Of a stretch of DNA of 64,000 bases, positions 1-64,000 are shown in pieces. Numbering within the stretch: the first letter of the stretch is position 1; each line of letters opens with the position of its first letter. Both the position numbers and the translations under genes were made by a program. Source of the DNA: Acholeplasma laidlawii. GTDB lineage: Bacteria; Bacillota_I; Bacilli_A; Acholeplasmatales; Acholeplasmataceae. The stretch covers positions 1 to 64,000 of the forward strand of contig NZ_JADNRS010000024.1 of assembly GCF_015709225.1 (NCBI RefSeq), in the 5' to 3' direction. The notes under the pieces are model-generated. The model saw nothing but the letters and a program-made list of their open reading frames with translations, made no database searches and was not told where the DNA came from.

Positions 1-749
1 CCATCTGCGACTTGGAATAATACTTCTTTTCCATCGACACCATCTGTTCCATTTGTTCCATTGGCTCCAGTGATCGTGGCGAGATCAATTAAATTATTCC
101 ATGTTAGGTCTCCGGCATATTGCCATTGGATAAACCCTTCACTCACTTGGAAGGTTACTTGTTTGCCGTTAATACCATCCACGCCATCTTGTCCAGCAGG
201 TCCCACTAAACTTGTAAGCTCTACTAAATTTGTCCAGGATGAATCTCCAGTGTATTGCCATTGGATATAACCACCCGATACTTGGAATAAAACTTCTCGT
301 CCCGGATTTCCTTGAGGACCTCTAACCGTCTCTAACCATTCTTCATACGTACCACTAAAACTACCCGATGTAGTCGATAATGTATAGAGTGTCATGAGTT
401 GAGTCTTCAAAGAATCGTATTGTAAATTCAAGTTAATCGTAGTCGATTTCCCCTGATAGGTGATTGTTATTTGATGTTCTCCGACATTTGAAAGTAATGA
501 TAGATGCTCTTCCGTTAACATGGATTCTGTGATAGGTATAATTTGAAATTTTCCATCAGAAAAAGTAACTCTTATACTGATAGTTGATAAGTCAAAATCA
601 TCAACATTATAATTAGGTTTTAATGTTGAAATTTCAACTTGAATTGATTCGACAGTAACTTCTTCTGTAATGTTTTGACATGCTGCAAGGGTAAAAATTG
701 AAAATAATAACAACAATAAAGCCCCTATTTTTCTAATATTTATATTCAT
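1..749 (-). CDS. Collagen-like repeat surface lipoprotein (5' part, runs off left edge)
   Basis: The gene begins at an ATG behind a strong GGAGGGG ribosome site (753-760) and continues past the window edge, so at least 249 codons are seen. Residues 1-23 form a lipoprotein signal with a hydrophobic core and a lipobox ending LAAC. About residues 30-100 look like a bacterial Ig-like domain. From about residue 130 there is a repeated unit of about 45 residues: a beta-type module with the signature FQVS-G-IQWQY-GD--W-NL, then a Gly-X-Y collagen-like stretch (GPAGQDGVDGINGK, GANGTNGTDGVDGK). Two full units and the start of a third are visible. It is probably membrane-anchored and exposed on the surface. 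The function is unknown; adhesion or a stalk is inference. The gene is transcribed away from the rest of the window. Confidence 0.88.
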   Translation of the reverse strand, partial: MNINIRKIGALLLLLFSIFTLAACQNITEEVTVESIQVEISTLKPNYNVDDFDLSTISIRVTFSDGKFQIIPITESMLTEEHLSLLSNVGEHQITITYQGKSTTINLNLQYDSLKTQLMTLYTLSTTSGSFSGTYEEWLETVRGPQGNPGREVLFQVSGGYIQWQYTGDSSWTNLVELTSLVGPAGQDGVDGINGKQVTFQVSEGFIQWQYAGDLTWNNLIDLATITGANGTNGTDGVDGKEVLFQVAD

Positions 750-776
750 AAACCCCTCCCGGATATACTTATATTA

Positions 777-782
777 ATTATA
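777..782 (-). promoter_or_regulatory. Extended -10 promoter of the collagen-like lipoprotein
   Basis: On the minus strand TGATATAAT forms an extended -10 element 28 bases before the ATG. No good -35 is present at 16-18 bases, as is common for extended -10 promoters. Confidence 0.5.
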
Positions 783-845
783 TCACAGATAAACAGTTAT
801 TGAAGGGGCTTTCTTGTCTGAAAAATTAGGACTTGAATATACTTG

Positions 846-985
846 TTAACTTTTGATTTCTTCCCCATTATTAAACTTAAACGTGGTACTTTTATCTTCT
901 GACTTACTCAGATTTGCGACAAATGTTTTCATATTAAGCTCTTGTACCTTTTTATTGGTTCTAGTATCTATGAGTTCAGAATTTA
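846..985 (-). pseudogene. Short coding remnant, possible recombinase C-terminus
   Basis: An open stretch of about 46 codons between in-frame stops has no start codon or ribosome site. It ends in a basic/beta-type tail (KFNNGEEIKS). That style of ending is seen at the C-terminus of large serine recombinases, but the fragment is too short to assign. It converges on another remnant on the plus strand. I read it as gene debris; it may be spurious. Confidence 0.25.
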
Positions 986-1210
986 GTCATCGATGAACTT
1001 GATTCAGAGATTTTAAGTACATTCATCTATAAAATGATATCAGTCAGTCCAAATGAGATCGTATACTGTATTGCTGGAACCAAGAATTATTCAGACAATG
1101 AGTTCAAAGAACGACGTTTTGAGTTCTTAAAAACTGAACCAATCATTGTGGAAACATATCACACACCTGACGGCTTAGCTAAGATGTTATATCGGGTTGT
1201 AGTGATATAA
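974..1210 (+). pseudogene. Remnant of a large serine recombinase-like C-terminus
   Basis: An open frame of 78 codons follows an in-frame TGA at 971 and ends with TAA, with no start codon or ribosome site. The translation contains FIYKMISVSPNEIVYCIAG, which resembles the C-terminal segment of large serine recombinases (a helix ending KI, then a beta strand with EI-F/Y-C). The upstream catalytic part is absent. It sits between intact genes in a stretch that also holds repeats resembling insertion-sequence ends, so it is probably the relic of a decayed mobile element. The family assignment is by eye and uncertain. Confidence 0.4.
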
Positions 1211-1268
1211 TTTTTTACGAAATAGATGTTCTCACACTCAAGAAAATATATGCTTAAAGCATAGTTTG

Positions 1269-1304
1269 ATGTTTCCACATTGATTTCGATATGTTTCCAC
1301 ATTG
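1269..1304. repeat. Two direct copies of ATGTTTCCACATTG, IS-end-like
   Basis: The 14-mer ATGTTTCCACATTG occurs at 1269-1282 and again at 1291-1304, exactly 22 bases apart. The inverted 12-mer GTGGAAACATAT occurs at 1148-1159. Spaced copies of a short CAATGTGGAAACAT-type motif are typical of the multiple transposase binding sites at insertion-sequence ends such as the IS21 family. No transposase gene is near, so this would be a solitary relic. Confidence 0.4.
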
Positions 1305-1310
1305 GGCAAA

Positions 1311-1358
1311 AAGTAAAAAAGAAGCATTTAACCCAGTTTTAAAGGGGTAAATGCTTCT
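1311..1358 (-). terminator. Rho-independent terminator of the rRNA methyltransferase operon
   Basis: The stem GAAGCATTTAACCC pairs with GGGGTAAATGCTTC with one bulge. On the minus strand it is followed by a run of six T, 20-60 bases after the stop codon. Confidence 0.85.
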
Positions 1359-1382
1359 TGTTCTATTGTATGAATGGCTTTG

Positions 1383-2531
1383 TTAAGCGGTTTTTAGAGA
1401 AAGCAATACGATGTTTTCAACGTGTGGTGTGTAACTAAACATATCAAATGGTAATATTTTAGTTAGATTATAAAAGTTTCTTAATTGCTTATAATCTCTT
1501 TCTTGAGTATCTGGATTGCATGATACATACACAATTTTTTTAGGTTTTAGTTTTAATACAGTTTGGATAAATTTAAGACTTGCACCATCTCTTGCTGGGT
1601 CCATAATTAATGTATCTACCTTGTCAGTAAAATTTTCTATGGTTTGCTCCACATCACCTAAAATAAATTCTGCGTTAGTAATTTGATTCAAACGCTTATT
1701 ATCGATAGCATCTTTATGAGATGCTGGATTAATTTCTAATCCGTACACTTTTTTAGCGTACTTAGATGCTAGCAATGTGATTGTCCCAATTCCTGAATAA
1801 GCATCAATGACTATATCCGTTTTTTCAATATTCGCAAACTCAAATACTTTATCATATAAATTAAACATTTGCATCGGGTTAATTTGATAGAATGCATTTG
1901 CAGATATCTTAAAATTTATATCAGCGATACTATCGATGATAAAGCCCTTACCATACAAAATACGTTGTTCTTCTAGTAAAACAAACTTAGTATCTTTTTT
2001 ATGAATATTTTGAATAATAGTTTTTACATTTGGGTGTAGTGCAATGAGCTCATTTACAATCTTTTTATGATTTGGAAAATTATTTAACTGGGTAGAAAAG
2101 ATAACCATTAAATCACCCGTTTTAAATGATTTTCTAATCATAACATGCTTAATAATACCTTGTCTATAATTTTTAGCATAAGCTTTATGCTTATATTTAA
2201 TTAATAACTTTTCAATGGTTTCAAACACTAAATCAATGTCTTTATCATGTAAAAAATGACCTAGTTTAGGTTTAATTTTTGTAGTGCCTTCAATAAATAA
2301 ACCTAACCGTATTTGTTGGTTATTATTGACATTGACATTGGTTGCAGATAATACCGCTTTATGTCTATAACCTCTAGGTACTGGATTTGGTACTATTGGT
2401 AAAACCTCTTTATTAAAAAGAGACTTAATGTATTTTTCTTTTTGTTTTAATTGGTCTTTATAAGGCATTTGTTCAAAAGATGAAGTATCTAGTGTTTCAA
2501 ATGCTATATCATCATTATAGTCTTTACTCAT
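1383..2531 (-). CDS. TrmA/RumA-family 23S rRNA (uracil-5-)-methyltransferase, RlmD-like
   Basis: This SAM-dependent methyltransferase probably makes 5-methyluridine in 23S rRNA. Visible signatures are the SAM-binding DAYSGIGTITLLA (about residue 245), the DPARDG motif (about 312) and the catalytic cysteine in VSCNP (about 338). At 382 residues it is short for the family: there is no N-terminal TRAM domain, and the four-cysteine iron-sulfur cluster of RumA is absent, the region before PRGYRHK having no cysteines. It overlaps the upstream Nudix gene by four bases and so belongs to the same transcript. The start is supported by AAAAGGAC. The exact target uridine cannot be read from the sequence; a tRNA substrate is less likely. 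Confidence 0.85.
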   Translation of the reverse strand: MSKDYNDDIAFETLDTSSFEQMPYKDQLKQKEKYIKSLFNKEVLPIVPNPVPRGYRHKAVLSATNVNVNNNQQIRLGLFIEGTTKIKPKLGHFLHDKDIDLVFETIEKLLIKYKHKAYAKNYRQGIIKHVMIRKSFKTGDLMVIFSTQLNNFPNHKKIVNELIALHPNVKTIIQNIHKKDTKFVLLEEQRILYGKGFIIDSIADINFKISANAFYQINPMQMFNLYDKVFEFANIEKTDIVIDAYSGIGTITLLASKYAKKVYGLEINPASHKDAIDNKRLNQITNAEFILGDVEQTIENFTDKVDTLIMDPARDGASLKFIQTVLKLKPKKIVYVSCNPDTQERDYKQLRNFYNLTKILPFDMFSYTPHVENIVLLSLKTA

Positions 2532-2944
2532 TTTATGTCCTTTTTCAATTCTTTAGTTAGCTTAATAAAGGCTATTTTATCATTGTCATATGTTAAGTAT
2601 TGTAATACTTGTTCATAGTTGTACCAACCAGCATGTAAAACTTCAGAGACTTGTTGAGTAATCTTTTGGTTTAGTGCTTCACCTAAAAAATAATAAACAT
2701 CTTTATAAATACCATTTGGCATCAAGTATGTAATAGTTTCCATTTTATTTGAAGCAACTTCGTAAAGAATACCAGTTTCTTCACTCACTTCTCTTATTGC
2801 TGTATCCATAATGGATTCATTTTTTTCTACATGACCTTTAGGAAATGAAAAATGATTTCCATTTTTATTTTGAATCATTAAAAATAGATATTGATCGTCT
2901 ACTTTTGTATATACGACTGCACCTGCAGATACTTCTTTAACCAT
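2528..2944 (-). CDS. Nudix hydrolase
   Basis: A 138-residue single-domain Nudix protein that should hydrolyse a nucleoside diphosphate linked to another moiety. The Nudix box starts at GHVEKNES and continues to REVSEETGI at about residues 37-60, with the metal-binding glutamates intact. Preceding FSFPKGH resembles the MutT/diadenosine tetraphosphatase subgroup, but substrate specificity cannot be decided. Start supported by AAGGATAA. It overlaps the genes on both sides by a few bases, so it is co-transcribed with the membrane protein upstream and the rRNA methyltransferase downstream. Confidence 0.85.
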   Translation of the reverse strand: MVKEVSAGAVVYTKVDDQYLFLMIQNKNGNHFSFPKGHVEKNESIMDTAIREVSEETGILYEVASNKMETITYLMPNGIYKDVYYFLGEALNQKITQQVSEVLHAGWYNYEQVLQYLTYDNDKIAFIKLTKELKKDIK

Positions 2945-3386
2945 GATTTATCCTTTCATCTACATAAGTAGTAATCTTTAGTACTACTTTAGATGTAAAA
3001 TGTTTTAATTCGATATTTTTAATACCTTGTTTCGTATGTAATGTAAGTAACTTTTGTTGTTCATCGTAACTATATTTTATGATATCAACAAAACGAGTAC
3101 TATCCTTTTCAAATTGTAGAAATAGCATTTTAAGATAGCTTGTATCTTTATCCTTTAAACCAAATGAGATACTATCTTTGGTTAGAATCACATTATCTTT
3201 TCTAATAATTCTACTGCCTAAGCTAAATACTAAAATGATTAGTAAGATGAATATTGTTGTGATAGTGAGCAAAGGATCATTATCATACATGACACTTAAT
3301 ACTATACATACGATAGATAGTAAATTAAACGGTGTTAAAATACCTATAAATTTCCACAAACGCTTATTGGGCATGTAAATAATCAT
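2937..3386 (-). CDS. Small membrane protein of unknown function
   Basis: 149 residues with two adjacent hydrophobic helices at about residues 12-32 and 38-57 joined by a short polar turn (YDNDP), then a soluble C-terminal half rich in beta-forming residues. This layout resembles small PH-like membrane proteins, but no motif is convincing. It is the first gene of a three-gene operon with the Nudix hydrolase and the methyltransferase, and overlaps the Nudix gene by eight bases. Start supported by AAAGGAAG seven bases before ATG. I do not recognise a function. Confidence 0.7.
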   Translation of the reverse strand: MIIYMPNKRLWKFIGILTPFNLLSIVCIVLSVMYDNDPLLTITTIFILLIILVFSLGSRIIRKDNVILTKDSISFGLKDKDTSYLKMLFLQFEKDSTRFVDIIKYSYDEQQKLLTLHTKQGIKNIELKHFTSKVVLKITTYVDERINHG

Positions 3387-3424
3387 TTAAATACTTCCTT
3401 TATTAATCTATTACTATTATAAAC

Positions 3425-3449
3425 GAAAAAGAGCCTTTTTGGCCCTTTA
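3425..3449 (-). terminator. Terminator of the mhq-type operon
   Basis: On the minus strand AAAGGGCC pairs with GGCTCTTT around a loop of five A and is followed by TTTT. It lies just after the stop codon of the esterase gene. Confidence 0.75.
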
Positions 3450-3455
3450 ATAAGT

Positions 3456-4049
3456 TTATTTCGTTAACCATTTCTTTAAATCTTCTAAAATTTCTTGATT
3501 TATTTGGTGACCACCTTGATGTTTATTCACATAGACATTGGCATGTGCAGCTTTTAGTGCATCAACGAGCCTATCATTTTCCTTATTTTTAACATAAGGA
3601 TCATTATCTGATGTTGCAATAAATATATCCACACCCGTTAAATCTTTAAAAGGTTTATTTGGTTGTAAAAAGACTGGGCTTAATAGTACAACTTTCTTTA
3701 AAATAGGTCCATATAGTTGAAGGAGAGATTCTAAAATATTTGCACCATTAGAAAATCCCAACCCAACCATTTGACTTTGATCAAGTCCATAGTTTGTTAT
3801 GCTTAAACTGATAAACTCATTTAGATTCGTTGTCTCATCTTCTAAGTTTTTGATATCATAGTTACCTATACCATGCCTTTTAAAGAATCTGTTCATACCT
3901 TGTTCATTCACATTGCCTCTAGGTGATAATATATTAAAGGTAGGGTTTAAGTAATTTACTAGGGGCACCAAATCATTTTCATCACCACCCGTACCATGTA
4001 GTGCTAAAAATGTAGATTCGCTTTTCTTATTTAAAAAGATGTGTTTCAT
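3456..4049 (-). CDS. mhqD: MhqD-like carboxylesterase/phospholipase (alpha/beta hydrolase)
   Basis: A 197-residue serine hydrolase. The oxyanion region is LHGTGGDENDL (residues 18-28), the nucleophile elbow is GFSNGAN (about 98-104), the acid is in SDNDPY (about 147-152) and the histidine in GGHQI (about 179-183). This is the YodD/MhqD branch of the phospholipase/carboxylesterase family, which in Bacillus is induced by hydroquinones. Its start codon overlaps the stop of the MarR gene (ATGA), so it is the last gene of the quinone-response operon and is translationally coupled. The natural substrate is not known. Confidence 0.85.
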   Translation of the reverse strand: MKHIFLNKKSESTFLALHGTGGDENDLVPLVNYLNPTFNILSPRGNVNEQGMNRFFKRHGIGNYDIKNLEDETTNLNEFISLSITNYGLDQSQMVGLGFSNGANILESLLQLYGPILKKVVLLSPVFLQPNKPFKDLTGVDIFIATSDNDPYVKNKENDRLVDALKAAHANVYVNKHQGGHQINQEILEDLKKWLTK

Positions 4050-4492
4050 TTAATCAATTCCTCCATATCTATGGCATGATAGCCTAGTTTTTTTAAAGCT
4101 TGATGAAGTAACTCTTGTTCTTCTTTAGAAAGAATTGAAAACACTTGATTCATGACCTTATAGTGTTTAGGTAAGATCTCATCAGCATACTTTTTACCCT
4201 CTATGCTAAGTTCAACATAAAATGTTCGCTTATCATCGGGATCTTGAGTACGTGTAATATAACCCTTTTCTTCTAGTTTATCGAGTACATAAGTCATTGA
4301 AGAATTAGGTATTAAAACCATTTGACACATCGTATTTACAGAGACTTTACCCTTTTGATATAGCGCTTCTAATGCTGCAAATTCATTTACAGTTAAGTTA
4401 TAGTTTTTAACATCTTTTTTTACAATTTGTTCAACCGACTGAACTGCTCTAAATAAAATGCGCATTGTCTTTAAATTATCCGTTTCTATCAT
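4046..4492 (-). CDS. mhqR: MarR-family repressor, MhqR-like
   Basis: A 148-residue winged-helix regulator of the MarR type. Visible parts are the N-terminal dimerisation helix, a recognition helix in SVNTMCQMVLIPNSSMTYVL (about residues 50-70), and the wing signature RTQDPDDKRTFYVELS (about 82-97). It lies within the operon of two ring-cleaving dioxygenases and the MhqD-like esterase, and an 18-bp palindrome matching the Bacillus MhqR box overlaps the operon promoter, so autoregulated repression relieved by quinones is likely. A cysteine (in MCQM) could take part in sensing; this is inference. The gene follows the second dioxygenase by nine bases. Confidence 0.88.
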   Translation of the reverse strand: MIETDNLKTMRILFRAVQSVEQIVKKDVKNYNLTVNEFAALEALYQKGKVSVNTMCQMVLIPNSSMTYVLDKLEEKGYITRTQDPDDKRTFYVELSIEGKKYADEILPKHYKVMNQVFSILSKEEQELLHQALKKLGYHAIDMEELIK

Positions 4493-4501
4493 GACCTTCT
4501 C

Positions 4502-5488
4502 CTATAAATATTCTTTATTAAATACTTTCGTACTGCGTACAGTATCAAAATGTTTAACAACACTTTCAACATATGATCTTTTATTAATAAATGCCGGTGG
4601 TAAAGCTAACTTTTCACCTAATATCTCATATGTTTCTTCGTGGTCGATGAAGCCTGGTTCATCCGTTGCTAGTTCAAATAAAATACCTGGATATAATCTT
4701 GTATATACAGATTCAAAGTAATAACGATCAACATAACCAGAGTGTGGTGCACCTAACTTTGTTAAATGATTTGCCCATGCATCAAGTGACTTTCTTGTAT
4801 CTACTCTAAACGCTACGTGATGTACACCACCATAGCCTTGAGTACCTGGGGGTAAAAGTAGACTTTCTTCAACAATGACTGATGCACCATTTCCACCTTC
4901 ACCCATTTCAAATAAGTGAAGCGACCCTTCAACTTTTACTTCTTTAATGTTAAATACGCCTTCCAATATGTTTTTCATAGACTCTAAGCGGTTTACCGTA
5001 AAATACACTGGTCCTAATCCATAAATACCAAATTCATTCGGTACTGGTCCTTTTAACCAAGGTGTACCAGGCTTAACACCTGGAATCCCTTCATCTGAAA
5101 ATAGTGCATAAGGTTGTCCATCGAAGTCATTAAAGTAAATTGTTTTTCTTCCAAATACTATACGGATATCTGTATGTTTTACTTCATATTTATCAAATCG
5201 TTTGATCCAATAATTTAATGCTTCATCACTAGGTACTCTAAAGCCACTTCTTGATATTTCATTCACACCATGTCTCGCTTGAGGAATCCCCTTAAAATCA
5301 AAGAAAGTAATATCTGTACCAGGACTTCCTTTATCATCTGCAAAGAATAAGTGATAGGTGTTAATATCATCTTGATTCACAGTTTTCTTTACTAATCTTA
5401 AACCTAATACATTTGTGTAAAAATCATAAATTTTGGGAGCACTACTAGTAATTGCAGTAATATGGTGAATACCTAATAAATTTGTCAT
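4502..5488 (-). CDS. mhqO: Ring-cleaving dioxygenase, MhqO-like (glyoxalase/VOC superfamily)
   Basis: A 328-residue protein with two vicinal-oxygen-chelate modules. Metal-ligand signatures are GIHHITAI near the N-terminus and GVHHVAFRV at about residue 220, with a third ligand glutamate expected in the strand around GILFELATDEPGF (about 268-280). In Bacillus the MhqA/MhqO proteins degrade hydroquinones and related electrophiles. The start overlaps the stop of the upstream, longer paralogue by four bases, and the MarR gene follows nine bases later. Full length for the family, no anomaly. The aromatic substrate is inferred from family and context. Confidence 0.88.
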   Translation of the reverse strand: MTNLLGIHHITAITSSAPKIYDFYTNVLGLRLVKKTVNQDDINTYHLFFADDKGSPGTDITFFDFKGIPQARHGVNEISRSGFRVPSDEALNYWIKRFDKYEVKHTDIRIVFGRKTIYFNDFDGQPYALFSDEGIPGVKPGTPWLKGPVPNEFGIYGLGPVYFTVNRLESMKNILEGVFNIKEVKVEGSLHLFEMGEGGNGASVIVEESLLLPPGTQGYGGVHHVAFRVDTRKSLDAWANHLTKLGAPHSGYVDRYYFESVYTRLYPGILFELATDEPGFIDHEETYEILGEKLALPPAFINKRSYVESVVKHFDTVRSTKVFNKEYL

Positions 5489-6678
5489 TGTACGTTACCT
5501 TTTTTCCTTTTGAGTTCTTGGAAGTTCCCATCTTCGTCTTCTATCTTAATGTTTTGTAGATTATTTTGAATTGCGCCTCGAATACTTTTTACATATCTAT
5601 GTCTAAGCTCTTGTCGTTCTTCAATTTCTTTATCTGTTAAAGTTCTTACTTTAGCTTCTTTTGCATAATAGTTAATTTTATTTAATAAATCTTGATGTGC
5701 CTTCCAGCGTTCGTATTCATCCTTGTTTTGATAAGGATACTCATAAAGACTATCAATGTTTTTAACAAACAGTGGCATGAGTTTAGCTTCAACTTCATCC
5801 TTCAAGTGCATATAATGTGGTGGCATATAAAGATCTGGTGCTTCTTTATAATCGCTATCTGTTTCAAAACCTGGGGTTAATGTTGCTAGTTCAATAATCA
5901 CACCACCTGGTTCTCTATAATATAGGGATTTAAAAAATTTCCTATCCTTGATGCCATTAATTGTAAATCCTTTAGCTTCTAATTTGGTTTTCCAAGTTTC
6001 AATTTCAGATGATTCGACACCAAAAGCAATATGGTGAACCGAACCAGCGCCCATACTTGAACGACCAGTTTTATGTTTATATACATCTACATATCTACCA
6101 AGTATGCGACCTGTATCTAGTCTGATGTAATCATTATCTTCTTTGACAACAGTTAATCCTAAATCATTTGTTAAATGTTCTACCGTGCCCTTATAATTTG
6201 ACGAATATATAAGTGCCCCATAAAAACCTTTAATTGCTACATCTTTTGTAACACCATGAAACTCAAATAAGTTTTGATTACCTTCACTTGCTTCAATCAA
6301 TTCACTTTTAATACCATGAGAATCAGTAAATCTTAGAAACTTATTTCCTAATCTTTCATGTGCTTCAAATGCTACGTTAAATTGAGTAAGTCTATTTTTC
6401 CAAAAATCTAATGAGCCTACAGGTACCATGTAACTTGTTACACCAACCTGCCCATCTCCGACCATACCTTCTTTATAATGATTCGGCCATGGGAAGAATG
6501 TGATTGCTGTACCTAAATCTGCATTGTGGTTTCCATAATATAGATGATACACATTGTGATCATCAAAGTTTAATGTTCTCTTAATTAATTTTAATCCTAA
6601 TACACCTGCATAGAAATCAACATTTTCTTGTGCGTGCCATACGATTGTTGAAATATGATGTATTCCTTGTATTTTCAT
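5485..6678 (-). CDS. mhqA: MhqA-like ring-cleaving dioxygenase fused to a C-terminal DUF896/YnzC domain
   Basis: 397 residues. Residues 1-310 form the two-module VOC dioxygenase (GIHHISTIVW at the N-terminus, SVHHIAFGV at about 213, VIIELATLTPGF at about 260). The remaining 85 residues are not part of the dioxygenase: the segment from LLNKINYYAKEAKVRTLTD through RHRYVKSIRGAIQNNLQNIK and DEDGN closely follows the DUF896/YnzC pattern (INELA-KAK---LT-EE--E---LR--Y---FR---+N-L-+IKI-D-+GN). Such domains are normally free-standing proteins of about 75 residues. First gene of the quinone-response operon, starting behind GAGGTAAT, with the operator about 30 bases upstream. The fusion is in one uninterrupted frame. 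Confidence 0.87.
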   Translation of the reverse strand: MKIQGIHHISTIVWHAQENVDFYAGVLGLKLIKRTLNFDDHNVYHLYYGNHNADLGTAITFFPWPNHYKEGMVGDGQVGVTSYMVPVGSLDFWKNRLTQFNVAFEAHERLGNKFLRFTDSHGIKSELIEASEGNQNLFEFHGVTKDVAIKGFYGALIYSSNYKGTVEHLTNDLGLTVVKEDNDYIRLDTGRILGRYVDVYKHKTGRSSMGAGSVHHIAFGVESSEIETWKTKLEAKGFTINGIKDRKFFKSLYYREPGGVIIELATLTPGFETDSDYKEAPDLYMPPHYMHLKDEVEAKLMPLFVKNIDSLYEYPYQNKDEYERWKAHQDLLNKINYYAKEAKVRTLTDKEIEERQELRHRYVKSIRGAIQNNLQNIKIEDEDGNFQELKRKKGNVQ

Positions 6679-6703
6679 ATATATTACCTCATTTCATGGT
6701 TAC

Positions 6704-6709
6704 ATTATA
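6704..6709 (-). promoter_or_regulatory. -10 element of the mhq operon
   Basis: TATAAT on the minus strand, 26-31 bases before the first dioxygenase gene. A weak -35 (TGGAAA) is at 17 bases. The operator palindrome overlaps the spacer and the edge of this element. Confidence 0.6.
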
Positions 6710-6725
6710 TTTCGAATTCGAAATA
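6708..6725. promoter_or_regulatory. MhqR-type operator, perfect 18-bp palindrome
   Basis: TATTTCGAATTCGAAATA reads identically on both strands. It differs by one position per half-site from the Bacillus MhqR box as I recall it (TATCTCGAATTCGAGATA). It lies in the spacer and over the -10 of the operon that encodes the MarR-family repressor, where binding would block RNA polymerase. Confidence 0.8.
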
Positions 6726-6757
6726 ATTTCCATCAATATGCTTTTTTAGGTAAATTG

Positions 6758-6766
6758 TGGTATAAT
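6758..6766 (+). promoter_or_regulatory. Extended -10 promoter of the prephenate dehydratase-like gene
   Basis: TGGTATAAT gives TGn plus a consensus -10, 51 bases before the ATG. It is divergent from the mhq promoter, about 35 bases from its operator. Confidence 0.6.
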
Positions 6767-6817
6767 ATATAAGGATTTAACACAAATTCACGACTACACA
6801 TCAGGAAAAAGATAACT

Positions 6818-7624
6818 ATGTCAAAACTTATTACACTAGGTTCAAACTTAAATTTCTCTAGTATTTCTGCAACAAAGTTTATTAAAGCACTTAATTTAGA
6901 TGTTGATGTAAGTTATGAACATAGCATTGATAGCGCCTTTAAAGCCCTTGAAGGTGCCGACTACTTAGTGTTACCTATAGAAAATGCAATCGATGGTTAT
7001 ATCCAAAGAACACTTGATCTAATCTATAAGTATGACTACTTCATTACACATGTCAATGAACTACCCGTAGACTTTAGTTTAGTTACAAATGAGGTGTCCT
7101 TAGATTTAGTTGATACCATCTATGTACAGTTTAAAGCAAAAAACCAATGTCTAAACTTTCTAGAATCCTTACCTAATGTAAAGTATATTATTACAGATTC
7201 TAATTCAGAGAGTTTAGATAAACTATTAAACCATGAATTAAACAGTGCAGCAATTATACCAAAACACTTAATTGATAGGCACTTCTTACTTACCATTCAT
7301 AATATTCATGATGATGAGCTTAATCATACGAGATTTGCCTTTATTGAAAAACGAAAAATCATGCCTAAGCATAAAATAGAACTTAAGGCACTATTATCTA
7401 TCCAACCTAAAATAGATAAGGTTGGATTACTCTACAACTTATTACAACATTTTAAAAACTTAAATATAAATTTGAGTTCAATTATTTCAAGACCAAAAAC
7501 TGATAAAACGAGTCCCTATCATTTCTTTTTAGAAATTGATACACAACTTGATCAATTATCTGAGTTAACCACGAAACTAACATCCGATAATCAGTTAAAT
7601 ATTAAAATATTAGGAGTGTACTAA
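6818..7624 (+). CDS. pheA: Prephenate dehydratase-like protein with ACT domain
   Basis: 268 residues. Residues 1-180 match the periplasmic-binding-like prephenate dehydratase fold: VLPIENAIDGYIQRTLDLIY (about 57-76) and the signature NHTRFAFIE (about 166-174), whose threonine is the key catalytic residue. Residues 190-268 form an ACT domain with GLLYNLLQHFKNLNINLSSI and ISRPK, the site where phenylalanine binds in true enzymes (usually ESRP). The N-terminal motif is weak: GSNLNFSS instead of GPxGTFS, so activity is not assured. The enzyme would convert prephenate to phenylpyruvate. No other aromatic-pathway gene is in the window. The next gene starts directly at its stop codon. Confidence 0.75.
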   Translation: MSKLITLGSNLNFSSISATKFIKALNLDVDVSYEHSIDSAFKALEGADYLVLPIENAIDGYIQRTLDLIYKYDYFITHVNELPVDFSLVTNEVSLDLVDTIYVQFKAKNQCLNFLESLPNVKYIITDSNSESLDKLLNHELNSAAIIPKHLIDRHFLLTIHNIHDDELNHTRFAFIEKRKIMPKHKIELKALLSIQPKIDKVGLLYNLLQHFKNLNINLSSIISRPKTDKTSPYHFFLEIDTQLDQLSELTTKLTSDNQLNIKILGVY

Positions 7625-8368
7625 ATGGAAATCAATCTTACAAGTTATATGACGGTTGAAACATATGAAAACCAAGAAATCAATGATGAGGTACTACGTT
7701 ATCGTGTCTATATACCTAAAGTAAAACGTAGAAAATATAAAGTTTTCATTTACCTACACGGTAGCGGTGAAAGAGGAAATGATAATTTACTTCAAATTCA
7801 ACACCACGCACAACTATTAAACTATATTATAGACCATCCAATATATGGTAAAGAAACGATCATTATTGCGCCTCAAGTACCTGAAGATCAGGCTTGGGTA
7901 CCAGTTGATGATGTGAAACAAGGTACTTACGTCTATGATACAAACCCTGTATCTCCAGTTCAAGCATTATTTAATGACTTTTTAGATAAAGAATTAGAAC
8001 GTCGTTATAAAGTTGATAGCCAGTATGTTTACATCTCTGGTATTTCTATGGGTGGGGCTGGGGCGATCGACTTCGTTACTAGATTCCCTGGTAAATTTGC
8101 TGCCTGTTTATCTATTTGTGGCACCATGGACTTATCTCAAGTAAAACGCTTAAAACGTACCCCATTATGGTTATTCCACTCCTCAGATGATCCTGTGGTT
8201 GATTATACACCATTTAAAACAGGTTACCAAGAACTTACCAATATTGGTGCAGATGTCATGTATACAGAGTTTAATGATACAGGACACGGTGTATGGAGAA
8301 AAGCTTATGAAGAACCTGGTCTAATTGACTGGATTTTCTCTAAAAAGAAAACAATGCCTAGATTTTAA
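7625..8368 (+). CDS. Alpha/beta hydrolase, predicted esterase/peptidase
   Basis: 247 residues with a complete catalytic set: oxyanion segment YLHGSGERGND (about residues 42-52), nucleophile elbow GISMGGAG (about 139-146), acid in SSDDPVVDY (about 182-190) and histidine in GHGVWR (about 219-224). It belongs to the group of small secreted-type esterases and 'predicted peptidases' related to phospholipase/feruloyl esterase, but there is no signal peptide here, so it should be cytoplasmic. Its ATG follows the stop of the dehydratase-like gene without a gap, so the two are translationally coupled. The substrate is unknown. Confidence 0.8.
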   Translation: MEINLTSYMTVETYENQEINDEVLRYRVYIPKVKRRKYKVFIYLHGSGERGNDNLLQIQHHAQLLNYIIDHPIYGKETIIIAPQVPEDQAWVPVDDVKQGTYVYDTNPVSPVQALFNDFLDKELERRYKVDSQYVYISGISMGGAGAIDFVTRFPGKFAACLSICGTMDLSQVKRLKRTPLWLFHSSDDPVVDYTPFKTGYQELTNIGADVMYTEFNDTGHGVWRKAYEEPGLIDWIFSKKKTMPRF

Positions 8369-8371
8369 ACA

Positions 8372-8418
8372 TAAAAGCCTTAAAGATTATACGACATGTA
8401 ATCTTTAAGGCTTTTTTA
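8372..8418. terminator. Bidirectional terminator between convergent genes
   Basis: AAAAGCCTTAAAGATTA pairs with TAATCTTTAAGGCTTTT, with T-rich sequence on both sides. It can end both the esterase transcript and the nadD-recD2 transcript. Confidence 0.88.
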
Positions 8419-8424
8419 TTTAGT

Positions 8425-10674
8425 CTACATAAAGTCCCAAGGACTTATATCTTTTGTTTCATCTAAATCATCTGCTTCACTTAATTGATCAAATAAGTTA
8501 AATGACGCTTCATCATGTGTCAGTCTTTCTTTAAGCATTGTATGTCTTTTTTCAACCAGCTGATTTGATGCATATTGAAGTAATCTTAAATCTCCTAATA
8601 TAAGAAGGTGTGATTTTGCACGTGTAATCGCTGTATATATGAGTTCTTTTTTCAACATATGTAAATAGCTTTTAATAATCGGTAAGAATACAACTTGATA
8701 TTCTGAACCTTGTGACTTGTGAATTGATATGACATAAGCCAAATTTAAGGTATCTAGTTCATTTTGATCATAATTCACTAATAATCCATCAAAGTCTACT
8801 TGTAAAATCTTTTGATTTTTATCGTTTTTTAGTATCTTCTTAACTACACCAATGTCACCATTCATAATCTCTTTATCTTTATCATTTTGAAGTTGAATGA
8901 CTTTATCACCTATATAGTAGGTCTTATCTCCAAACTTCATAAATGGTGGTTGATTATAGTTTGGGTTAAACTTAGCTTGTATTTCTAAGTTCATGGTATC
9001 AATACCTAAATCACCTTTATATTGAGGTATTAAAACTTGTATATCATTAATTAAATCATAGCCCTTTTTCATCGCGCCACCAATTTGATTAATGATAACT
9101 CTTTTAATGTCTTCTCCAGTGCCACTATAAAAGGTCACGTCATTATGGCTTATTAAATCTTCTTGACTTAAATTTTGATTGTTAATAGAGGATGCTAGTT
9201 TTACTATATGAGAATCTTTAGCTTGTCTATGTATCTCATTCAGCCTTATCACTGGTACAACATTAGAGCTAATTAAATCACCTAAAACATAACCTGGACC
9301 AACACTTGGTAGTTGATCTTCGTCACCTACAATAACCACTCTAGTACCATCTATAATACTATTTAATAGTCTTTTCATTAAGTAGATATCTATCATCGAT
9401 GCTTCATCGATGATAATAAGATTTTGAACCAGTGGTTGAACTTTAGTGGACTTAAATGATTGATCAAAATCAAATCCTAAATGTGAGTGAATTGTGCGTG
9501 CAGGAAAATCAAGTAATTCTCTCATACGCTTAGATGCGCGTCCTGTTGGTGCCATGAGTGCAATTTCATTTGTTGCATCTTTTGATTTTAAGTTGATTTT
9601 AAAGTATTTAGCATATAACTCTAAGAATCCATCAATTAAGGTGGTTTTACCAGTACCTGGTCCACCAGTTATAACTGTTAGTGGGTTTTGCATAGCTGTA
9701 ATAATGGCTTGTCTTTGTCTTTCTGTATAATCAATAGATTTTTGAATAGAAATTTGAGATAACATTAATTCTAATAGTTCAGTATCTACATGATCTAGTG
9801 GATATGTCTTTAATTCTTTAATACGTTTAGCAATATCAATTTCATCTTTATAGATTTGTTTTAAGAAATACTTATCATCTTCTAATACTAATTTATTTTC
9901 TTTAATGAGTTCATCAATCGCTGGTTTAAAATCAGCATCCACATCAATGACTCTAGATACTCTACTCATAAGTTCTTCTTCAAATAAGTATAGGTTACCC
10001 TCATTATTGGATGTTGTTATAAGTGCATATACTAAAGCAGCTTTTAAAGTTCTAATATCCGTTTTTAAAATACCGAATTTTTCTGCGATATCTCTAGATT
10101 TTATAAACCCAAATCCATCAATTTCATACATAAGTCTGTAAGGATCTTCTTCTAATTTTTCCAAGGTTTGACTACCATAATTGCTAAATAATTTAGCAGA
10201 TATACGCGTAGTTAGACCTAAATCTAAAAGTTTAACAAAAATTCTCTGTTCAGATTGGTGACTAATTAATTCTTTTTTAAGCCTGTTTCTTTTAATTGGA
10301 TTTAAGATTGGACTTAATACATTTTCATCAGTAATAATTTTATCTATGGCATCTGTACCTAATAGGCTGACTATCTTTTCAGCTGTAACCGGTCCAATGC
10401 CAGAAAAATTATCGCTAGATAAGTACCTTACTAAACCTGATTCTGAAGTGTTGTCTAGTCTTTCGTAACTTTTAACTGTGAGTTGACGCCCAAATTTTGG
10501 GTGTATAGTTTCTTCTCCAGTAAACTCGTATTCTAATTCTTCACTTAATAAAGGAAAATAACCAACAATAGAGATTAACTCTTTATCATTGGTTTCAAGT
10601 TTAGCAATTGTATAGCCATTAGATTCATTTTTAAATACATAGGATTTTATGAATCCTCTTACTTTAATTTCCAT
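8425..10674 (-). CDS. recD2: RecD2-type ATP-dependent 5'-3' DNA helicase
   Basis: A 749-residue superfamily 1B helicase. An N-terminal OB-like region is followed by helix-hairpin-helix segments (about residue 92, SGIGPVTAEKIV), then Walker A GGPGTGKTTL at about 338, Walker B IIDEASMID, VGDEDQLPSVGPG, HKSQGSEY and the C-terminal motif YTAITRAKSHL. This is the RecD2 architecture found in bacteria without RecBCD; the family unwinds DNA 5'-3' in repair. The ATG overlaps the stop of mnmA by one base, so it is the last gene of the nadD-nadE-mnmA-recD2 operon. Confidence 0.93.
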   Translation of the reverse strand: MEIKVRGFIKSYVFKNESNGYTIAKLETNDKELISIVGYFPLLSEELEYEFTGEETIHPKFGRQLTVKSYERLDNTSESGLVRYLSSDNFSGIGPVTAEKIVSLLGTDAIDKIITDENVLSPILNPIKRNRLKKELISHQSEQRIFVKLLDLGLTTRISAKLFSNYGSQTLEKLEEDPYRLMYEIDGFGFIKSRDIAEKFGILKTDIRTLKAALVYALITTSNNEGNLYLFEEELMSRVSRVIDVDADFKPAIDELIKENKLVLEDDKYFLKQIYKDEIDIAKRIKELKTYPLDHVDTELLELMLSQISIQKSIDYTERQRQAIITAMQNPLTVITGGPGTGKTTLIDGFLELYAKYFKINLKSKDATNEIALMAPTGRASKRMRELLDFPARTIHSHLGFDFDQSFKSTKVQPLVQNLIIIDEASMIDIYLMKRLLNSIIDGTRVVIVGDEDQLPSVGPGYVLGDLISSNVVPVIRLNEIHRQAKDSHIVKLASSINNQNLSQEDLISHNDVTFYSGTGEDIKRVIINQIGGAMKKGYDLINDIQVLIPQYKGDLGIDTMNLEIQAKFNPNYNQPPFMKFGDKTYYIGDKVIQLQNDKDKEIMNGDIGVVKKILKNDKNQKILQVDFDGLLVNYDQNELDTLNLAYVISIHKSQGSEYQVVFLPIIKSYLHMLKKELIYTAITRAKSHLLILGDLRLLQYASNQLVEKRHTMLKERLTHDEASFNLFDQLSEADDLDETKDISPWDFM

Positions 10675-11801
10675 TAGCTATATAGTCTTTTTTCCCCTTC
10701 ATTATACACCACTGAGATAAAGCCTGATCCAATACACACTTCATCTTGATAAATCGCACACACTTGACCTGGTGTTACTGCTCGTATTTTTTGAGGATAA
10801 AAAACTTTAAACGTTTCATCATCAATCCATTTAATTTCAACATCTTGGTCTTCTTGACGATATCTAAATTTCGCAGTAAATTTACCATCTCTTTTTGCAC
10901 CACGCCACTTAACCTCAGTAATTAATGCTTCATCTGAATATAAATATGGGTGTTCAAAACCTGGTTCAACATACAGTGTGTTTGTACTTAAGTCTTTACC
11001 TACAACAAACCAAGCATCTGTTGTATCTGTTGTACCACCGATGCCTAAGCCTTTTCTTTGACCGATTGTATAGTTCATTAAACCAAAATGACGCTTAATA
11101 AACGTGCCATCTAAACGTCTCATATCGCCTTCTTTTGCAGGAAGGTAGTTTAATAAGAACTCATTAAAATGACGTTCCCCAATAAAACAAATCCCTGTGG
11201 AGTCTTTTTTATCAGCTGTTGCTAGATCATGCTCCCTAGCAATTCTTCTAACTTCACTCTTTGGTAAATTACCGATTGGGAATAAGACATTTCTTAATTG
11301 TTCTGTTTTAAGTTGACTTAAAAAGTATGTTTGATCTTTATTAGAGTCAACTGCTCTTATCAGTTTTGGTTCATCACCTGAGTGGTCAATTTGTGCATAG
11401 TGACCCATTGCAATATAGTCCGGTTTAAACTTTTCACTATAATCGATAAATGCTTTAAATTTAATTTCATTATTACATAATACGTCAGGATTTGGTGTTC
11501 TATTTTTTTCATATTCATCAATGAAATATGAAAAAACACGATCCCAGTATTCATGAATAAAATCTACTCTATGTAATTTAATACCTAATTTGTTTGCTAC
11601 TTTTAATGCATCTTGGTAATCTTTTTCTTGCTCACATGTTTCATCATATAACGTTGGGTTGCCTCTAAAATCCATATTCGTTGCTGAATCCCAATTACGC
11701 ATGAATACCGCTTCTACATTATAGCCTTGTTGTAACAATATCAAAGCGGCAACTGAAGAGTCAACTCCGCCTGATAGTCCAATTAATACTTTCTTTTTCA
11801 A
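10674..11801 (-). CDS. mnmA: tRNA-specific 2-thiouridylase MnmA
   Basis: MnmA adds sulfur to U34 in the anticodons of Lys, Glu and Gln tRNAs. The PP-loop SGGVDSSVAAL is at the N-terminus; the two catalytic cysteines are in DVLCNNEIKF and GICFIGERHF; the GQRKGLG motif follows. I place the start at a TTG (11799-11801), giving the usual N-terminus MKKKVLIGLSGG about seven bases after the nadE stop. An upstream in-frame ATG at 11846 would add 15 residues not typical of the family and overlap nadE. The start choice is an inference; the product is clear. Confidence 0.93.
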   Translation of the reverse strand: MKKKVLIGLSGGVDSSVAALILLQQGYNVEAVFMRNWDSATNMDFRGNPTLYDETCEQEKDYQDALKVANKLGIKLHRVDFIHEYWDRVFSYFIDEYEKNRTPNPDVLCNNEIKFKAFIDYSEKFKPDYIAMGHYAQIDHSGDEPKLIRAVDSNKDQTYFLSQLKTEQLRNVLFPIGNLPKSEVRRIAREHDLATADKKDSTGICFIGERHFNEFLLNYLPAKEGDMRRLDGTFIKRHFGLMNYTIGQRKGLGIGGTTDTTDAWFVVGKDLSTNTLYVEPGFEHPYLYSDEALITEVKWRGAKRDGKFTAKFRYRQEDQDVEIKWIDDETFKVFYPQKIRAVTPGQVCAIYQDEVCIGSGFISVVYNEGEKRLYS

Positions 11802-11808
11802 AATAACA

Positions 11809-13659
11809 CTACTTTCTATTTGTATCTGAAGGTAAGCGTAAATCACCTCTAGGTGATAAGCTTATCCTTAACACTTTTGGTCCCTCAGGCATCACTTGTC
11901 GTTTAAACTGTGACTGATAAAACCTGTTTAATAATCTTTTTGCATAAAGATTGGATGCCTCCACAGAAAGACCAAATGTGTGTCTAACTAGGAAAGATAA
12001 TTTCTCTTCACTTGCACCATTTTCTAATAAATGATGCAGCATAAAATCATTAATTTCATATGTACCAATGACATCCTCAGTTTTTTGATTTTCCTTTAAT
12101 TCTGGGCTGATTGGTCGATTTAAAATACTTTCTAATATATCTCTAATTTCTTGGTAGTCATGTTCACTGTGCATTTTAACAAGCGCTTGAACAAGTGTTT
12201 TAGGAACACCAGCATTGACGTTATACATACTCATATGATCACCATTAAAGGTCATCCAACCAAGTGCGATTTCGCTTAAGTCACCTGTACCTAAAACAAA
12301 ACCTTGGTGCTTGTTTGCAAGATTCATTAATATGAGTGTACGGATTCTAGCTTGTGCATTTTCATAGGTAATATCTGTATTACCATCATGTTTTAAACTT
12401 TCCAGATGAAGTTTTACCTGATCTTCAATTGGAATTTCAAGCGCGGTAATACCTAGTTTTTCCATGAGTAATATGGCATCAGTCTTAGAACCTTTTGAGG
12501 TCACTTGACTAGGCATAGTTACACCGATGATATCTTTAACATCACCATTTAGTTTTTTTATTGTTTGATGAGCAACTAATAAGGCTAGTGTACTATCTAA
12601 GCCACCTGAGATACCGATAATAATCTTAGGATTTCCTAAATGTTTTACTTTTTGAACTAAACCTTGAACTTGTATTTGATTGGCGATCATTAAACTTTCT
12701 TTATCACCTACTTTAGGTAGGAATGGTGTTTTGTTCAATGGTCTTTCAAACATATAGTCATTTTCTGAAAAAAAATCTACATGCACTTTAGTTGTTGATT
12801 GTGTATATCCATTTTGTTCATCTTTAAAGGTAGAGTCAATTCTTCTTTGATAGCGAATAGCTTCTATGTCCATGTCTACTCTTAAAACTTCTTTAGGGTC
12901 TAATAAATTAGATTCTATGATTAAACTACCTAAACTAGCGGCAATCTTGTGTGGTGTAAATACCACATCCACTGTAGATTCTGAGGATGCAGAGGCAGTG
13001 TATAAATAACCACTTAATTGTCTTCTTGAAGCATCTAATACTGTGTGTTTTCTAATAGACTGTTTACCCATGGTTTCAGGTGATGCAGATAAGTTTAAAA
13101 TCAGATGTGCACCACTTAGACTTAAATGATTTCCTGGTGTCTCAATCGCCCACATATCTTGGCATATTTCAACACCAAATCCAATATCAAGCAAATCATC
13201 TCTAAAGACCATATCGCCAAATGGGACAGTTTGTCCAAGTACTTCTACCGTATCAAGTTCATAATTAAACCCTGATTGGAACCAGCGTTTTTCATTAAAC
13301 TCTTTTGAATTTGGTAGGTGATACTTAGGTATAACACCAAGTATCTTCTTATTTTGAATAACTACTGCGACATTAAACAGTGCATCCACCACTTTTAAAG
13401 GCATACCTAATATGTACACACCTTTATATGTTGTTTCATTCATAATTTTACGCAATGCTTCATTTGTTTTGTTTATGTAGTCTATTTGAAAAAATAAATC
13501 TCCTGATGTGTAACCAGTTAATGATAATTCAGGAAATAAAACTAACCCAGAGGATTCATGATTAAGTATATTTAAAATAGGTTCTACATTGAGTAATGGG
13601 TTACCTAATTTGATTTCTGGACTTGCAAGTGCAACTTTTAATATACCATGTTGTGTCAT
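11809..13659 (-). CDS. nadE: Glutamine-dependent NAD+ synthetase
   Basis: 616 residues with two domains. The nitrilase-type glutaminase half has the triad Glu44 (FPELSLTGY), Lys112 (PKYHLP) and Cys166 (VEICQDMW). The synthetase half has the PP-loop IIGISGGLDSTLALL at about residue 346 and GTGDLSEIALGW. It amidates nicotinate adenine dinucleotide to NAD+ using glutamine. The start overlaps the nadD stop by four bases, so the last two steps of NAD synthesis are coupled. Somewhat shorter than the long eukaryotic-type enzymes, otherwise complete. Confidence 0.94.
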   Translation of the reverse strand: MTQHGILKVALASPEIKLGNPLLNVEPILNILNHESSGLVLFPELSLTGYTSGDLFFQIDYINKTNEALRKIMNETTYKGVYILGMPLKVVDALFNVAVVIQNKKILGVIPKYHLPNSKEFNEKRWFQSGFNYELDTVEVLGQTVPFGDMVFRDDLLDIGFGVEICQDMWAIETPGNHLSLSGAHLILNLSASPETMGKQSIRKHTVLDASRRQLSGYLYTASASSESTVDVVFTPHKIAASLGSLIIESNLLDPKEVLRVDMDIEAIRYQRRIDSTFKDEQNGYTQSTTKVHVDFFSENDYMFERPLNKTPFLPKVGDKESLMIANQIQVQGLVQKVKHLGNPKIIIGISGGLDSTLALLVAHQTIKKLNGDVKDIIGVTMPSQVTSKGSKTDAILLMEKLGITALEIPIEDQVKLHLESLKHDGNTDITYENAQARIRTLILMNLANKHQGFVLGTGDLSEIALGWMTFNGDHMSMYNVNAGVPKTLVQALVKMHSEHDYQEIRDILESILNRPISPELKENQKTEDVIGTYEINDFMLHHLLENGASEEKLSFLVRHTFGLSVEASNLYAKRLLNRFYQSQFKRQVMPEGPKVLRISLSPRGDLRLPSDTNRK

Positions 13660-14222
13660 ACTTTCACCTCTTCATAGAGTTTATTTTCTAAAATATATGT
13701 TTTTACATTTGATTTTAATTTGTCTAAATTTTGATTTAGGTTTTGTCTAATTTCAGAGCTACTTATATCACTTTGAAACATCATCTTTTTATACTTTAAT
13801 CCAAGTTTACTAATTAAATTATCGTCAAAAGAATAGTTATTTCTAGTTATTAATATAAATTTATAGTTTTGAATCAAGCGTTTATAGTCTTTCCATTGAT
13901 CTAATGTCTTTATATGGTCGGCACCTACTACAAAATATAAATCATCATATTGTTTATTAAGTTCATTCAAGGTATGATAAGAACCTAAAAATTCTTTAGT
14001 GTCTTCTAGCCTACTGATTTCGACATAATCTAGATTTTGGGTCATAAGTTCAAGCATCTTGAAACGATGTTCAAAGTCTATTAGATCTGTCTTCCAACTA
14101 AAATAATTGCCTGTTGGGACAATTAAAATTTTTCTAGGTTTGAATTCTTCATATAATTTATGTATAATTGCTTCATGAGCAATGGTTGGTGGGTTAAAGC
14201 TTCCCCCATAGACAAGTACCAT
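13656..14222 (-). CDS. nadD: Nicotinate-nucleotide adenylyltransferase
   Basis: 188 residues of the nucleotidyltransferase fold, making nicotinate adenine dinucleotide from nicotinate mononucleotide and ATP. The ATP-binding signature is YGGSFNPPTIAHE at the N-terminus (the HxGH-type motif appears as TIAHE), and the C-terminal ISSSEIRQNL holds the conserved SSTxIR-like motif. First gene of the operon with nadE; ribosome site AAAGGAT. A promoter with -10 TATAAT and an inverted repeat lie just upstream. No HD phosphohydrolase domain is fused. Confidence 0.93.
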   Translation of the reverse strand: MVLVYGGSFNPPTIAHEAIIHKLYEEFKPRKILIVPTGNYFSWKTDLIDFEHRFKMLELMTQNLDYVEISRLEDTKEFLGSYHTLNELNKQYDDLYFVVGADHIKTLDQWKDYKRLIQNYKFILITRNNYSFDDNLISKLGLKYKKMMFQSDISSSEIRQNLNQNLDKLKSNVKTYILENKLYEEVKV

Positions 14223-14249
14223 ATATAAATCCTTTCGTTTCTACTATGT

Positions 14250-14281
14250 ATTATAACATCAACAGCACTATCTAGAGTGCT
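14250..14281 (-). promoter_or_regulatory. nadD promoter with inverted repeat AGCACT-N6-AGTGCT
   Basis: A TATAAT -10 (14250-14255, minus strand) is preceded by AGCACT-N6-AGTGCT (14264-14281), which occupies the spacer and -35 area. The repeat could be an operator for NAD genes. Its spacing rules out a normal CIRCE element. Confidence 0.4.
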
Positions 14282-14321
14282 ATTTGGTTATGGATTTAGT
14301 TTTTTGTTCACATAATGTGTG

Positions 14322-14347
14322 ATTATTTATATAAATAATGGTATAAT
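14322..14347 (+). promoter_or_regulatory. plsC/fur promoter with 18-bp AT palindrome
   Basis: ATTATTTATATAAATAAT (14322-14339) is a perfect palindrome ending right at an extended -10, TGGTATAAT (14339-14347). A Fur-family gene lies in the transcript, so autoregulation through this site is possible. Confidence 0.5.
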
Positions 14348-14374
14348 TTTTATAATTAAGAAAGATGGTTCACA

Positions 14375-15160
14375 ATGGCGGATAATAACAAAAAAGTAGA
14401 TCACGATTTTCAATTACTTAAAAACGTAAAAAAGGTAAAATTAGCTAAAGATTATAATTTCTTTAATCATAATCCTTTTTTTAAGTTTTTATCGTTTTTT
14501 ACCGTATTCTTGATTAAAATACTTGTCTTTTATGTGTTTGGAGTTATTTTTAGAGGTCTTAGAATTAAGGGTAAAAAGAACTTAAAATATCTTAAAAAGG
14601 AAAGATTCATTCTCGTATCAAATCATGTACATGTACTTGATGCCATATGGATTGGTTCATTAATATTTCCTAGAAAGATTTATGTAACGATGCTTCAATC
14701 TAATTTAGGACTTCCTTTTGTAGGTAAAATATTACGTGTTGCAGGTGGTATTCCAATACCTGAAACTAAGGAACTTATGGTACACTTCTTAGATGAATTA
14801 AAAACTGAACTGTCTAAAAAAACACCAGTACTTGTTATGCCAGAGGCTTCTATTAAGCCATATCATGTGGGTATTAGAAAATTCTTAAGTGGTGCATTTA
14901 GATTTGCAGCAGATGCTGATGCAAAAATATTACCTTTTGTTTATGTCTATAAAAATCCTAATTTTATTCAAAGACTTTATATGAAAAAGCCTAGAATCCA
15001 TCTACATATATTAGAACCTATTGAAGTTATTCATGGTGAAACCAAACAACAAACACTTACACTGACAAAAAATAAAGTCCATCAGATTATGAGTGATTAC
15101 TTTAACAAGCATTCAGATTTAAAGGAGGAAAACTATAATGAAACCGCAGAAATTGATTGA
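14375..15160 (+). CDS. plsC: 1-acyl-sn-glycerol-3-phosphate acyltransferase-like protein
   Basis: 261 residues of the PlsC family, which puts the second acyl chain on lysophosphatidate at the membrane. A hydrophobic segment at about residues 30-55 anchors it. The catalytic HxxxxD motif is NHVHVLDAIW (about 85-94). GGIPIP matches block 2. The third block is unusual: PEASIKPYHVGIRKFLSG replaces the normal EGTRS-type sequence. The next gene, a Fur-family regulator, starts inside its 3' end (23 bases overlap). The window also holds plsY, the first acyltransferase of this pathway, so the assignment fits. Confidence 0.82.
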   Translation: MADNNKKVDHDFQLLKNVKKVKLAKDYNFFNHNPFFKFLSFFTVFLIKILVFYVFGVIFRGLRIKGKKNLKYLKKERFILVSNHVHVLDAIWIGSLIFPRKIYVTMLQSNLGLPFVGKILRVAGGIPIPETKELMVHFLDELKTELSKKTPVLVMPEASIKPYHVGIRKFLSGAFRFAADADAKILPFVYVYKNPNFIQRLYMKKPRIHLHILEPIEVIHGETKQQTLTLTKNKVHQIMSDYFNKHSDLKEENYNETAEID

Positions 15161-15566
15161 ATCCAATAAACGTTTTACGAAGGCTAGAAGAGCTTTACTT
15201 GAAGTCTTAAAAGATCGTCACTTAACATTTAAAGAAATTTATGAAGAATTATCAAAAAAAGGATACACCAACATTTCAACACTTTACAACAACTTACAGT
15301 TTTTCTTAGATAATAACTTAATTATCGAAATCAACTTAGATGGTGTGAAGTACTATGACCTAGGTCTTGACAATCCATTCCATGATCATGACTCACATTT
15401 ACATATGGTCATTAAAGATGAAGATCATTATAATCCTACGATTAAAGAAATTGATTACCCAGAAATCTATGATGCAATTAAATCTCACCCAGTATTTAAA
15501 CACTATGATATTGAATACATTCGAATCTTAGTTTCTGCAAGTCCATCTAAGCATAAACATAAATAA
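15138..15566 (+). CDS. Fur-family transcriptional regulator (cysteine-free)
   Basis: 142 residues. The winged helix includes FTKARRALLEVLKDRHLTFKE and NISTLYNNLQFFLDNNLI (about residues 10-65). The dimer region has a histidine cluster (HDHDSHLH, about 76-83) where Fur proteins bind regulatory metal. The two CxxC pairs that hold structural zinc in most Fur/PerR proteins are missing; the protein has no cysteine. Ribosome site AAAGGAGG lies inside plsC. It may be Fur, PerR or Zur type; the sequence does not decide. A palindrome in the plsC promoter is a candidate target. Confidence 0.82.
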   Translation: MKPQKLIESNKRFTKARRALLEVLKDRHLTFKEIYEELSKKGYTNISTLYNNLQFFLDNNLIIEINLDGVKYYDLGLDNPFHDHDSHLHMVIKDEDHYNPTIKEIDYPEIYDAIKSHPVFKHYDIEYIRILVSASPSKHKHK

Positions 15567-15590
15567 AACCTCGATTTTTCGAGGTTTTTA
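15565..15590. terminator. Bidirectional terminator between the Fur gene and rsmH
   Basis: AAAACCTCG pairs with CGAGGTTTT around a T-rich loop, between two convergent genes. Confidence 0.85.
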
Positions 15591-15591
15591 T

Positions 15592-16491
15592 TTAGCTTTG
15601 CTTTTCAGCAATTCTTAATTTAGCAGATCGACTTCTAGAATTATGTTCTAGTTCTATTTCTGAAGGTAGTATTGGCTTTCTTGTAATAGTTTTTAGTGGT
15701 GGTTTTGGGAATGTTCTAATATCTATGTTTTTAGGATAGTCCATTTGACTGTGAGTTTTATAAAATGATTTTACCATTTTATCTTCCAGTGATTGGAAGG
15801 TAATGATAGATAATCTTCCACCAATATTAAGCAGTTCTAAAGCACTTTTCAAGGCTTTTTCAAGCACTTCTAACTCCTTATTAACTTCGATTCTTAAAGC
15901 TTGGAAAACACGCTTTGCAGAGTGTCCTTTCATACCTTTATTAGCAATATCTGTTATCTCAACCAACTCTAAAGTTGTGTTCAGGGGTCTTCTATCTATA
16001 ATCATACCTGCAATTTTCCAGGCATTTTCTTCATCACCATACGCTCTAAAGATATCTGCTAGTTTTTGTCTTTCATAAGTGTTTACGATTTCTTTGGCGG
16101 TAAGGGTTGCATCCTTATTCATACGCATGTCTAGATCATAATCTTTTAGGTATGAAAACCCTCTAGTTTCATCATCAATTTGAAATGATGATAAGCCAAG
16201 ATCAAAAATGATACCATCTACTTGATGTACGCCCAGTTCATTTAACTTTTCTTTTATAAAAGAAAAATTAGATTGAATAAGTGTTTTATTGTTAAAGTCT
16301 TTTAATCTTTCGGTTGCTTTACCAATTGCATATGTATCTTGATCAAAAGCATATAAGTGCCCTTTATCAAGTTTTTTTAATATCTCTAGGGAGTGTCCAC
16401 CACCGCCTAAAGTAGCATCTACATAAATGCCATTTGGTTTGATGTTTAGACCTTCTATAGATTCATTTAATAATACACTGATATGTTTCAT
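15592..16491 (-). CDS. rsmH: 16S rRNA (cytosine-N4)-methyltransferase RsmH (MraW)
   Basis: 299 residues. SAM-binding YVDATLGGGGHS (about residues 23-34), LGLSSFQ (about 97) and the C-terminal RSRSAKLR typical of the family. It methylates C1402 of 16S rRNA in the P site. In walled bacteria the gene heads the dcw cell-wall/division cluster; here it stands alone with its own promoter (TATAAT on the minus strand at 16515-16520) and none of mur, pbp or ftsL follows, in keeping with a wall-less mollicute. Confidence 0.95.
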   Translation of the reverse strand: MKHISVLLNESIEGLNIKPNGIYVDATLGGGGHSLEILKKLDKGHLYAFDQDTYAIGKATERLKDFNNKTLIQSNFSFIKEKLNELGVHQVDGIIFDLGLSSFQIDDETRGFSYLKDYDLDMRMNKDATLTAKEIVNTYERQKLADIFRAYGDEENAWKIAGMIIDRRPLNTTLELVEITDIANKGMKGHSAKRVFQALRIEVNKELEVLEKALKSALELLNIGGRLSIITFQSLEDKMVKSFYKTHSQMDYPKNIDIRTFPKPPLKTITRKPILPSEIELEHNSRSRSAKLRIAEKQS

Positions 16492-16525
16492 ATAACTTAC
16501 CTCATCTTGTATATATTATATCAAA

Positions 16526-16552
16526 GAAAAAAGCACTTCTCGTGCTTTTTCT
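16526..16552 (-). terminator. Terminator after rpmF
   Basis: AAAAAGCAC pairs with GTGCTTTTT around TTCTC, ahead of a T-rich run on the minus strand. Confidence 0.85.
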
Positions 16553-16561
16553 TAATAAAGG

Positions 16562-16753
16562 TTAATCTTCTTTCTTAACTTTTTTAGCTAATACTAATTG
16601 ACCTTTATAATAGCCACTGTTTGGAGTGACTCTGTGTGGTAAGGTAAATTCTCCTGTTTGTGGATCAACTACGATTGTTGGAGTCTTTAACTTATAGTGT
16701 GAACGACGACGGCGTTTTCTTCCTTTACTTTGTCTTCTAAATGGAACTGCCAT
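16562..16753 (-). CDS. rpmF: 50S ribosomal protein L32, cysteine-free form
   Basis: 63 residues. The basic N-terminus [19 protein letters not shown] and the core LPHRV---SGYYKG are diagnostic of L32. The usual zinc-binding CxxC pairs are replaced ([20 protein letters not shown]), so this is a zinc-independent form. It directly follows yceD, the conserved arrangement in many bacteria. Ribosome site GGAGGTGA. Confidence 0.96.
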
Positions 16754-16766
16754 GTGTATTCACCTC

Positions 16767-17201
16767 CTAATCTTTATATTTTTCTTTTAAACTATTAAAA
16801 GCCGGGTGGGTTTTCTTGGGTTCTTCAAAGTCACTAGGGTTTGCAGATTCATGATACACATTTGGTTCTTTGTGTAAAAGTATTTCTGCAAAGATGACTT
16901 CATCCAAGTCTATGATGTCTATTGGTACATAATCATAGATTTCCAAATCATTTGAAAAGAGTATTTCTGTATCAAATGATAGAGGGTATGTTACAGGTTT
17001 TAGTGTGTATGTACATTTTTGTACCACTTCAAGTGTAACGGTTAAATTAAATGTAACTTCATCATACTTACGATAAATTGTGCCTTTTACGTTTACATTA
17101 TTTAATGAAATGATATCAGTTGCATCATCGATAAGATAATTTAAGTCAAATAGACTATCAATTAAGGTTTTAGATTCAAGTAGTTTAGTTTCTATTTTCA
17201 T
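16767..17201 (-). CDS. yceD: YceD/DUF177 family protein
   Basis: 144 residues when started at the ATG with the GAGGTGAT ribosome site five bases before it; an upstream ATG would add 17 residues without a ribosome site. The DUF177 pattern is present as the central segment VTLEVVQKCTYTLKPVTYPL, where a cysteine pair is common in the family but only one is present. Downstream lies rpmF, as in most bacteria. In plants and bacteria YceD homologues affect 23S rRNA accumulation; the biochemical role is unknown. Confidence 0.88.
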   Translation of the reverse strand: MKIETKLLESKTLIDSLFDLNYLIDDATDIISLNNVNVKGTIYRKYDEVTFNLTVTLEVVQKCTYTLKPVTYPLSFDTEILFSNDLEIYDYVPIDIIDLDEVIFAEILLHKEPNVYHESANPSDFEEPKKTHPAFNSLKEKYKD

Positions 17202-17223
17202 ACATATCACCTCAACCTGGTTA

Positions 17224-17252
17224 ATTATATTAAATAACCCTTCATAAGTCAA
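17224..17252 (-). promoter_or_regulatory. Sigma-A promoter of yceD-rpmF
   Basis: TTGACT (17247-17252) and TATAAT (17224-17229) on the minus strand, with exactly 17 bases between them. Confidence 0.85.
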
Positions 17253-17319
17253 TTAGTTTTAGCCATTTTATCATAAAAATAGTAATTATGTTATAACCAA
17301 TTGACCTATGAACTCTAAT

Positions 17320-18318
17320 TTAGTTATTTGTCTCTATAAAAGCATTATCAAAGAGTGATAAGATATCTTCATTTCTAGCGTTTAAAATGATTTTATCTAC
17401 TTCGATACTCATTAATATTTCTTTAATGGATGCATAACTCCAAACTTGATTTAAAAATGGTTTTTCAAGGGATTTTAAGTCTTCTTTTACTTCAAAGAAA
17501 TCTCCTATGATATCTACGTTTTGAATTATACCTGATTTGATATTAAAACGCATATCGATATGTCCCCAATCAAAGCGTTTAGATATCTTTTGAGTATACT
17601 CTGGTTGAGAACGATATAACCACTCCGGACTTGAATAAAACTCTGCATCTTTTTTGAGTTGCTCAATTTCTTCTTGATTAATTTCATAGACGGTAGTTGT
17701 CAATTCCTTTTCAAGATAATCAACTAATTCATCATGAGCCATACCATTTAAATAAGGTTTTAGATTGTTTACACGACTTCTTACGCTTGCAATACCTTTA
17801 GAAATAAGTTTCTCATCTGGCGGATTTAGTGAACGTACCATCGTTTCAATATCTAAATCATACATCATAGTTCCATGCATTAACATACCATATTTGTTTT
17901 GTAAGAATGCATTACCTGATACCTTCTTACCATCTAATAAGATATCATTTCTACCACTAAACTCTAGGTTAACCCCTAGTTTTTTAAATGCATCTGTGAT
18001 TTTTACTAAGTAATTTTTAAACGAGAAATTTTGTCCTCTTCTTTTAGTGATGATTGTAAACATGGTGTTATTTTCATCTGCATATACAGAACCACCACCC
18101 GTTGGTCTTCTAAAGAATTTCACATTATGTTCTTTGACATATGGAATATTAATCTCATTTTCAATGACTTGGTTTTTACCTGAAACAATGCCTTTTATTC
18201 TCCAGGTGAAGAAATAGGTTTCATCGTCTTTAAGTAAATGTTCTAATACATATTTTTCTAATGCAAAATAAAAGTACGGTTCTAAATTACCTTCATTATG
18301 GTGTTTTATAAGTATCAT
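17320..18318 (-). CDS. lplA: Lipoate-protein ligase A
   Basis: 332 residues. RRPTGGGSVYADENN (about residues 71-85) is the lipoyl-binding RRxxGGG motif and DGKKVSGNA (about 130-138) holds the catalytic lysine. The C-terminal 90 residues match the small accessory domain of bacterial LplA. The enzyme activates lipoate with ATP and attaches it to lipoyl domains of 2-oxoacid dehydrogenases or GcvH; this organism would scavenge lipoate. Single gene, ribosome site GGAAGTGG, terminator of the heat-shock operon just upstream. Confidence 0.93.
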   Translation of the reverse strand: MILIKHHNEGNLEPYFYFALEKYVLEHLLKDDETYFFTWRIKGIVSGKNQVIENEINIPYVKEHNVKFFRRPTGGGSVYADENNTMFTIITKRRGQNFSFKNYLVKITDAFKKLGVNLEFSGRNDILLDGKKVSGNAFLQNKYGMLMHGTMMYDLDIETMVRSLNPPDEKLISKGIASVRSRVNNLKPYLNGMAHDELVDYLEKELTTTVYEINQEEIEQLKKDAEFYSSPEWLYRSQPEYTQKISKRFDWGHIDMRFNIKSGIIQNVDIIGDFFEVKEDLKSLEKPFLNQVWSYASIKEILMSIEVDKIILNARNEDILSLFDNAFIETNN

Positions 18319-18349
18319 TTTACCACTTCCTTCCTTTATCCATTATAAA

Positions 18350-18373
18350 ACAAAAAGAGGAAAAATCCTCTTA
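18350..18373 (-). terminator. Terminator of the hrcA-grpE-dnaK-dnaJ operon
   Basis: AAGAGGA pairs with TCCTCTT followed by TTTTTG on the minus strand. The stem includes the dnaJ stop codon. Confidence 0.8.
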
Positions 18374-19480
18374 ATTTGTAAAGAATGATTTGAATTTATC
18401 CCAACCAGATTTCTTTCTTGGGGAATCCAGTTTACTTAACTGTTCAAATAATTTCTTTTCCTCACTAGATAAGTTTTTAGGTGTCTCAATATTAACGATC
18501 ACGTGTTGATCACCTGTCTTACCAGTTCTTGGATCTTTTGTGCCCTTATTTTTTAGTTTAAGTTCAGTACCAGATTGAATACCTGCAGGTATGGTTAATT
18601 CTACTTCACCATAAATTGTCGGTATATCAATTTTATCTCCAAGTGCAGCTTGTGTAAATGTAATTGGTACATCTAAAATGATATCTGAACCACGTCGTTT
18701 AAATACTTTATGTGGTTTTACTCTAAATGTAATATATAGGTCACCTGATTCAGCACCTTTTCTACCACCATTACCATAACTTGGTACACGTAATGTCATT
18801 TCATTATCCACGCCAGCAGGCACTTTTACATCCACTGTTTTTTTAGTCTTAACACGTCCAGCACCGGAACAAACATGACATTTGTTATCAATTGTTTGAC
18901 CTTCACCTTGACATTGTGGACATACTTGTTGACTTCTCATCGTTCCAAACATGGTGCGTTGGTCTACGTTAATAAATCCTTGGCCATGACACTTGCTACA
19001 TGTATGAACATCTTTTGAACTTTCTGCACCAGAGCCATGACAGTGACCACAATCTTGAGTGATATCCACAGAAACATTTTTAGTTGTACCTAAAACAGCT
19101 TCCATAAAATCGATTGTCATACGCATATTTAAATCTTCACCGACATTCGATGTTTGACGTGTTCTACGTGTTTGTCCACCACCAAAGAATTGGCTAATAA
19201 TGTCATCAAAGCCACCAAATCCACCAAATCCACCACCAGCACCACCAAATGGATCTTGTCCGGTACCAGCATGGCCAAATCTATCATATTGCGCCTTTTT
19301 ATTTGAATCATTTAATACATCATAGGCTTCTTGAACTTCTTTAAATTTTGCCTCAGCATCTTTTTCTTTTGATACGTCAGGGTGATATTTTTTAGCTAAA
19401 CTTCTGTAAGCTTTTTTAATTTCGTCTTGAGATGCACTTTTTGATATACCTAGCACATCATAATAATCTCTTTTTGCCAT
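18371..19480 (-). CDS. dnaJ: Chaperone protein DnaJ
   Basis: 369 residues with full type I layout: J domain with HPD (residues 1-70), Gly/Phe-rich region (about 75-105), four CxxCxGxG zinc repeats (about 140-210, starting CGHCHGSG and CSKCHGQG) and the two beta-barrel substrate domains. It stimulates DnaK ATPase and hands over unfolded clients. Last gene of the heat-shock operon; a strong hairpin separates it from dnaK and may lower its expression. Ribosome site AAGGAAGCG. Confidence 0.97.
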   Translation of the reverse strand: MAKRDYYDVLGISKSASQDEIKKAYRSLAKKYHPDVSKEKDAEAKFKEVQEAYDVLNDSNKKAQYDRFGHAGTGQDPFGGAGGGFGGFGGFDDIISQFFGGGQTRRTRQTSNVGEDLNMRMTIDFMEAVLGTTKNVSVDITQDCGHCHGSGAESSKDVHTCSKCHGQGFINVDQRTMFGTMRSQQVCPQCQGEGQTIDNKCHVCSGAGRVKTKKTVDVKVPAGVDNEMTLRVPSYGNGGRKGAESGDLYITFRVKPHKVFKRRGSDIILDVPITFTQAALGDKIDIPTIYGEVELTIPAGIQSGTELKLKNKGTKDPRTGKTGDQHVIVNIETPKNLSSEEKKLFEQLSKLDSPRKKSGWDKFKSFFTN

Positions 19481-19503
19481 AATTATCGCTTCCTTATGTT
19501 AGT

Positions 19504-19535
19504 CAAATAGGAAAGTGTTTATACTTTCCTATTTG
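19504..19535 (-). terminator. Strong hairpin between dnaK and dnaJ (possible partial terminator)
   Basis: A perfect 13-bp stem, CAAATAGGAAAGT with ACTTTCCTATTTG, has a six-base loop but lacks a proper T run. It could attenuate read-through to dnaJ or stabilise the dnaK message. Confidence 0.6.
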
Positions 19536-19544
19536 TCATAGTTT

Positions 19545-21933
<2,389 letters not shown>

Positions 21934-21936
21934 CTT

Positions 21937-22965
21937 CTACGTCTCCTTATTATTGTCTTTATATAGTTTTGCTAGATTTGCTGCTATGTACTCTAACAAG
22001 GGGATTACCTTTTGATAAGACATTCTTGAAGGTCCTACAAGTGCAATCGTTCCTTTTTGTTCTGAATCTATTTGATAAGGTATAGAAATGATTGTCATTT
22101 GATTCAGTGGTTTGATTTCCATATCCGATCCAAATCTTACTGAAATACCTTCATCAGTTCCAATCAACTTCACAATTTCACGGCGATCCATCATATCTAT
22201 AAAACGTTTCATGTGAGAAACATCATTAAATTCTGGTTGTTCAAAAGCATTCGTCATACCACTTAGATAGAATGAATCTGATGCGAATTTAGAAAATGCT
22301 TCGATAAATGAATCAATAATTTGACTTTGATAGCTCATAAATTGATTCAGTTCAGAAATCGCATATTCTTCTTTGAGTACTTTAAGTGCATCTTCTAGTG
22401 TTCTATTTTTAAGTAAGTCATCAAGCGTATGTATAACTTCCTTAATATCATCCATTCTCATATCATCTGATATATGAATTTGTTGGTGTTGTACATGACC
22501 TGTATCGGTTACAATAAGCATGACTGCATCTTTTAAACCAAGTGGTACCATTTCAATACGCTTAATATGGGATTGTAAGATATCTGGTCCTACCGCAACA
22601 GCTGTATAGTTAGTAAGATCAGTAAGTATTTTTAAAGCTTCTTTAATCGTGTGTTCACGACCAAGTGCTTTTTTGCTAAAGACTTCATCAATTAAAGGAA
22701 ATACTTCCGTTACATCATTATCTCTAGTCACTAAATGTTCAATATAGTAACGATAACCACGTTCAGAAGGTACTCTACCAGATGAAGTATGCATCTTTTC
22801 AAGGAAACCTAATTCTTCTAAAACTGCCATATCATATCTTAATGTAGCTGATGAGTAATTTAAGTAAGGAAGCGCCATTAAGGCTTTAGATCCTACTGGT
22901 TCACCCTTTTCAGAATACATATCAATGATTGCTTTTAAGATGAGTTTTTGTCTTGACGATATCAT
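21937..22965 (-). CDS. hrcA: Heat-inducible transcription repressor HrcA
   Basis: 342 residues from the ATG behind AAAGGGTGG. An in-frame GTG 24 bases upstream would start inside the CIRCE element and is rejected. The winged helix at the N-terminus (SSRQKLILKAIIDMYSEKGE, GSKALM) and segment SSATLRYDMAVLEELGFLEK are typical; the GAF-like core and C-terminal dimerisation part follow. HrcA binds CIRCE with GroEL as modulator. It heads the operon and represses itself. Confidence 0.95.
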   Translation of the reverse strand: MISSRQKLILKAIIDMYSEKGEPVGSKALMALPYLNYSSATLRYDMAVLEELGFLEKMHTSSGRVPSERGYRYYIEHLVTRDNDVTEVFPLIDEVFSKKALGREHTIKEALKILTDLTNYTAVAVGPDILQSHIKRIEMVPLGLKDAVMLIVTDTGHVQHQQIHISDDMRMDDIKEVIHTLDDLLKNRTLEDALKVLKEEYAISELNQFMSYQSQIIDSFIEAFSKFASDSFYLSGMTNAFEQPEFNDVSHMKRFIDMMDRREIVKLIGTDEGISVRFGSDMEIKPLNQMTIISIPYQIDSEQKGTIALVGPSRMSYQKVIPLLEYIAANLAKLYKDNNKET

Positions 22966-22978
22966 GCTTACCACCCTT

Positions 22979-23005
22979 TTAGCACTCACATTATCATAGT
23001 GCCAA
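22979..23005. promoter_or_regulatory. CIRCE element 1 (5' untranslated region of hrcA)
   Basis: TTAGCACTC, nine bases, TAGTGCCAA: the left arm is perfect and the right matches 7 of 9 of GAGTGCTAA. It lies just downstream of the transcription start and 14 bases before the ATG of hrcA. Confidence 0.9.
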
Positions 23006-23009
23006 CATC

Positions 23010-23038
23010 ATTGTATAATAAAAAAATAGCACTGTCAA
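23010..23038 (-). promoter_or_regulatory. Sigma-A promoter of the hrcA operon
   Basis: TTGACA (23033-23038) and TACAAT (23010-23015) on the minus strand, spaced 17 bases, between the two CIRCE elements. Confidence 0.88.
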
Positions 23039-23052
23039 GATTTATGTGCTAA
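23026..23052. promoter_or_regulatory. CIRCE element 2 (over the -35)
   Basis: ATAGCACTG, nine bases, ATGTGCTAA: 7 of 9 in each arm. It overlaps the -35 hexamer, so HrcA could block polymerase from both sides. Confidence 0.82.
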
Positions 23053-23123
23053 TTTTACATTTTTTACTATTTTTACATTTTTAGCATTATTTGTATGTAT
23101 ATACATAATTAATACCTTTATGA

Positions 23124-23129
23124 TATAAT
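23124..23129 (+). promoter_or_regulatory. plsY promoter (-10)
   Basis: TGATATAAT, an extended -10, lies 21 bases before the chosen ATG. No consensus -35. Confidence 0.5.
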
Positions 23130-23149
23130 CTTATTCGAGGTAAATGAAT

Positions 23150-23830
23150 ATGCAAATTTTATGGATTATAATAGCTATAATATCTTCTTACTTAATTGGT
23201 GCAATCCCGTTTGGATATATTATACCTAAGTTATTTAAAGGCATCGACATTAGGGAACATGGAAGTAAAAACGTAGGATCCACAAACGTATTACGTGTGT
23301 TGGGCGCTAAGTATGGCATACCTACATTTTTATTAGATTGTTTCAAAGGGGCACTACCAATCATTATCATTAGATATATGTTAGGTATGTCAGAATTATT
23401 CTTGATTTCAGATACTTACGATATCTCTATTGTATTTGGAGCAGCCGCTGCAATCGGACACATTAAATCCATTTACATCGGATTTAAAGGTGGTAAAGCT
23501 GTAGCAACTGGCGTAGGTGCTGTCATCGCAATTAACCCAATTATTGGGTTAAGCGGTATTGGACTATTCTTTATAGTCGCATTTTCAACAAAATATGTTT
23601 CAATTGGTTCAGTTGTTGCATCATTTTCTGTAGCAGTGATGATGTGGATTGGAGTTCTAATTAAAGAAATATGGATTCCAGTACCAAATCTAACGATATC
23701 TTATGAATCACAAATCATTAATTTAGTAGCAATATCACTTATCGTACTTCTTATTATCTATATGCATAAGAAAAACTTTATTAGATTAATGAATGGTACA
23801 GAAAATAAAATCGGTCAAAAAAAGAAGTAA
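23150..23830 (+). CDS. plsY: Acyl-phosphate:glycerol-3-phosphate acyltransferase PlsY
   Basis: 226 residues with about five membrane helices. The family motifs are SYLIGAIPFGYII, GSKNVGSTNVLRVLG (phosphate loop, about residues 36-50), the DCFKGALPI segment and GGKAVATG (about 110-117). PlsY makes lysophosphatidate from glycerol-3-phosphate and acyl-phosphate; PlsC at 14375 would do the next step. The ATG eight bases after GAGGT is preferred; the ATG six bases earlier has a ribosome site spacing of only two. Own promoter and terminator, divergent from the heat-shock operon. Confidence 0.95.
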   Translation: MQILWIIIAIISSYLIGAIPFGYIIPKLFKGIDIREHGSKNVGSTNVLRVLGAKYGIPTFLLDCFKGALPIIIIRYMLGMSELFLISDTYDISIVFGAAAAIGHIKSIYIGFKGGKAVATGVGAVIAINPIIGLSGIGLFFIVAFSTKYVSIGSVVASFSVAVMMWIGVLIKEIWIPVPNLTISYESQIINLVAISLIVLLIIYMHKKNFIRLMNGTENKIGQKKK

Positions 23831-23854
23831 AACATCAATAAGTAATGCACCTTT

Positions 23855-23883
23855 AAGAGTTCCTAGTATGGAACTCTTTTTTT
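23855..23883 (+). terminator. plsY terminator
   Basis: AAGAGTTCC pairs with GGAACTCTT and is followed by TTTTT. Confidence 0.88.
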
Positions 23884-23909
23884 ATAGTAAATTTCTTAAT
23901 GTTATTTTA

Positions 23910-23939
23910 TTGATAATAGTGTATGTCATACAGTGTAAT
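23910..23939 (+). promoter_or_regulatory. Promoter and candidate PadR operator
   Basis: TTGATA and TGTAAT are 18 bases apart. Between them lies the 13-bp palindrome TGTATGTCATACA (23920-23932), of the ATGT/ACAT style bound by PadR proteins. Confidence 0.55.
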
Positions 23940-23960
23940 TAAAAATGAAGGGAGCATACT

Positions 23961-24293
23961 ATGGAAAACATTACAAATAATTTAATTATGGAATTAAAAC
24001 GAGGTACCCAAATTATATTTGTTTTAAACTCATTAAAAGAAAGTCAGTATGGATATTCTTTACTTGCGCAATTAGAAACTCAAAATGTATCTATTGAAGC
24101 TGGAACACTTTATCCCTTGCTCCGTAGATTAGAGGAACAAGGCTTACTTGATTCCACTTGGGATACAACCGAATCTAGACCAAGAAAGTACTATAAGATC
24201 AATCAAACGGGTATTAAAGTGTTAGAAAGCTTAAAAGAAGCTTGGTTACAAATTGAAAAACAAATGAGTAGTTTATTTAAGGAGGATAAATAG
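23961..24293 (+). CDS. PadR-family transcriptional regulator
   Basis: 110 residues of the short PadR type. The winged helix shows YGYSLLAQLE, EAGTLYPLLRRLEEQGLL (about residues 48-65) and the wing SRPRKYYKINQTG. Ribosome site AAGGGAGC. It lies directly before a membrane protein with an HAAS-type N-terminus, a pairing often seen in Firmicutes in which PadR controls a membrane partner. A palindrome in its own promoter suggests autoregulation. Confidence 0.9.
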   Translation: MENITNNLIMELKRGTQIIFVLNSLKESQYGYSLLAQLETQNVSIEAGTLYPLLRRLEEQGLLDSTWDTTESRPRKYYKINQTGIKVLESLKEAWLQIEKQMSSLFKEDK

Positions 24294-25316
24294 ATGGATA
24301 AAATGATTGAAAAATATATATATTCTGTCACACGCCGTTGTCCAGAAGCAAAACGTGATGATATAAAAAAAGAACTTGAGGCTAACATTATGGATATGCT
24401 GCAAAGTTACCCAAATTATACTAATGACGATATTGAAGAGGTACTACATAAGATAGGTCATCCAATGGATGTTGCATATCAATATCATTCAAGTGCTAAT
24501 TATGTTGTTGACCCTAGATTTTATGAGGATTATAAACTGAGTTTAAAACTAGCACTTATATTTTCTACTATACTTGCAGTTATCACTGCAATTATAGCTT
24601 CTTTAACAGAACTGGATGTAAATCAACCTGGGGCGATTGTTGGCATGTTAATAGGGCATATTACTGGTAATGTATTATCTTTTGGATTTAGTGTCTTTTC
24701 TATCATCACCATAGCTTTTTGGTCCTATAAAATACCAAGTATTAAGGAAAAGATAGATAAAAGATTAAATGACTGGAAGGTTAAAGACTTAGCTGATGTA
24801 CCTAGATTTGAACCAGATGATCAATTAAAATCCAGGGTAAAGATTTTAATCGAATTGATATTTGTTACAATATTTTTAATCACCTTTGGTACTTTATTTA
24901 TTGTATATTATGAGACCATCTTTGTTTTACATATTAACGGTGAAACTTCTCAATTCTTTAATAGTGATTTTAAAGGCATAATGACCTTCTTCATTATATC
25001 CTCTACTATCCTTACAATACTTTCTTATCTATATAGATTTTATGAAGGTAAAGAATCCTTTTACACCTTATTATTTAGTACAATCTCAGAGTTTTATGGT
25101 TCCTTATTCTTAGTTGCTATATTACTTCTACCAAATCTCATACTTCCTCAAAATTTTGTGATGTTTGCAAACTACTTTGAAACAAGTCTACATACTATTA
25201 CAAACATCGCCAATATCATTTTGTTCGTTATCATTAGCATCATCTTACTAACAAGTTTTATCTCATACTTTAGACGTTGGATTAAATACTTTAAAACACG
25301 CAATGTAAAACGATAA
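24294..25316 (+). CDS. HAAS-domain membrane protein, PadR partner
   Basis: 340 residues. Residues 1-75 are a soluble helical region of the HAAS type (EKYIYSVTRRCPEAKRDDIKK, then EEVLHKIGHPMDVAYQY). The rest has about six hydrophobic helices, the first around residues 82-105. Its ATG follows the PadR stop at once. Families with this layout are inferred to sense or respond to envelope stress together with PadR regulators, but no enzymatic motif is visible and the real function is unknown. Confidence 0.78.
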   Translation: MDKMIEKYIYSVTRRCPEAKRDDIKKELEANIMDMLQSYPNYTNDDIEEVLHKIGHPMDVAYQYHSSANYVVDPRFYEDYKLSLKLALIFSTILAVITAIIASLTELDVNQPGAIVGMLIGHITGNVLSFGFSVFSIITIAFWSYKIPSIKEKIDKRLNDWKVKDLADVPRFEPDDQLKSRVKILIELIFVTIFLITFGTLFIVYYETIFVLHINGETSQFFNSDFKGIMTFFIISSTILTILSYLYRFYEGKESFYTLLFSTISEFYGSLFLVAILLLPNLILPQNFVMFANYFETSLHTITNIANIILFVIISIILLTSFISYFRRWIKYFKTRNVKR

Positions 25317-25324
25317 TTTACCAT

Positions 25325-25353
25325 AAAAGACATATATAAAATGTCTTTTTTGT
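25325..25353 (+). terminator. Terminator of the PadR-HAAS operon
   Basis: AAAAGACAT pairs with ATGTCTTTT, followed by T residues. Confidence 0.8.
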
Positions 25354-25380
25354 TTATGATTTTTATCTGTTTACCACTTA

Positions 25381-25389
25381 TGCTATAAT
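25381..25389 (+). promoter_or_regulatory. Extended -10 promoter of the MFS gene
   Basis: TGCTATAAT lies 24 bases before the ATG. Confidence 0.55.
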
Positions 25390-25412
25390 GACATTTGCGA
25401 GTGTGAAGATAT

Positions 25413-26648
25413 ATGAAAAAGTTTATGTTGTTCTATCTAATTATATATTTTGTACAAGGTATTGTAACCAACCTACACCACCCACTAATGCCTTACTATG
25501 TCAAAGATATAGAGGTACCGAACTTTATGTTTGGTTTTTTCTTTTCATTTATGAATTTAGGGATGATGTTTGGTGGACCATTCTGGGGTAATTTAGCAGA
25601 TCATAATAAGAAAAAGATAAGTTTGATAGTCGGTATTCTTATCTACGGTGTGATGCAAATCTTATTTGGCTTAGGTCATGTATTTGATATGTGGACCTTA
25701 AGTGCATTTAGATTGATTAGTGGGTTTGGTATGGCTGCAGCATTAACCATTCTAACAGGAGAAATGATTATTACCTCAGATAAAGATAAACGCGCTAAAA
25801 ACATTGCTTTTGGTGCTGCTGCAGTTGGTCTAGGTGGTGCAATTGGTCAATTTCTAGGTGGATTTATTCATACAAACTCCTTCTTTATAAAGGTATTAAG
25901 AACAGACATATTCTTCAATGCCTTTCTCTTACAAGGTATTAGTGTAGGATTCTTTGCATTATTAATTGCTATATGGTTTAAACCTAGAAAGACAGTTGTT
26001 GATCCAAATAAAAAGCGCGTTCAGTTTTGGGAAGGATTTAAGGAAGTTCGACATATCAAGCCTGAACTCTTATATTTCTTGATTGCTCTAACACTTATAA
26101 CGATTGCTTCTACTAATGTAGAAAAATACTTAGATGTTTATTTTAATGATTTAGGCTTCCTAGCCAACGAACTTGGTAATTTCAAAATGATAGTAGGTGT
26201 AGTTTCCTTATTATCAGGCATCATTTTAGTACCGCTATTTATGAGGATAAAACATAGATTAAAACTAATTAGTGTATTTCAAATCATAAGTGCAGTTCTT
26301 ATCTTTACAGTATTTAGATCAAGTAGTAGTACATTCCTTATACTTTTATATACAATGTACATGGCTTATATAGCAATCAAGGCTAGCTTTACACCACTAG
26401 AACAAGACCACATCTCTAAATTTTCAGGTAATCATAATGTTGCTACCACATTAGGTATTAGACAATCATTTTACTCAATCGGCACCATCATTGGACCAAT
26501 CTTCGGTGCGTTCTTGTATGATTACAGTCCCAGGTTACTATTTGATACATCCGTAGTATTCTTCCTCATTTCTTTAGTACTTATTTTCATAAGTAATCAT
26601 TATAGAAAAAGAGATTTTATACAAAATACAGTAAACTCAAATATATAA
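25413..26648 (+). CDS. MFS transporter
   Basis: 411 residues with about 12 hydrophobic helices. The first loop carries GNLADHNKKK, a variant of the MFS signature GxLADRxGRR, and the sixth helix region has a long cytoplasmic loop (WFKPRKTVVDPNKKRVQF) dividing two halves. It resembles drug/efflux-type MFS proteins such as MdtG/TetA relatives, but the cargo cannot be told. Single gene with its own promoter and a shared bidirectional terminator. Confidence 0.85.
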   Translation: MKKFMLFYLIIYFVQGIVTNLHHPLMPYYVKDIEVPNFMFGFFFSFMNLGMMFGGPFWGNLADHNKKKISLIVGILIYGVMQILFGLGHVFDMWTLSAFRLISGFGMAAALTILTGEMIITSDKDKRAKNIAFGAAAVGLGGAIGQFLGGFIHTNSFFIKVLRTDIFFNAFLLQGISVGFFALLIAIWFKPRKTVVDPNKKRVQFWEGFKEVRHIKPELLYFLIALTLITIASTNVEKYLDVYFNDLGFLANELGNFKMIVGVVSLLSGIILVPLFMRIKHRLKLISVFQIISAVLIFTVFRSSSSTFLILLYTMYMAYIAIKASFTPLEQDHISKFSGNHNVATTLGIRQSFYSIGTIIGPIFGAFLYDYSPRLLFDTSVVFFLISLVLIFISNHYRKRDFIQNTVNSNI

Positions 26649-26678
26649 AAGGTTCCGCATAACTTGCGGAACCTTTTT
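26647..26678. terminator. Bidirectional terminator between MFS and lipase genes
   Basis: AAAAGGTTCCGCA pairs with TGCGGAACCTTTT, flanked by A and T runs. Confidence 0.9.
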
Positions 26679-26692
26679 CATGAACAGTGTAA

Positions 26693-27472
26693 TTAAATTT
26701 GATTATTAAGCCAAGAAACTATTTCATCTACCACTTTTTCTGTGACTGTATCATAATTTAAATTATGATACCCACCTTCAATGATAACTAACTTTTTATC
26801 ATTATACTTAATACTTTCAAAGAAGTGTTTTGACATCTGCGAACTTACTAATTTATCTTCTGAACCGTGTAAGATCAGGACTGGCTTTTTGTAATCAAGA
26901 ATACATTTTTCGATATGCTTAGTACCTACTTTAAGTATTTGTATAATTAATCTAAAAGTAAAATGTTTTAAAGCATAAGGATCAACATTATCAGATGGAG
27001 GAAAATGAGATAATCTTGTATCTGCAAAGTTTGTCTTTAATTTGTATGATCCAAATAAGAAACTAGGAAGTAAACTCTTAAGATCTAATCTTTGTGCACT
27101 TGTTGGACTAGACATAATAATAGTTCCATCAAAGTTATCATAAAGTGTTGCATATACTTTTGTGATAATGCCTCCCATGGAGTGTCCTAATAAGAATATA
27201 GGTCCATCATATACTTTTTTAGTTTGTTCTACGAGTTCATATAAATCGGAAGTAAATTGGTAGATACTTTTAATATCACCTCTTTTACCTTGAGATTTGC
27301 CATGACCTCTAACATCATATAAAACTACAGAAAAACCAGCCTCATTGAGTAATTCTGCCATTTTTCTGTAGTATATAGAGTGTAAGGCAATGCCATGTGT
27401 AATAATGACAGTCCCTTTCGAATTATTAACATTATGATTTTCTGAATAGATTAATACTTGGTTAATTAACAT
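26693..27472 (-). CDS. Alpha/beta hydrolase, monoacylglycerol lipase-like
   Basis: 259 residues from the ATG behind AAGGTGATC; an upstream GTG in frame has no ribosome site. Motifs: oxyanion THGIALHSIYY, DVRGHGKSQGKRGD (typical of Hydrolase_4 lysophospholipase/monoglyceride lipases), nucleophile GHSMGG (about residues 95-100), acid in HGSEDKLV and histidine in GGYHNLNYD. It probably cleaves monoacyl- or lysolipids in the cytoplasm. Last gene of the T-box-led valS operon, ten bases after folC. Confidence 0.86.
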   Translation of the reverse strand: MLINQVLIYSENHNVNNSKGTVIITHGIALHSIYYRKMAELLNEAGFSVVLYDVRGHGKSQGKRGDIKSIYQFTSDLYELVEQTKKVYDGPIFLLGHSMGGIITKVYATLYDNFDGTIIMSSPTSAQRLDLKSLLPSFLFGSYKLKTNFADTRLSHFPPSDNVDPYALKHFTFRLIIQILKVGTKHIEKCILDYKKPVLILHGSEDKLVSSQMSKHFFESIKYNDKKLVIIEGGYHNLNYDTVTEKVVDEIVSWLNNQI

Positions 27473-27482
27473 ATAGATCACC

Positions 27483-28718
27483 TTATTTAAAGTATGGAAT
27501 AATTTCTTTTTTCATATACCCAATAAAGTGCAAACTACCAGTTATAAAAATAACGTCATTTTCTTTTTTGTTTTTAATTAAATTATTTAAAGCTGTTTTA
27601 GGATTCAATTCAAAGTTAAAGGGAAGAAAATCTAGGTTTTTATAACGAGCATCCGGAAAAGCAGTCAAAGTGATGGATGATGCATATTTTTTGAGTTCAT
27701 TTAGCATCACTTCAGGCTCTTTATCAGATAGTGCACTGAATAGTACATGTATATTATACACTTTAAAAATAGATTTAAGTGAAAATATGACTTCTTTCAT
27801 TGCATGAATATTATGCGCACCATCTAAAATCACTCCAGGTAACACTGTTTCTAAGCGACCCGGGTGTTCAGTTTTACTTAAACCTTCATTAATTATTTGA
27901 TCAGGTATATTTGGAAATGAATATTTGATAACTTCTATAACTAGCGCTGCATTCGTATTTTGGAAATCACCTAACAGCGACAGTTCGTAGACTTGATGAT
28001 TGTACTCTATTTTGTGGGGAAGCTCAGATATAGTGCTTACATCACGTTTTTCAATAATTTTAAGTGTTGCATTCACTTTAGAAACATAATCTTTTACTAA
28101 ATCATGTAATCTACTGTCAATGCTCGTAATCAAGTGACCCTTTTCTTTTAAAATTCCAAGTTTATTTAAAGCAATGGATTCTAATGTATTGCCTAATTGG
28201 CGCATATGATCCATACCAACATTGGTAATGACCGAAACATCATAATTTAAAATATTGGTTGCATCTAAGAGTCCACCAATACCAACTTCCATAACGATGA
28301 CATCTACTTTGTTATCTACAAAGTAAATGAGTGACATCAGTGTCATAAGTTCAAAAAATGACAGTGTTAAACCACTATGCTCAAAATAGGTTTTGTTTAG
28401 ATCAAAAACTTTATTAATCGAATCTAACAAGTCACTATCTGATATATCTTTGCCATTGAGTTTAATACGTTCATTAAAGCGTATCAAATAAGGAGATATA
28501 AATGTACCAACACGCATACCAGATTCAACAAGTACTTGAGTAGTCATCATACATACTGACCCCTTACCATTTGTACCAGTTATATGAATCTTTTTCATAT
28601 GGCTTAAATCGAGTTGAAGGAAGCTTAAGGCATCCTTCATATGATCTAGGCTTGTTTTAGGTCTAAACTTTATTTGTGTTTCTATCCAATTTACTGCTTC
28701 ATCAAGTTGATTAAACAT
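27483..28718 (-). CDS. folC: Folylpolyglutamate/dihydrofolate synthase
   Basis: 411 residues of the Mur-ligase superfamily. ATP-binding ITGTNGKGSV (about residues 43-52), VIMEVGIGGLLDATN, GMDHMRQLGNT and C-terminal HPGRLE and DGAHN. It adds glutamate to folates, keeping them in the cell. The start overlaps the valS end by eight bases. The combination valS-folC is common in Firmicutes. Confidence 0.93.
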   Translation of the reverse strand: MFNQLDEAVNWIETQIKFRPKTSLDHMKDALSFLQLDLSHMKKIHITGTNGKGSVCMMTTQVLVESGMRVGTFISPYLIRFNERIKLNGKDISDSDLLDSINKVFDLNKTYFEHSGLTLSFFELMTLMSLIYFVDNKVDVIVMEVGIGGLLDATNILNYDVSVITNVGMDHMRQLGNTLESIALNKLGILKEKGHLITSIDSRLHDLVKDYVSKVNATLKIIEKRDVSTISELPHKIEYNHQVYELSLLGDFQNTNAALVIEVIKYSFPNIPDQIINEGLSKTEHPGRLETVLPGVILDGAHNIHAMKEVIFSLKSIFKVYNIHVLFSALSDKEPEVMLNELKKYASSITLTAFPDARYKNLDFLPFNFELNPKTALNNLIKNKKENDVIFITGSLHFIGYMKKEIIPYFK

Positions 28719-31290
28719 ATTTCTTTAGCATTTCAACGACATCATCGTATTGCTTCTTGTAGTCGTCATACTTTCTTTGTTCAATGTCAATTTTAGTTTG
28801 TGGTGCTTTTGAGGTAAAGTTTACGTTAGAAAGTAATCCCTTAGATCTTTCAAGTTCTTTCTCTAAAGTATCTTTTTGTTTTAATAGTGATGCTTTTTCT
28901 TGTTCTAAATCAATCATATCAGATTTTTCAATATAGATATTGATATGTGTACCAGCAATGAAAATCATGTCGCTCGAATCTACATTGATTTCATAAGCTA
29001 TTGCTTTTGTATTTAAGAATTTAGTTAAGTAATTTTCATATAATTTAACTTCATTTATCATATCCACAGATTTGATCTCTAGTGTAACATCAATCGGTTT
29101 TGATGGTGCAACTTGATATTCATTTCTAAGATTTCTTACCTTTACAATCACGTCTTGAATCTCTTTAACTAAATCAATTTGGTTAAATTCATAGTTTACA
29201 ACCGGCCACTTAGCAATCATTACAGAGCTTTCACCAAAAATATCCATGTATAACTTATCTGTAACAAATGGTAAGAATGGGTGTAATAATTTTAAAATAT
29301 CTTTAAGTACATAAATTAGTACTGCTTGAGTATTTTGTTCTAGTTTTGGATCTTGTAGTGATACTTTAGAAATTTCTAAATACCAATTTGCGAATTCTTC
29401 CCAAATAAAGTTTGTAAGTACTTTGGAAGCTTCATTAAATTCAAAGCGTTCATAATATTTATCAGCTTCAGTAATCGTTTCACTTAGTCTTGTAAGAATC
29501 CATTTATCAAATAAATTTAATTTATTTTCATCGATCACTAAAGATTTATCTTTAATATTTAATGATACGAATCTAGTAATGTTCCATAATTTATTAATGA
29601 AGTTCCAACTTGACTCAATTTTTGTAATATCATATCTTGTATCTTGTCCTGGCGCAGCATTAGATACAATGAAAAATCTAAGTGCATCCACACCATACTT
29701 ATCAATTACATCCATTGGATCCACACCATTATTTAATGATTTAGACATTTTTCTACCTTGCTCATCTCTGATGAGTCCATGTAGTAATACAGTCTTAAAT
29801 GGGTCTTTTTTAGTAAATTCAAGACCTTGGAACATCATTCTGGCAACCCAAAAGAAAATAATATCATAACCTGTCACTAAAACATCAGTTGGGTAATATC
29901 TTTTAAAGTTTGGGTCCTCTTCATTTGGCCAACCAAGTGTTGAAAATGGCCATAATGCACTTGAAAACCAAGTATCAAGTACGTCTTCATCCTGTATCCA
30001 ATCAGCACCCGGTGATTCTACTTGAACTTTAACTTCATCCCCCTTAAACCATGCAGGTATTCTATGTCCCCACCACAATTGACGAGATATTGTCCAGTCT
30101 TGAATATTGTTTAACCAGTTTTCGAATGTATTTTTAAAACGTTCAGGTACAAAGTTTACTTGATTCATTTTTAAAGTCTGTTCCGTTAAACCTTTCATAT
30201 CTACAAACCATTGTAGAGATAATCTTGGTTCAACCATAACACCTGTGCGCTCTGAGTAACCCACTTGGTGAGTATAGGGTTCCACTTTAGGACATAGGTT
30301 TAGTGCTTGTAAATCTTTAACAACGTTTTTACGGCACTCAAATCTATCTTGACCTACATATTTTAGTGCAAGTTCACTCATAGTACCATCTTCATTCATA
30401 CATAGAGGCATTTCTAGGTTATGTCTTTTAGCAACTTCATAGTCATTTGGGTCGTGTGCTGGAGTAACCTTAACAACACCTGTACCAAATGCTTTGTCTA
30501 CATAATCATCTGCAATAACCGGAATTTTAGTATTTGTTCCCGGAATATATACAAGTTCACCAATATATTTTTTGTAACGTTCATCATCAGGATGAACCAT
30601 TAATGCTTGGTCAGCAAACATCGTTTCAGGACGTGTAGTTGCAATCGTTAAACCACCATCCATATGTACAAATGGGTAAGTGAAGTGATATAAGTTTCCT
30701 TGTGTTTCTTCATACTCAACTTCAATATTAGATAAAGCAGTTTTAGCTTGGCAATCCCAGTTAATAATTCTATAACCACGATAGATCCAGCCCTTATTAT
30801 ATAAAGTGATAAACACCTTGTTAACGGCCTCATTTAATTTTTCATCTAGTGTAAATCTTTCCTTGGTGTAATCTAAAGATAACCCAAGAGCTTTCCACTG
30901 AGTTCTAATATGAAGAGAATATTCTTCTTTCCACTCCCAAGCTTTTTCAAGATATTTTTCTCTACCAAGATCATATCTGGAAATACCTTGACTCTTTAAT
31001 CTATCATCAATGCGTGCTTGAGTTGCAATACCTGCATGGTCCATACCAGGTAAGTATAATGCATCAAAGCCTTGCATACGTTTACGTCTAATAATAATGT
31101 CTTGAATTGCTGTATCCCAAGCGTGTCCCAAATGAAGTTTTCCAGTGACATTTGGTGGTGGAATTACTACTGTAAATGGCGTTTTATTTAAATCTTTACC
31201 AGATTCGAAAAAACCTTCTTTTAACCAAAAGTCATATCTTCCTTCTTCAACTGATTTAAAATCATATTTCGTTTGTAGTTCTATTTTCAT
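28711..31290 (-). CDS. valS: Valyl-tRNA synthetase
   Basis: 859 residues from the ATG of MKIELQTKYDF, behind AAAGGAG; an ATG 42 bases upstream adds an untypical tail. Class I signatures: PPPNVTGKLHLGHAW (HIGH motif) and KMSKSLNNG (KMSKS motif, about residue 510). The connective editing domain, anticodon-binding domain and a C-terminal coiled coil (DLEQEKASLLKQKDTLEKEL) are present. It lies downstream of a T-box leader with a Val specifier codon; the start overlaps the GNAT gene by 29 bases. Confidence 0.97.
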   Translation of the reverse strand: MKIELQTKYDFKSVEEGRYDFWLKEGFFESGKDLNKTPFTVVIPPPNVTGKLHLGHAWDTAIQDIIIRRKRMQGFDALYLPGMDHAGIATQARIDDRLKSQGISRYDLGREKYLEKAWEWKEEYSLHIRTQWKALGLSLDYTKERFTLDEKLNEAVNKVFITLYNKGWIYRGYRIINWDCQAKTALSNIEVEYEETQGNLYHFTYPFVHMDGGLTIATTRPETMFADQALMVHPDDERYKKYIGELVYIPGTNTKIPVIADDYVDKAFGTGVVKVTPAHDPNDYEVAKRHNLEMPLCMNEDGTMSELALKYVGQDRFECRKNVVKDLQALNLCPKVEPYTHQVGYSERTGVMVEPRLSLQWFVDMKGLTEQTLKMNQVNFVPERFKNTFENWLNNIQDWTISRQLWWGHRIPAWFKGDEVKVQVESPGADWIQDEDVLDTWFSSALWPFSTLGWPNEEDPNFKRYYPTDVLVTGYDIIFFWVARMMFQGLEFTKKDPFKTVLLHGLIRDEQGRKMSKSLNNGVDPMDVIDKYGVDALRFFIVSNAAPGQDTRYDITKIESSWNFINKLWNITRFVSLNIKDKSLVIDENKLNLFDKWILTRLSETITEADKYYERFEFNEASKVLTNFIWEEFANWYLEISKVSLQDPKLEQNTQAVLIYVLKDILKLLHPFLPFVTDKLYMDIFGESSVMIAKWPVVNYEFNQIDLVKEIQDVIVKVRNLRNEYQVAPSKPIDVTLEIKSVDMINEVKLYENYLTKFLNTKAIAYEINVDSSDMIFIAGTHINIYIEKSDMIDLEQEKASLLKQKDTLEKELERSKGLLSNVNFTSKAPQTKIDIEQRKYDDYKKQYDDVVEMLKKYV

Positions 31291-31822
31291 GTTCGAAAAA
31301 CTCCTTTTTTGAAATTTCGTAGTATAAAACATAGTTAATATTAGGATTTTCTATATATCGCTTATGTTTTTTGTATACAAATTTAAATCCAGATTTTAAT
31401 ATAACTTTCTTACTTGCTATATTAAAATCAGCGTGTGCTACCTTTAAATAATCAAACTTTAATTCTCTAAAGACATAATTCATAACCACCGAAACAGCCT
31501 CTGTAACAATACCTTGATTCCAATAGGTATCATCTAATACAAATCCAATTTCAGCTCCTTTACCAAAAAATCGATCATTTGATAGATTATTTAAGCTAAC
31601 CGTACCGATCATGAGATCATCTTCTCGTAGTGTAATCGCCCAAAGATTAGCTTCTTTGATGTGTAAATTTAGTATAGAACGTGTCTCATCAAGATTTCTA
31701 TGTGGAAACCATCCTGCATTCGGTCCAATACTATCTTTAGAAGCAAAGTAAAAAAATGAGACTAAATCCTTTTCATCAGGACTTCTTAAAACAACTCTTT
31801 TTCCTTCAAGTATTGGCAGCAT
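31262..31822 (-). CDS. GNAT acetyltransferase, RimJ/RimL type
   Basis: 186 residues. The acetyl-CoA fold of the RimJ/L group is seen in VVLRSPDEKDLVSFF, WAITLREDDLMIGTVSLNN, GAEIGFVLDDTYWNQGIVTEAV (about residues 89-110, motif A) and FDYLKVAHADFNIASKKVILKSGFKFVYKKH. Ribosome site AGGAGG. It is the first gene behind the valine T-box and overlaps valS, so it is made under the same tRNA-Val control. The acceptor (protein N-terminus, small molecule or aminoacyl compound) is unknown. Confidence 0.87.
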   Translation of the reverse strand: MLPILEGKRVVLRSPDEKDLVSFFYFASKDSIGPNAGWFPHRNLDETRSILNLHIKEANLWAITLREDDLMIGTVSLNNLSNDRFFGKGAEIGFVLDDTYWNQGIVTEAVSVVMNYVFRELKFDYLKVAHADFNIASKKVILKSGFKFVYKKHKRYIENPNINYVLYYEISKKEFFEHENRTTNEI

Positions 31823-31832
31823 ATAGCCTCCT

Positions 31833-32080
31833 AAATAAAAATCCCTAGACTGATAAACAGTCTAAGGACGAAAAATCGCGGTACCACCTTAGTTCACAAA
31901 ATAAATTGTGCACCTTCATTAAACTTTTATAACGTAAAGTTAATCCGAATTAAGCTACTAAATTTATTTCACCTAATCCGCTCAGTGATGACTTTCATTT
32001 ATGGGTTATAAGAGTTTCACCTATTCTCTTAATCTCTTTTATGACTTTTTTATAAATTACTCTTTCACTTCATAGCGTTT
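31833..32080 (-). promoter_or_regulatory. T-box riboswitch, tRNA-Val specific
   Basis: The leader holds the T-box sequence AAGGTGGTACCGCG (31877-31890) able to pair with uncharged tRNA, followed by a terminator stem CCTTAGACTG/CAGTCTAGGG and a T run (31833-31867). In Stem I the loop-E motif is visible as AGTA-ATTTAT paired with ATAAAT-GAA, followed by GTC (31990-31992), a valine codon in the specifier position. The stem base CGCT...AGTGA/TCACT...AGCG closes it. It should raise expression of GNAT-valS-folC-lipase when tRNA-Val is uncharged. Confidence 0.95.
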
Positions 32081-32085
32081 CTAAT

Positions 32086-32114
32086 ATTATATACTAATTA
32101 ATTTTGATATGCAA
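32086..32114 (-). promoter_or_regulatory. Promoter of the T-box operon
   Basis: TATAAT (32086-32091) with a weak -35 TTGCAT 17 bases upstream, inside the end of the preceding gene. Confidence 0.6.
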
Positions 32115-32739
32115 TTGTAAATCTAGAATTTATATATTTTGGATGTTCACATTCTAATACAATCGCGTGTGCTAAATCTCTTACAGATATTCTAGAACGT
32201 TCTAAGCTATCATAGATTAGATGATCTTTACCATAAACATATTGTTTAGTTAAGGGACCATCAAAGACTTCAGCTGCAGGAGACACGAAGGTAACCTTTA
32301 AAGATGTATCACCCTTATAAGTTTCATATACCTTATCTGTACCTTCTAATGCTTTAATCCATGGTTTTGGAAAAACTAAACTGTCTTTGACTAACTCACC
32401 ATCATATTGGATTAAAGTGGTTGCACCAATTACAGATATCACATGTTTATTTAACTTTTTAGCCATGTTAAATATTACTTTATAACCGTCTAAAAAGCGT
32501 TCTGCTTGAGCTACATGATAATATCCTGGATTATACGCTGATACTATCACATCACAATCTTTGACTGCTGCTTCAAAATCAGCTTCATCAAAAATTGTTA
32601 ACTTTCTAAGTGTAAGATTATTTTGAGCAGGAATACTATTTCTTCTAAAAATACCTACAACTTCATGACCTTTACTTAGTGCTTCATTTACTATACTTTC
32701 CCCGATAAACCCTGATGCACCAATAACTGCTATCTTCAT
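32098..32739 (-). CDS. NAD(P)-dependent oxidoreductase (YwnB-like, NAD(P)H-binding)
   Basis: 213 residues of the atypical short-chain dehydrogenase type. The nucleotide-binding motif is IGASGFIGESIVNEALSKGHEV at the N-terminus, with an Arg-rich stretch (IFRRNS) suited to NADPH. The middle strand VIGATTL carries no clear YxxxK pair, as in the family that acts as flavin reductase/quinone oxidoreductase-like proteins. It follows degV by eight bases at the end of the engB-degV group. Substrate unknown. Confidence 0.8.
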   Translation of the reverse strand: MKIAVIGASGFIGESIVNEALSKGHEVVGIFRRNSIPAQNNLTLRKLTIFDEADFEAAVKDCDVIVSAYNPGYYHVAQAERFLDGYKVIFNMAKKLNKHVISVIGATTLIQYDGELVKDSLVFPKPWIKALEGTDKVYETYKGDTSLKVTFVSPAAEVFDGPLTKQYVYGKDHLIYDSLERSRISVRDLAHAIVLECEHPKYINSRFTIAYQN

Positions 32740-32747
32740 ATGTTTAC

Positions 32748-33596
32748 CTACCTTTTTATATACAATATACCAATTGTTCCTTCGCCACAGTGACTGGAAA
32801 TCACACAGCCAGCATGTCCTTCTAAAATATGTTTCACTTTAACTTCTTTTTCTAATCTATTTTTAATATATTCAAATGAATCTGGAGCTAATGAGTGTGT
32901 GATGAATACATAGTTATCATCAATTTCTCCATTTAAGTTCACAAGATCATCAATCATCACATCAAGTGCTTTTGACATCTTACCAACTGATTTTTTATAG
33001 ACATCCAATTTACCATCATTAACTTGAATGATTGGTTTAATACGCAATACTGAACCAACAAATGCACTTAAACCACTTGCACGTCCACCTTTATGAAGAT
33101 AGTCTAATGTCTTAATTGCAAATTGACTACTTACCTTAGGTACTAATTTTAATATTTCTTCATTGATTTCTTCAGCACTTAACCCTTGATCTTTTAAGTC
33201 GGATGCTTTTAGGACTAGTAACCCAATGCCACTAGATAGGTTTGCTGAATCAATGACGTAAACATCTTTTGTCTCTAGTAAATCAACAGCTAGTAAAGCT
33301 GATTTATAGGTTGCTGATATCTTAGAACCAATCGAGATATGAACAATCTTATAACCCTCATCTAAATATTTTTTGAAAAATATTTCAAAGTCTCCGGGAC
33401 TTGCCGCTTGTGTCTTAGGTAAAAAACCATAAGCTTCAACTTTTTTATAGAGTTCAAGGGTTGTAATATCTATACTATCTTTATAGGATTCATCATTAAA
33501 ACGTACATATAATGGCACCATTTTAATGTTTCTAGTTTCTAGTATTTCTGGACTTAAGTCCGCAGTTGAATCTGTAGTAATTAAGACTTTATTCAT
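32748..33596 (-). CDS. degV: DegV family fatty-acid-binding protein
   Basis: 282 residues from MNKVLITTDSTADL, behind GAGGAG; an ATG five codons upstream sits in the ribosome site itself. The family signatures are TTDSTADLS, TQAASPGDFEIFF, HISIGSKISATYKSA and YLHKGGRASGL. DegV proteins (FakB) hold a fatty acid for phosphorylation by FakA, giving acyl-phosphate used by PlsX/PlsY. fakA is not in this window. Overlaps engB by eight bases. Confidence 0.92.
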   Translation of the reverse strand: MNKVLITTDSTADLSPEILETRNIKMVPLYVRFNDESYKDSIDITTLELYKKVEAYGFLPKTQAASPGDFEIFFKKYLDEGYKIVHISIGSKISATYKSALLAVDLLETKDVYVIDSANLSSGIGLLVLKASDLKDQGLSAEEINEEILKLVPKVSSQFAIKTLDYLHKGGRASGLSAFVGSVLRIKPIIQVNDGKLDVYKKSVGKMSKALDVMIDDLVNLNGEIDDNYVFITHSLAPDSFEYIKNRLEKEVKVKHILEGHAGCVISSHCGEGTIGILYIKR

Positions 33597-34161
33597 TACC
33601 AAACTCCTCATTAATTAATTTATCAATTCCAAACTTTGTTTCACTTGATGTGAAGTATATTTTTTGTCCTTCAAAAAACTTAGTTCTAATGACTTTTTCT
33701 TGTTTAAGTCGATGTGATGATTTGACCTTATCATACTTTGTTGTAACGATAATAATGTCTACATCAAACGCCTGTAATTCAATATACATATCTAAATCAT
33801 CTTGAGTTGGTCCGATATTAAAGTCCACCAATAAAATAATCTTTTTTAGGTGTCCATTTAACTGAATATATTCATTAATCATTCTCATAAAAGATGAAGT
33901 TTGAGTTTTTGAACGTTTCGCATAGCCGTAACCAGGTGCATCTACTAAATACAAACTTTGATTCAGTAAATACAAATTTAACGTAATAGTTTTACCAGGT
34001 GTTTGAGACACTCTTGCTAAACTTTTACGATTTGTGATGGCATTTATTAAAGAAGATTTGCCCACATTTGATCGACCAAGTATTAAAAAATGGTCAAAAT
34101 CATCTTTAGGCAAGTCCGTAATCGAAACGGCCGATGTAATAAATTCTGCTTGTTTAATCAT
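33589..34161 (-). CDS. engB: Ribosome biogenesis GTPase EngB (YsxC)
   Basis: 190 residues. G1 GRSNVGKSSLINA (about residues 29-41), G2 around SQTPGKT, G3 DAPGYGYAKR, G4 TTKYDK and G5 TSSETK (family consensus SSxxxxG). Needed for 50S subunit assembly. Heads a three-gene operon; separated from lon upstream by a terminator. Confidence 0.95.
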   Translation of the reverse strand: MIKQAEFITSAVSITDLPKDDFDHFLILGRSNVGKSSLINAITNRKSLARVSQTPGKTITLNLYLLNQSLYLVDAPGYGYAKRSKTQTSSFMRMINEYIQLNGHLKKIILLVDFNIGPTQDDLDMYIELQAFDVDIIIVTTKYDKVKSSHRLKQEKVIRTKFFEGQKIYFTSSETKFGIDKLINEEFGNE

Positions 34162-34230
34162 AATTTTACCTCTTATCTTATTGTATCATAAATTTAGAAT
34201 CATTGAATGTCATATTTAGTTAAATCCCAT

Positions 34231-34262
34231 AAAATAAGAGTGTTATGACATTCATAACACTC
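34231..34262 (-). terminator. lon terminator
   Basis: GAGTGTTATGA pairs with TCATAACACTC around a three-base loop, followed by TTATTTT on the minus strand. Confidence 0.88.
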
Positions 34263-34285
34263 TCATGTATAGTGATTGTTTAATA

Positions 34286-36598
34286 TTATCTAATCAATGC
34301 TTGCGCAAATACATCAGATACATTTTCAACAGGAATAATTGTTAATTTATCTCTAACTTCCTTTGGAATATCATCGACATCTTTAACATTTTGTTTTGGA
34401 ATTAAAATTGTAGTTAAACCACTTCTTAAAGCAGCAATTGCCTTTTCTTTTAGTCCACCAATTGGTAATACGTAACCGCGTAATGTAATTTCACCGGTCA
34501 TACCAAGGTCTTTTCTAACATAGAGTTTACTTGCAGCTGACATAATCGCAGTTGCCATCGTAATACCTGCTGAAGGACCATCTTTAGGGATAGCACCTTC
34601 TGGTACGTGGACGTGGAAGTCGTTGTTTTCAAATATGGTTGGATCTAAATTAAATTCTAGTGCATGCGATTTTACATATGAAAGTGCTGTAATTGCTGAT
34701 TCTTTCATGACATCACCTAGTTTACCTGTTAATACAAGTTGTCCCTTACCTTTATAGTAAGTAACTTCAACCGGAAGCGTGTCTCCACCAAATGCAGTGT
34801 ATGCCAGACCAGTAACAACACCAATTTGTTGTTTTTCATCTACTAAATTATGTACGAACTTAGGTTTTCCAATATATGATTCCACATTATTTAAAGTGAT
34901 ATTAATTTTAGCTGCTTTTTTCATGAGAATTTCTTTAATAGCTTTACGTACTAAAGAACCAATATAACGGTTTAATTCACGAACACCAGCTTCTCTTGTG
35001 TAATGTCTTACAATAAAGTAAAGTGTTTCTTCATCAATTGTAAATTTATCACTATCTAAGCCATGTGCTGATAATTGTTTGTTAACTAAGTGTTTTTGAG
35101 CAATTTGAATTTTTTCATACTCAGTATAGCTGGATAGTTCTACAATTTCCATACGGTCTCTTAAAGGTGCAGGCACATTTTCAAGATAGTTTGCTGTTGT
35201 AATGAATAATACTTGAGATAAGTCATAATTTTCTTCTAAGTAGTGATCACTAAATTTAGCATTTTGTTCTGGGTCTAAAACTTCAAGCATTGCAGATGCA
35301 GGGTCCCCTCTATAATCGGATGCCATTTTATCAATTTCATCTAATAAGAAGACAGGATTTACTGTACCAGCATCCTTCATACCCTTAAGGATACGACCAG
35401 GCATAGCGCCGACATAAGTTCTTCTATGACCACGGATTTCTGATTCATCTTTAACACCACCAAGTGATTGCTTAACAAACTTACGACCCAATGCCTCTGC
35501 AATAGATGTTGCAAGTGATGTTTTACCAACCCCTGGAGGACCTGCTAAACATAAAATAGTCTGTGGATTTCTACCAGTCATCATTTTAACTGCTAAATAT
35601 TCAATAATACGTTCTTTAACATTTTCTAGTCCATAATGATTCTTATCTAAGTTATCTTGAACCTTTTGTAAATCATTTAAATCTGTTGATGATTCATTCC
35701 AAGGTAATGCAACTAGAAAATCTAGATAAGTCTTAATGATTTGAGATTCAGCCATTGCTGAAGGTGTTGATTGATAACGAGATAACTCTTGTAGCGCTTT
35801 TTCTTCAATATGAATCGGCATTTTAGCCTTCTTAATATCTTCTCTTAATTTATCAATTTCATCTTCTTTTTTAGCCTTATCACCCAATTCATTTTGAATT
35901 GCGCGCATTTTTTCTCTTAGATAATATTCTTTTTGATTTTCATCAATTGCCTTTTTAACATCTTCATTAATACGTTGTTCTAAATCAGCAATCATTTTTA
36001 GGCGGTTAATATCTTCTAAAATTAATTTCAGTCTTGAGTTTACATTTAATTCAGCTAGATACTTATATTTTTCAGTGTCTTGAGTTCTTAAATTATATGC
36101 TAAAATGTCCGCCATTTTATCTGATGATAGACCAGATTGAATTTGTGATGTAACCACTTGAGCATTATTAAATAACTGATTTGCATTTACAACAGCTTCA
36201 TCAGTAATTAATTTAAGTAATGTAGTTTCTTCTTCTATTTCCCCTACTTTTGATTCTAATTCTTCATAGTCTGCTACAAAGTAAGGATCTGTTAAGAAAT
36301 ACTCATTGACTTTAATTCTAGACATTAAATTAAACTTAATTTTATAGTTGTTATTAGGTAATTTAATCTTCATAGCAATCTTAGCTAAGACACCATGAGT
36401 TTCAATATCTGCAACTGTTGGGTTTTCTATTAATGGATTTTTTTGAACTAATATAAGTACGTAAGATGAAAAACTCTTTTCAGACTCTTCAATCGCTTTA
36501 AGGGATACTTTACGGCCAACTTCAATTCTAAAATCATTATTAGGAATCGGTACGATACCACGTACAACAATCGCGGGTAAACTTGTCTGTAATTCCAT
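34286..36598 (-). CDS. lon: ATP-dependent protease Lon
   Basis: 770 residues. N-terminal substrate-binding domain with coiled coil, AAA+ domain ([15 protein letters not shown], about residues 348-362; Walker [10 protein letters not shown]), and protease domain with catalytic Ser in [13 protein letters not shown] (about 675) and Lys in [10 protein letters not shown]. Degrades misfolded and regulatory proteins. It has its own promoter with a CIRCE element upstream, so it is probably induced by heat along with the hrcA operon. Confidence 0.97.
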
Positions 36599-36629
36599 AT
36601 CTTTGATCCCCTTTCTGGGTTATATTCTT

Positions 36630-36657
36630 ATTATATATTATATTATAAAATTGTCAA
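36630..36657 (-). promoter_or_regulatory. Sigma-A promoter of lon
   Basis: TTGACA (36652-36657) and TATAAT (36630-36635) on the minus strand, 16 bases apart. Confidence 0.85.
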
Positions 36658-36684
36658 TTAGCAATCATATTGCATGAGTGCCAA
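36658..36684. promoter_or_regulatory. CIRCE element upstream of lon
   Basis: TTAGCAATC, nine bases, GAGTGCCAA: 8 of 9 matches in each arm of the CIRCE consensus. It abuts the -35 hexamer of the lon promoter. Confidence 0.9.
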
Positions 36685-36724
36685 TAGTTATCCCATCTTT
36701 TATCATAATTATAGTTATAAGAAA

Positions 36725-36744
36725 GCCTCTGAAGCTTCAGAGGC
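36725..36744 (-). terminator. Terminator of tig
   Basis: GCCTCTGAAG/CTTCAGAGGC is a perfect stem 12 bases past the stop, followed by TTTCTTAT on the minus strand. Confidence 0.8.
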
Positions 36745-36755
36745 CACTTTAAAAT

Positions 36756-38039
36756 TTATTTTTGTACTGCGTTTTCTACTAAGAATGTTACTGCTTTTTC
36801 AAATGCGATATCATTCATTACTAATTCATCTGAGATATACTTTTTAATTTCATTAACTTCCATTTTGTAATGGTTCGCTAATTCTTCATAACGTAAGTTT
36901 AATTCTTCAGGTGTAGCAGTGAAGTTTTCTTTCTTAGCAATCGCTTCGATTACTAAGGATTGAAGTACACGTTTTTCAGCTTGTTCTTTAGCTTGTTGTT
37001 CGAATAATTCTTTAGTTAATCCTGACAATTGGATGAATGTATCCATATCTAATTGATATTGTTTAGCTTGAGCTTCAACATTTTTCTTGAAATTTTCAAT
37101 TTCTGAATCAAACATAGATTGTGGTACTTCAACTTTAGCTAATTTAACTACTTCAGTAATTACTGCATCAGTTAATTCTCTTTTAGATTGTTCTTGTTTA
37201 GATGCTTCTAAATCTGCTTTGATTGATGCTTTTAATTGATCAACAGTTGAGATACCTTCACGGTTAAGTGATACAACCCATTCATCATTTAATTCAGCTA
37301 ATTTTTTAGATTTAATTTCGTGTAATACAACTTTAAATACTGCTGGTTTACCTGCTAGGTTTTCAGCTTGGTATTGTTCTGGGAAAGTAACATTTACATC
37401 ACGAGACTCACCAGCTTTTAAGCCTAACATACCTTCTTCAAAACCAGGAATGAATTGACCACTACCGATTTCTAAACTGAAGTTTTCAGCTTTTCCACCT
37501 TCAAATGCAACACCATCTTGGAATCCTTCGAAATCAAAGATTGCTGTATCGCCATTTTCTAGTGCACCATCTTTAGGTTCTAAAATAGCATTTTGAGCTA
37601 ATAGGCTGTTGATGTTTTCATCAACTTCTTTTTCTGTTACTTCTGTATCTACTTTAGCAACTTCAACACCTTTGTAGTTTTCAATTTCAACTTCAGGTTT
37701 GATTGCAACTTCAAAACTCACTTCAAATTCTTCAGTTCTTGAGATTTTATCGAAATCTAGATCAATGTTCATTGGATCAGAAACAATTGTAAAGTCTTTA
37801 ACTAGTGTTGCATCATTATATTTATGACCAATTGCATGGTTTAATGCTTCTGCATATAATGCTGTTTCACCAAATTTTTGTTCGTAAACTTTTTGAGTTA
37901 CTTTACCTTTTCTAAATCCTTTAATTTCTACATCATCTTTAATGTGTGCAAAAGCATGTTCTAATGCATGTTCAAATTCTGCAGGTGTTACTGTAAAAGT
38001 AAATTTTACATGATTCTTTTTTATATGTTCAAATTTCAT
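36756..38039 (-). CDS. tig: Trigger factor (peptidyl-prolyl isomerase)
   Basis: 427 residues. N-terminal ribosome-binding domain with FRKGKV (the GFRxGKxP loop, here GFRKGKVTQK), FKBP-like isomerase domain (residues about 160-245, ENGDTAIFDFEGFQDG, GFEEGMLGLKAGE) and a helical C-terminal chaperone domain. Binds nascent chains at the ribosome exit. Ribosome site AGGAGG. Monocistronic; no CIRCE was found before it. Confidence 0.96.
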   Translation of the reverse strand: MKFEHIKKNHVKFTFTVTPAEFEHALEHAFAHIKDDVEIKGFRKGKVTQKVYEQKFGETALYAEALNHAIGHKYNDATLVKDFTIVSDPMNIDLDFDKISRTEEFEVSFEVAIKPEVEIENYKGVEVAKVDTEVTEKEVDENINSLLAQNAILEPKDGALENGDTAIFDFEGFQDGVAFEGGKAENFSLEIGSGQFIPGFEEGMLGLKAGESRDVNVTFPEQYQAENLAGKPAVFKVVLHEIKSKKLAELNDEWVVSLNREGISTVDQLKASIKADLEASKQEQSKRELTDAVITEVVKLAKVEVPQSMFDSEIENFKKNVEAQAKQYQLDMDTFIQLSGLTKELFEQQAKEQAEKRVLQSLVIEAIAKKENFTATPEELNLRYEELANHYKMEVNEIKKYISDELVMNDIAFEKAVTFLVENAVQK

Positions 38040-38119
38040 AGTTTCCTCCTAAATTATATCAACTTTAATATTATAACATTATAAATCTTTTTTTCATGAA
38101 AATACATAAGGAATGATAA

Positions 38120-38914
38120 TTATTCTTCTATTTTACGTATATCTTCTAAAGATAATGTGAAATCAAAGATATTTATATTTTCAAATTGTCTTAATTTATT
38201 GTGACTCTTTGGTATGACAATGACACCTTTTTGTACTTGGTATCTAAGTAGAACTTGTGCCCAAGTCTTACCATATTGGTTACCAATTGTTGTTAATATA
38301 TCCTTATTTGGCACAGGATCTAGTGGACCCCAGGCTACTGGAACAATCTCATGTGCCTTACAATATGAAACCAGTTCATGTTGCCAGTTTGCAGGATTAG
38401 ATTCTATTTGATTCATCATAGGTTTAACGTTTGCATGTTTCATGATGTAATCGAGTTGTTCCTTACTAAAATTGGACACACCAATTGCTTTAAAGTGTCC
38501 TTTTAAGTAATGACTTTCAAGTGCTTTCCAAACCCTTAAATTTATTTCATGAGTGGATGGATGATGAATTAAATAGATATCTACATAACCTCCAAATATA
38601 TCAATGGAAGATTGTATCATTTTTTCGATTTTTGCATCATCTTCAAGTGTTAACTCTTTAGTAGGTATTTTAGATGTGACTATGACATCAGTTCTATTTA
38701 AATGAGCATCTTTAATCGATTTGGCAATCACTGTTTCATTTCTATAAACAATTGCTGTATCTATGAGGCTGTAGCCATTTTCATATGCCCAAATTAGTTC
38801 TTTAGTGTCATAATCAAGTACACCATAAAAATCATGATTGACTTTACCAAACGTGTTTGCACCCATACCTATAACTGGTACTTTAAATCCGTTGTTAAGT
38901 GTTAAATATTGCAT
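38120..38914 (-). CDS. Aldo/keto reductase
   Basis: 264 residues of the (beta/alpha)8 family. The tetrad is visible: Asp in LIDTAIVYRNE, Tyr in the same segment, Lys in VTSKIP and His in LIHHPST. AIGVSNFSKEQL and VIPKSHNKLRQFENI are typical of the AKR5-like group (methylglyoxal/xylose-type reductases, NADPH-dependent). It is the last gene of the pullulanase-ROK-glucosyltransferase operon, three bases after the glycosyltransferase. The substrate is unknown; a sugar or aldehyde from the pathway is possible. Confidence 0.88.
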   Translation of the reverse strand: MQYLTLNNGFKVPVIGMGANTFGKVNHDFYGVLDYDTKELIWAYENGYSLIDTAIVYRNETVIAKSIKDAHLNRTDVIVTSKIPTKELTLEDDAKIEKMIQSSIDIFGGYVDIYLIHHPSTHEINLRVWKALESHYLKGHFKAIGVSNFSKEQLDYIMKHANVKPMMNQIESNPANWQHELVSYCKAHEIVPVAWGPLDPVPNKDILTTIGNQYGKTWAQVLLRYQVQKGVIVIPKSHNKLRQFENINIFDFTLSLEDIRKIEE

Positions 38915-38917
38915 AGG

Positions 38918-39916
38918 TTACCTCTTGATTTTAATAACTTCTTGATAAGCTTGTTTCAAGCCTTCACCAATTTTATCAATAGATCTATCTTGAACAATTT
39001 TATAACCTTTTTCAATCATTTCTGATTGATCTTCATGTAAAACTTTTTCAATCAATTTACTAAATTCAAAGTTATTATGTCCTTTTAGTACATGCTCTTT
39101 ATGGAATAACCAGTCATAATAGACAGGAATATCACGTAAAACAACTGGTGTTTTACTTGCTAAACCTTCTAAGACAACAATTCCTTCTGTTTCTTCATAA
39201 CTTGGGAAGAATACACAATCTGCACCACTAAATGCACCCTTAATGACTGCACCATCAACATAGCCCGGCATAATCATATTTTTAGGTTTATTTTTTATGC
39301 GTTTTCTAATAAAGTGAGTGGTTGCAAGTTTAGATAAATTACCAAACCAAATGAAAGTAACATTTGGCATAGTACGAGCAACTTCTATAAAATCGTGTAT
39401 ACCCTTTCTTTCAAATAATAGACCAACACCTATCACTACTTTTGAGTTAGGCTTTAGATTAAAGTGTTTTCTAAATGCATCTACATTTTCTTGTTTATAC
39501 TTATAAGCTTCTAAATCAATGCCGTTTGATAATGCAACAACAGGAGATTTAACTACATGCATCGATTCAATTAAAAACTTAGAATATCTCGTTGGTGTAA
39601 TAATCAAATCTGCAATACCATAAATGTTTTGTAGATGTTTATAGAAAAATGGTGCCATGATACGCCAAAATGCAAAACTTCTTCTAAAGTCTTGCACTGT
39701 TGAGTGTCCATGAACAATTACTGGGTATTTTTTTCTGAATTTTTTAATCTTATTGGAGTGTGCAATATTCACATGCACCAAGTCGTAAGTGTCTTTAGGG
39801 TCTGTAGTATATTCAATACCTGCAGCTTCTAGTGCACGCTTTTGATGATAAAATGCTCTACCAATGCCAGATTTTTTTAACATACTTTGTTTTTGTGAGT
39901 ACAATAGTACTTTCAT
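38918..39916 (-). CDS. GT4 glycosyltransferase, probable diglucosyldiacylglycerol synthase (alDGS type)
   Basis: 332 residues with the GT-B fold. NDP-sugar site: GVGLLFERKGIHDFIEVA (about residues 166-183) and the EX7E motif in SYEETEGIVVLEGLAS (about 239-254). The N-terminus MKVLLYSQKQSMLKKSGIG and length match my memory of the Acholeplasma laidlawii enzyme that adds a second glucose to monoglucosyldiacylglycerol. Those enzymes bind the inner membrane face through basic surface segments (KKFRKKYP, RKRIKNKPKN here). It balances bilayer and non-bilayer lipids. It sits in an operon with pullulanase and a sugar kinase, linking glucolipid and glucan metabolism. The specific assignment is from memory, not a search. 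Confidence 0.82.
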   Translation of the reverse strand: MKVLLYSQKQSMLKKSGIGRAFYHQKRALEAAGIEYTTDPKDTYDLVHVNIAHSNKIKKFRKKYPVIVHGHSTVQDFRRSFAFWRIMAPFFYKHLQNIYGIADLIITPTRYSKFLIESMHVVKSPVVALSNGIDLEAYKYKQENVDAFRKHFNLKPNSKVVIGVGLLFERKGIHDFIEVARTMPNVTFIWFGNLSKLATTHFIRKRIKNKPKNMIMPGYVDGAVIKGAFSGADCVFFPSYEETEGIVVLEGLASKTPVVLRDIPVYYDWLFHKEHVLKGHNNFEFSKLIEKVLHEDQSEMIEKGYKIVQDRSIDKIGEGLKQAYQEVIKIKR

Positions 39917-39940
39917 AATAAAAATACCTCTTTTCTATTT

Positions 39941-40822
39941 CTAATTGTCTAAGTTTTGTTTTGCAAAGATAACTGCTCCGTATATACCTGAGTTGACATG
40001 ACTATCTGCATAATATACTTTGAAGTTTTCTTTTGTTTTATCTGCAAATAAGTTTTTTAATATGAGAGATTCTAAATAAGCTTTTGGAAATTGTTCACTC
40101 ATTATCACGCCACCACCTAAAATAATGGTGGATATATCTAATATCGTCATTTGGGTTGTAATATAAAATGCCAATAAATGAAGATAGTCTTGAATGACTT
40201 GATGATTAAATTGATCTATGAACATGGTTTCAAATGGTGAATCCTTAAAATGCTTATCATGGATTGCTTTTAAATTAAACCCTGAAACTTCAGATTCTAA
40301 ATCACTTTGTTTTTGGTTATACATGATACCTCTTAAATACATTGGTACGTGCCCGATTTCACCAGCTGCACCAAAATCTCCTTGATACATCATATTTTTA
40401 ATACGAATTGCACTACCAAAACCAGTTCCTAAATAAAAGCCCATCACTGATTTATTAGGTTCAATATTAAAATGTTTTGCATCATATAGCATTAATATAT
40501 TGACATCATTACCAATAAATATTGGGATATTTAATTCTTTTTCTAAACTTAATAAATAGTCACCTTCAAAAGCTCTTAAGTTAGGTATATTTAAAACTTG
40601 TCTTGTATGAAGGTCAACGATACCAGGAAATCCAATACCAATTGCTTCAATGCTATAGCTGTCTTTGTATTTTAAAACATATGAGCGAATAAGTCCACCT
40701 AAATCTTTTCCAACTTTAGTAGATTGGTGCTTTTCTTCATGGTGAATAACAAAATCATCATCGACTAAACCGATTCTAATATTTGTACCGCCACAGTCAA
40801 TTCCGATAAAATAATTTTTCAT
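39941..40822 (-). CDS. ROK-family sugar kinase (glucokinase-like)
   Basis: 293 residues. ATP-binding GIDCGGTNIRIGLVDD at the N-terminus, sugar site GNDVNILML and GFYLGTGFGSAIRI, and GAAGEIGHVPM with the EIGH ligands. The zinc-binding CxCGxxGC motif that normally follows is missing (YLRGIMYNQKQSDLESEVSG). This suggests an AlsK-like or divergent glucokinase. Five bases after pullulanase, it could phosphorylate glucose released during glycogen breakdown. Confidence 0.87.
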   Translation of the reverse strand: MKNYFIGIDCGGTNIRIGLVDDDFVIHHEEKHQSTKVGKDLGGLIRSYVLKYKDSYSIEAIGIGFPGIVDLHTRQVLNIPNLRAFEGDYLLSLEKELNIPIFIGNDVNILMLYDAKHFNIEPNKSVMGFYLGTGFGSAIRIKNMMYQGDFGAAGEIGHVPMYLRGIMYNQKQSDLESEVSGFNLKAIHDKHFKDSPFETMFIDQFNHQVIQDYLHLLAFYITTQMTILDISTIILGGGVIMSEQFPKAYLESLILKNLFADKTKENFKVYYADSHVNSGIYGAVIFAKQNLDN

Positions 40823-40827
40823 ATTAT

Positions 40828-42780
40828 TTACTTCCTTTTGATAATATAAACACCTGGTTTGTTAATTAAAATCTCATTATCTAGTGTTTTTACATTCTTA
40901 GATCCAAATATTAGTTTACCATTTAATGGTATTTTTATTTCATCAAAATCATTTTTAATGTAGTGATCTAGTGTATACGTATTAGATTTTAATGAATAAA
41001 GTACATAATCACTATGAATTTTGGCATGAACATCTTTATTATAATCTGAATGACGATATACTTTGTATGATTTTCTTATCTTTAAGATTTGTCTTAATTT
41101 CTTAATGCTTGAAAAATCTTCCCATTTCACCATATTAATACTATCTGGTGATTTATAAGAGTTTTCAACACCATCCTTAGAGCGATACATTTCTTGACCA
41201 GCATGGTAGAAAGGTATACCTTGTGAGATTGCGATGATATGATTTGCTAGATCTTGATATATATGTTTAATTTTCTTATCTTTATAGTTAAAGTGCAAAG
41301 TATCGAAAAGTGTCATATTATCATGACATTCAACATAGTTTACTGATTTATTAGGCGTATTAAATATATGAGGTGAACCCTTTAATGCTTTTACTACATC
41401 TTCTAATTTTTCTTTAGACCCAGTTGCATAACCAAGTTCTTTTGTGTGTAGCGCACCCTTAAATAGATTTCTATAAAAATCATTAAAGTGTCCAATAGCA
41501 GGCATTAATGCTTGGTTGTTCATGTTACTACGTTTTGACTTAGGTAGTGCATTGTCCATATTCCAACCTTCACCATAAAGCATGATGTTTGGATTTAACT
41601 TTCTAAGCTCTACATCTATTTGATTCATAGTATCTACATCCATTAAGCCCATTAAATCAAATCTAAATCCATCTACTTTATAGTTTTTAACAAAATGAAC
41701 AAGTGAATCAATTATTAAACGTCTAACCATGTAATTGGTTGTTTCAACGTCATTTTCTAAAAATGCAGAGTGTGTTTGTTTAAAGTGTTTATCGTGTCTA
41801 TAAAAATAACCTGGAACAAAATAATCATAAGGGAATAATGCACGTTCATAAACGTGATTATAAACAACGTCCATATTCACACCTAAGCCAATTTCATGGG
41901 CTTTATCAACTATTTTTCTAAATTCGTTGATTCTACTATATGGATCACTTGGATTTTTAGATAACCACCCTTCTAATGCAAAATATTGCATTGGGTTATA
42001 TCCCCAGTTATAAAGTGCATCTTTATTCACATCATCTACGCCATAAAAATCATAAACTGGTAATACTTGAAAATGTGTAACACCTAAGTTTTTTATGTAT
42101 TCTAGAACGGATGATTTTAATGTTTCACTATATTCTGTCACACCTAAGAAAGTACCTTTATTTGGTACATCAAGATCAATGGTTAAATCTCTTATCATAC
42201 CTTCATAAATGACTGCATCTGTATATTTTTTTAAGGTAACGTGATCATGAACTTGTGGTTCTAATTTATCAACATCAATAATAACAGAGGCATCTAGATT
42301 GCTTGCTATAGTGTATGGATCATTTGCTAATTGGAATGTATCCACTAGTCTTACATTATAAGCGTAGGTTTTTCCTTCAAGATCACCTTGAACTCGAACA
42401 TGGTATGCACCACCTTCTAAGTATGTCATTTCATACGTAGCACCATCTACCATACAATACATTTCTTTAGCAACTGGACTATAAACATAAAAGTCAGTGT
42501 GTGTCCTGGTATAAACTGCGCCAAGCGGACCATCATATCTATATTTTTTATCAAACGATTTATGTAGTGTCACTAATCCAATGTGTAATGGATATCTATG
42601 ATGATTGATATAAACATGGTCAACTTCATGTAATTTCAAATCGATATTCGATTTAAAATATTGATTTTCACCTTCATTTTTATACCAAGTGATTTCATAA
42701 CCCTGGATATGAATGTCATAAATATAGTCAGTAGATTCTAATCTAATTAATTGTAAATCATCAATAAAAGCTTTAATCAT
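40828..42780 (-). CDS. pulA: Type I pullulanase (GH13 debranching enzyme)
   Basis: 650 residues. The type I pullulanase signature YNWGYNP is present. Catalytic residues: nucleophile Asp in VDGFRFDLMGLMD, acid Glu in LYGEGWN and Asp in VECHDNMTL. N-terminal CBM48-like part (about residues 90-190). No signal peptide, so it acts inside the cell, cutting alpha-1,6 branches of glycogen in place of GlgX. First gene of the operon with ROK kinase, glucosyltransferase and aldo/keto reductase; divergent from the LacI-type regulator 73 bases away. Confidence 0.93.
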   Translation of the reverse strand: MIKAFIDDLQLIRLESTDYIYDIHIQGYEITWYKNEGENQYFKSNIDLKLHEVDHVYINHHRYPLHIGLVTLHKSFDKKYRYDGPLGAVYTRTHTDFYVYSPVAKEMYCMVDGATYEMTYLEGGAYHVRVQGDLEGKTYAYNVRLVDTFQLANDPYTIASNLDASVIIDVDKLEPQVHDHVTLKKYTDAVIYEGMIRDLTIDLDVPNKGTFLGVTEYSETLKSSVLEYIKNLGVTHFQVLPVYDFYGVDDVNKDALYNWGYNPMQYFALEGWLSKNPSDPYSRINEFRKIVDKAHEIGLGVNMDVVYNHVYERALFPYDYFVPGYFYRHDKHFKQTHSAFLENDVETTNYMVRRLIIDSLVHFVKNYKVDGFRFDLMGLMDVDTMNQIDVELRKLNPNIMLYGEGWNMDNALPKSKRSNMNNQALMPAIGHFNDFYRNLFKGALHTKELGYATGSKEKLEDVVKALKGSPHIFNTPNKSVNYVECHDNMTLFDTLHFNYKDKKIKHIYQDLANHIIAISQGIPFYHAGQEMYRSKDGVENSYKSPDSINMVKWEDFSSIKKLRQILKIRKSYKVYRHSDYNKDVHAKIHSDYVLYSLKSNTYTLDHYIKNDFDEIKIPLNGKLIFGSKNVKTLDNEILINKPGVYIIKRK

Positions 42781-42831
42781 TATAATATTTCCTACACTTT
42801 CATGTTTTTTAGTTTATTATGATAAAATAAG

Positions 42832-42837
42832 TATAAT
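42832..42837 (+). promoter_or_regulatory. -10 of the LacI-type regulator gene
   Basis: TATAAT stands 17 bases before the ATG in the short divergent region to pulA; a TGATAAAA half-site (42820-42827) is just upstream and also occurs near glgP and glgA. Confidence 0.45.
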
Positions 42838-42853
42838 ATATACGAGGTGAACT

Positions 42854-43825
42854 ATGAAACCAACCATTAAAGATGTAGCTAAGAAATCGAATGTCAGTAT
42901 CTCCACAGTATCACGTGTTATCAATAAGCGTGGTTACGTACATGAAGATACACGTTTGCTTATTGAACAGTCTATTAAAGACTTAGGTTTTGTGCCTAAC
43001 CAACTAGCTAGAAGTTTAACCAATCGTTCTTCTAAAATCATTGCGGTCATTGTACCGCATATCGGGCCATACTTTTATGGTGAATTATTAGAATCGATTG
43101 AGAGTCAAGCTCAGGCAAATGGTTATAAAATTATGTTCTTCAACGTTCAAGACGACCCTGAACGTGAATTAGAATATATTAGATTCTTTGAACAATATAA
43201 TATTGAAGGTATTATTGTAGCATCTAATTTCCAAAACATGTCTAAACTAGATGAAATCAAGGTACCGATTATTACAATTGATCACATTTTAGATGAAAAC
43301 ATCCCTTCTATTACTGCAGACTCTGTGACTGCAGGTGAGTTAGCTGCTAAGAAACTTATTAAAGGCGGTTCTAAGCATTTAGCTGTCTTTAGAGGTCCAA
43401 GTTTTTTAATGACAACGATTGAGCGAACATTAGGTTTTAATAAGATTTTAAAAGAACATAATTTACACGCTGATGTCTTCGACTTTGACCTAGTTAATCC
43501 GGATGCTAAACTTATCGAACAAGTTTTAAGTGCTAATCCTCATATTGATGGTATCTTTGCATACTCAGATACAATGGCACTTGTCATATCTTCTATTTTA
43601 CAACGGTTAGGTCGCAAAGTGCCTGAAGATGTCCAAATTATTGGTTATGATAATACACCTTTTGTAGAGTGGATTCATCCACCCCTAACAACCATTTCTC
43701 AACCAATCAATTTATTAGGTAAACAAGCGTTTATCAATCTAACAAGGTTAATTCGTGGTGATGAGTTATCCACACTTCATGAAGTCATGAATGTTGAATT
43801 AGTAGAACGTAAATCAACAAGATGA
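42854..43825 (+). CDS. LacI-family transcriptional regulator
   Basis: 323 residues. Helix-turn-helix TIKDVAKKSNVSISTVSRVIN (residues 3-23) with hinge helix PNQLARSL (about 50-57), then a periplasmic-binding-type sensor domain. It is divergent from the pullulanase operon and followed by glgB, so maltodextrin or glycogen control (MalR-like) is likely. CcpA is a possible alternative; the sensor residues cannot decide it. Ribosome site GAGGTGA. Confidence 0.92.
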   Translation: MKPTIKDVAKKSNVSISTVSRVINKRGYVHEDTRLLIEQSIKDLGFVPNQLARSLTNRSSKIIAVIVPHIGPYFYGELLESIESQAQANGYKIMFFNVQDDPERELEYIRFFEQYNIEGIIVASNFQNMSKLDEIKVPIITIDHILDENIPSITADSVTAGELAAKKLIKGGSKHLAVFRGPSFLMTTIERTLGFNKILKEHNLHADVFDFDLVNPDAKLIEQVLSANPHIDGIFAYSDTMALVISSILQRLGRKVPEDVQIIGYDNTPFVEWIHPPLTTISQPINLLGKQAFINLTRLIRGDELSTLHEVMNVELVERKSTR

Positions 43826-43853
43826 GAATCCTAAAATAGGATTCTCATTTTTT
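43823..43853. terminator. Bidirectional terminator between the LacI gene and glgB
   Basis: TGAGAATCCT pairs with AGGATTCTCA, followed by TTTTTT on the plus strand. It overlaps the ends of both genes. Confidence 0.85.
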
Positions 43854-45707
43854 ATATTTAAAGATAATACTCGTTAACCCTGAAAGTTGTACCTTGATAT
43901 GATATGGTTGACCATTTCTTGGTTCTTTATAGGTCTTTAGTGGTAAGCCGTTATATAAGTTTGTACCATTATAAATATCTTTGTCGGAATTTAATATTTC
44001 CTCATAAGTTCCTTCATAAGGTACACCAACTTCATAGCTTTGATAATAGTTTGGAGTCAGGTTATGAACCATAACAAGCACTTCGTTATCCGAGTATCTT
44101 GCGTAAGCGAAGACAGATGTGTCTTTATGATCCACAATTAACCATTTAAATCCTGATGGGTCATGATCTTTTTTATAAAGTGCATCGTGGTGTCTATAAA
44201 CATGTGCTAAATCTCTAAAATACCTATTAAAAGCGTCATGTATAGGAAACTTTAACAATTCCCAGTCAAGTTCCTTTTTAAAATCCCATTCTGCAATTTG
44301 AGCAAATTCTTGTCCCATAAATAGTAATTTTTTACCAGGATGCGTCATATAGAATGTAATCAGATTTCTATAATGAGCAAACTTTTGTTCGTAACTTCCC
44401 GGCATTTTACTGACTAAGGAACCTTTTAGGTGTACGACTTCATCATGGCTAAAAGGTAAAATAAATTGTTCGTTAAATGCATATACTAAGCCAAAAGTTA
44501 ATTTATCATGGTGATGTTTTCGGTAAATTGGATCAAGTTTAAAATAAGATAAGACATCATTCATAAAGCCCATATTCCATTTATAATTGAAACCAATACC
44601 TCCAGCAAAGGTTGGTTTGGTAACTAGTGGAAAGGCTGTTGAGTCTTCTGCAGATAGAATAAAGGTTTCATCCTTACTAAATATGTGTGCTGATATTTCT
44701 TTTAAAAATGAAATAGCTTCTTCATTTATACCATTTGACTGATCACCTAGATAATAAAACAAGTGAGATACTGCATCAATTCTAAATCCGTCAACATGGA
44801 AATAATCCATCCAAAAAGTTAAGGCAGACATCATAAAACTTCTAGTAATACCTTTGTTGAAGTCTAGATTTGCTGTACCCCAAGTAATATTTTCCCTTTT
44901 AAAGGCATCCTCATATTCATAAAGGTAAGTCCCATCAAATTTAAATAAACCAAAGTCATCTTTATTAATATGACCTAGAACCCAGTCCATGATTACACCA
45001 ATGCCATGTTGATGACATTGATCTATTAAGTACATTAAATCTTTTGGTGACCCAAATCTAGAGGTTGCTGCAAAAAAACCTGTACCTTGATAACCCCATG
45101 AGTCATCCAGTGGATGCTCATAGACTGGCATGAGTTCAATATGCGTAAAACCATTGTATTTTACATGCTCAATTAACTCTTTGACGACTTCATTATATGG
45201 TCTAAATTGACCGTTATTTCTTTGCCATGAACCCAGATGGACTTCATAGATAAGTATTGGTTGATCATAGACCTTTTTCTTATTTTTAAACCAATCATGA
45301 TCTTTCCAATAATATGCTTCTATATCGTAAACTTTAGATGCATTTGATGGTCTTACTTCAGAAAAGTATCCAAATGGGTCTGACTTATGTACAACCTTGC
45401 CATCTTTCTGATGGACCTCATATTTGTAGGTTGCCCATTCAAGATCTTTTGATATCGTAATGGACCAAAATCCTTGCGGATGAATTTTAGTTAGAACATG
45501 TTTCCAGCCTTCAAAATTATTAAAATCAGCAATAAGTCTAACTTCTTTTGCGTTGGGTGCATAAACAGTAAATGTGGTAGATATGATGTTTCCATCATCA
45601 TCCTTATTCAGGTGTGCGCCTAAAAACTGATGTGCTAAATAGTTCTTGCCCAATAAATATAAATTTGCATGAGATTCTGTAAATGCCAATTTTATGTACC
45701 TCCCCAA
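43845..45707 (-). CDS. glgB: 1,4-alpha-glucan branching enzyme
   Basis: 620 residues of GH13 with N-terminal CBM48. Motifs YEVHLGSWQR, DWVLGHINKD (a variant of DWVPxHF), VDGFRIDAVSHLFYY (nucleophile), ILSAEDST (acid) and FSHDEVVHLKGS. It makes alpha-1,6 branches in glycogen. It lies downstream of glgP but has a terminator between, so it may have a separate promoter. It converges with the LacI-type gene. Confidence 0.95.
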   Translation of the reverse strand: MGRYIKLAFTESHANLYLLGKNYLAHQFLGAHLNKDDDGNIISTTFTVYAPNAKEVRLIADFNNFEGWKHVLTKIHPQGFWSITISKDLEWATYKYEVHQKDGKVVHKSDPFGYFSEVRPSNASKVYDIEAYYWKDHDWFKNKKKVYDQPILIYEVHLGSWQRNNGQFRPYNEVVKELIEHVKYNGFTHIELMPVYEHPLDDSWGYQGTGFFAATSRFGSPKDLMYLIDQCHQHGIGVIMDWVLGHINKDDFGLFKFDGTYLYEYEDAFKRENITWGTANLDFNKGITRSFMMSALTFWMDYFHVDGFRIDAVSHLFYYLGDQSNGINEEAISFLKEISAHIFSKDETFILSAEDSTAFPLVTKPTFAGGIGFNYKWNMGFMNDVLSYFKLDPIYRKHHHDKLTFGLVYAFNEQFILPFSHDEVVHLKGSLVSKMPGSYEQKFAHYRNLITFYMTHPGKKLLFMGQEFAQIAEWDFKKELDWELLKFPIHDAFNRYFRDLAHVYRHHDALYKKDHDPSGFKWLIVDHKDTSVFAYARYSDNEVLVMVHNLTPNYYQSYEVGVPYEGTYEEILNSDKDIYNGTNLYNGLPLKTYKEPRNGQPYHIKVQLSGLTSIIFKYKK

Positions 45708-45744
45708 TGATTATCCTTTAATACTATTTTACACTAAATATGCT

Positions 45745-45776
45745 ACAAAAATGGCCTTATCATTAAAATAAGGCTC
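45745..45776 (-). terminator. Terminator between glgP and glgB
   Basis: GCCTTAT pairs with ATAAGGC, followed by ATTTTTG on the minus strand, after the glgP stop. Confidence 0.7.
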
Positions 45777-45794
45777 ATTTTCTTTATAAATTTA

Positions 45795-48173
45795 TTATTT
45801 TTTTATTTCTTCTAGCTGCCAAATGTCTTGATTGTATTGTGCTATTGTACGATCAGAAGTAAAGAAGCCAGCATTTGCAATATTCATGATAACCATGTGC
45901 CACCATTGTTTTTGATCTTTATATAATTGATTTGCTCTTTCTTGTGCTTTTACATAACTATCAAAATCTTTTAATACCAAGAAGTAGTCAGATGTTAATA
46001 AATTTTGCATTATAAAGTCAAAGTGGGTTGGATTAATTGTTAATGCTCTTATAAAATCAAATATAGATTGTAATCTTGGATCTTCATCATAAATTTGTCT
46101 AGGTTTGTATCCATTATTTTTATAGATGCTATTTACTTCATCAGAAGATAAACCAAAGATGATGTTATTTTCCATACCAGCTTCTTTAACGATTTCTACG
46201 TTAGCACCGTCCATAGTACCTATTGTTACAGCACCATTTAACATGAACTTCATATTACCTGTTCCACTTGCTTCTTTAGATGCAGTAGAAATTTGCTCAG
46301 ATAAATCTGCAGCCGGGAATAAGTATTCAGCATAGGTTACATTGTAGTTTTCTACGAAGACAACTTTAAGTAATTTGTTTGTATCTGTATCATTATTTAT
46401 GACATGGCTTGTTTTGTTGATCAATTCAATAATACCTTTAGCCATCACATATGAAGGTGCTGCTTTAGCACCAAAGATAAAGTTTTGAGGATGGAAGTTC
46501 TTTTTGAATTCCATATCTGTTTTTAATCTTTGATATGTGTAAATGATATTTAAGATATTTAGTAATTGACGTTTGTATTCGTGAAGACGTTTAATTTGAA
46601 TGTCAAAAATAGCATTTTCATCAAGAAGGATACCTGTATCTTTTTTAATCTTCTGAACGAGTGCACGCTTCTTAGATAATTTCATGTCTTTAATCATTTT
46701 TTGGACTTTTAGATCATCTTTATATTTTTCTAATCCCTTGATTAAACTTAAGTCTTTATGCCATGCATTGCTGCCTAATAAATTATCAAGTATGTCAGTC
46801 AATTCATGGTTAATATGTAATAACCATCTACGGTGGGTAATACCGTTAGTTTTATTGTTAAATTTGGATGGATATAATTTGTAGAAGTCATTGAGTTCAA
46901 TGTTCTTTAAGATATCAGTATGTAATGCAGCAACACCGTTCACTGAAAACGATCCATAGATACAAATATTAGCCATGCGTACGTTGTTAGCACCAATTAG
47001 TTGCATCTGATATACTTTTTCTTGTGGTACTTTAGCTTCTTCTAAAACAATCTTGAATCTACGATTCATTTCTTGAACAATTTCAAATGTTCTAGGTAAT
47101 AAGTTTCTAAAGATCTTAATATTCCATTTTTCTAAAGCTTCAGATAAAATCGTATGGTTTGTATATGCTACTGATTGCGTAACAATATCCCATGACTCAT
47201 CATAACCTAAGTTTTCTTCATCCATCAAGATGCGCATTAATTCAGGAATAATTAATGTTGGGTGGGTGTCATTTACTTGGAATACATAATATTTATGTAA
47301 GTCTCTAATATCACGACCTAAGCGTTTATGTTCTAAAATAACTGATTTAATACCTGCCGCAGAGAATAGGTATTGTTGTTGTAATCTTAATGTTTTACCC
47401 GCTTCAGTAGAGTCATCTGGGTATAATGATTCTGTGATTGTAGAAACCATTTTTAGATATTTTTCATCATGATATGGATGCAATTCACTCTTTTCAGCTG
47501 ACCATAATCTAAGGTGTGTAATCACACCATTTCCAGCACCTACAACCTTAACATCATAAGGTACAGCTTTAATCCATACAGGATCAATTAATTTTGTATC
47601 TTTAACATAACCAAAATATGGAATATGGATAGCTTCTTCGTCTTTTCTTTCTTCCCAATAAAAAGGTTTATCTAACCATGGGTCCGGATATTCTCTTTGT
47701 TTGTCGTTTTCAAATCTTTGAACGAAAAATCCTTTTTTGTATCTTAATGAGTTACCATAAAAAGGTAGTGATAATGATGCTGCTGAATCAAGGAAACAAG
47801 CCGCTAAACGACCTAATCCTCCATTACCAAGTCCTGCATCAGTTTCTGCAAGTTCTATTTCATTTAAATCATATCCAAAATCATCAAATGCCGCTTTTAC
47901 AACATCCGCATAACCTGAATTCATCAGGTTAGATGTGATTAAACGACCCATTAAGAACTCCATTGAAAAATAAATAGTTTTCTTTAAGTTGTTTTTCTCT
48001 ACATATTCAGTAGTTGCTTCGTAATCAGTCTCTAGTTGTTTATCAAGTAATGAAGCTAATGCTGCATACTTTTCATATAATGTTGCTGTTTCTATTCTTT
48101 TATTGAATAGATTCTTTAGCGTGAGTATATATGCGCCCTTAAAAATCTCTTTGTTAATAAATACGTTGTCCAT
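45795..48173 (-). CDS. glgP: Glycogen phosphorylase
   Basis: 792 residues of GT35. ETDAGLGNGGLGRLAACFLDS and the pyridoxal phosphate site EASGTGNMKFMLNGA are diagnostic, as is GTMDGANVEI. Releases glucose-1-phosphate from non-reducing ends of glycogen. Ribosome site AAAGGAAC. The promoter region carries two operator-like sequences. Confidence 0.96.
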   Translation of the reverse strand: MDNVFINKEIFKGAYILTLKNLFNKRIETATLYEKYAALASLLDKQLETDYEATTEYVEKNNLKKTIYFSMEFLMGRLITSNLMNSGYADVVKAAFDDFGYDLNEIELAETDAGLGNGGLGRLAACFLDSAASLSLPFYGNSLRYKKGFFVQRFENDKQREYPDPWLDKPFYWEERKDEEAIHIPYFGYVKDTKLIDPVWIKAVPYDVKVVGAGNGVITHLRLWSAEKSELHPYHDEKYLKMVSTITESLYPDDSTEAGKTLRLQQQYLFSAAGIKSVILEHKRLGRDIRDLHKYYVFQVNDTHPTLIIPELMRILMDEENLGYDESWDIVTQSVAYTNHTILSEALEKWNIKIFRNLLPRTFEIVQEMNRRFKIVLEEAKVPQEKVYQMQLIGANNVRMANICIYGSFSVNGVAALHTDILKNIELNDFYKLYPSKFNNKTNGITHRRWLLHINHELTDILDNLLGSNAWHKDLSLIKGLEKYKDDLKVQKMIKDMKLSKKRALVQKIKKDTGILLDENAIFDIQIKRLHEYKRQLLNILNIIYTYQRLKTDMEFKKNFHPQNFIFGAKAAPSYVMAKGIIELINKTSHVINNDTDTNKLLKVVFVENYNVTYAEYLFPAADLSEQISTASKEASGTGNMKFMLNGAVTIGTMDGANVEIVKEAGMENNIIFGLSSDEVNSIYKNNGYKPRQIYDEDPRLQSIFDFIRALTINPTHFDFIMQNLLTSDYFLVLKDFDSYVKAQERANQLYKDQKQWWHMVIMNIANAGFFTSDRTIAQYNQDIWQLEEIKK

Positions 48174-48210
48174 TTTAAGTTCCTTTCTGATAAGTAATTA
48201 TACATGCATA

Positions 48211-48234
48211 TTTTATCACACAAATATGATAAAA
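48211..48234. repeat. Inverted repeat TTTTATCA-N8-TGATAAAA in the glgP leader
   Basis: Perfect 8-base arms (48211-48218 and 48227-48234) lie between the presumed transcription start and the ATG of glgP. TTTTATCA half-sites occur also in the pulA/LacI intergenic region and at the glgA -35. Possible second operator. Confidence 0.35.
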
Positions 48235-48239
48235 AAGAT

Positions 48240-48280
48240 GTGCAACCGTTTACATTATAATATCTGCAACCAGTTTCACA
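48240..48280. promoter_or_regulatory. glgP promoter with CRE/LacI-type operators
   Basis: On the minus strand TATAAT (48254-48259) is directly followed by ATGTAAACGGTTGCAC (48240-48255), a match at all but one position of the WTGNAANCGNWNNCWW catabolite-response consensus. A second, near-identical sequence (TGCAACCAGTTTCACA on the plus strand, 48265-48280) lies upstream. Bound CcpA or the LacI-type regulator would block initiation. Confidence 0.7.
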
Positions 48281-48293
48281 TCATCTTTCATGA

Positions 48294-49340
48294 TTAAGCT
48301 TTATTTAATTTTTTCTTAATATTTGGTATGATTCTATTTCCATAGAGTTCAATTGTTTTTAATACATCTTCATGAGGCATTAATGAACCTGGTGTTTGCA
48401 GTAAAAATCTATTGACACCCAAACCTTCAAAGACTTCTAAAATACGTTTTTCAATATCATCTACATGACCTACAAAAAGTGGTCCCTCTAATACTTTACT
48501 CAAGTATTCTTTTTTATGACCTACACTCCAACCACGCTCTTCACCCAATTTAGTGAAGGTTGCATGGTGCGGTAAGAAATAACGTTCAACAAGATCATTT
48601 GGATCTTTATCTGTGATAAGACCATGAATTGCAATGCCAATTTCCATGTCATCAGGATTATGCCCTGCCTCATGATAAAAATGTTTGTAGAGATCCACTA
48701 ATGGTTTAAATCTAAGTGGAGAACCACCTAGAACAGCAATAATCATTGGTAACCCCAATTTAGCAGCACGTACAATACTTGATTGTGTACCACCTACAGC
48801 AATACTTACCTTTAACTTTTCTTGGATACTTCTAGGATATATACCAACATTATCTAGTTTTGGGGTGTGTTTTCCACCCTTCCAAGTAAGACGTTCACTT
48901 TTTCTAATTTCAAGTAACATGTCCAGTTTTTCTGTAAATAGTGTTTGATAGTCATCTAGATCATAACCAAATAGTGGGAAGGATTCAATAAATGAACCTC
49001 TACCAGCCATAATTTCAGCTCGCCCATTACTTAATACGTCAAGCGTTGCAAAATCCTCATAAATTCGAACTGGGTCTGAACTTGATAAAACAGTCACAGC
49101 ACTACCCAAATGAATGCGGTTTGTAAGTTTTGCTGCTGCAGCCAATATGATTTGGGGACTTGATGCAGCATAGTCTGATCTATGATGCTCACCAATACCA
49201 TAATAATCAAGACCTACCTTATCAGCTAAAACAATTTCTTCAATTGCACGGTCTAAGCGTTCTTTGTGAGATACTTTCCCACTTTTTTCATCGATGCCAC
49301 TTTCTAAAAAAGTGATCATACCTAATGTATATGGTTTCAT
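48294..49340 (-). CDS. LLM-class flavin-dependent oxidoreductase
   Basis: 348 residues of the luciferase-like monooxygenase fold. GLDYYGIGEHHRSDYAASSP, LGSAVTVLSSSDPVRIYEDFATLD and NGRAEIMAGRGSF are typical of the FMN-dependent LLM group (YtoQ/MsnO8-like). It would use FMNH2 to oxidise a small molecule; the substrate cannot be told. One base after the AbiEii-like gene, in the SRAP-AbiEii-LLM group. Confidence 0.86.
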   Translation of the reverse strand: MKPYTLGMITFLESGIDEKSGKVSHKERLDRAIEEIVLADKVGLDYYGIGEHHRSDYAASSPQIILAAAAKLTNRIHLGSAVTVLSSSDPVRIYEDFATLDVLSNGRAEIMAGRGSFIESFPLFGYDLDDYQTLFTEKLDMLLEIRKSERLTWKGGKHTPKLDNVGIYPRSIQEKLKVSIAVGGTQSSIVRAAKLGLPMIIAVLGGSPLRFKPLVDLYKHFYHEAGHNPDDMEIGIAIHGLITDKDPNDLVERYFLPHHATFTKLGEERGWSVGHKKEYLSKVLEGPLFVGHVDDIEKRILEVFEGLGVNRFLLQTPGSLMPHEDVLKTIELYGNRIIPNIKKKLNKA

Positions 49341-49341
49341 T

Positions 49342-50097
49342 TTATTGCCTCATTAATTTAACTTTCGGATGATTATCTAGTTTTGATGCCATTGTTGGAG
49401 GTAAAATCATAGGTATGTCTAATACACCCTGATTTACTTTATCTAAAAATAAAAGATCGCTTTCGTTAAAGTTAAGTAACGTTTTTAATTTAAGCGGCAT
49501 TAAATCCAAATTAATTTGTTGCTTCATATCACTGATTGCTATGTAAAAAAGCACCATTTTTTTGATAAAAGGGTATTGTTGAGGCATAATTTTGTTGGAT
49601 GCAATTACATGATCAAGTACACTGATAAATGGTTTCCCTTCAAGTATTTCAACAAAAAACTTAGCATAGTTTTCAAGTGTTGATAGCGCATATATATGTA
49701 AATCCTCAAATTGATTATCTTTTCTTGCAAAGTACTCAGTGTTTAATACGTGTACACGGTTTAAATAATTAAAGTTTAATTTATATTCTTGCTTCGTTGT
49801 ATTATCAATGATCGCATAACTGTCAATCCTGCCTGTTAATTGTGTGTGCTTAACATCTAAACTAAAGTTTTTTTGTTGTAATATTTTTGGTAGTTCGCGG
49901 TTTACTATATTTCTTAATTCATTTACTTTTTTAATATCTAAATTTGTATCTAAATCAAAATTGAGTTCATTTGTTACAAACCCTAAATCAATTATTAAAA
50001 ACTGTAGTGCAGAAGCACCATTTAATTTATAATACTCAAAAACATCATAAGCATCAAATGCTTGTAAGATGTCACCTAATCTTTTTAATCTATCCAT
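49342..50097 (-). CDS. Possible AbiEii-like nucleotidyltransferase
   Basis: 251 residues from the ATG behind GAGGAAG; a TTG 30 bases upstream is a poorer start. The segment YYKLNGASALQFL followed 16 residues later by NELNFDLDTNLD resembles the GG...ALxxx...R-S-D-D active site of AbiEii/type IV toxin nucleotidyltransferases, though the glycine pair is NG and the arginine is replaced. A later NYLNRVHVLNTEYF fits the LNxR-E-- part. It may be a divergent or inactive member. No AbiEi-like antitoxin is next to it; its neighbours are an SRAP protein and a flavin oxidoreductase. Confidence 0.5.
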   Translation of the reverse strand: MDRLKRLGDILQAFDAYDVFEYYKLNGASALQFLIIDLGFVTNELNFDLDTNLDIKKVNELRNIVNRELPKILQQKNFSLDVKHTQLTGRIDSYAIIDNTTKQEYKLNFNYLNRVHVLNTEYFARKDNQFEDLHIYALSTLENYAKFFVEILEGKPFISVLDHVIASNKIMPQQYPFIKKMVLFYIAISDMKQQINLDLMPLKLKTLLNFNESDLLFLDKVNQGVLDIPMILPPTMASKLDNHPKVKLMRQ

Positions 50098-50113
50098 TTC
50101 ATATCTTCCTCGT

Positions 50114-50785
50114 CTATATTTTTGCAATTACTGCGATATCATCATTTTTAGGGTTATTTACTAAGGTTGAAACTCTTTCATAATACATATGTTCAGCATC
50201 AAAAGGCTTAATTAATTTTTCTAGTGTCTTTATATCTTTAATTTGATTATTTAGCCAAATTTGTTCTTCTTCTTTAGTTAAGATAACTGGCATCCTATCA
50301 TGGATAGCATGCATGAGATCATTACTTTCAGTTGTAATAATCGCAACAGTATGTATCTTTTCACTCGTTTTAGTTTCTACCGTTTGCCAGATTGCTGCCA
50401 TAGCAAACAGTCCATTATCGGTCATAAATCTATACGGGTTTTTATCTTTTTTATCTCTATTCCATTCAAAAAAACTATCTGCTAAAATGGTGCAGCGTCT
50501 TTTTAGAACACTTTCTTTAAAGATTGGTTTTTCAAATACTGTTTCACCCTTGATATTAATAATTTCTAAAGGTTTATCTGTTGATGAAAACTTCGGTCTA
50601 AAGCCCCATTTTAACTGACCAACTCGATGTCTTTTACCATCATGTAAAATACTAATCACTTCATTAGATGGACTAATATTATATCTTGGTAGCTTGAAGT
50701 TAGGACTATCTAAAATATCATATCTACTCTTTAGTAAGGCTTCTAGTTGATCTTTTGACACAGTTAGTGTAAAACGTCCACACAT
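50114..50785 (-). CDS. SRAP-domain protein (YedK/HMCES-like)
   Basis: 223 residues when started at MCGRF, which is required because Cys2 forms the covalent link with abasic DNA; a ribosome site GAGGGTGAT lies before it. An upstream frame would bury the cysteine at residue 45. Active-site Glu in ADSFFEWNRD and His in MHAIHDRMPVIL are present. It protects abasic sites in single-stranded DNA by DNA-protein crosslink. First of a group with the AbiEii-like and LLM genes. Confidence 0.92.
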   Translation of the reverse strand: MCGRFTLTVSKDQLEALLKSRYDILDSPNFKLPRYNISPSNEVISILHDGKRHRVGQLKWGFRPKFSSTDKPLEIINIKGETVFEKPIFKESVLKRRCTILADSFFEWNRDKKDKNPYRFMTDNGLFAMAAIWQTVETKTSEKIHTVAIITTESNDLMHAIHDRMPVILTKEEEQIWLNNQIKDIKTLEKLIKPFDAEHMYYERVSTLVNNPKNDDIAVIAKI

Positions 50786-50821
50786 GAGTATCACCCTCTT
50801 TACATCTATTGTAACATAGCA

Positions 50822-50849
50822 AATAAAAAATCCTCTAGTTAGAGGATTT
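50822..50849 (-). terminator. Terminator of the DUF2188 gene
   Basis: AAATCCTCT pairs with AGAGGATTT around AGTT, followed by a T run on the minus strand; it overlaps the stop region. Confidence 0.85.
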
Positions 50850-51413
50850 CTTCTTTGTATAATCTTGTTTTCTAATGGATCCATCGCGTTTATGGATGAC
50901 AATGGATGTGTCATTATTCTCAGCTAAAGTCTCTGCATATGCAATAGCCTCTGCTTGAGTCTTAAAGTACTTAATTGTTTTTTGTGAACCTTGTTTTCTA
51001 ACACGCCACTGATTTTTAAACTCAGATTTTTCATCTTTATTTTGTGATACATGATATTTTACAACTTTATCCGTGTCCGTTGCAGATTTTTCTTCTTTTT
51101 TAGCAGGTGCTTCTTTAGGAGCAGATGCCTTTTTAGGTGCAGCTTTATCGTGAGTTTTAACAACCGGTTTTTCTTCAACTAGAGGTTTTTCATCTTCTTT
51201 TGGTGTTTCCTCTACTTTGATTGCTGGCTTATCAGGTTCTACTTTAAGTCCACTTTTAGAGACAGCTTTGACCTCAGTATAAGGTGGTGTCTTTTTCTTC
51301 TTTGGTTTGAGTAGTAAAAACAGTATTAAAATAACAACTAATGCACCTAGTCCAATGATTAGCCACTCTTCTAGTGCCCAAAGGCTATCTTTAAATAAAT
51401 CAGTAAAATACAT
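50835..51413 (-). CDS. Membrane-anchored DUF2188 protein
   Basis: 192 residues. One hydrophobic helix at about residues 16-38 followed by KPKKKK fixes the rest on the cytoplasmic side. A long Lys/Glu/Pro/Ala-rich linker (about 40-125) leads to a C-terminal DUF2188 domain: QWRVRKQGSQKTIKYFKTQA and SIVIHKRDGSIRKQDY. Such domains are small and of unknown function. Ribosome site AGGGGGAA. The linker codons are repetitive (EEKP, APKK), consistent with a flexible spacer. Confidence 0.8.
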   Translation of the reverse strand: MYFTDLFKDSLWALEEWLIIGLGALVVILILFLLLKPKKKKTPPYTEVKAVSKSGLKVEPDKPAIKVEETPKEDEKPLVEEKPVVKTHDKAAPKKASAPKEAPAKKEEKSATDTDKVVKYHVSQNKDEKSEFKNQWRVRKQGSQKTIKYFKTQAEAIAYAETLAENNDTSIVIHKRDGSIRKQDYTKKKSSN

Positions 51414-51551
51414 ATTGAAATTCCCCCTACATATTATTATAATTCTACTTTCATTTTACTACGAAACATCAATAAATTGAAATGATACGTTAAAAAAACA
51501 GTTAATTTACCTATTTTATGATAACTAATTCAATATTTTAGTCATTTAAAC

Positions 51552-51845
51552 CTAATTTGTTACAACCACTTGACTATAAATAAAGTAAATAAGATAAAGG
51601 TGTAAGAAAAATGATAGCCAATTAATCACTATAAAATACCAATGTTTTGTTTTATGTCTTACAACATATAATCCCATGAGTCCACCAATTGAACCCATAA
51701 ATACAGATAGTAATAACAGGTGTTTTTCCTTGATACGCCACTGACCTTTTTTTGCACGTTCTTTATCTATCAAATAGGCTATATAGGTTATGAGTGAAAT
51801 AAATATCCACACTACAATATACACATATATAAATACAGGGTTCAT
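51552..51845 (-). CDS. DUF1294 membrane protein
   Basis: 97 residues with three hydrophobic helices. The signature is DKERAKKGQWRIKEKHLLLLS followed by GSIGGLMGLYVVRHKTKH, matching DUF1294. Function unknown. It starts three bases after the helicase gene and is probably transcribed with it. Confidence 0.87.
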   Translation of the reverse strand: MNPVFIYVYIVVWIFISLITYIAYLIDKERAKKGQWRIKEKHLLLLSVFMGSIGGLMGLYVVRHKTKHWYFIVINWLSFFLHLYLIYFIYSQVVVTN

Positions 51846-51848
51846 ATG

Positions 51849-54800
51849 TCAACTACTCTTTTCTATTTTTATTAAATCTTTAATTTGCTTTAGTTCTTTA
51901 TTTGGATCTGTATACCAATTAGATTCCAACAATCTATATACGGTCCATCCTCTAGACTCTAGATATTTTTCTTGATGTAATAAATCACGTCTTGCATTTA
52001 AGTCACTTAGACCTACATCAGTTAAGATACCTAATATATAGGCTTTTTGTTTGTCATCTTTAATCGCTAGATTAATTTTATATTTACCAATTCCTACATT
52101 TAAATCTACTTCATAACCTAATCTTTCTAATCGTTTCTTAACATCTTCTGCCATATGTGCTATTAACACATTCCTGGTTTCAATCTCTGTACTATGTAAA
52201 TGATTTAATACCTCTTTAGCAAGATTTTCATTCTCATTTGAAACATAGTAACAGTATCTCATAAAATCTTTTAAGAGTTTAGGACCAGTTGAACTTAAAT
52301 CTTCTACTTTAAATTCTTCAGGATACAAACTAGATATGAAGTAAATCTTTTGTTTAGCACGTGTAATTGCCACATTAAGCCTGTTTTGTCCGCCATCATG
52401 ATTAAGCCACCCAAACCGTCTCATAACTTGTCCTTGGCTGTTTTTAGCATATCCCATAGAAAATATTATGATATCTCTTTCATCACCTTGAACGTTTTCA
52501 ATATTTTTAACAAATAACGATTTATCTTCACCATCATCTTTTCTAAAGAGTTCTCGTTCAAACGCTTTTTGATAAGTTCCTTTTTTAAAGAGCTCTTGAT
52601 CAATTGCATTTTCAATAGCATCTCTTTGAGTACTATTAAATGTAATAACGCCTATAGATTCATTATGTTGTCTTGTTCTTAGAATCTTTTTAATCACTTC
52701 AACAACTTTAGTTGCTTCCTTTTTATTTCTTCTATTTTCAAACATACCATCCTTGACATATACATATTCAATTGGTGGTTCAACCGCCTTTTTTTGATTT
52801 GGTGAAATCATTAACTTAGCATCATAAAAAGCGTGGTTAGAAAACGCGATTAACTCTTCATAAGTCGACCGGTAATGATAATTAAGAATCGCTTCTTTAA
52901 AGCGGTATCTTGCAAGGTCTAATAAACTTTTAGCATCTAGGGAAACTTCTTTAAAGACATCATCTTCATAAAATTCATCAAGTTCATCAGTTCTACCTGT
53001 TCCTAAACTACTTGGTCTAAGTTGTTTAGGGTCTCCTGCAATAACAACTTTTTTAGCTCTATAAATTGAAGGTATACCTTTTTCTACATACATTTGACTT
53101 GCCTCATCGAAGATAACTAAATCAAACATACCGTGTTCTAAAGGTAAAATAGCTGATACCACTTCTGGTGTCATCATCCATAATCTGATGTGACTCTTCA
53201 TTTCTAGTTGGAAGTTTTCAATAAAAGACTTAATACTCGGTTTATTAGATAAATCAAACACTCTTTTAATATCCATAATACGCTTTGTATTATTTAAGTT
53301 AAGTGCATGTTTATAAAGTTCCATCTCAAACGATTCATTGGTAACCAACATTTTTTGATGCATGATTTCTTTAATCTTATCAACCTTCTCTTGATAATTA
53401 TCAAAGATATATAAATGTTTTTGGTGCTCAGACTTAAAGACTTCAATAAATCCTGAATAATACGCTTCAAAGATATAAGTTCTTAATTTATAATTATCAT
53501 CTATACCTCTCACTTTTGGATGTGAATGCATCATCTTTAAGAATGTTTTTTCAAACGGTTTTAGCGTTTGATAGATTGTCATTAATTTATTTAAGCGGTT
53601 CATATTTTCAAAGATATAACTATGTAATCTATCATCAATAAATAATTGATTTAGATATTTCTTCCTGATACTTTTCTTTACACTTAAATAAGTGATTTCA
53701 TCCAGGTAAGTTTTTATAAATGTTTTCTTATGTTTTCTCTTTTTAAAGATACCTGATCTTTGATATGTTGTTTTTAACTGAAGATACTTTTCATGCATTT
53801 GATCAAACATCAATTTTTGACTTCTCGGTATTTTAGTTTCTAATTTTTCTAGTATTGGATACTTTTCTAAGTACCAATCTAAATCCATCATCCGCTTAAG
53901 GTGTGCATCACTATCGAAAGTTTTTTCTAGTGTCTCAATCATTTGGAAACTAGGTTTTTTAAAGACTTCATGAAATATTTTATGTACATCATAAGGGGTT
54001 AAATGTAGTTTAATATCTTTATCCTTAATGTATCTAGAAAAAAGTTCAAATACAGGTTTAATTTCAAATGTGTGCCCGTAGAGTAATTGAAGTGATTTTT
54101 CCATATCATTCAATTGTCTTTTAATTTCTGATTCTAACGCATAGATATCATTATTTAGTGTACGAACTGGTGGTTCCGGTTCTAAGAAATGATTTAATTT
54201 ATAATAAAAATCTTGTTTGTTTTCTGCATCATCGATAAACATTGCGTATTTCGATGCCTTTTTTAGTCTTGAATAAATTACATCTAAGGCAACCTTTTTT
54301 TCAGAGACTACTAATACATTTTCACCCTTTAAAATACTGGATGCGATTAATGAAGTAATGGTTTGACTTTTCCCTGTACCTGGTGGACCCCATATGACTA
54401 TTTTCTTTTCACTGTTTAATAAATCAATGACGCGTTCTTGACTGAAGTTTAAATCGTTTATATAACTGATATTATCCTCATTGATGGGTTCCCCTGATAT
54501 TTCCATTGGTTTAGCTACTTCTTGCTTAAAAAGGTTCGTTTCATCAATTAAACCTTCAAGTAAGTCATTGTATTGTTTCGTAGCTAATATACGTTCCATG
54601 TCTTTTTGAATACTAGATGAGTAGAGTTCAAATCGTGATAAGGTTGCATAAGGTTGTAGTTTAAACTTTGGACGGTTAACCTTTATAAAGTCTTCTTTTA
54701 ATTTATTTTTAAAAGGGATGAACTCTATGTGTTTTGCATCTATTTCAATGGATATACCATGTTTTTCATAAAAAGGGATAACAACCTCATGAAGTACTTT

Positions 54801-55562
54801 TTCATTAAAATCTGTGACTTCAGGGGTAATAAAATCCATTGATGATTTCTCCATTTTAGATGTAATAAGTAATAAGTCTCTATTAAAAATGACATCTCTT
54901 TCACTATCTTTTTTTAGAGTAAAGGTGCGGAGGGTGCGCTCAATTTTTACAGGAAAATATAGTAGTGGTGCTTTAATAGGAAACTTATCCTTACTAAAGA
55001 TACCTTCCACATAAGGGTAAGCAATATAAAGGTTATAACTACCTGTTTCTATTTGGGTCTTATTCACTTCTCTATAGAGTTTTGTTATATGTCTTTCATC
55101 GGCATCACTCTTGTAGTTAAGTTTTAAGTTTTTAATACGATTATTGGTTAAATAATCTTTTAGTTCTAAGTTGTTTTCTATTAAAGTTAGATCGAAGCTA
55201 TGATTTTGATAGATTTGTCCCATATAAAGATTTGAATTTGTTTTAGACATGTTTGTGAGTCTATCTTTATAGTGATGTAGTACTTTACTTGCTTGTTTAG
55301 ATACTTTAACTGATTTAAGATTTGATTGATTAAATGATTTAATAATACTTAAAAATTTCTGAGCATATTTCTTATTAAAATCTTCATCAAGACCAGAAAT
55401 TGCATTAAATTCATTTTGTTTTAGAGGTCTTTTTTGAGCTACTTCAAAAAGAGCAGCATCACTTAATATGATGATTTGCTCTCCGGTTTTATTAAAATGT
55501 GTAAGTCTAAGTTCAGTTCTCAAATCAATTAGTTGTTCTAATAGTTTATTTTTATGCATCAT
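51849..55562 (-). CDS. Large SF1 helicase with C-terminal nuclease-like domain
   Basis: 1237 residues. The start is an ATG behind GGTGGG; a second ATG one codon later is equally possible, and an in-frame GTG lies in the ribosome site. N-terminal 80 residues resemble an HRDC-like helical bundle (FDKKR-type QKRPLKQNEFNAISGL). Walker A WGPPGTGKSQTITSL is at about residue 394; Walker B VIFDEASQM; AGDPKQLRPSS; HYRSTYEELI; VQGDERDII; VAITRAKQKIYF. A large helical insert separates motifs I and II (about 480-800). The C-terminal 110 residues look like a Vsr/MTES_1575-type endonuclease fold (GYEVDLNVGIGKYKINLAIK, ARRDLLHQEKYLESRGW) but key acidic residues are replaced. It could be a repair or anti-invader helicase. 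Confidence 0.87.
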   Translation of the reverse strand: MMHKNKLLEQLIDLRTELRLTHFNKTGEQIIILSDAALFEVAQKRPLKQNEFNAISGLDEDFNKKYAQKFLSIIKSFNQSNLKSVKVSKQASKVLHHYKDRLTNMSKTNSNLYMGQIYQNHSFDLTLIENNLELKDYLTNNRIKNLKLNYKSDADERHITKLYREVNKTQIETGSYNLYIAYPYVEGIFSKDKFPIKAPLLYFPVKIERTLRTFTLKKDSERDVIFNRDLLLITSKMEKSSMDFITPEVTDFNEKVLHEVVIPFYEKHGISIEIDAKHIEFIPFKNKLKEDFIKVNRPKFKLQPYATLSRFELYSSSIQKDMERILATKQYNDLLEGLIDETNLFKQEVAKPMEISGEPINEDNISYINDLNFSQERVIDLLNSEKKIVIWGPPGTGKSQTITSLIASSILKGENVLVVSEKKVALDVIYSRLKKASKYAMFIDDAENKQDFYYKLNHFLEPEPPVRTLNNDIYALESEIKRQLNDMEKSLQLLYGHTFEIKPVFELFSRYIKDKDIKLHLTPYDVHKIFHEVFKKPSFQMIETLEKTFDSDAHLKRMMDLDWYLEKYPILEKLETKIPRSQKLMFDQMHEKYLQLKTTYQRSGIFKKRKHKKTFIKTYLDEITYLSVKKSIRKKYLNQLFIDDRLHSYIFENMNRLNKLMTIYQTLKPFEKTFLKMMHSHPKVRGIDDNYKLRTYIFEAYYSGFIEVFKSEHQKHLYIFDNYQEKVDKIKEIMHQKMLVTNESFEMELYKHALNLNNTKRIMDIKRVFDLSNKPSIKSFIENFQLEMKSHIRLWMMTPEVVSAILPLEHGMFDLVIFDEASQMYVEKGIPSIYRAKKVVIAGDPKQLRPSSLGTGRTDELDEFYEDDVFKEVSLDAKSLLDLARYRFKEAILNYHYRSTYEELIAFSNHAFYDAKLMISPNQKKAVEPPIEYVYVKDGMFENRRNKKEATKVVEVIKKILRTRQHNESIGVITFNSTQRDAIENAIDQELFKKGTYQKAFERELFRKDDGEDKSLFVKNIENVQGDERDIIIFSMGYAKNSQGQVMRRFGWLNHDGGQNRLNVAITRAKQKIYFISSLYPEEFKVEDLSSTGPKLLKDFMRYCYYVSNENENLAKEVLNHLHSTEIETRNVLIAHMAEDVKKRLERLGYEVDLNVGIGKYKINLAIKDDKQKAYILGILTDVGLSDLNARRDLLHQEKYLESRGWTVYRLLESNWYTDPNKELKQIKDLIKIEKSS

Positions 55563-55672
55563 GATTCCCACCTACCTATTGCCATTTTAACATGATATAA
55601 CCAAGATTAAAAACAAATACTTTTGAATAAATACATTTTTATATTATAATAATAAAAAAGGAGGTCAATTCT

Positions 55673-56176
55673 ATGACAAAAAAATTACAAAATTTTCTCC
55701 CAGTTGTTATACTATTTTTAGCACTACTCATCTTTGGTAGTATATTTTTAAACGTACTTCAAAACAATAATGACGAAGCCATCTTAACCGGTGTTACAGC
55801 AACATTTGGCGGTGAAACTTTCCAAATCGGTGGATTTTTAGATCACAAGGTGAATTTTAGTTTTTTAAATTTATTAGCCTTTAGTTTACCTGCACTTGTG
55901 AGTATCATCTTCGTTATAACCACAATTAATGATAAAAAGACATCCATGTCTAAGCTAATTTTCGGTTTACTCTTAACATTATCATTTGCTTTATCTGTCG
56001 TATTATTCTTTCAACTTCCAGAAAATACAACACACGTAACTACATTTTTAGGTATTGAAGGTACTGCTAATTATGGCTATCTAGACTTAGCTATTGGTGC
56101 CATATTAGGTTATATATTAGCTATCTTAGGAAGTATTACTTCTTTAATTTATTCTTTATTACAATTCGAAAAATAG
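55673..56176 (+). CDS. Small membrane protein, four helices, unknown
   Basis: 167 residues with hydrophobic segments at about 9-29, 63-83, 95-113 and 135-160, and an outside loop of polar residues after the first. A consensus ribosome site AAAGGAGGTC lies six bases before ATG, and TATAAT-like sequence upstream. No motif identifies a family. Monocistronic, divergent from the helicase. Confidence 0.72.
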   Translation: MTKKLQNFLPVVILFLALLIFGSIFLNVLQNNNDEAILTGVTATFGGETFQIGGFLDHKVNFSFLNLLAFSLPALVSIIFVITTINDKKTSMSKLIFGLLLTLSFALSVVLFFQLPENTTHVTTFLGIEGTANYGYLDLAIGAILGYILAILGSITSLIYSLLQFEK

Positions 56177-56196
56177 TTTTACACAAAATTTAATAG

Positions 56197-56236
56197 AAAA
56201 GCTGGTCCTACTATCAAAGTAAGACCAGCTTTTTTA
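56197..56236. terminator. Bidirectional terminator between the membrane protein and giant lipoprotein
   Basis: AAAAGCTGGTC pairs with GACCAGCTTTT around a loop with its own short stem, T runs on both strands. Confidence 0.9.
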
Positions 56237-56244
56237 TGTTTTAG

Positions 56245-59200
56245 TTATTTACGGTAATCTGCTTTTGCCCAAGCCTGAGTTGGTTTAAAGAATCCGTAGT
56301 TTTGATCCCATGTATGTATACCTGGAATCACTGATGTAAGTATAATAGATTTAGATACACCACCAATTTCAACTGTAATTGTATATTGTACTTCAGTTGT
56401 AACTTGTGGCATCGCAATCACACGACCTGTATCAGATAGTAATTCTGAGTCAGAATGGAATGTGATTGTTGCATCTGCAAATTGTGATAACACTAATCTT
56501 TCGATTGCAACGTGTTCCATAAATCTATCAAAATACCAAGTACCATTATAAACCGTATTATTTAGTGTATATGGATCACCTTTACCATCTGTTGTATTGT
56601 GCATAATTACACGGTTATTACTTAGGTTGTTTTCCTCTAGTAAGTTCGCTACTAGTTTTGCAGTTCTCTGAACTGTATCAATGATATCTGCATTTGTATT
56701 AATGTTCATTTCAATTCCAATAGAGTTCAGGTTACCACCGCGTGATGCAATCACACCACGAGCTTGTTGTGTCTTAGCAAACCAGTGTGTACCAATTACA
56801 TATTTACCACCTACGACATCCCAAGTTGGACCTTGGTATGTAAAGTATGAATTATCTAAGATAGCATTATTATCACCACGAGGCGCTTGGACAGTGGATT
56901 TTTGACCATTAAATGTCCAGAAACCATCTGTAGAAATATCAATTATTGGTTTTTCATTATCTGTTACAACAATACCAGTATCATGCCATTGGAAACTAGA
57001 TGCAGTACCATCACCAGCATGCCATCCCACATATTCATCAGGTAAGCTTGCTACGATACCATAATCACCAGTGGTGTAATGAATACCAATACTATTTGCT
57101 GGATTTGCAAAGAATGCACCATGGCTTGCTAGACCACCGTTTAGATTTGCTGTGTCATGAATTAAGACAAATTCTACTGAGTCCATTAAACGGTTAGAGA
57201 ATTTTGTGGGATCCGCAGGATATGTTGTTCTGTCTACTACATAGTCATCAAATAAGTATAAGTTGACACTTTCATATCTTGGGTCAGACCATTCTTGTCC
57301 TGATGTGTAATATGTAATAACGTTTAATCCATTAACCACTGCATTATTTGCGTTACCTAATAAATCAAGTAATTGATCCACTCTATCTTCAGCATCAAGT
57401 GCACGTTGAACTACTACTGTATAAGTGTAGATGAGTTCTGCACCATCAAAGATGTCAATTAAAGTTGTTCCTGGTAATAAAGCTTTAAATGTGTTTGTAC
57501 CTATAAGTTCAACGATACCGTCTTCTTCTGGTACATAGGTGAATGTTTTACCAGCATTATCTTTACCAACACCAACTGCAGTCATTGTGAATTCTTCACC
57601 CACATTGATAAATCCATTAAATCCTGAACTAAATTCTAGAGTTACATCATCCATAGGGTGTACAGTAACTTCCATTGTAGTCATAATTTCACCATTATGG
57701 TTTGTTACAGTAATAACTGCAATACCAGCATTTAATGCTGTTAATGTACCTTCAGGTGAGACACTGATGACTTTTAGATCAGATGATGAAAAGAGTAATA
57801 ATTGATTGAATGCATCTGTTGGTGCAATATCTACAACTAAATCATATGTATCACCTTTAATCATTTCTCCAATTGGATTTGAGATAGTAAGTGATGTCAC
57901 TGGATTTTTTTCCTCAAATTTTGCATATAGTTTAGTTGGTTCAGTGATTTCATAGATTCTATCACCTGTAAATTCCGGATTATTAAACCAACCTTTAAAT
58001 TCATAATTTTCTAAGTATACTTCTGTTGGTAATACTTGAACCTCTGATTGACTTAAGAAGACTGTTTCTTGTTTATCAGCAATTAAATAACTCCAGAAAC
58101 CATATTTAAGGTCACGTAGACTGTAATCTGCTGATTGCCAGTTTGCATTTTCAGTAAATTTACGGCCATCCATGAAACCTCTCACTTCATATGAGAATGC
58201 ATAGCGGTAGTTTGAATTCACTGCATCAAATGCAGCGACTGAATCACGGCTAACGATATTTTGTGCAGAAGCTTTATTTGTTGAAGAACCTACAACTCCT
58301 AAATATTTTGCAACCCATAACCATTTGTCACGGAATCGTACATCAAAGAAGAAAGTATGAATATTAATACTTGAACCAAATGTATCTCTTGGTAGTTCAT
58401 TAATTACATAAGATGTACCACCAAATGTATTGTAATCATTGATCCAGTCATTCACCATAGAATCTCTATCTGCATAGAATGTATTACCACCATTAAATTC
58501 TAGTTCATAAGTAAATGAGTTCACTAATATTTCATAATAAATTTCAATCACTAATGAGCCATCAGCTAAGATAATACCTTCATAGACTTCAAATTCAGTG
58601 AAGTAACCTAATTCAGGATTTGGTAAAACATTTACTTTGCTTCCAACTACACCTGTTTTGAATTCTTCCGAGATATCGTAAGTTAATGTTTCATCATTAA
58701 ATGTATATCTAATGATGACATACTCAGCTTCAGCTTGTAGTATTCTAATGATTCTTCTACCCGCTGTAAATTCATCTTGTATTTTAGATGCTTCTACTGC
58801 TTGACCCATGTTATCGAGGTAGATGTTATCTTCTAAGAGTGTAAGATTACCATCTTCAAAGAATACATAACCAGTTGGATTTTCAAATGTATTTCCTAGA
58901 ATGTCTACATCATAGATTAATGTAGTAGTTGATTCATTTTTTCTTAAGTGAACTGTGTTATGTGTGTTCACAAAGACGTTTTCAATAATATTAAAATCGA
59001 TGTTAAATGAGTTATATGTTGAGGTTGCAATTACTGCTGATTGTGGATAGTTATCTGTTGGATTGTTAAATTCATTACCAATATTTTCAAAAAGGTTTCT
59101 TTGAATATTTATTGTTTGTAAGTTACCAGATGATGCAGAGTATGCTCTAAATAAAATTGCAGTTTCTGCTTGTTTTACATCGTTTTTAAATGTATTATCT

Positions 59201-60570
59201 TCGATATTGTATGTACCGTTATTATAACCACCATCAAAACGAATCGCACCAATTTTAAAATTCGTAAATTCATTAGATCTAATGTTAATTTCTGATGAAG
59301 CCATAGTTCTATCAATAGCAATAATATCAGATTTGATGTTATTAAATGTATTAAATTCAATATGGATATCACCAAAGATGTTTGTACCTGCACCAGCATA
59401 TAATTGGATGATTGCATTTACATTAGTTCTAGCATTTGGAGCATATCCAGTTGCAACAAGGTTGGTATCAAAGACATGATTATGTCTAAATGAGAAGCCT
59501 TTTAATGTACCTGTACTTACAACTTGGAAGTTACCAGTCATGTTAAAGCCTTCAAGTGCTACGTTTTCAATATTCTTAGCAATTGTCACCTTACCAGTTA
59601 ATGTTGTTAGGTGTCCATCAAAACCTAAAAGTGTTAATGGCTTATCAATGTTTAAGTTTTCAGAAAACTCCCCCTTATTGACTTCAATATTATCACCACT
59701 TACTGCTGCTGTAATGGCTTCTTGAATAGTTACATAACCTACTTCATTTAAATAAGCAGCCATTTTAGCTGTAACCGTAATTTCTATAGTTTCAACTATT
59801 TCACCATACGTTGCGGTTATTGTTACAACACCTTCCTGTAGAAGTGTAACAACACCGTCTACTACAGTTGCTACTTCTTCATTTGATGATGTCCAAGTTA
59901 CTTCCTTATTGGTTGCATCTATAGGTAGTATACTAGCAGTTAGTGTAATTGTTGATCCTTCTACACCTTCGCTTGGTCCTTCAATTGTAACTGATTCAAC
60001 ATCAACAACTACACTAGTAATCGTAATTTCATGTGTGTCAGATTTTTCACCTGATATTGCAGTGATTGTGACTACACCAGCTTTGATTAATGTAACCACG
60101 CCATTGTCTACAGTTGCAAATTCCGCATTTGATGTTTCCCAAGTTACTGTTTTATCGGTTGCATTTGCAGGTAATATTGTGGCAGTTAGTGTTATTGTTC
60201 CCCCTACTAAACCAGCATTATCCCCAGTAATCGCAACTGATTGAACTTCTACTACAGGTTCTTCTTTTGCTTCAACTATAATTTTAATAGTGTCACTTAA
60301 GTCTTTACCTACAACAGTTGCAGTAACATCTACTTCCCCTACAGAAAGTGCTGTAACTGTTTGACCTGAAATTGAAATAACACCTTCTACTGACATTGTG
60401 TATTCGACTTCAAGTCCTTCGGTTATTTCATGCTCTAAAGTGTATGAATCACCCACTTTTATGGTTACTTCAGAATCTTTCAAGCTAAAACTTGCTTCAT
60501 CGATTTCTGTACAAGAAACCAAGATAAAAGATAAAATTACCATGAATAATACTAATAATCTTCTTTTCAT
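56245..60570 (-). CDS. Giant surface lipoprotein: Ig-like, beta-helix and peptidoglycan amidase domains
   Basis: 1441 residues from the ATG behind AGGAGG. Lipoprotein signal ends LVSC (Cys20). Domains in order: three BIG2-type Ig-like domains (about 22-265), a right-handed parallel beta-helix with NosD-like repeats (about 275-610), a mixed region with an InlB-B repeat (YLENYEFKGWFNNPEFTGDRIY, about 880-920), two more Ig-like domains (about 925-1090), an Amidase_2/PGRP domain (about 1130-1350), and a short Ig-like tail. Amidase zinc ligands fit His in VLIHDTAN (about 1133), His in VIMHNTTD (about 1321) and Asp in GKGDP (about 1332), as in AmpD. GWHAGDG and SIGIEMN are also typical. It should sit outside the membrane and could cut peptidoglycan of other bacteria; the host lacks a wall. 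Confidence 0.88.
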   Translation of the reverse strand: MKRRLLVLFMVILSFILVSCTEIDEASFSLKDSEVTIKVGDSYTLEHEITEGLEVEYTMSVEGVISISGQTVTALSVGEVDVTATVVGKDLSDTIKIIVEAKEEPVVEVQSVAITGDNAGLVGGTITLTATILPANATDKTVTWETSNAEFATVDNGVVTLIKAGVVTITAISGEKSDTHEITITSVVVDVESVTIEGPSEGVEGSTITLTASILPIDATNKEVTWTSSNEEVATVVDGVVTLLQEGVVTITATYGEIVETIEITVTAKMAAYLNEVGYVTIQEAITAAVSGDNIEVNKGEFSENLNIDKPLTLLGFDGHLTTLTGKVTIAKNIENVALEGFNMTGNFQVVSTGTLKGFSFRHNHVFDTNLVATGYAPNARTNVNAIIQLYAGAGTNIFGDIHIEFNTFNNIKSDIIAIDRTMASSEINIRSNEFTNFKIGAIRFDGGYNNGTYNIEDNTFKNDVKQAETAILFRAYSASSGNLQTINIQRNLFENIGNEFNNPTDNYPQSAVIATSTYNSFNIDFNIIENVFVNTHNTVHLRKNESTTTLIYDVDILGNTFENPTGYVFFEDGNLTLLEDNIYLDNMGQAVEASKIQDEFTAGRRIIRILQAEAEYVIIRYTFNDETLTYDISEEFKTGVVGSKVNVLPNPELGYFTEFEVYEGIILADGSLVIEIYYEILVNSFTYELEFNGGNTFYADRDSMVNDWINDYNTFGGTSYVINELPRDTFGSSINIHTFFFDVRFRDKWLWVAKYLGVVGSSTNKASAQNIVSRDSVAAFDAVNSNYRYAFSYEVRGFMDGRKFTENANWQSADYSLRDLKYGFWSYLIADKQETVFLSQSEVQVLPTEVYLENYEFKGWFNNPEFTGDRIYEITEPTKLYAKFEEKNPVTSLTISNPIGEMIKGDTYDLVVDIAPTDAFNQLLLFSSSDLKVISVSPEGTLTALNAGIAVITVTNHNGEIMTTMEVTVHPMDDVTLEFSSGFNGFINVGEEFTMTAVGVGKDNAGKTFTYVPEEDGIVELIGTNTFKALLPGTTLIDIFDGAELIYTYTVVVQRALDAEDRVDQLLDLLGNANNAVVNGLNVITYYTSGQEWSDPRYESVNLYLFDDYVVDRTTYPADPTKFSNRLMDSVEFVLIHDTANLNGGLASHGAFFANPANSIGIHYTTGDYGIVASLPDEYVGWHAGDGTASSFQWHDTGIVVTDNEKPIIDISTDGFWTFNGQKSTVQAPRGDNNAILDNSYFTYQGPTWDVVGGKYVIGTHWFAKTQQARGVIASRGGNLNSIGIEMNINTNADIIDTVQRTAKLVANLLEENNLSNNRVIMHNTTDGKGDPYTLNNTVYNGTWYFDRFMEHVAIERLVLSQFADATITFHSDSELLSDTGRVIAMPQVTTEVQYTITVEIGGVSKSIILTSVIPGIHTWDQNYGFFKPTQAWAKADYRK

Positions 60571-60748
60571 ATATCCTCCTTTATTTTGCATAAAATGCTT
60601 CTACACTGGTCATTATATTATAATTAACCAGTTTATGAAAACGCTTTACTACTTTATATCTTACTCTGTATATTTTTTTCACATACTTGAAATAATTGAA
60701 AGTTTCGTGAAAATATAATTATAATTCAAATTTTATATTTTAACATAA

Positions 60749-60792
60749 AAAACTAGTCCTTTGTAGAAATAACAACTACACTGACTAGTTTT
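60749..60792 (-). terminator. Terminator of glgA-glgC
   Basis: AAAACTAGTC pairs with GACTAGTTTT, with an inner TGTAG/CTACA stem, followed by TTTTATG on the minus strand. Confidence 0.85.
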
Positions 60793-60799
60793 ATTATGC

Positions 60800-62026
60800 T
60801 TATCTTATAGTTTCACCAGATTCAATGACTTTTCTATCAAATGTGGCAGTTTTGAAAATACGTACGTTTTTACCAATTTTCATATGACCTGGTATAACAG
60901 ATTGTTTTTCAACAACTGTAATACCAGTATGTAAAATATCTGGTTTTTCTTTATTTGGTGTCATATCATCAACAAAACCAATTTCAGTGTGGCCACCAAT
61001 AATAACCTCTTTATCGATGATTGATTGAGTAATTTTAACATCATTACCGATGATTGTGTCATTTAAAATGACACTATCTTTAACAATACTACCCTTACCA
61101 ACACGTACCCCTGGACTTAATACTGAATTGATGACAGTACCCTCGATGATACACCCATTTGATACTAAGCTATCTTGAATGATAGCTTTACTACCTGCTT
61201 TAACCGGTGGAAGTTCCTCACTTTTTGTATATACTTTCCAAGATGGATCATACAAATCAAGTTCAGTATAAGTTTGTGCCATAGCTAAATTGGCGTCTAA
61301 ATAGGCATCTAATGTACCCACATCCATCCAGTAGTCATTAAACTCATGTGCATACACACTTGCTTGAGTTGTTTTAATCAACTTAGGAATTACGTGTTTA
61401 CCAAAATCTAGGTTTTCCGCTATAGTTTCTTCAAGTACTTTCTTAAGCAGTTTAAAGTCAAATAGATAAATACCCATGGATGCTAGATTTGAGTCGGATA
61501 CTTTTGGTTTTTCTTCAAACTCAATAATCTCATTATTTGAGTTAATCGACATAATACCAAATCTAGATACTTCTTCTGGCTTTACTCTTTGAGTTGCAAT
61601 CGTAAGTAGTGCACCTTTTTCCTTATGGGTTTGTATCATTTTTCTATAATCCATCTTATAGATATGATCCCCAGATAAAATAAGTACATACTTTGGATTT
61701 TTTCTCGATAAATATTCTAAGTTTTTTAATACAGCATCCGCTGTACCCATATACCAATTGGTGTGTGGTTGTAAAAGTGTTACGGATGAATCTCTTCTAT
61801 CTAAGTCCCAAGGTTTTCCGCTACCGATGTGTTTATTAAGTGAAAGTGGTAAATATTGAGTTAAAATTGCGATATCATAAATACCTGATTGTACACAATT
61901 CGATAACGTAAAATCAATAATTCTAAATTTTCCTGCAAAAGGCATTGCCGGTTTACTTCTTTTTTCTGATAAGACATCTAATCTGGTACCTTTACCGCCA
62001 GCTAGTATGAGTGCTAGTGTTTCCAT
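60800..62026 (-). CDS. glgC: Glucose-1-phosphate adenylyltransferase (ADP-glucose pyrophosphorylase)
   Basis: 408 residues. N-terminal pyrophosphorylase domain with LAGGKGTRLDVLSEKRSKPAMPF, DFTLSNC and GTADAVLKNLEYL; FEEKP and the sugar-phosphate region later; a left-handed beta-helix C-terminus with hexapeptide-like repeats (SVI, II, VI..). Makes ADP-glucose for GlgA. The start overlaps the glgA stop by one base. Confidence 0.96.
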   Translation of the reverse strand: METLALILAGGKGTRLDVLSEKRSKPAMPFAGKFRIIDFTLSNCVQSGIYDIAILTQYLPLSLNKHIGSGKPWDLDRRDSSVTLLQPHTNWYMGTADAVLKNLEYLSRKNPKYVLILSGDHIYKMDYRKMIQTHKEKGALLTIATQRVKPEEVSRFGIMSINSNNEIIEFEEKPKVSDSNLASMGIYLFDFKLLKKVLEETIAENLDFGKHVIPKLIKTTQASVYAHEFNDYWMDVGTLDAYLDANLAMAQTYTELDLYDPSWKVYTKSEELPPVKAGSKAIIQDSLVSNGCIIEGTVINSVLSPGVRVGKGSIVKDSVILNDTIIGNDVKITQSIIDKEVIIGGHTEIGFVDDMTPNKEKPDILHTGITVVEKQSVIPGHMKIGKNVRIFKTATFDRKVIESGETIR

Positions 62027-63462
62027 TATATTTTTTCCCCTATTATGTTTTTATATAATTTCTCGTATGCTCTGGCCATTTGATTTAAACCAAAATCACT
62101 TTTCATTGCTTGTTTGACTAAAATCTGCCATGTATCTTTATCTTCATTAAATAGATTAACTGCTTCAAATAACTTATCTTTTAAATCATACGCATCATAA
62201 TTCTTAAAACTAAAACCTGTACCTTCTTGTGTGTATTTGTTATAAGGTATTACACTGTCCTTTAATCCACCAGTTTCTCGAACAATAGGTAGTGATCCAT
62301 ACTTCATTGCTATCATTTGACCTAAACCACATGGTTCAAATCTTGAAGGCATCATAAACATGTCACTAGCCGCATAGATAATGTGTGCTATTTTTTCATT
62401 AAATCCTATATAATTACCAACTTTAGTTGGATATTTATAAGTTAAGTATCTAAAATAGTCTTCATATGCTTTATCACCCGACCCCATTAAGATGAACTTA
62501 GCATTACTATATCGGATTACTTCCTCTAAACAGTATTCCATAAGTCCAAGTCCCTTTTGATCAGCAAGTCTTCCTACATAGGCAATCAGTGGTTCGTCTA
62601 GGCTTTTATCTAAACCAAAATGTTCCAGTAAAAACTGCTTATTTAGGTGCTTGCCTGATTTACGGTTTCTTACACCATAAGTTTTGATCAAGTATTTATC
62701 TGTCTCCGGGTTAAAAGTGTTGGCATCATCAATACCATTTAAAATACCTGAAAAATCATTAGATCTATTTTCTAGCGAACCATCTAAGCTAAACCCATAT
62801 TCTCTGGTCATAACTTCTTTGCTATAGCTTGGTGATACTGTATTTATTTTAGTGGCGCGTTCAATACCCGCTTTAAGGTAATTGACACGATCAAAATGAA
62901 TATAAGTGTAATCAAAATCTGTGTTAAAGAATTTTGCTACATCTTTATCAAAATCCCCTTGATATTGTAAATTATGTATCGTAAGTAAGGTATGTATTCT
63001 AAAATAGTTAAAACTTTGATGTCTGTAGTGTTTGTCTAATAGATATGGAATCATAGAGGTTTGCCAGTCATTGATATGCATAATATCCGGATAAAACCCT
63101 ATGATATCTAAACTCTCCAAAATAGCATAACTAAATGCTGCAAATCTTTCAGCATCATCATGGTAACCATATAACCCTTCTCTTTCAAAATAGTGCATAT
63201 TTTGAACAAAAATATAGGTGATACTGTCATATACTAATTTATAGTAATTAACTATAACTTCCCCATGTCCCATATAAATAGTCTTAGTTCCTAGATAAGT
63301 CATTGCTTCATGGTGTTTTTTAATACCTTCATAGAAAGGTGTGATGACAACTATATCATGCCCTAATGATTTGATGGATTTAGGTAGAAAATAAGCCATA
63401 TCAGCTAATCCACCAGTTTTACTAAAAGGGAAAGCCTCTGAACTACAAAACAAAATTTTCAT
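62026..63462 (-). CDS. glgA: Glycogen synthase (ADP-glucose specific)
   Basis: 478 residues of GT5. N-terminal KTGGLADMAYFLPKSI binds ADP-glucose, and HINDWQTSMIPYLL, YVGRLADQKGLGLM and MPSRFEPCGLGQMIAMKYGSLPIVRETGGLKD are family signatures. Elongates alpha-1,4 glucan. First gene of glgA-glgC. The ribosome site sits in a small hairpin just before the ATG. Confidence 0.96.
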   Translation of the reverse strand: MKILFCSSEAFPFSKTGGLADMAYFLPKSIKSLGHDIVVITPFYEGIKKHHEAMTYLGTKTIYMGHGEVIVNYYKLVYDSITYIFVQNMHYFEREGLYGYHDDAERFAAFSYAILESLDIIGFYPDIMHINDWQTSMIPYLLDKHYRHQSFNYFRIHTLLTIHNLQYQGDFDKDVAKFFNTDFDYTYIHFDRVNYLKAGIERATKINTVSPSYSKEVMTREYGFSLDGSLENRSNDFSGILNGIDDANTFNPETDKYLIKTYGVRNRKSGKHLNKQFLLEHFGLDKSLDEPLIAYVGRLADQKGLGLMEYCLEEVIRYSNAKFILMGSGDKAYEDYFRYLTYKYPTKVGNYIGFNEKIAHIIYAASDMFMMPSRFEPCGLGQMIAMKYGSLPIVRETGGLKDSVIPYNKYTQEGTGFSFKNYDAYDLKDKLFEAVNLFNEDKDTWQILVKQAMKSDFGLNQMARAYEKLYKNIIGEKI

Positions 63463-63478
63463 AAAGGAGAATTCCTTT
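63463..63478 (-). promoter_or_regulatory. Ribosome site hairpin of glgA
   Basis: AAAGGA and TCCTTT flank ATTC (minus strand), ending directly at the ATG. The AAGGA Shine-Dalgarno would be paired in this stem, which may tune translation. Confidence 0.4.
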
Positions 63479-63507
63479 CTTATAGATACTTATCTCTATT
63501 TAATTAA

Positions 63508-63536
63508 ATTATACCTTATGGTACCGGTTTTATCAA
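63508..63536 (-). promoter_or_regulatory. glgA promoter with operator-like spacer
   Basis: TTGATA (63531-63536) and TATAAT (63508-63513) are 17 bases apart. The spacer contains ATAAAACCGGTACCAT (63518-63533), one mismatch from the CRE/LacI consensus WTGNAANCGNWNNCWW, similar to the site at glgP. Confidence 0.75.
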
Positions 63537-63639
63537 TGGAATTCCCTTTTGACCCTATAAATAAATAAATATTTATATTGTTTGATATTCAAATCATATT
63601 TGTTGATTTTTTATATTTGAATTTGGTATGCTTATCATA

Positions 63640-63656
63640 TCGCTTTTTATAAGCGA
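63640..63656. repeat. Short inverted repeat before the MFS gene
   Basis: TCGCTT-N5-AAGCGA, about 30 bases before the start of the right-edge gene. A regulatory role is possible but unsupported. Confidence 0.3.
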
Positions 63657-63687
63657 AATCTATCATGATGAAAAGTTGACATAATTA

Positions 63688-64000
63688 ATGCAGTCCTTAA
63701 ACAAAAAACAACAACTCACCGTTTTAATTAGTGGGATTATTATTGAACTTATTATAGGTGTAGTATACGCCTACAGTGTTATTAGATTACAACTAGAAAA
63801 CGAACTCGGGTTAACACATACCCAAAGTTCAATACCCTATTTAACATCACTTGCAGTCTTTGCCTTTATGGTGATGTTAAGTGGTAGATTTATGAAAAAA
63901 TCTAATTTTTACAAGTGGTCAATTCTTGGTATCATATCAATCGGTATTGGTTATATGATTGCTGCTTATGCAACCAATTACCTCATATTTACTTTAGGTC
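63688..64000 (+). CDS. MFS transporter, OFA (oxalate/formate antiporter)-like, 5' part
   Basis: The frame opens with ATG after an in-frame TAA and runs off the window, giving 104 residues. The first helix GIIIELIIGVVYAYSVIRLQL, then LGLTHTQSSIPYLTSLAVFAFMVMLSGRFM, resemble the N-terminus of the oxalate/formate antiporter family, where substrate loop residues follow the first helix. Three membrane segments are seen. No convincing ribosome site precedes the ATG. The true cargo is not known; monocarboxylates are usual. Confidence 0.7.
   Translation, partial: MQSLNKKQQLTVLISGIIIELIIGVVYAYSVIRLQLENELGLTHTQSSIPYLTSLAVFAFMVMLSGRFMKKSNFYKWSILGIISIGIGYMIAAYATNYLIFTLG

Follow-up and report, generated by a model that had tools for sequence, protein, structure and literature searches.

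The window, the 64,000-nucleotide stretch of an Acholeplasma genome analysed here, carries the gene for a giant, predicted surface lipoprotein whose modules are laid out in Table 1. The 1441-residue reading frame reported in the first-pass annotation is real, with a GGAGG ribosome-binding site upstream of the ATG at 60570 and a lipobox, LVS-C20, in which Cys20 is the only cysteine of the entire protein. Orthologues are found in A. oculi (78% in the best segment) and in genome G002, presumed to be A. laidlawii, where the protein reaches 2025 residues as compared with 1441 in the window. Amidase lipoproteins of this type are not named in the main text of the vesicle proteome papers on A. laidlawii.

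Table 1 Position and basis of the features of the lipoprotein gene and of related loci (residue numbers refer to the 1441-residue protein)
Feature	Position	Strand or location	Basis
Giant surface lipoprotein gene, 1441 aa	56245..60570	-	ORF and translation, orthologues
Lipoprotein signal peptide, lipobox LVS-C20	60511..60570	-	Sequence
N-terminal Big_2 (bacterial Ig-like) stalk, residues about 28-268	59767..60489	-	Pfam Big_2
Right-handed parallel beta-helix, residues about 270-613	58732..59763	-	AlphaFold2 model and structure matches
Weak Flg_new/InlB-like (Listeria-Bacteroides) repeat, sub-cutoff	57919..58035	-	Pfam E 0.003
C-terminal Ig-like region, residues 888-1055	57406..57909	-	Pfam Big_2 stretches; PHROG Ig/tail matches 881-971
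Amidase_2 (zinc N-acetylmuramoyl-L-alanine amidase) domain, residues 1131-1333	56572..57180	-	Pfam, alignment, model
Zinc ligand His1138 (predicted)	57157..57159	-	Invariant, 40 sequences, column H83
88-residue insert in amidase domain, residues 1190-1277	56740..57003	-	Present in all D-type members
Catalytic Glu1287 (predicted)	56710..56712	-	Invariant; 45/45 family rows
Zinc ligand His1324 (predicted)	56599..56601	-	Invariant in alignments
Catalytic-site Lys1330 (predicted)	56581..56583	-	45/45 family rows
Third zinc ligand Asp1332 (predicted)	56575..56577	-	D 10/45, C 35/45 family rows
C-terminal beta-rich module, residues 1361-1441	56248..56490	-	Common to in-cluster paralogues
Half-conserved cre-like operator AAAGCGTTTTCA, downstream of the promoter region and ahead of the start codon	60636..60647	-	Motif scan
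folC, the genome's sole Mur-ligase-family gene	27483..28718	-	TIGR01499 314 bits
MurNAc catabolic cluster, roughly 30 kb	C21:113000-143460	Outside window, own genome	Profile and PDB matches

The Ig-like domains described earlier are borne out by a Pfam Big_2 match of 2.3e-32 over four stretches, and the AlphaFold2 model of the proposed beta-helix does match known parallel beta-helices (PfbA, RbmB and AlgE, Z 24-26). Of the InlB-type repeat a Flg_new trace was seen, which at 18.1 bits lies below the cutoff of 27. The C-terminal module is regarded as shared on the basis that C-type proteins match A1 positions up to about 363. An assignment as a phage gene from PHROG 'tail' and 'head' matches was rejected, as the matched parts are Ig domains; only Ig repeats figure among the best rows of a phage protein search with the lipoprotein.

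The domain search places Amidase_2 (PF01510) well above its curated cutoff (8.8e-11; 42.7 bits as against 26), and an alignment of the domain with 36 phage amidases plus XlyA assigns His1138, His1324 and Asp1332 as the predicted zinc ligands, in agreement with the His, His, Asp site proposed previously. The phage enzymes and the paralogues found within the catabolic cluster described below have Cys at the position of Asp1332, and the D-type amidases form one branch in our tree (support 100/100). An 88-residue insert within the domain was missing from the earlier description. The AlphaFold2 model of the domain (pTM 0.78) has a T7-lysozyme/PGRP-like fold, with PlyL (Z 20.9) and XlyA (Z 20.1, 26% identity) as structure matches, along with AmpD (Z 13.2). 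Purifying selection on the amidase domain is strong, with dN/dS about 0.045 (0.043 in the comparison with A. laidlawii, 0.046 in that with A. oculi) compared with 0.11 and 0.15, respectively, for the whole gene, and, the insert excepted, the domain is the most constrained portion of the lipoprotein.

The closest comparison can be made with XlyA of the B. subtilis prophage PBSX and the endolysins PlyL and PlyG, which share with the window domain not only the fold but also the His-His ligands, the Glu, the Lys and the motifs GWHAGDG, SIGIE and GKxxP. The window domain differs from them in its Asp rather than Cys third ligand and in its insert, and whereas these enzymes are small lysins, it is carried on a 1441-residue membrane lipoprotein of a wall-less cell. 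A scan of viral contigs with the C-type alignment returned 104 relatives in phages or prophages, whose identity over the domain is about 25-40%, while the same scan with the D-type alignment found none; this lends no support to the idea that the lipoprotein as a whole was recently acquired from a phage.

The gene content of the genome, assessed family by family, agrees with the expectation that Acholeplasma makes no peptidoglycan. No match to the transpeptidase PF00905 was found anywhere in the genome, and the search for Mur ligases (PF08245) gave a single match, FolC, so that the folC gene of the window is not a wall gene and the organism is wall-less. An autolysin or an enzyme of own-wall recycling was accordingly rejected, as either presumes a cell that makes peptidoglycan. 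The lack of a wall, the fold and the residues of the zinc site all fit the earlier prediction that the target would be other bacteria or free wall fragments.

Muramic acid is a sugar found specifically in peptidoglycan, and the genome encodes MurQ, the MurNAc-6-P etherase that acts on it (TIGR00274, 368 bits against a cutoff of 302), within a MurNAc catabolic cluster that lies outside the window. The cluster also encodes a predicted glycan-cleaving GHL10 enzyme of the Cwp19/DigH family (1e-106; best PDB match Cwp19, 8.5e-89; as a control, E. coli DigH scores 453 bits with the model used), NamZ (NamZ_N 9.5e-85, NamZ_C 3.7e-42), a NagZ-type GH3 (NF003740, 207.6 against a cutoff of 207), and a BadF-type, putatively MurK-like kinase whose best PDB match is the MurNAc/GlcNAc kinase 8ZO3 (1.2e-18). 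Alongside these are NagB, above its profile cutoff, a PIG-L deacetylase gene near nagB, a PF00144 protein, and the solute-binding proteins and permeases of ABC importers. NagA, the GlcNAc-6-P deacetylase, is absent from this genome, and neither NlpC/P60 endopeptidase nor glucosaminidase companions were found in the nine genomes searched. The cluster genes hold no stop codons and have dN/dS of 0.015-0.12. Judged by these matches, the cluster is a complete-looking gene set for the import and burning of wall sugars.

Individual features of this set are found in a variety of known systems. The muropeptide rescue cluster of B. subtilis, murQ-murR-murP-amiE-nagZ-ybbC(namZ) (PMC5061867), likewise comprises MurQ, a NagZ-type GH3, NamZ and a PF00144 serine hydrolase; unlike B. 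subtilis, Acholeplasma has no wall of its own, its cluster contains ABC importers and a MurK-like kinase with no MurP phosphotransferase seen, its NagZ and NamZ lack signal peptides, and it adds the giant Amidase_2 lipoprotein and the GHL10 enzyme. Scavenging of foreign MurNAc with a MurK-type kinase is known from Tannerella forsythia (PMC5790795, PMC7670621), a walled bacterium that needs MurNAc for its wall, whereas Acholeplasma could only burn it. The GHL10 domain of the cluster's putatively secreted protein is also that of Cwp19 of C. difficile (PMC6016235) and DigH of E. coli (PMC12288456), both of which, in contrast to what is proposed here, act on the cell's own wall.

As the window gene lies outside the cluster, and its own genome lacks the amidase gene of the cluster, the functional link between the two rests on homology, on co-occurrence and on a weak operator motif in common. 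Sister genomes carry a paralogue of the window amidase within the cluster, about 21 kb from murQ (median distance 21.2 kb), and the gene order with a C-type amidase is kept in five other genomes of two families. Across 160 genomes of the order, murQ is present in 37/37 of those bearing the amidase as compared with 2/123 of those free of it (Fisher 2.6e-34, in a test that ignores phylogeny). Ahead of the window gene, the site AAAGCGTTTTCA is the only one of its kind in the window (0.16 expected) and matches in part the full cre consensus, of which the window has no copy; A. laidlawii has the same cre-like site and the paralogue is preceded by a full one. Such sites ahead of amidase genes suggest carbon control.

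We consider it probable that the window lipoprotein is a zinc-dependent N-acetylmuramoyl-L-alanine amidase of a system by which a wall-less host utilises foreign peptidoglycan. Since a predicted wall-cutting surface enzyme accompanies a gene set for wall-sugar import and catabolism, the bacterium probably takes as food the walls of neighbouring bacteria or of their remains. We propose the following mechanism. The amidase would be held away from the cell by its lipid anchor and a long stalk of Ig domains and beta-helix, where it could strip stem peptides off the peptidoglycan of dead cells, shed fragments and perhaps live cells, and the secreted GHL10 enzyme would next cut the denuded glycan. 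The ABC importers, with their lipoprotein binding proteins, may then import the pieces, from which cytosolic NamZ and NagZ would liberate MurNAc and GlcNAc for phosphorylation by the MurK-like kinase. MurQ would convert MurNAc-6-P to GlcNAc-6-P and D-lactate, and the PIG-L deacetylase, conceivably replacing the missing NagA, would together with NagB supply glycolysis. In the freely accessible literature that links Acholeplasma to MurQ, MurNAc, muropeptides, amidases or peptidoglycan hydrolases, we found no description of such a system.

Among the options in the first-pass annotation, nutrient gain is favoured because of the muramic-acid cluster, the near-perfect co-occurrence with murQ, and a labelling study in which Acholeplasma dominated the populations that took up 13C from dead E. 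coli within 2 h, a signal from a different Acholeplasma clade that the study itself attributed to nucleic-acid precursors (PMC4628116). A broader version, in which a large share of the wall-less Acholeplasmatales specialise in eating peptidoglycan and use membrane-tethered amidases to attack living bacteria that have walls, would link wall loss to the wall-eating habit, as wall-less cells are immune to their own amidase; we regard it as unlikely.

It likewise seems unlikely that the amidase serves mainly as a weapon lysing live competitors, with wall sugars as a by-product. The domain's close relatives are indeed phage and prophage lysins, the A. laidlawii genome has four genes of this Amidase_2 lipoprotein kind and the long stalk could extend into a neighbour's wall, but the protein is predicted to be membrane-anchored rather than freely secreted, the family tracks the catabolic cluster and the cre-like sites point to carbon control. 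Non-catalytic binding of peptidoglycan for adhesion to walled bacteria, in the manner of non-amidase PGRPs, would suit the adhesin-like Ig and beta-helix architecture, with the adhesin PfbA among the best beta-helix matches. This 'binding only' option is disfavoured, and seems very improbable, because the three predicted zinc ligands and the catalytic Glu and Lys are all kept, the change from Cys to Asp being to another known ligand type, and because the constraint peaks in the catalytic domain outside its insert.

The descent of the order from walled Bacilli (PMC10868615), together with related amidases in class relatives outside it, might indicate a functionless vestige of an ancestral autolysin and its recycling genes. 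This can scarcely be reconciled with the strength of purifying selection on the amidase gene and on the cluster, the repeated gene copies, the joint absence in several genera, or the lack of any Amidase_2 match in the ten sampled genomes of family f3, which belongs to the order too, 6/10 of these genomes having the transpeptidase. Acholeplasma species dwell on animals and plants and amidases can take away ligands of innate receptors, but a host-associated role such as muropeptide trimming to alter immune sensing is just as hard to credit, as the family is present in larger genomes and absent from the order's smallest (g8, 0.6-0.9 Mb), which by their size look like those of obligate parasites, and the catabolic cluster offers a simpler reason.

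Manure slurry commonly harbours free-living Acholeplasma, which also occur in sediment and waste water. If the nutritional role proposed here is correct, peptidoglycan use would help to explain the published observation that Acholeplasma is the first to assimilate the biomass of dead bacteria, and muramic-acid catabolism would have been retained, apparently under selection, in cells that have no wall to recycle. The system would also provide a simple example of a bacterium constitutionally immune to its own wall-cutting surface enzymes.

The window gene (see table) starts at an ATG at 60570 behind a GGAGG ribosome site, and its product carries an N-terminal signal peptide ending in LVS-C20. 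Together, the frame and lipobox bear out the giant lipoprotein described in the first-pass annotation; Cys20 is the sole cysteine of the entire protein. The Ig-like domains proposed there were recovered by the Pfam search as four Big_2 stretches (2.3e-32) and the Amidase_2 domain with a score above the curated cutoff, while the InlB-type repeat gave a match that remained sub-threshold. The AlphaFold2 model likewise shows the proposed β-helix, right-handed and parallel (pLDDT >90 over much of its length), which matches PfbA, RbmB and AlgE with Z of 24-26; these matches are evidence of fold, not of function. Other genes of the window, listed in the table, include one for a helicase-like protein that resembles parts of the anti-phage ProA and Hhe, far under their cutoffs, and, next to the lipoprotein gene, glycogen synthesis genes in this wall-less bacterium.

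Features of the amidase gene, its genome and the comparison genome
Feature	Location	Remarks
Lipoprotein gene	window 56245-60570 (-)	1441 residues
β-helix	residues 270-613	
Amidase_2 domain	residues 1131-1333	8.8e-11
Insert in amidase	window 56740-57003	88 residues, between HAGD and SIGIE motifs
DUF4011/helicase-like gene	window 51849-55571	1240 aa
glgC- and glgA-type genes	window 60800-63462	adjoin lipoprotein gene
FolC gene	window 27483-28718	
Second Asp-type amidase gene	contig C1:32542-33684	
Muramic-acid catabolic cluster	contig C21:113000-143460 (loci L191, L192)	
murQ	C21:139130-139999	within long same-strand gene run
452-aa protein gene	L192:11241-12596 (C21)	
Lipoprotein gene of A. laidlawii G002	L044:666-6743	2025 aa

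The first-pass annotation also held that the organism is wall-less, and the genome agrees: no penicillin-binding transpeptidase is present in the 1.33 Mb assembly, which is 99.7% complete, and its single Mur-ligase-family match is FolC.

The nearest solved sequence to the amidase is XlyA of B. subtilis (8e-11). Aligning the domain with 36 phage amidases and three close homologues shows no variation at His1138, His1324 or Glu1287 and almost none at Lys1330; at the position of the third putative zinc ligand it has Asp1332, against Cys in the phage enzymes. As far as an alignment can tell, this agrees with the His, His, Asp triad predicted earlier. AmpD-type enzymes also use Asp as the third ligand. 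A model of residues 1056-1441 (pLDDT 73, pTM 0.78) predicts an amidase fold, with Z of 20.9 to PlyL (1.9 Å across 153 residues), 20.1 to XlyA (26% identity) and 13.2 to AmpD. The family falls into a compact Cys type, in which the eight proteins examined have just two cysteines, at the lipobox and the zinc-ligand position, and an insert-bearing Asp type, in which the lipobox cysteine is the only one (five examined). A few Cys-type members (L054, L058) also carry the 88-residue insert, so insert gain and ligand change were separate events.

Comparison with the orthologue in G002, which we take to be A. laidlawii PG-8A, gives a dN/dS of 0.043 for the amidase domain and 0.11 for the gene; against the congeneric Acholeplasma oculi the values are 0.046 and 0.15. 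The enzyme domain, insert excepted, is the most constrained part of the gene, the pattern expected if the enzyme is functional. For the insert by itself dN/dS is 0.14-0.15 with either species, the A. laidlawii value resting on few synonymous changes. One Ig plus β-helix module of the G002 protein is missing from the window copy; the repeats there are 72-85% alike, and either recombination loss or assembly collapse could therefore account for it.

Of 61 relatives, 23 carry Amidase_2 genes (17/44 good genomes), mostly as open frames of ~860-2200 codons, and the proteins whose full sequence was read start with a lipoprotein signal. Within the order, most of the genomes that have them lack a transpeptidase (they occur in 22/54 such genomes, versus 1/7 with one). 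Elsewhere in the class, some genomes of families f9 and f19 have many Amidase_2 proteins (up to ~30 candidates), several of them >2000 aa.

The same wall-less genome carries a complete-looking muramic-acid catabolic cluster, conserved across the order. It comprises a GHL10 protein (1e-106), a PF00144 serine hydrolase, a surface protein, two solute-binding proteins and two permeases; then TPR, Yip1 and DUF5696 proteins and two further permeases; and finally NamZ, a NagZ-type GH3, a BadF-type kinase, MurQ, GNAT, NagB, a 452-aa protein and a PIG-L deacetylase. MurQ, which opens muramic acid 6-phosphate, was detected in all nine genomes tried, this one included. Among solved structures, the kinase has its nearest match in the MurNAc/GlcNAc kinase 8ZO3 (1.2e-18) and the GH3 in 6K5J and YbbD/NagZ. 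The best match of the GHL10 domain is Cwp19 (8.5e-89), a lytic transglycosylase (PMC6016235), and the Pfam model matching the domain gives 453 bits with E. coli DigH, an enzyme that cleaves denuded glycans (PMC12288456). Cluster genes are stop-free, with dN/dS of 0.015-0.12 against A. laidlawii. NagA is absent from this genome, A. laidlawii, A. oculi, G006 and G021, and lies inside the cluster in G010. The PIG-L deacetylase may replace it, because in G000 (the window's genome), G002 and G006 nagB is followed instead by the 452-aa and PIG-L genes. The 452-aa protein has no Pfam or NCBIfam match and only a marginal ROK-kinase-like PDB match. No NlpC/P60 endopeptidase or Glucosaminidase-family enzyme was found in the nine genomes searched.

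Amidases of the family are linked to the cluster by position, in other genomes, and by co-occurrence. In five genomes drawn from two families, A. laidlawii among them, a Cys-type amidase lipoprotein is encoded inside this cluster, directly after the PF00144 gene or, where that is absent, after the GHL10 gene. In genomes with this amidase and murQ on a single contig, G039 left out, the two are ~21 kb (18-25 kb) apart by listed coordinates, a few of them rounded. A. laidlawii has three Asp-type genes besides this one. In the window's genome the in-cluster gene is cleanly absent, with both flanks alignable, and its two Asp-type genes elsewhere are therefore its only amidases. In a set of 160 genomes from the order, amidases occur in 37 and murQ in 39, and all 37 amidase genomes have murQ (Fisher 2.6e-34, a test that ignores phylogeny); members of genera g1, g3, g4 and g15 lack both. 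Cre-like sites, by consensus match only, lie upstream of the gene that follows the place of the in-cluster amidase (TGACAGCGCTTTCA), of the paralogue (TGAAAGCGTTATCA) and, in partial form, of the window gene.

The most likely mechanism is a chain from amidase to glycolysis. The tethered amidase would remove the stem peptides of foreign peptidoglycan, leaving denuded strands for the GHL10 enzyme to cut, and ABC importers would take up oligosaccharides and peptides. MurNAc and GlcNAc would then be released by NamZ and NagZ, neither of which has a signal peptide, and passed by kinase, MurQ, deacetylase and NagB into glycolysis. Independent support for peptidoglycan feeding comes from pig slurry, where 13C of dead E. 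coli reached Acholeplasma RNA within 2 h and Acholeplasma was the predominant labelled population; its authors proposed that the label came from nucleic-acid precursors, and wall enzymes do not enter their discussion (PMC4628116). Our literature search found no account of Acholeplasma breaking down muramic acid or having an amidase system, and the main text of a 2024 study on wall loss in the class mentions neither amidases nor hydrolases.

The initial observation holds. Its interpretation had been left between predation, competition, nutrient gain and binding only; nutrient gain is now favoured, and there is a good probability that the amidase serves nutrition. The parts were already known; new, as a variant, is their occurrence together in a bacterium without a wall.
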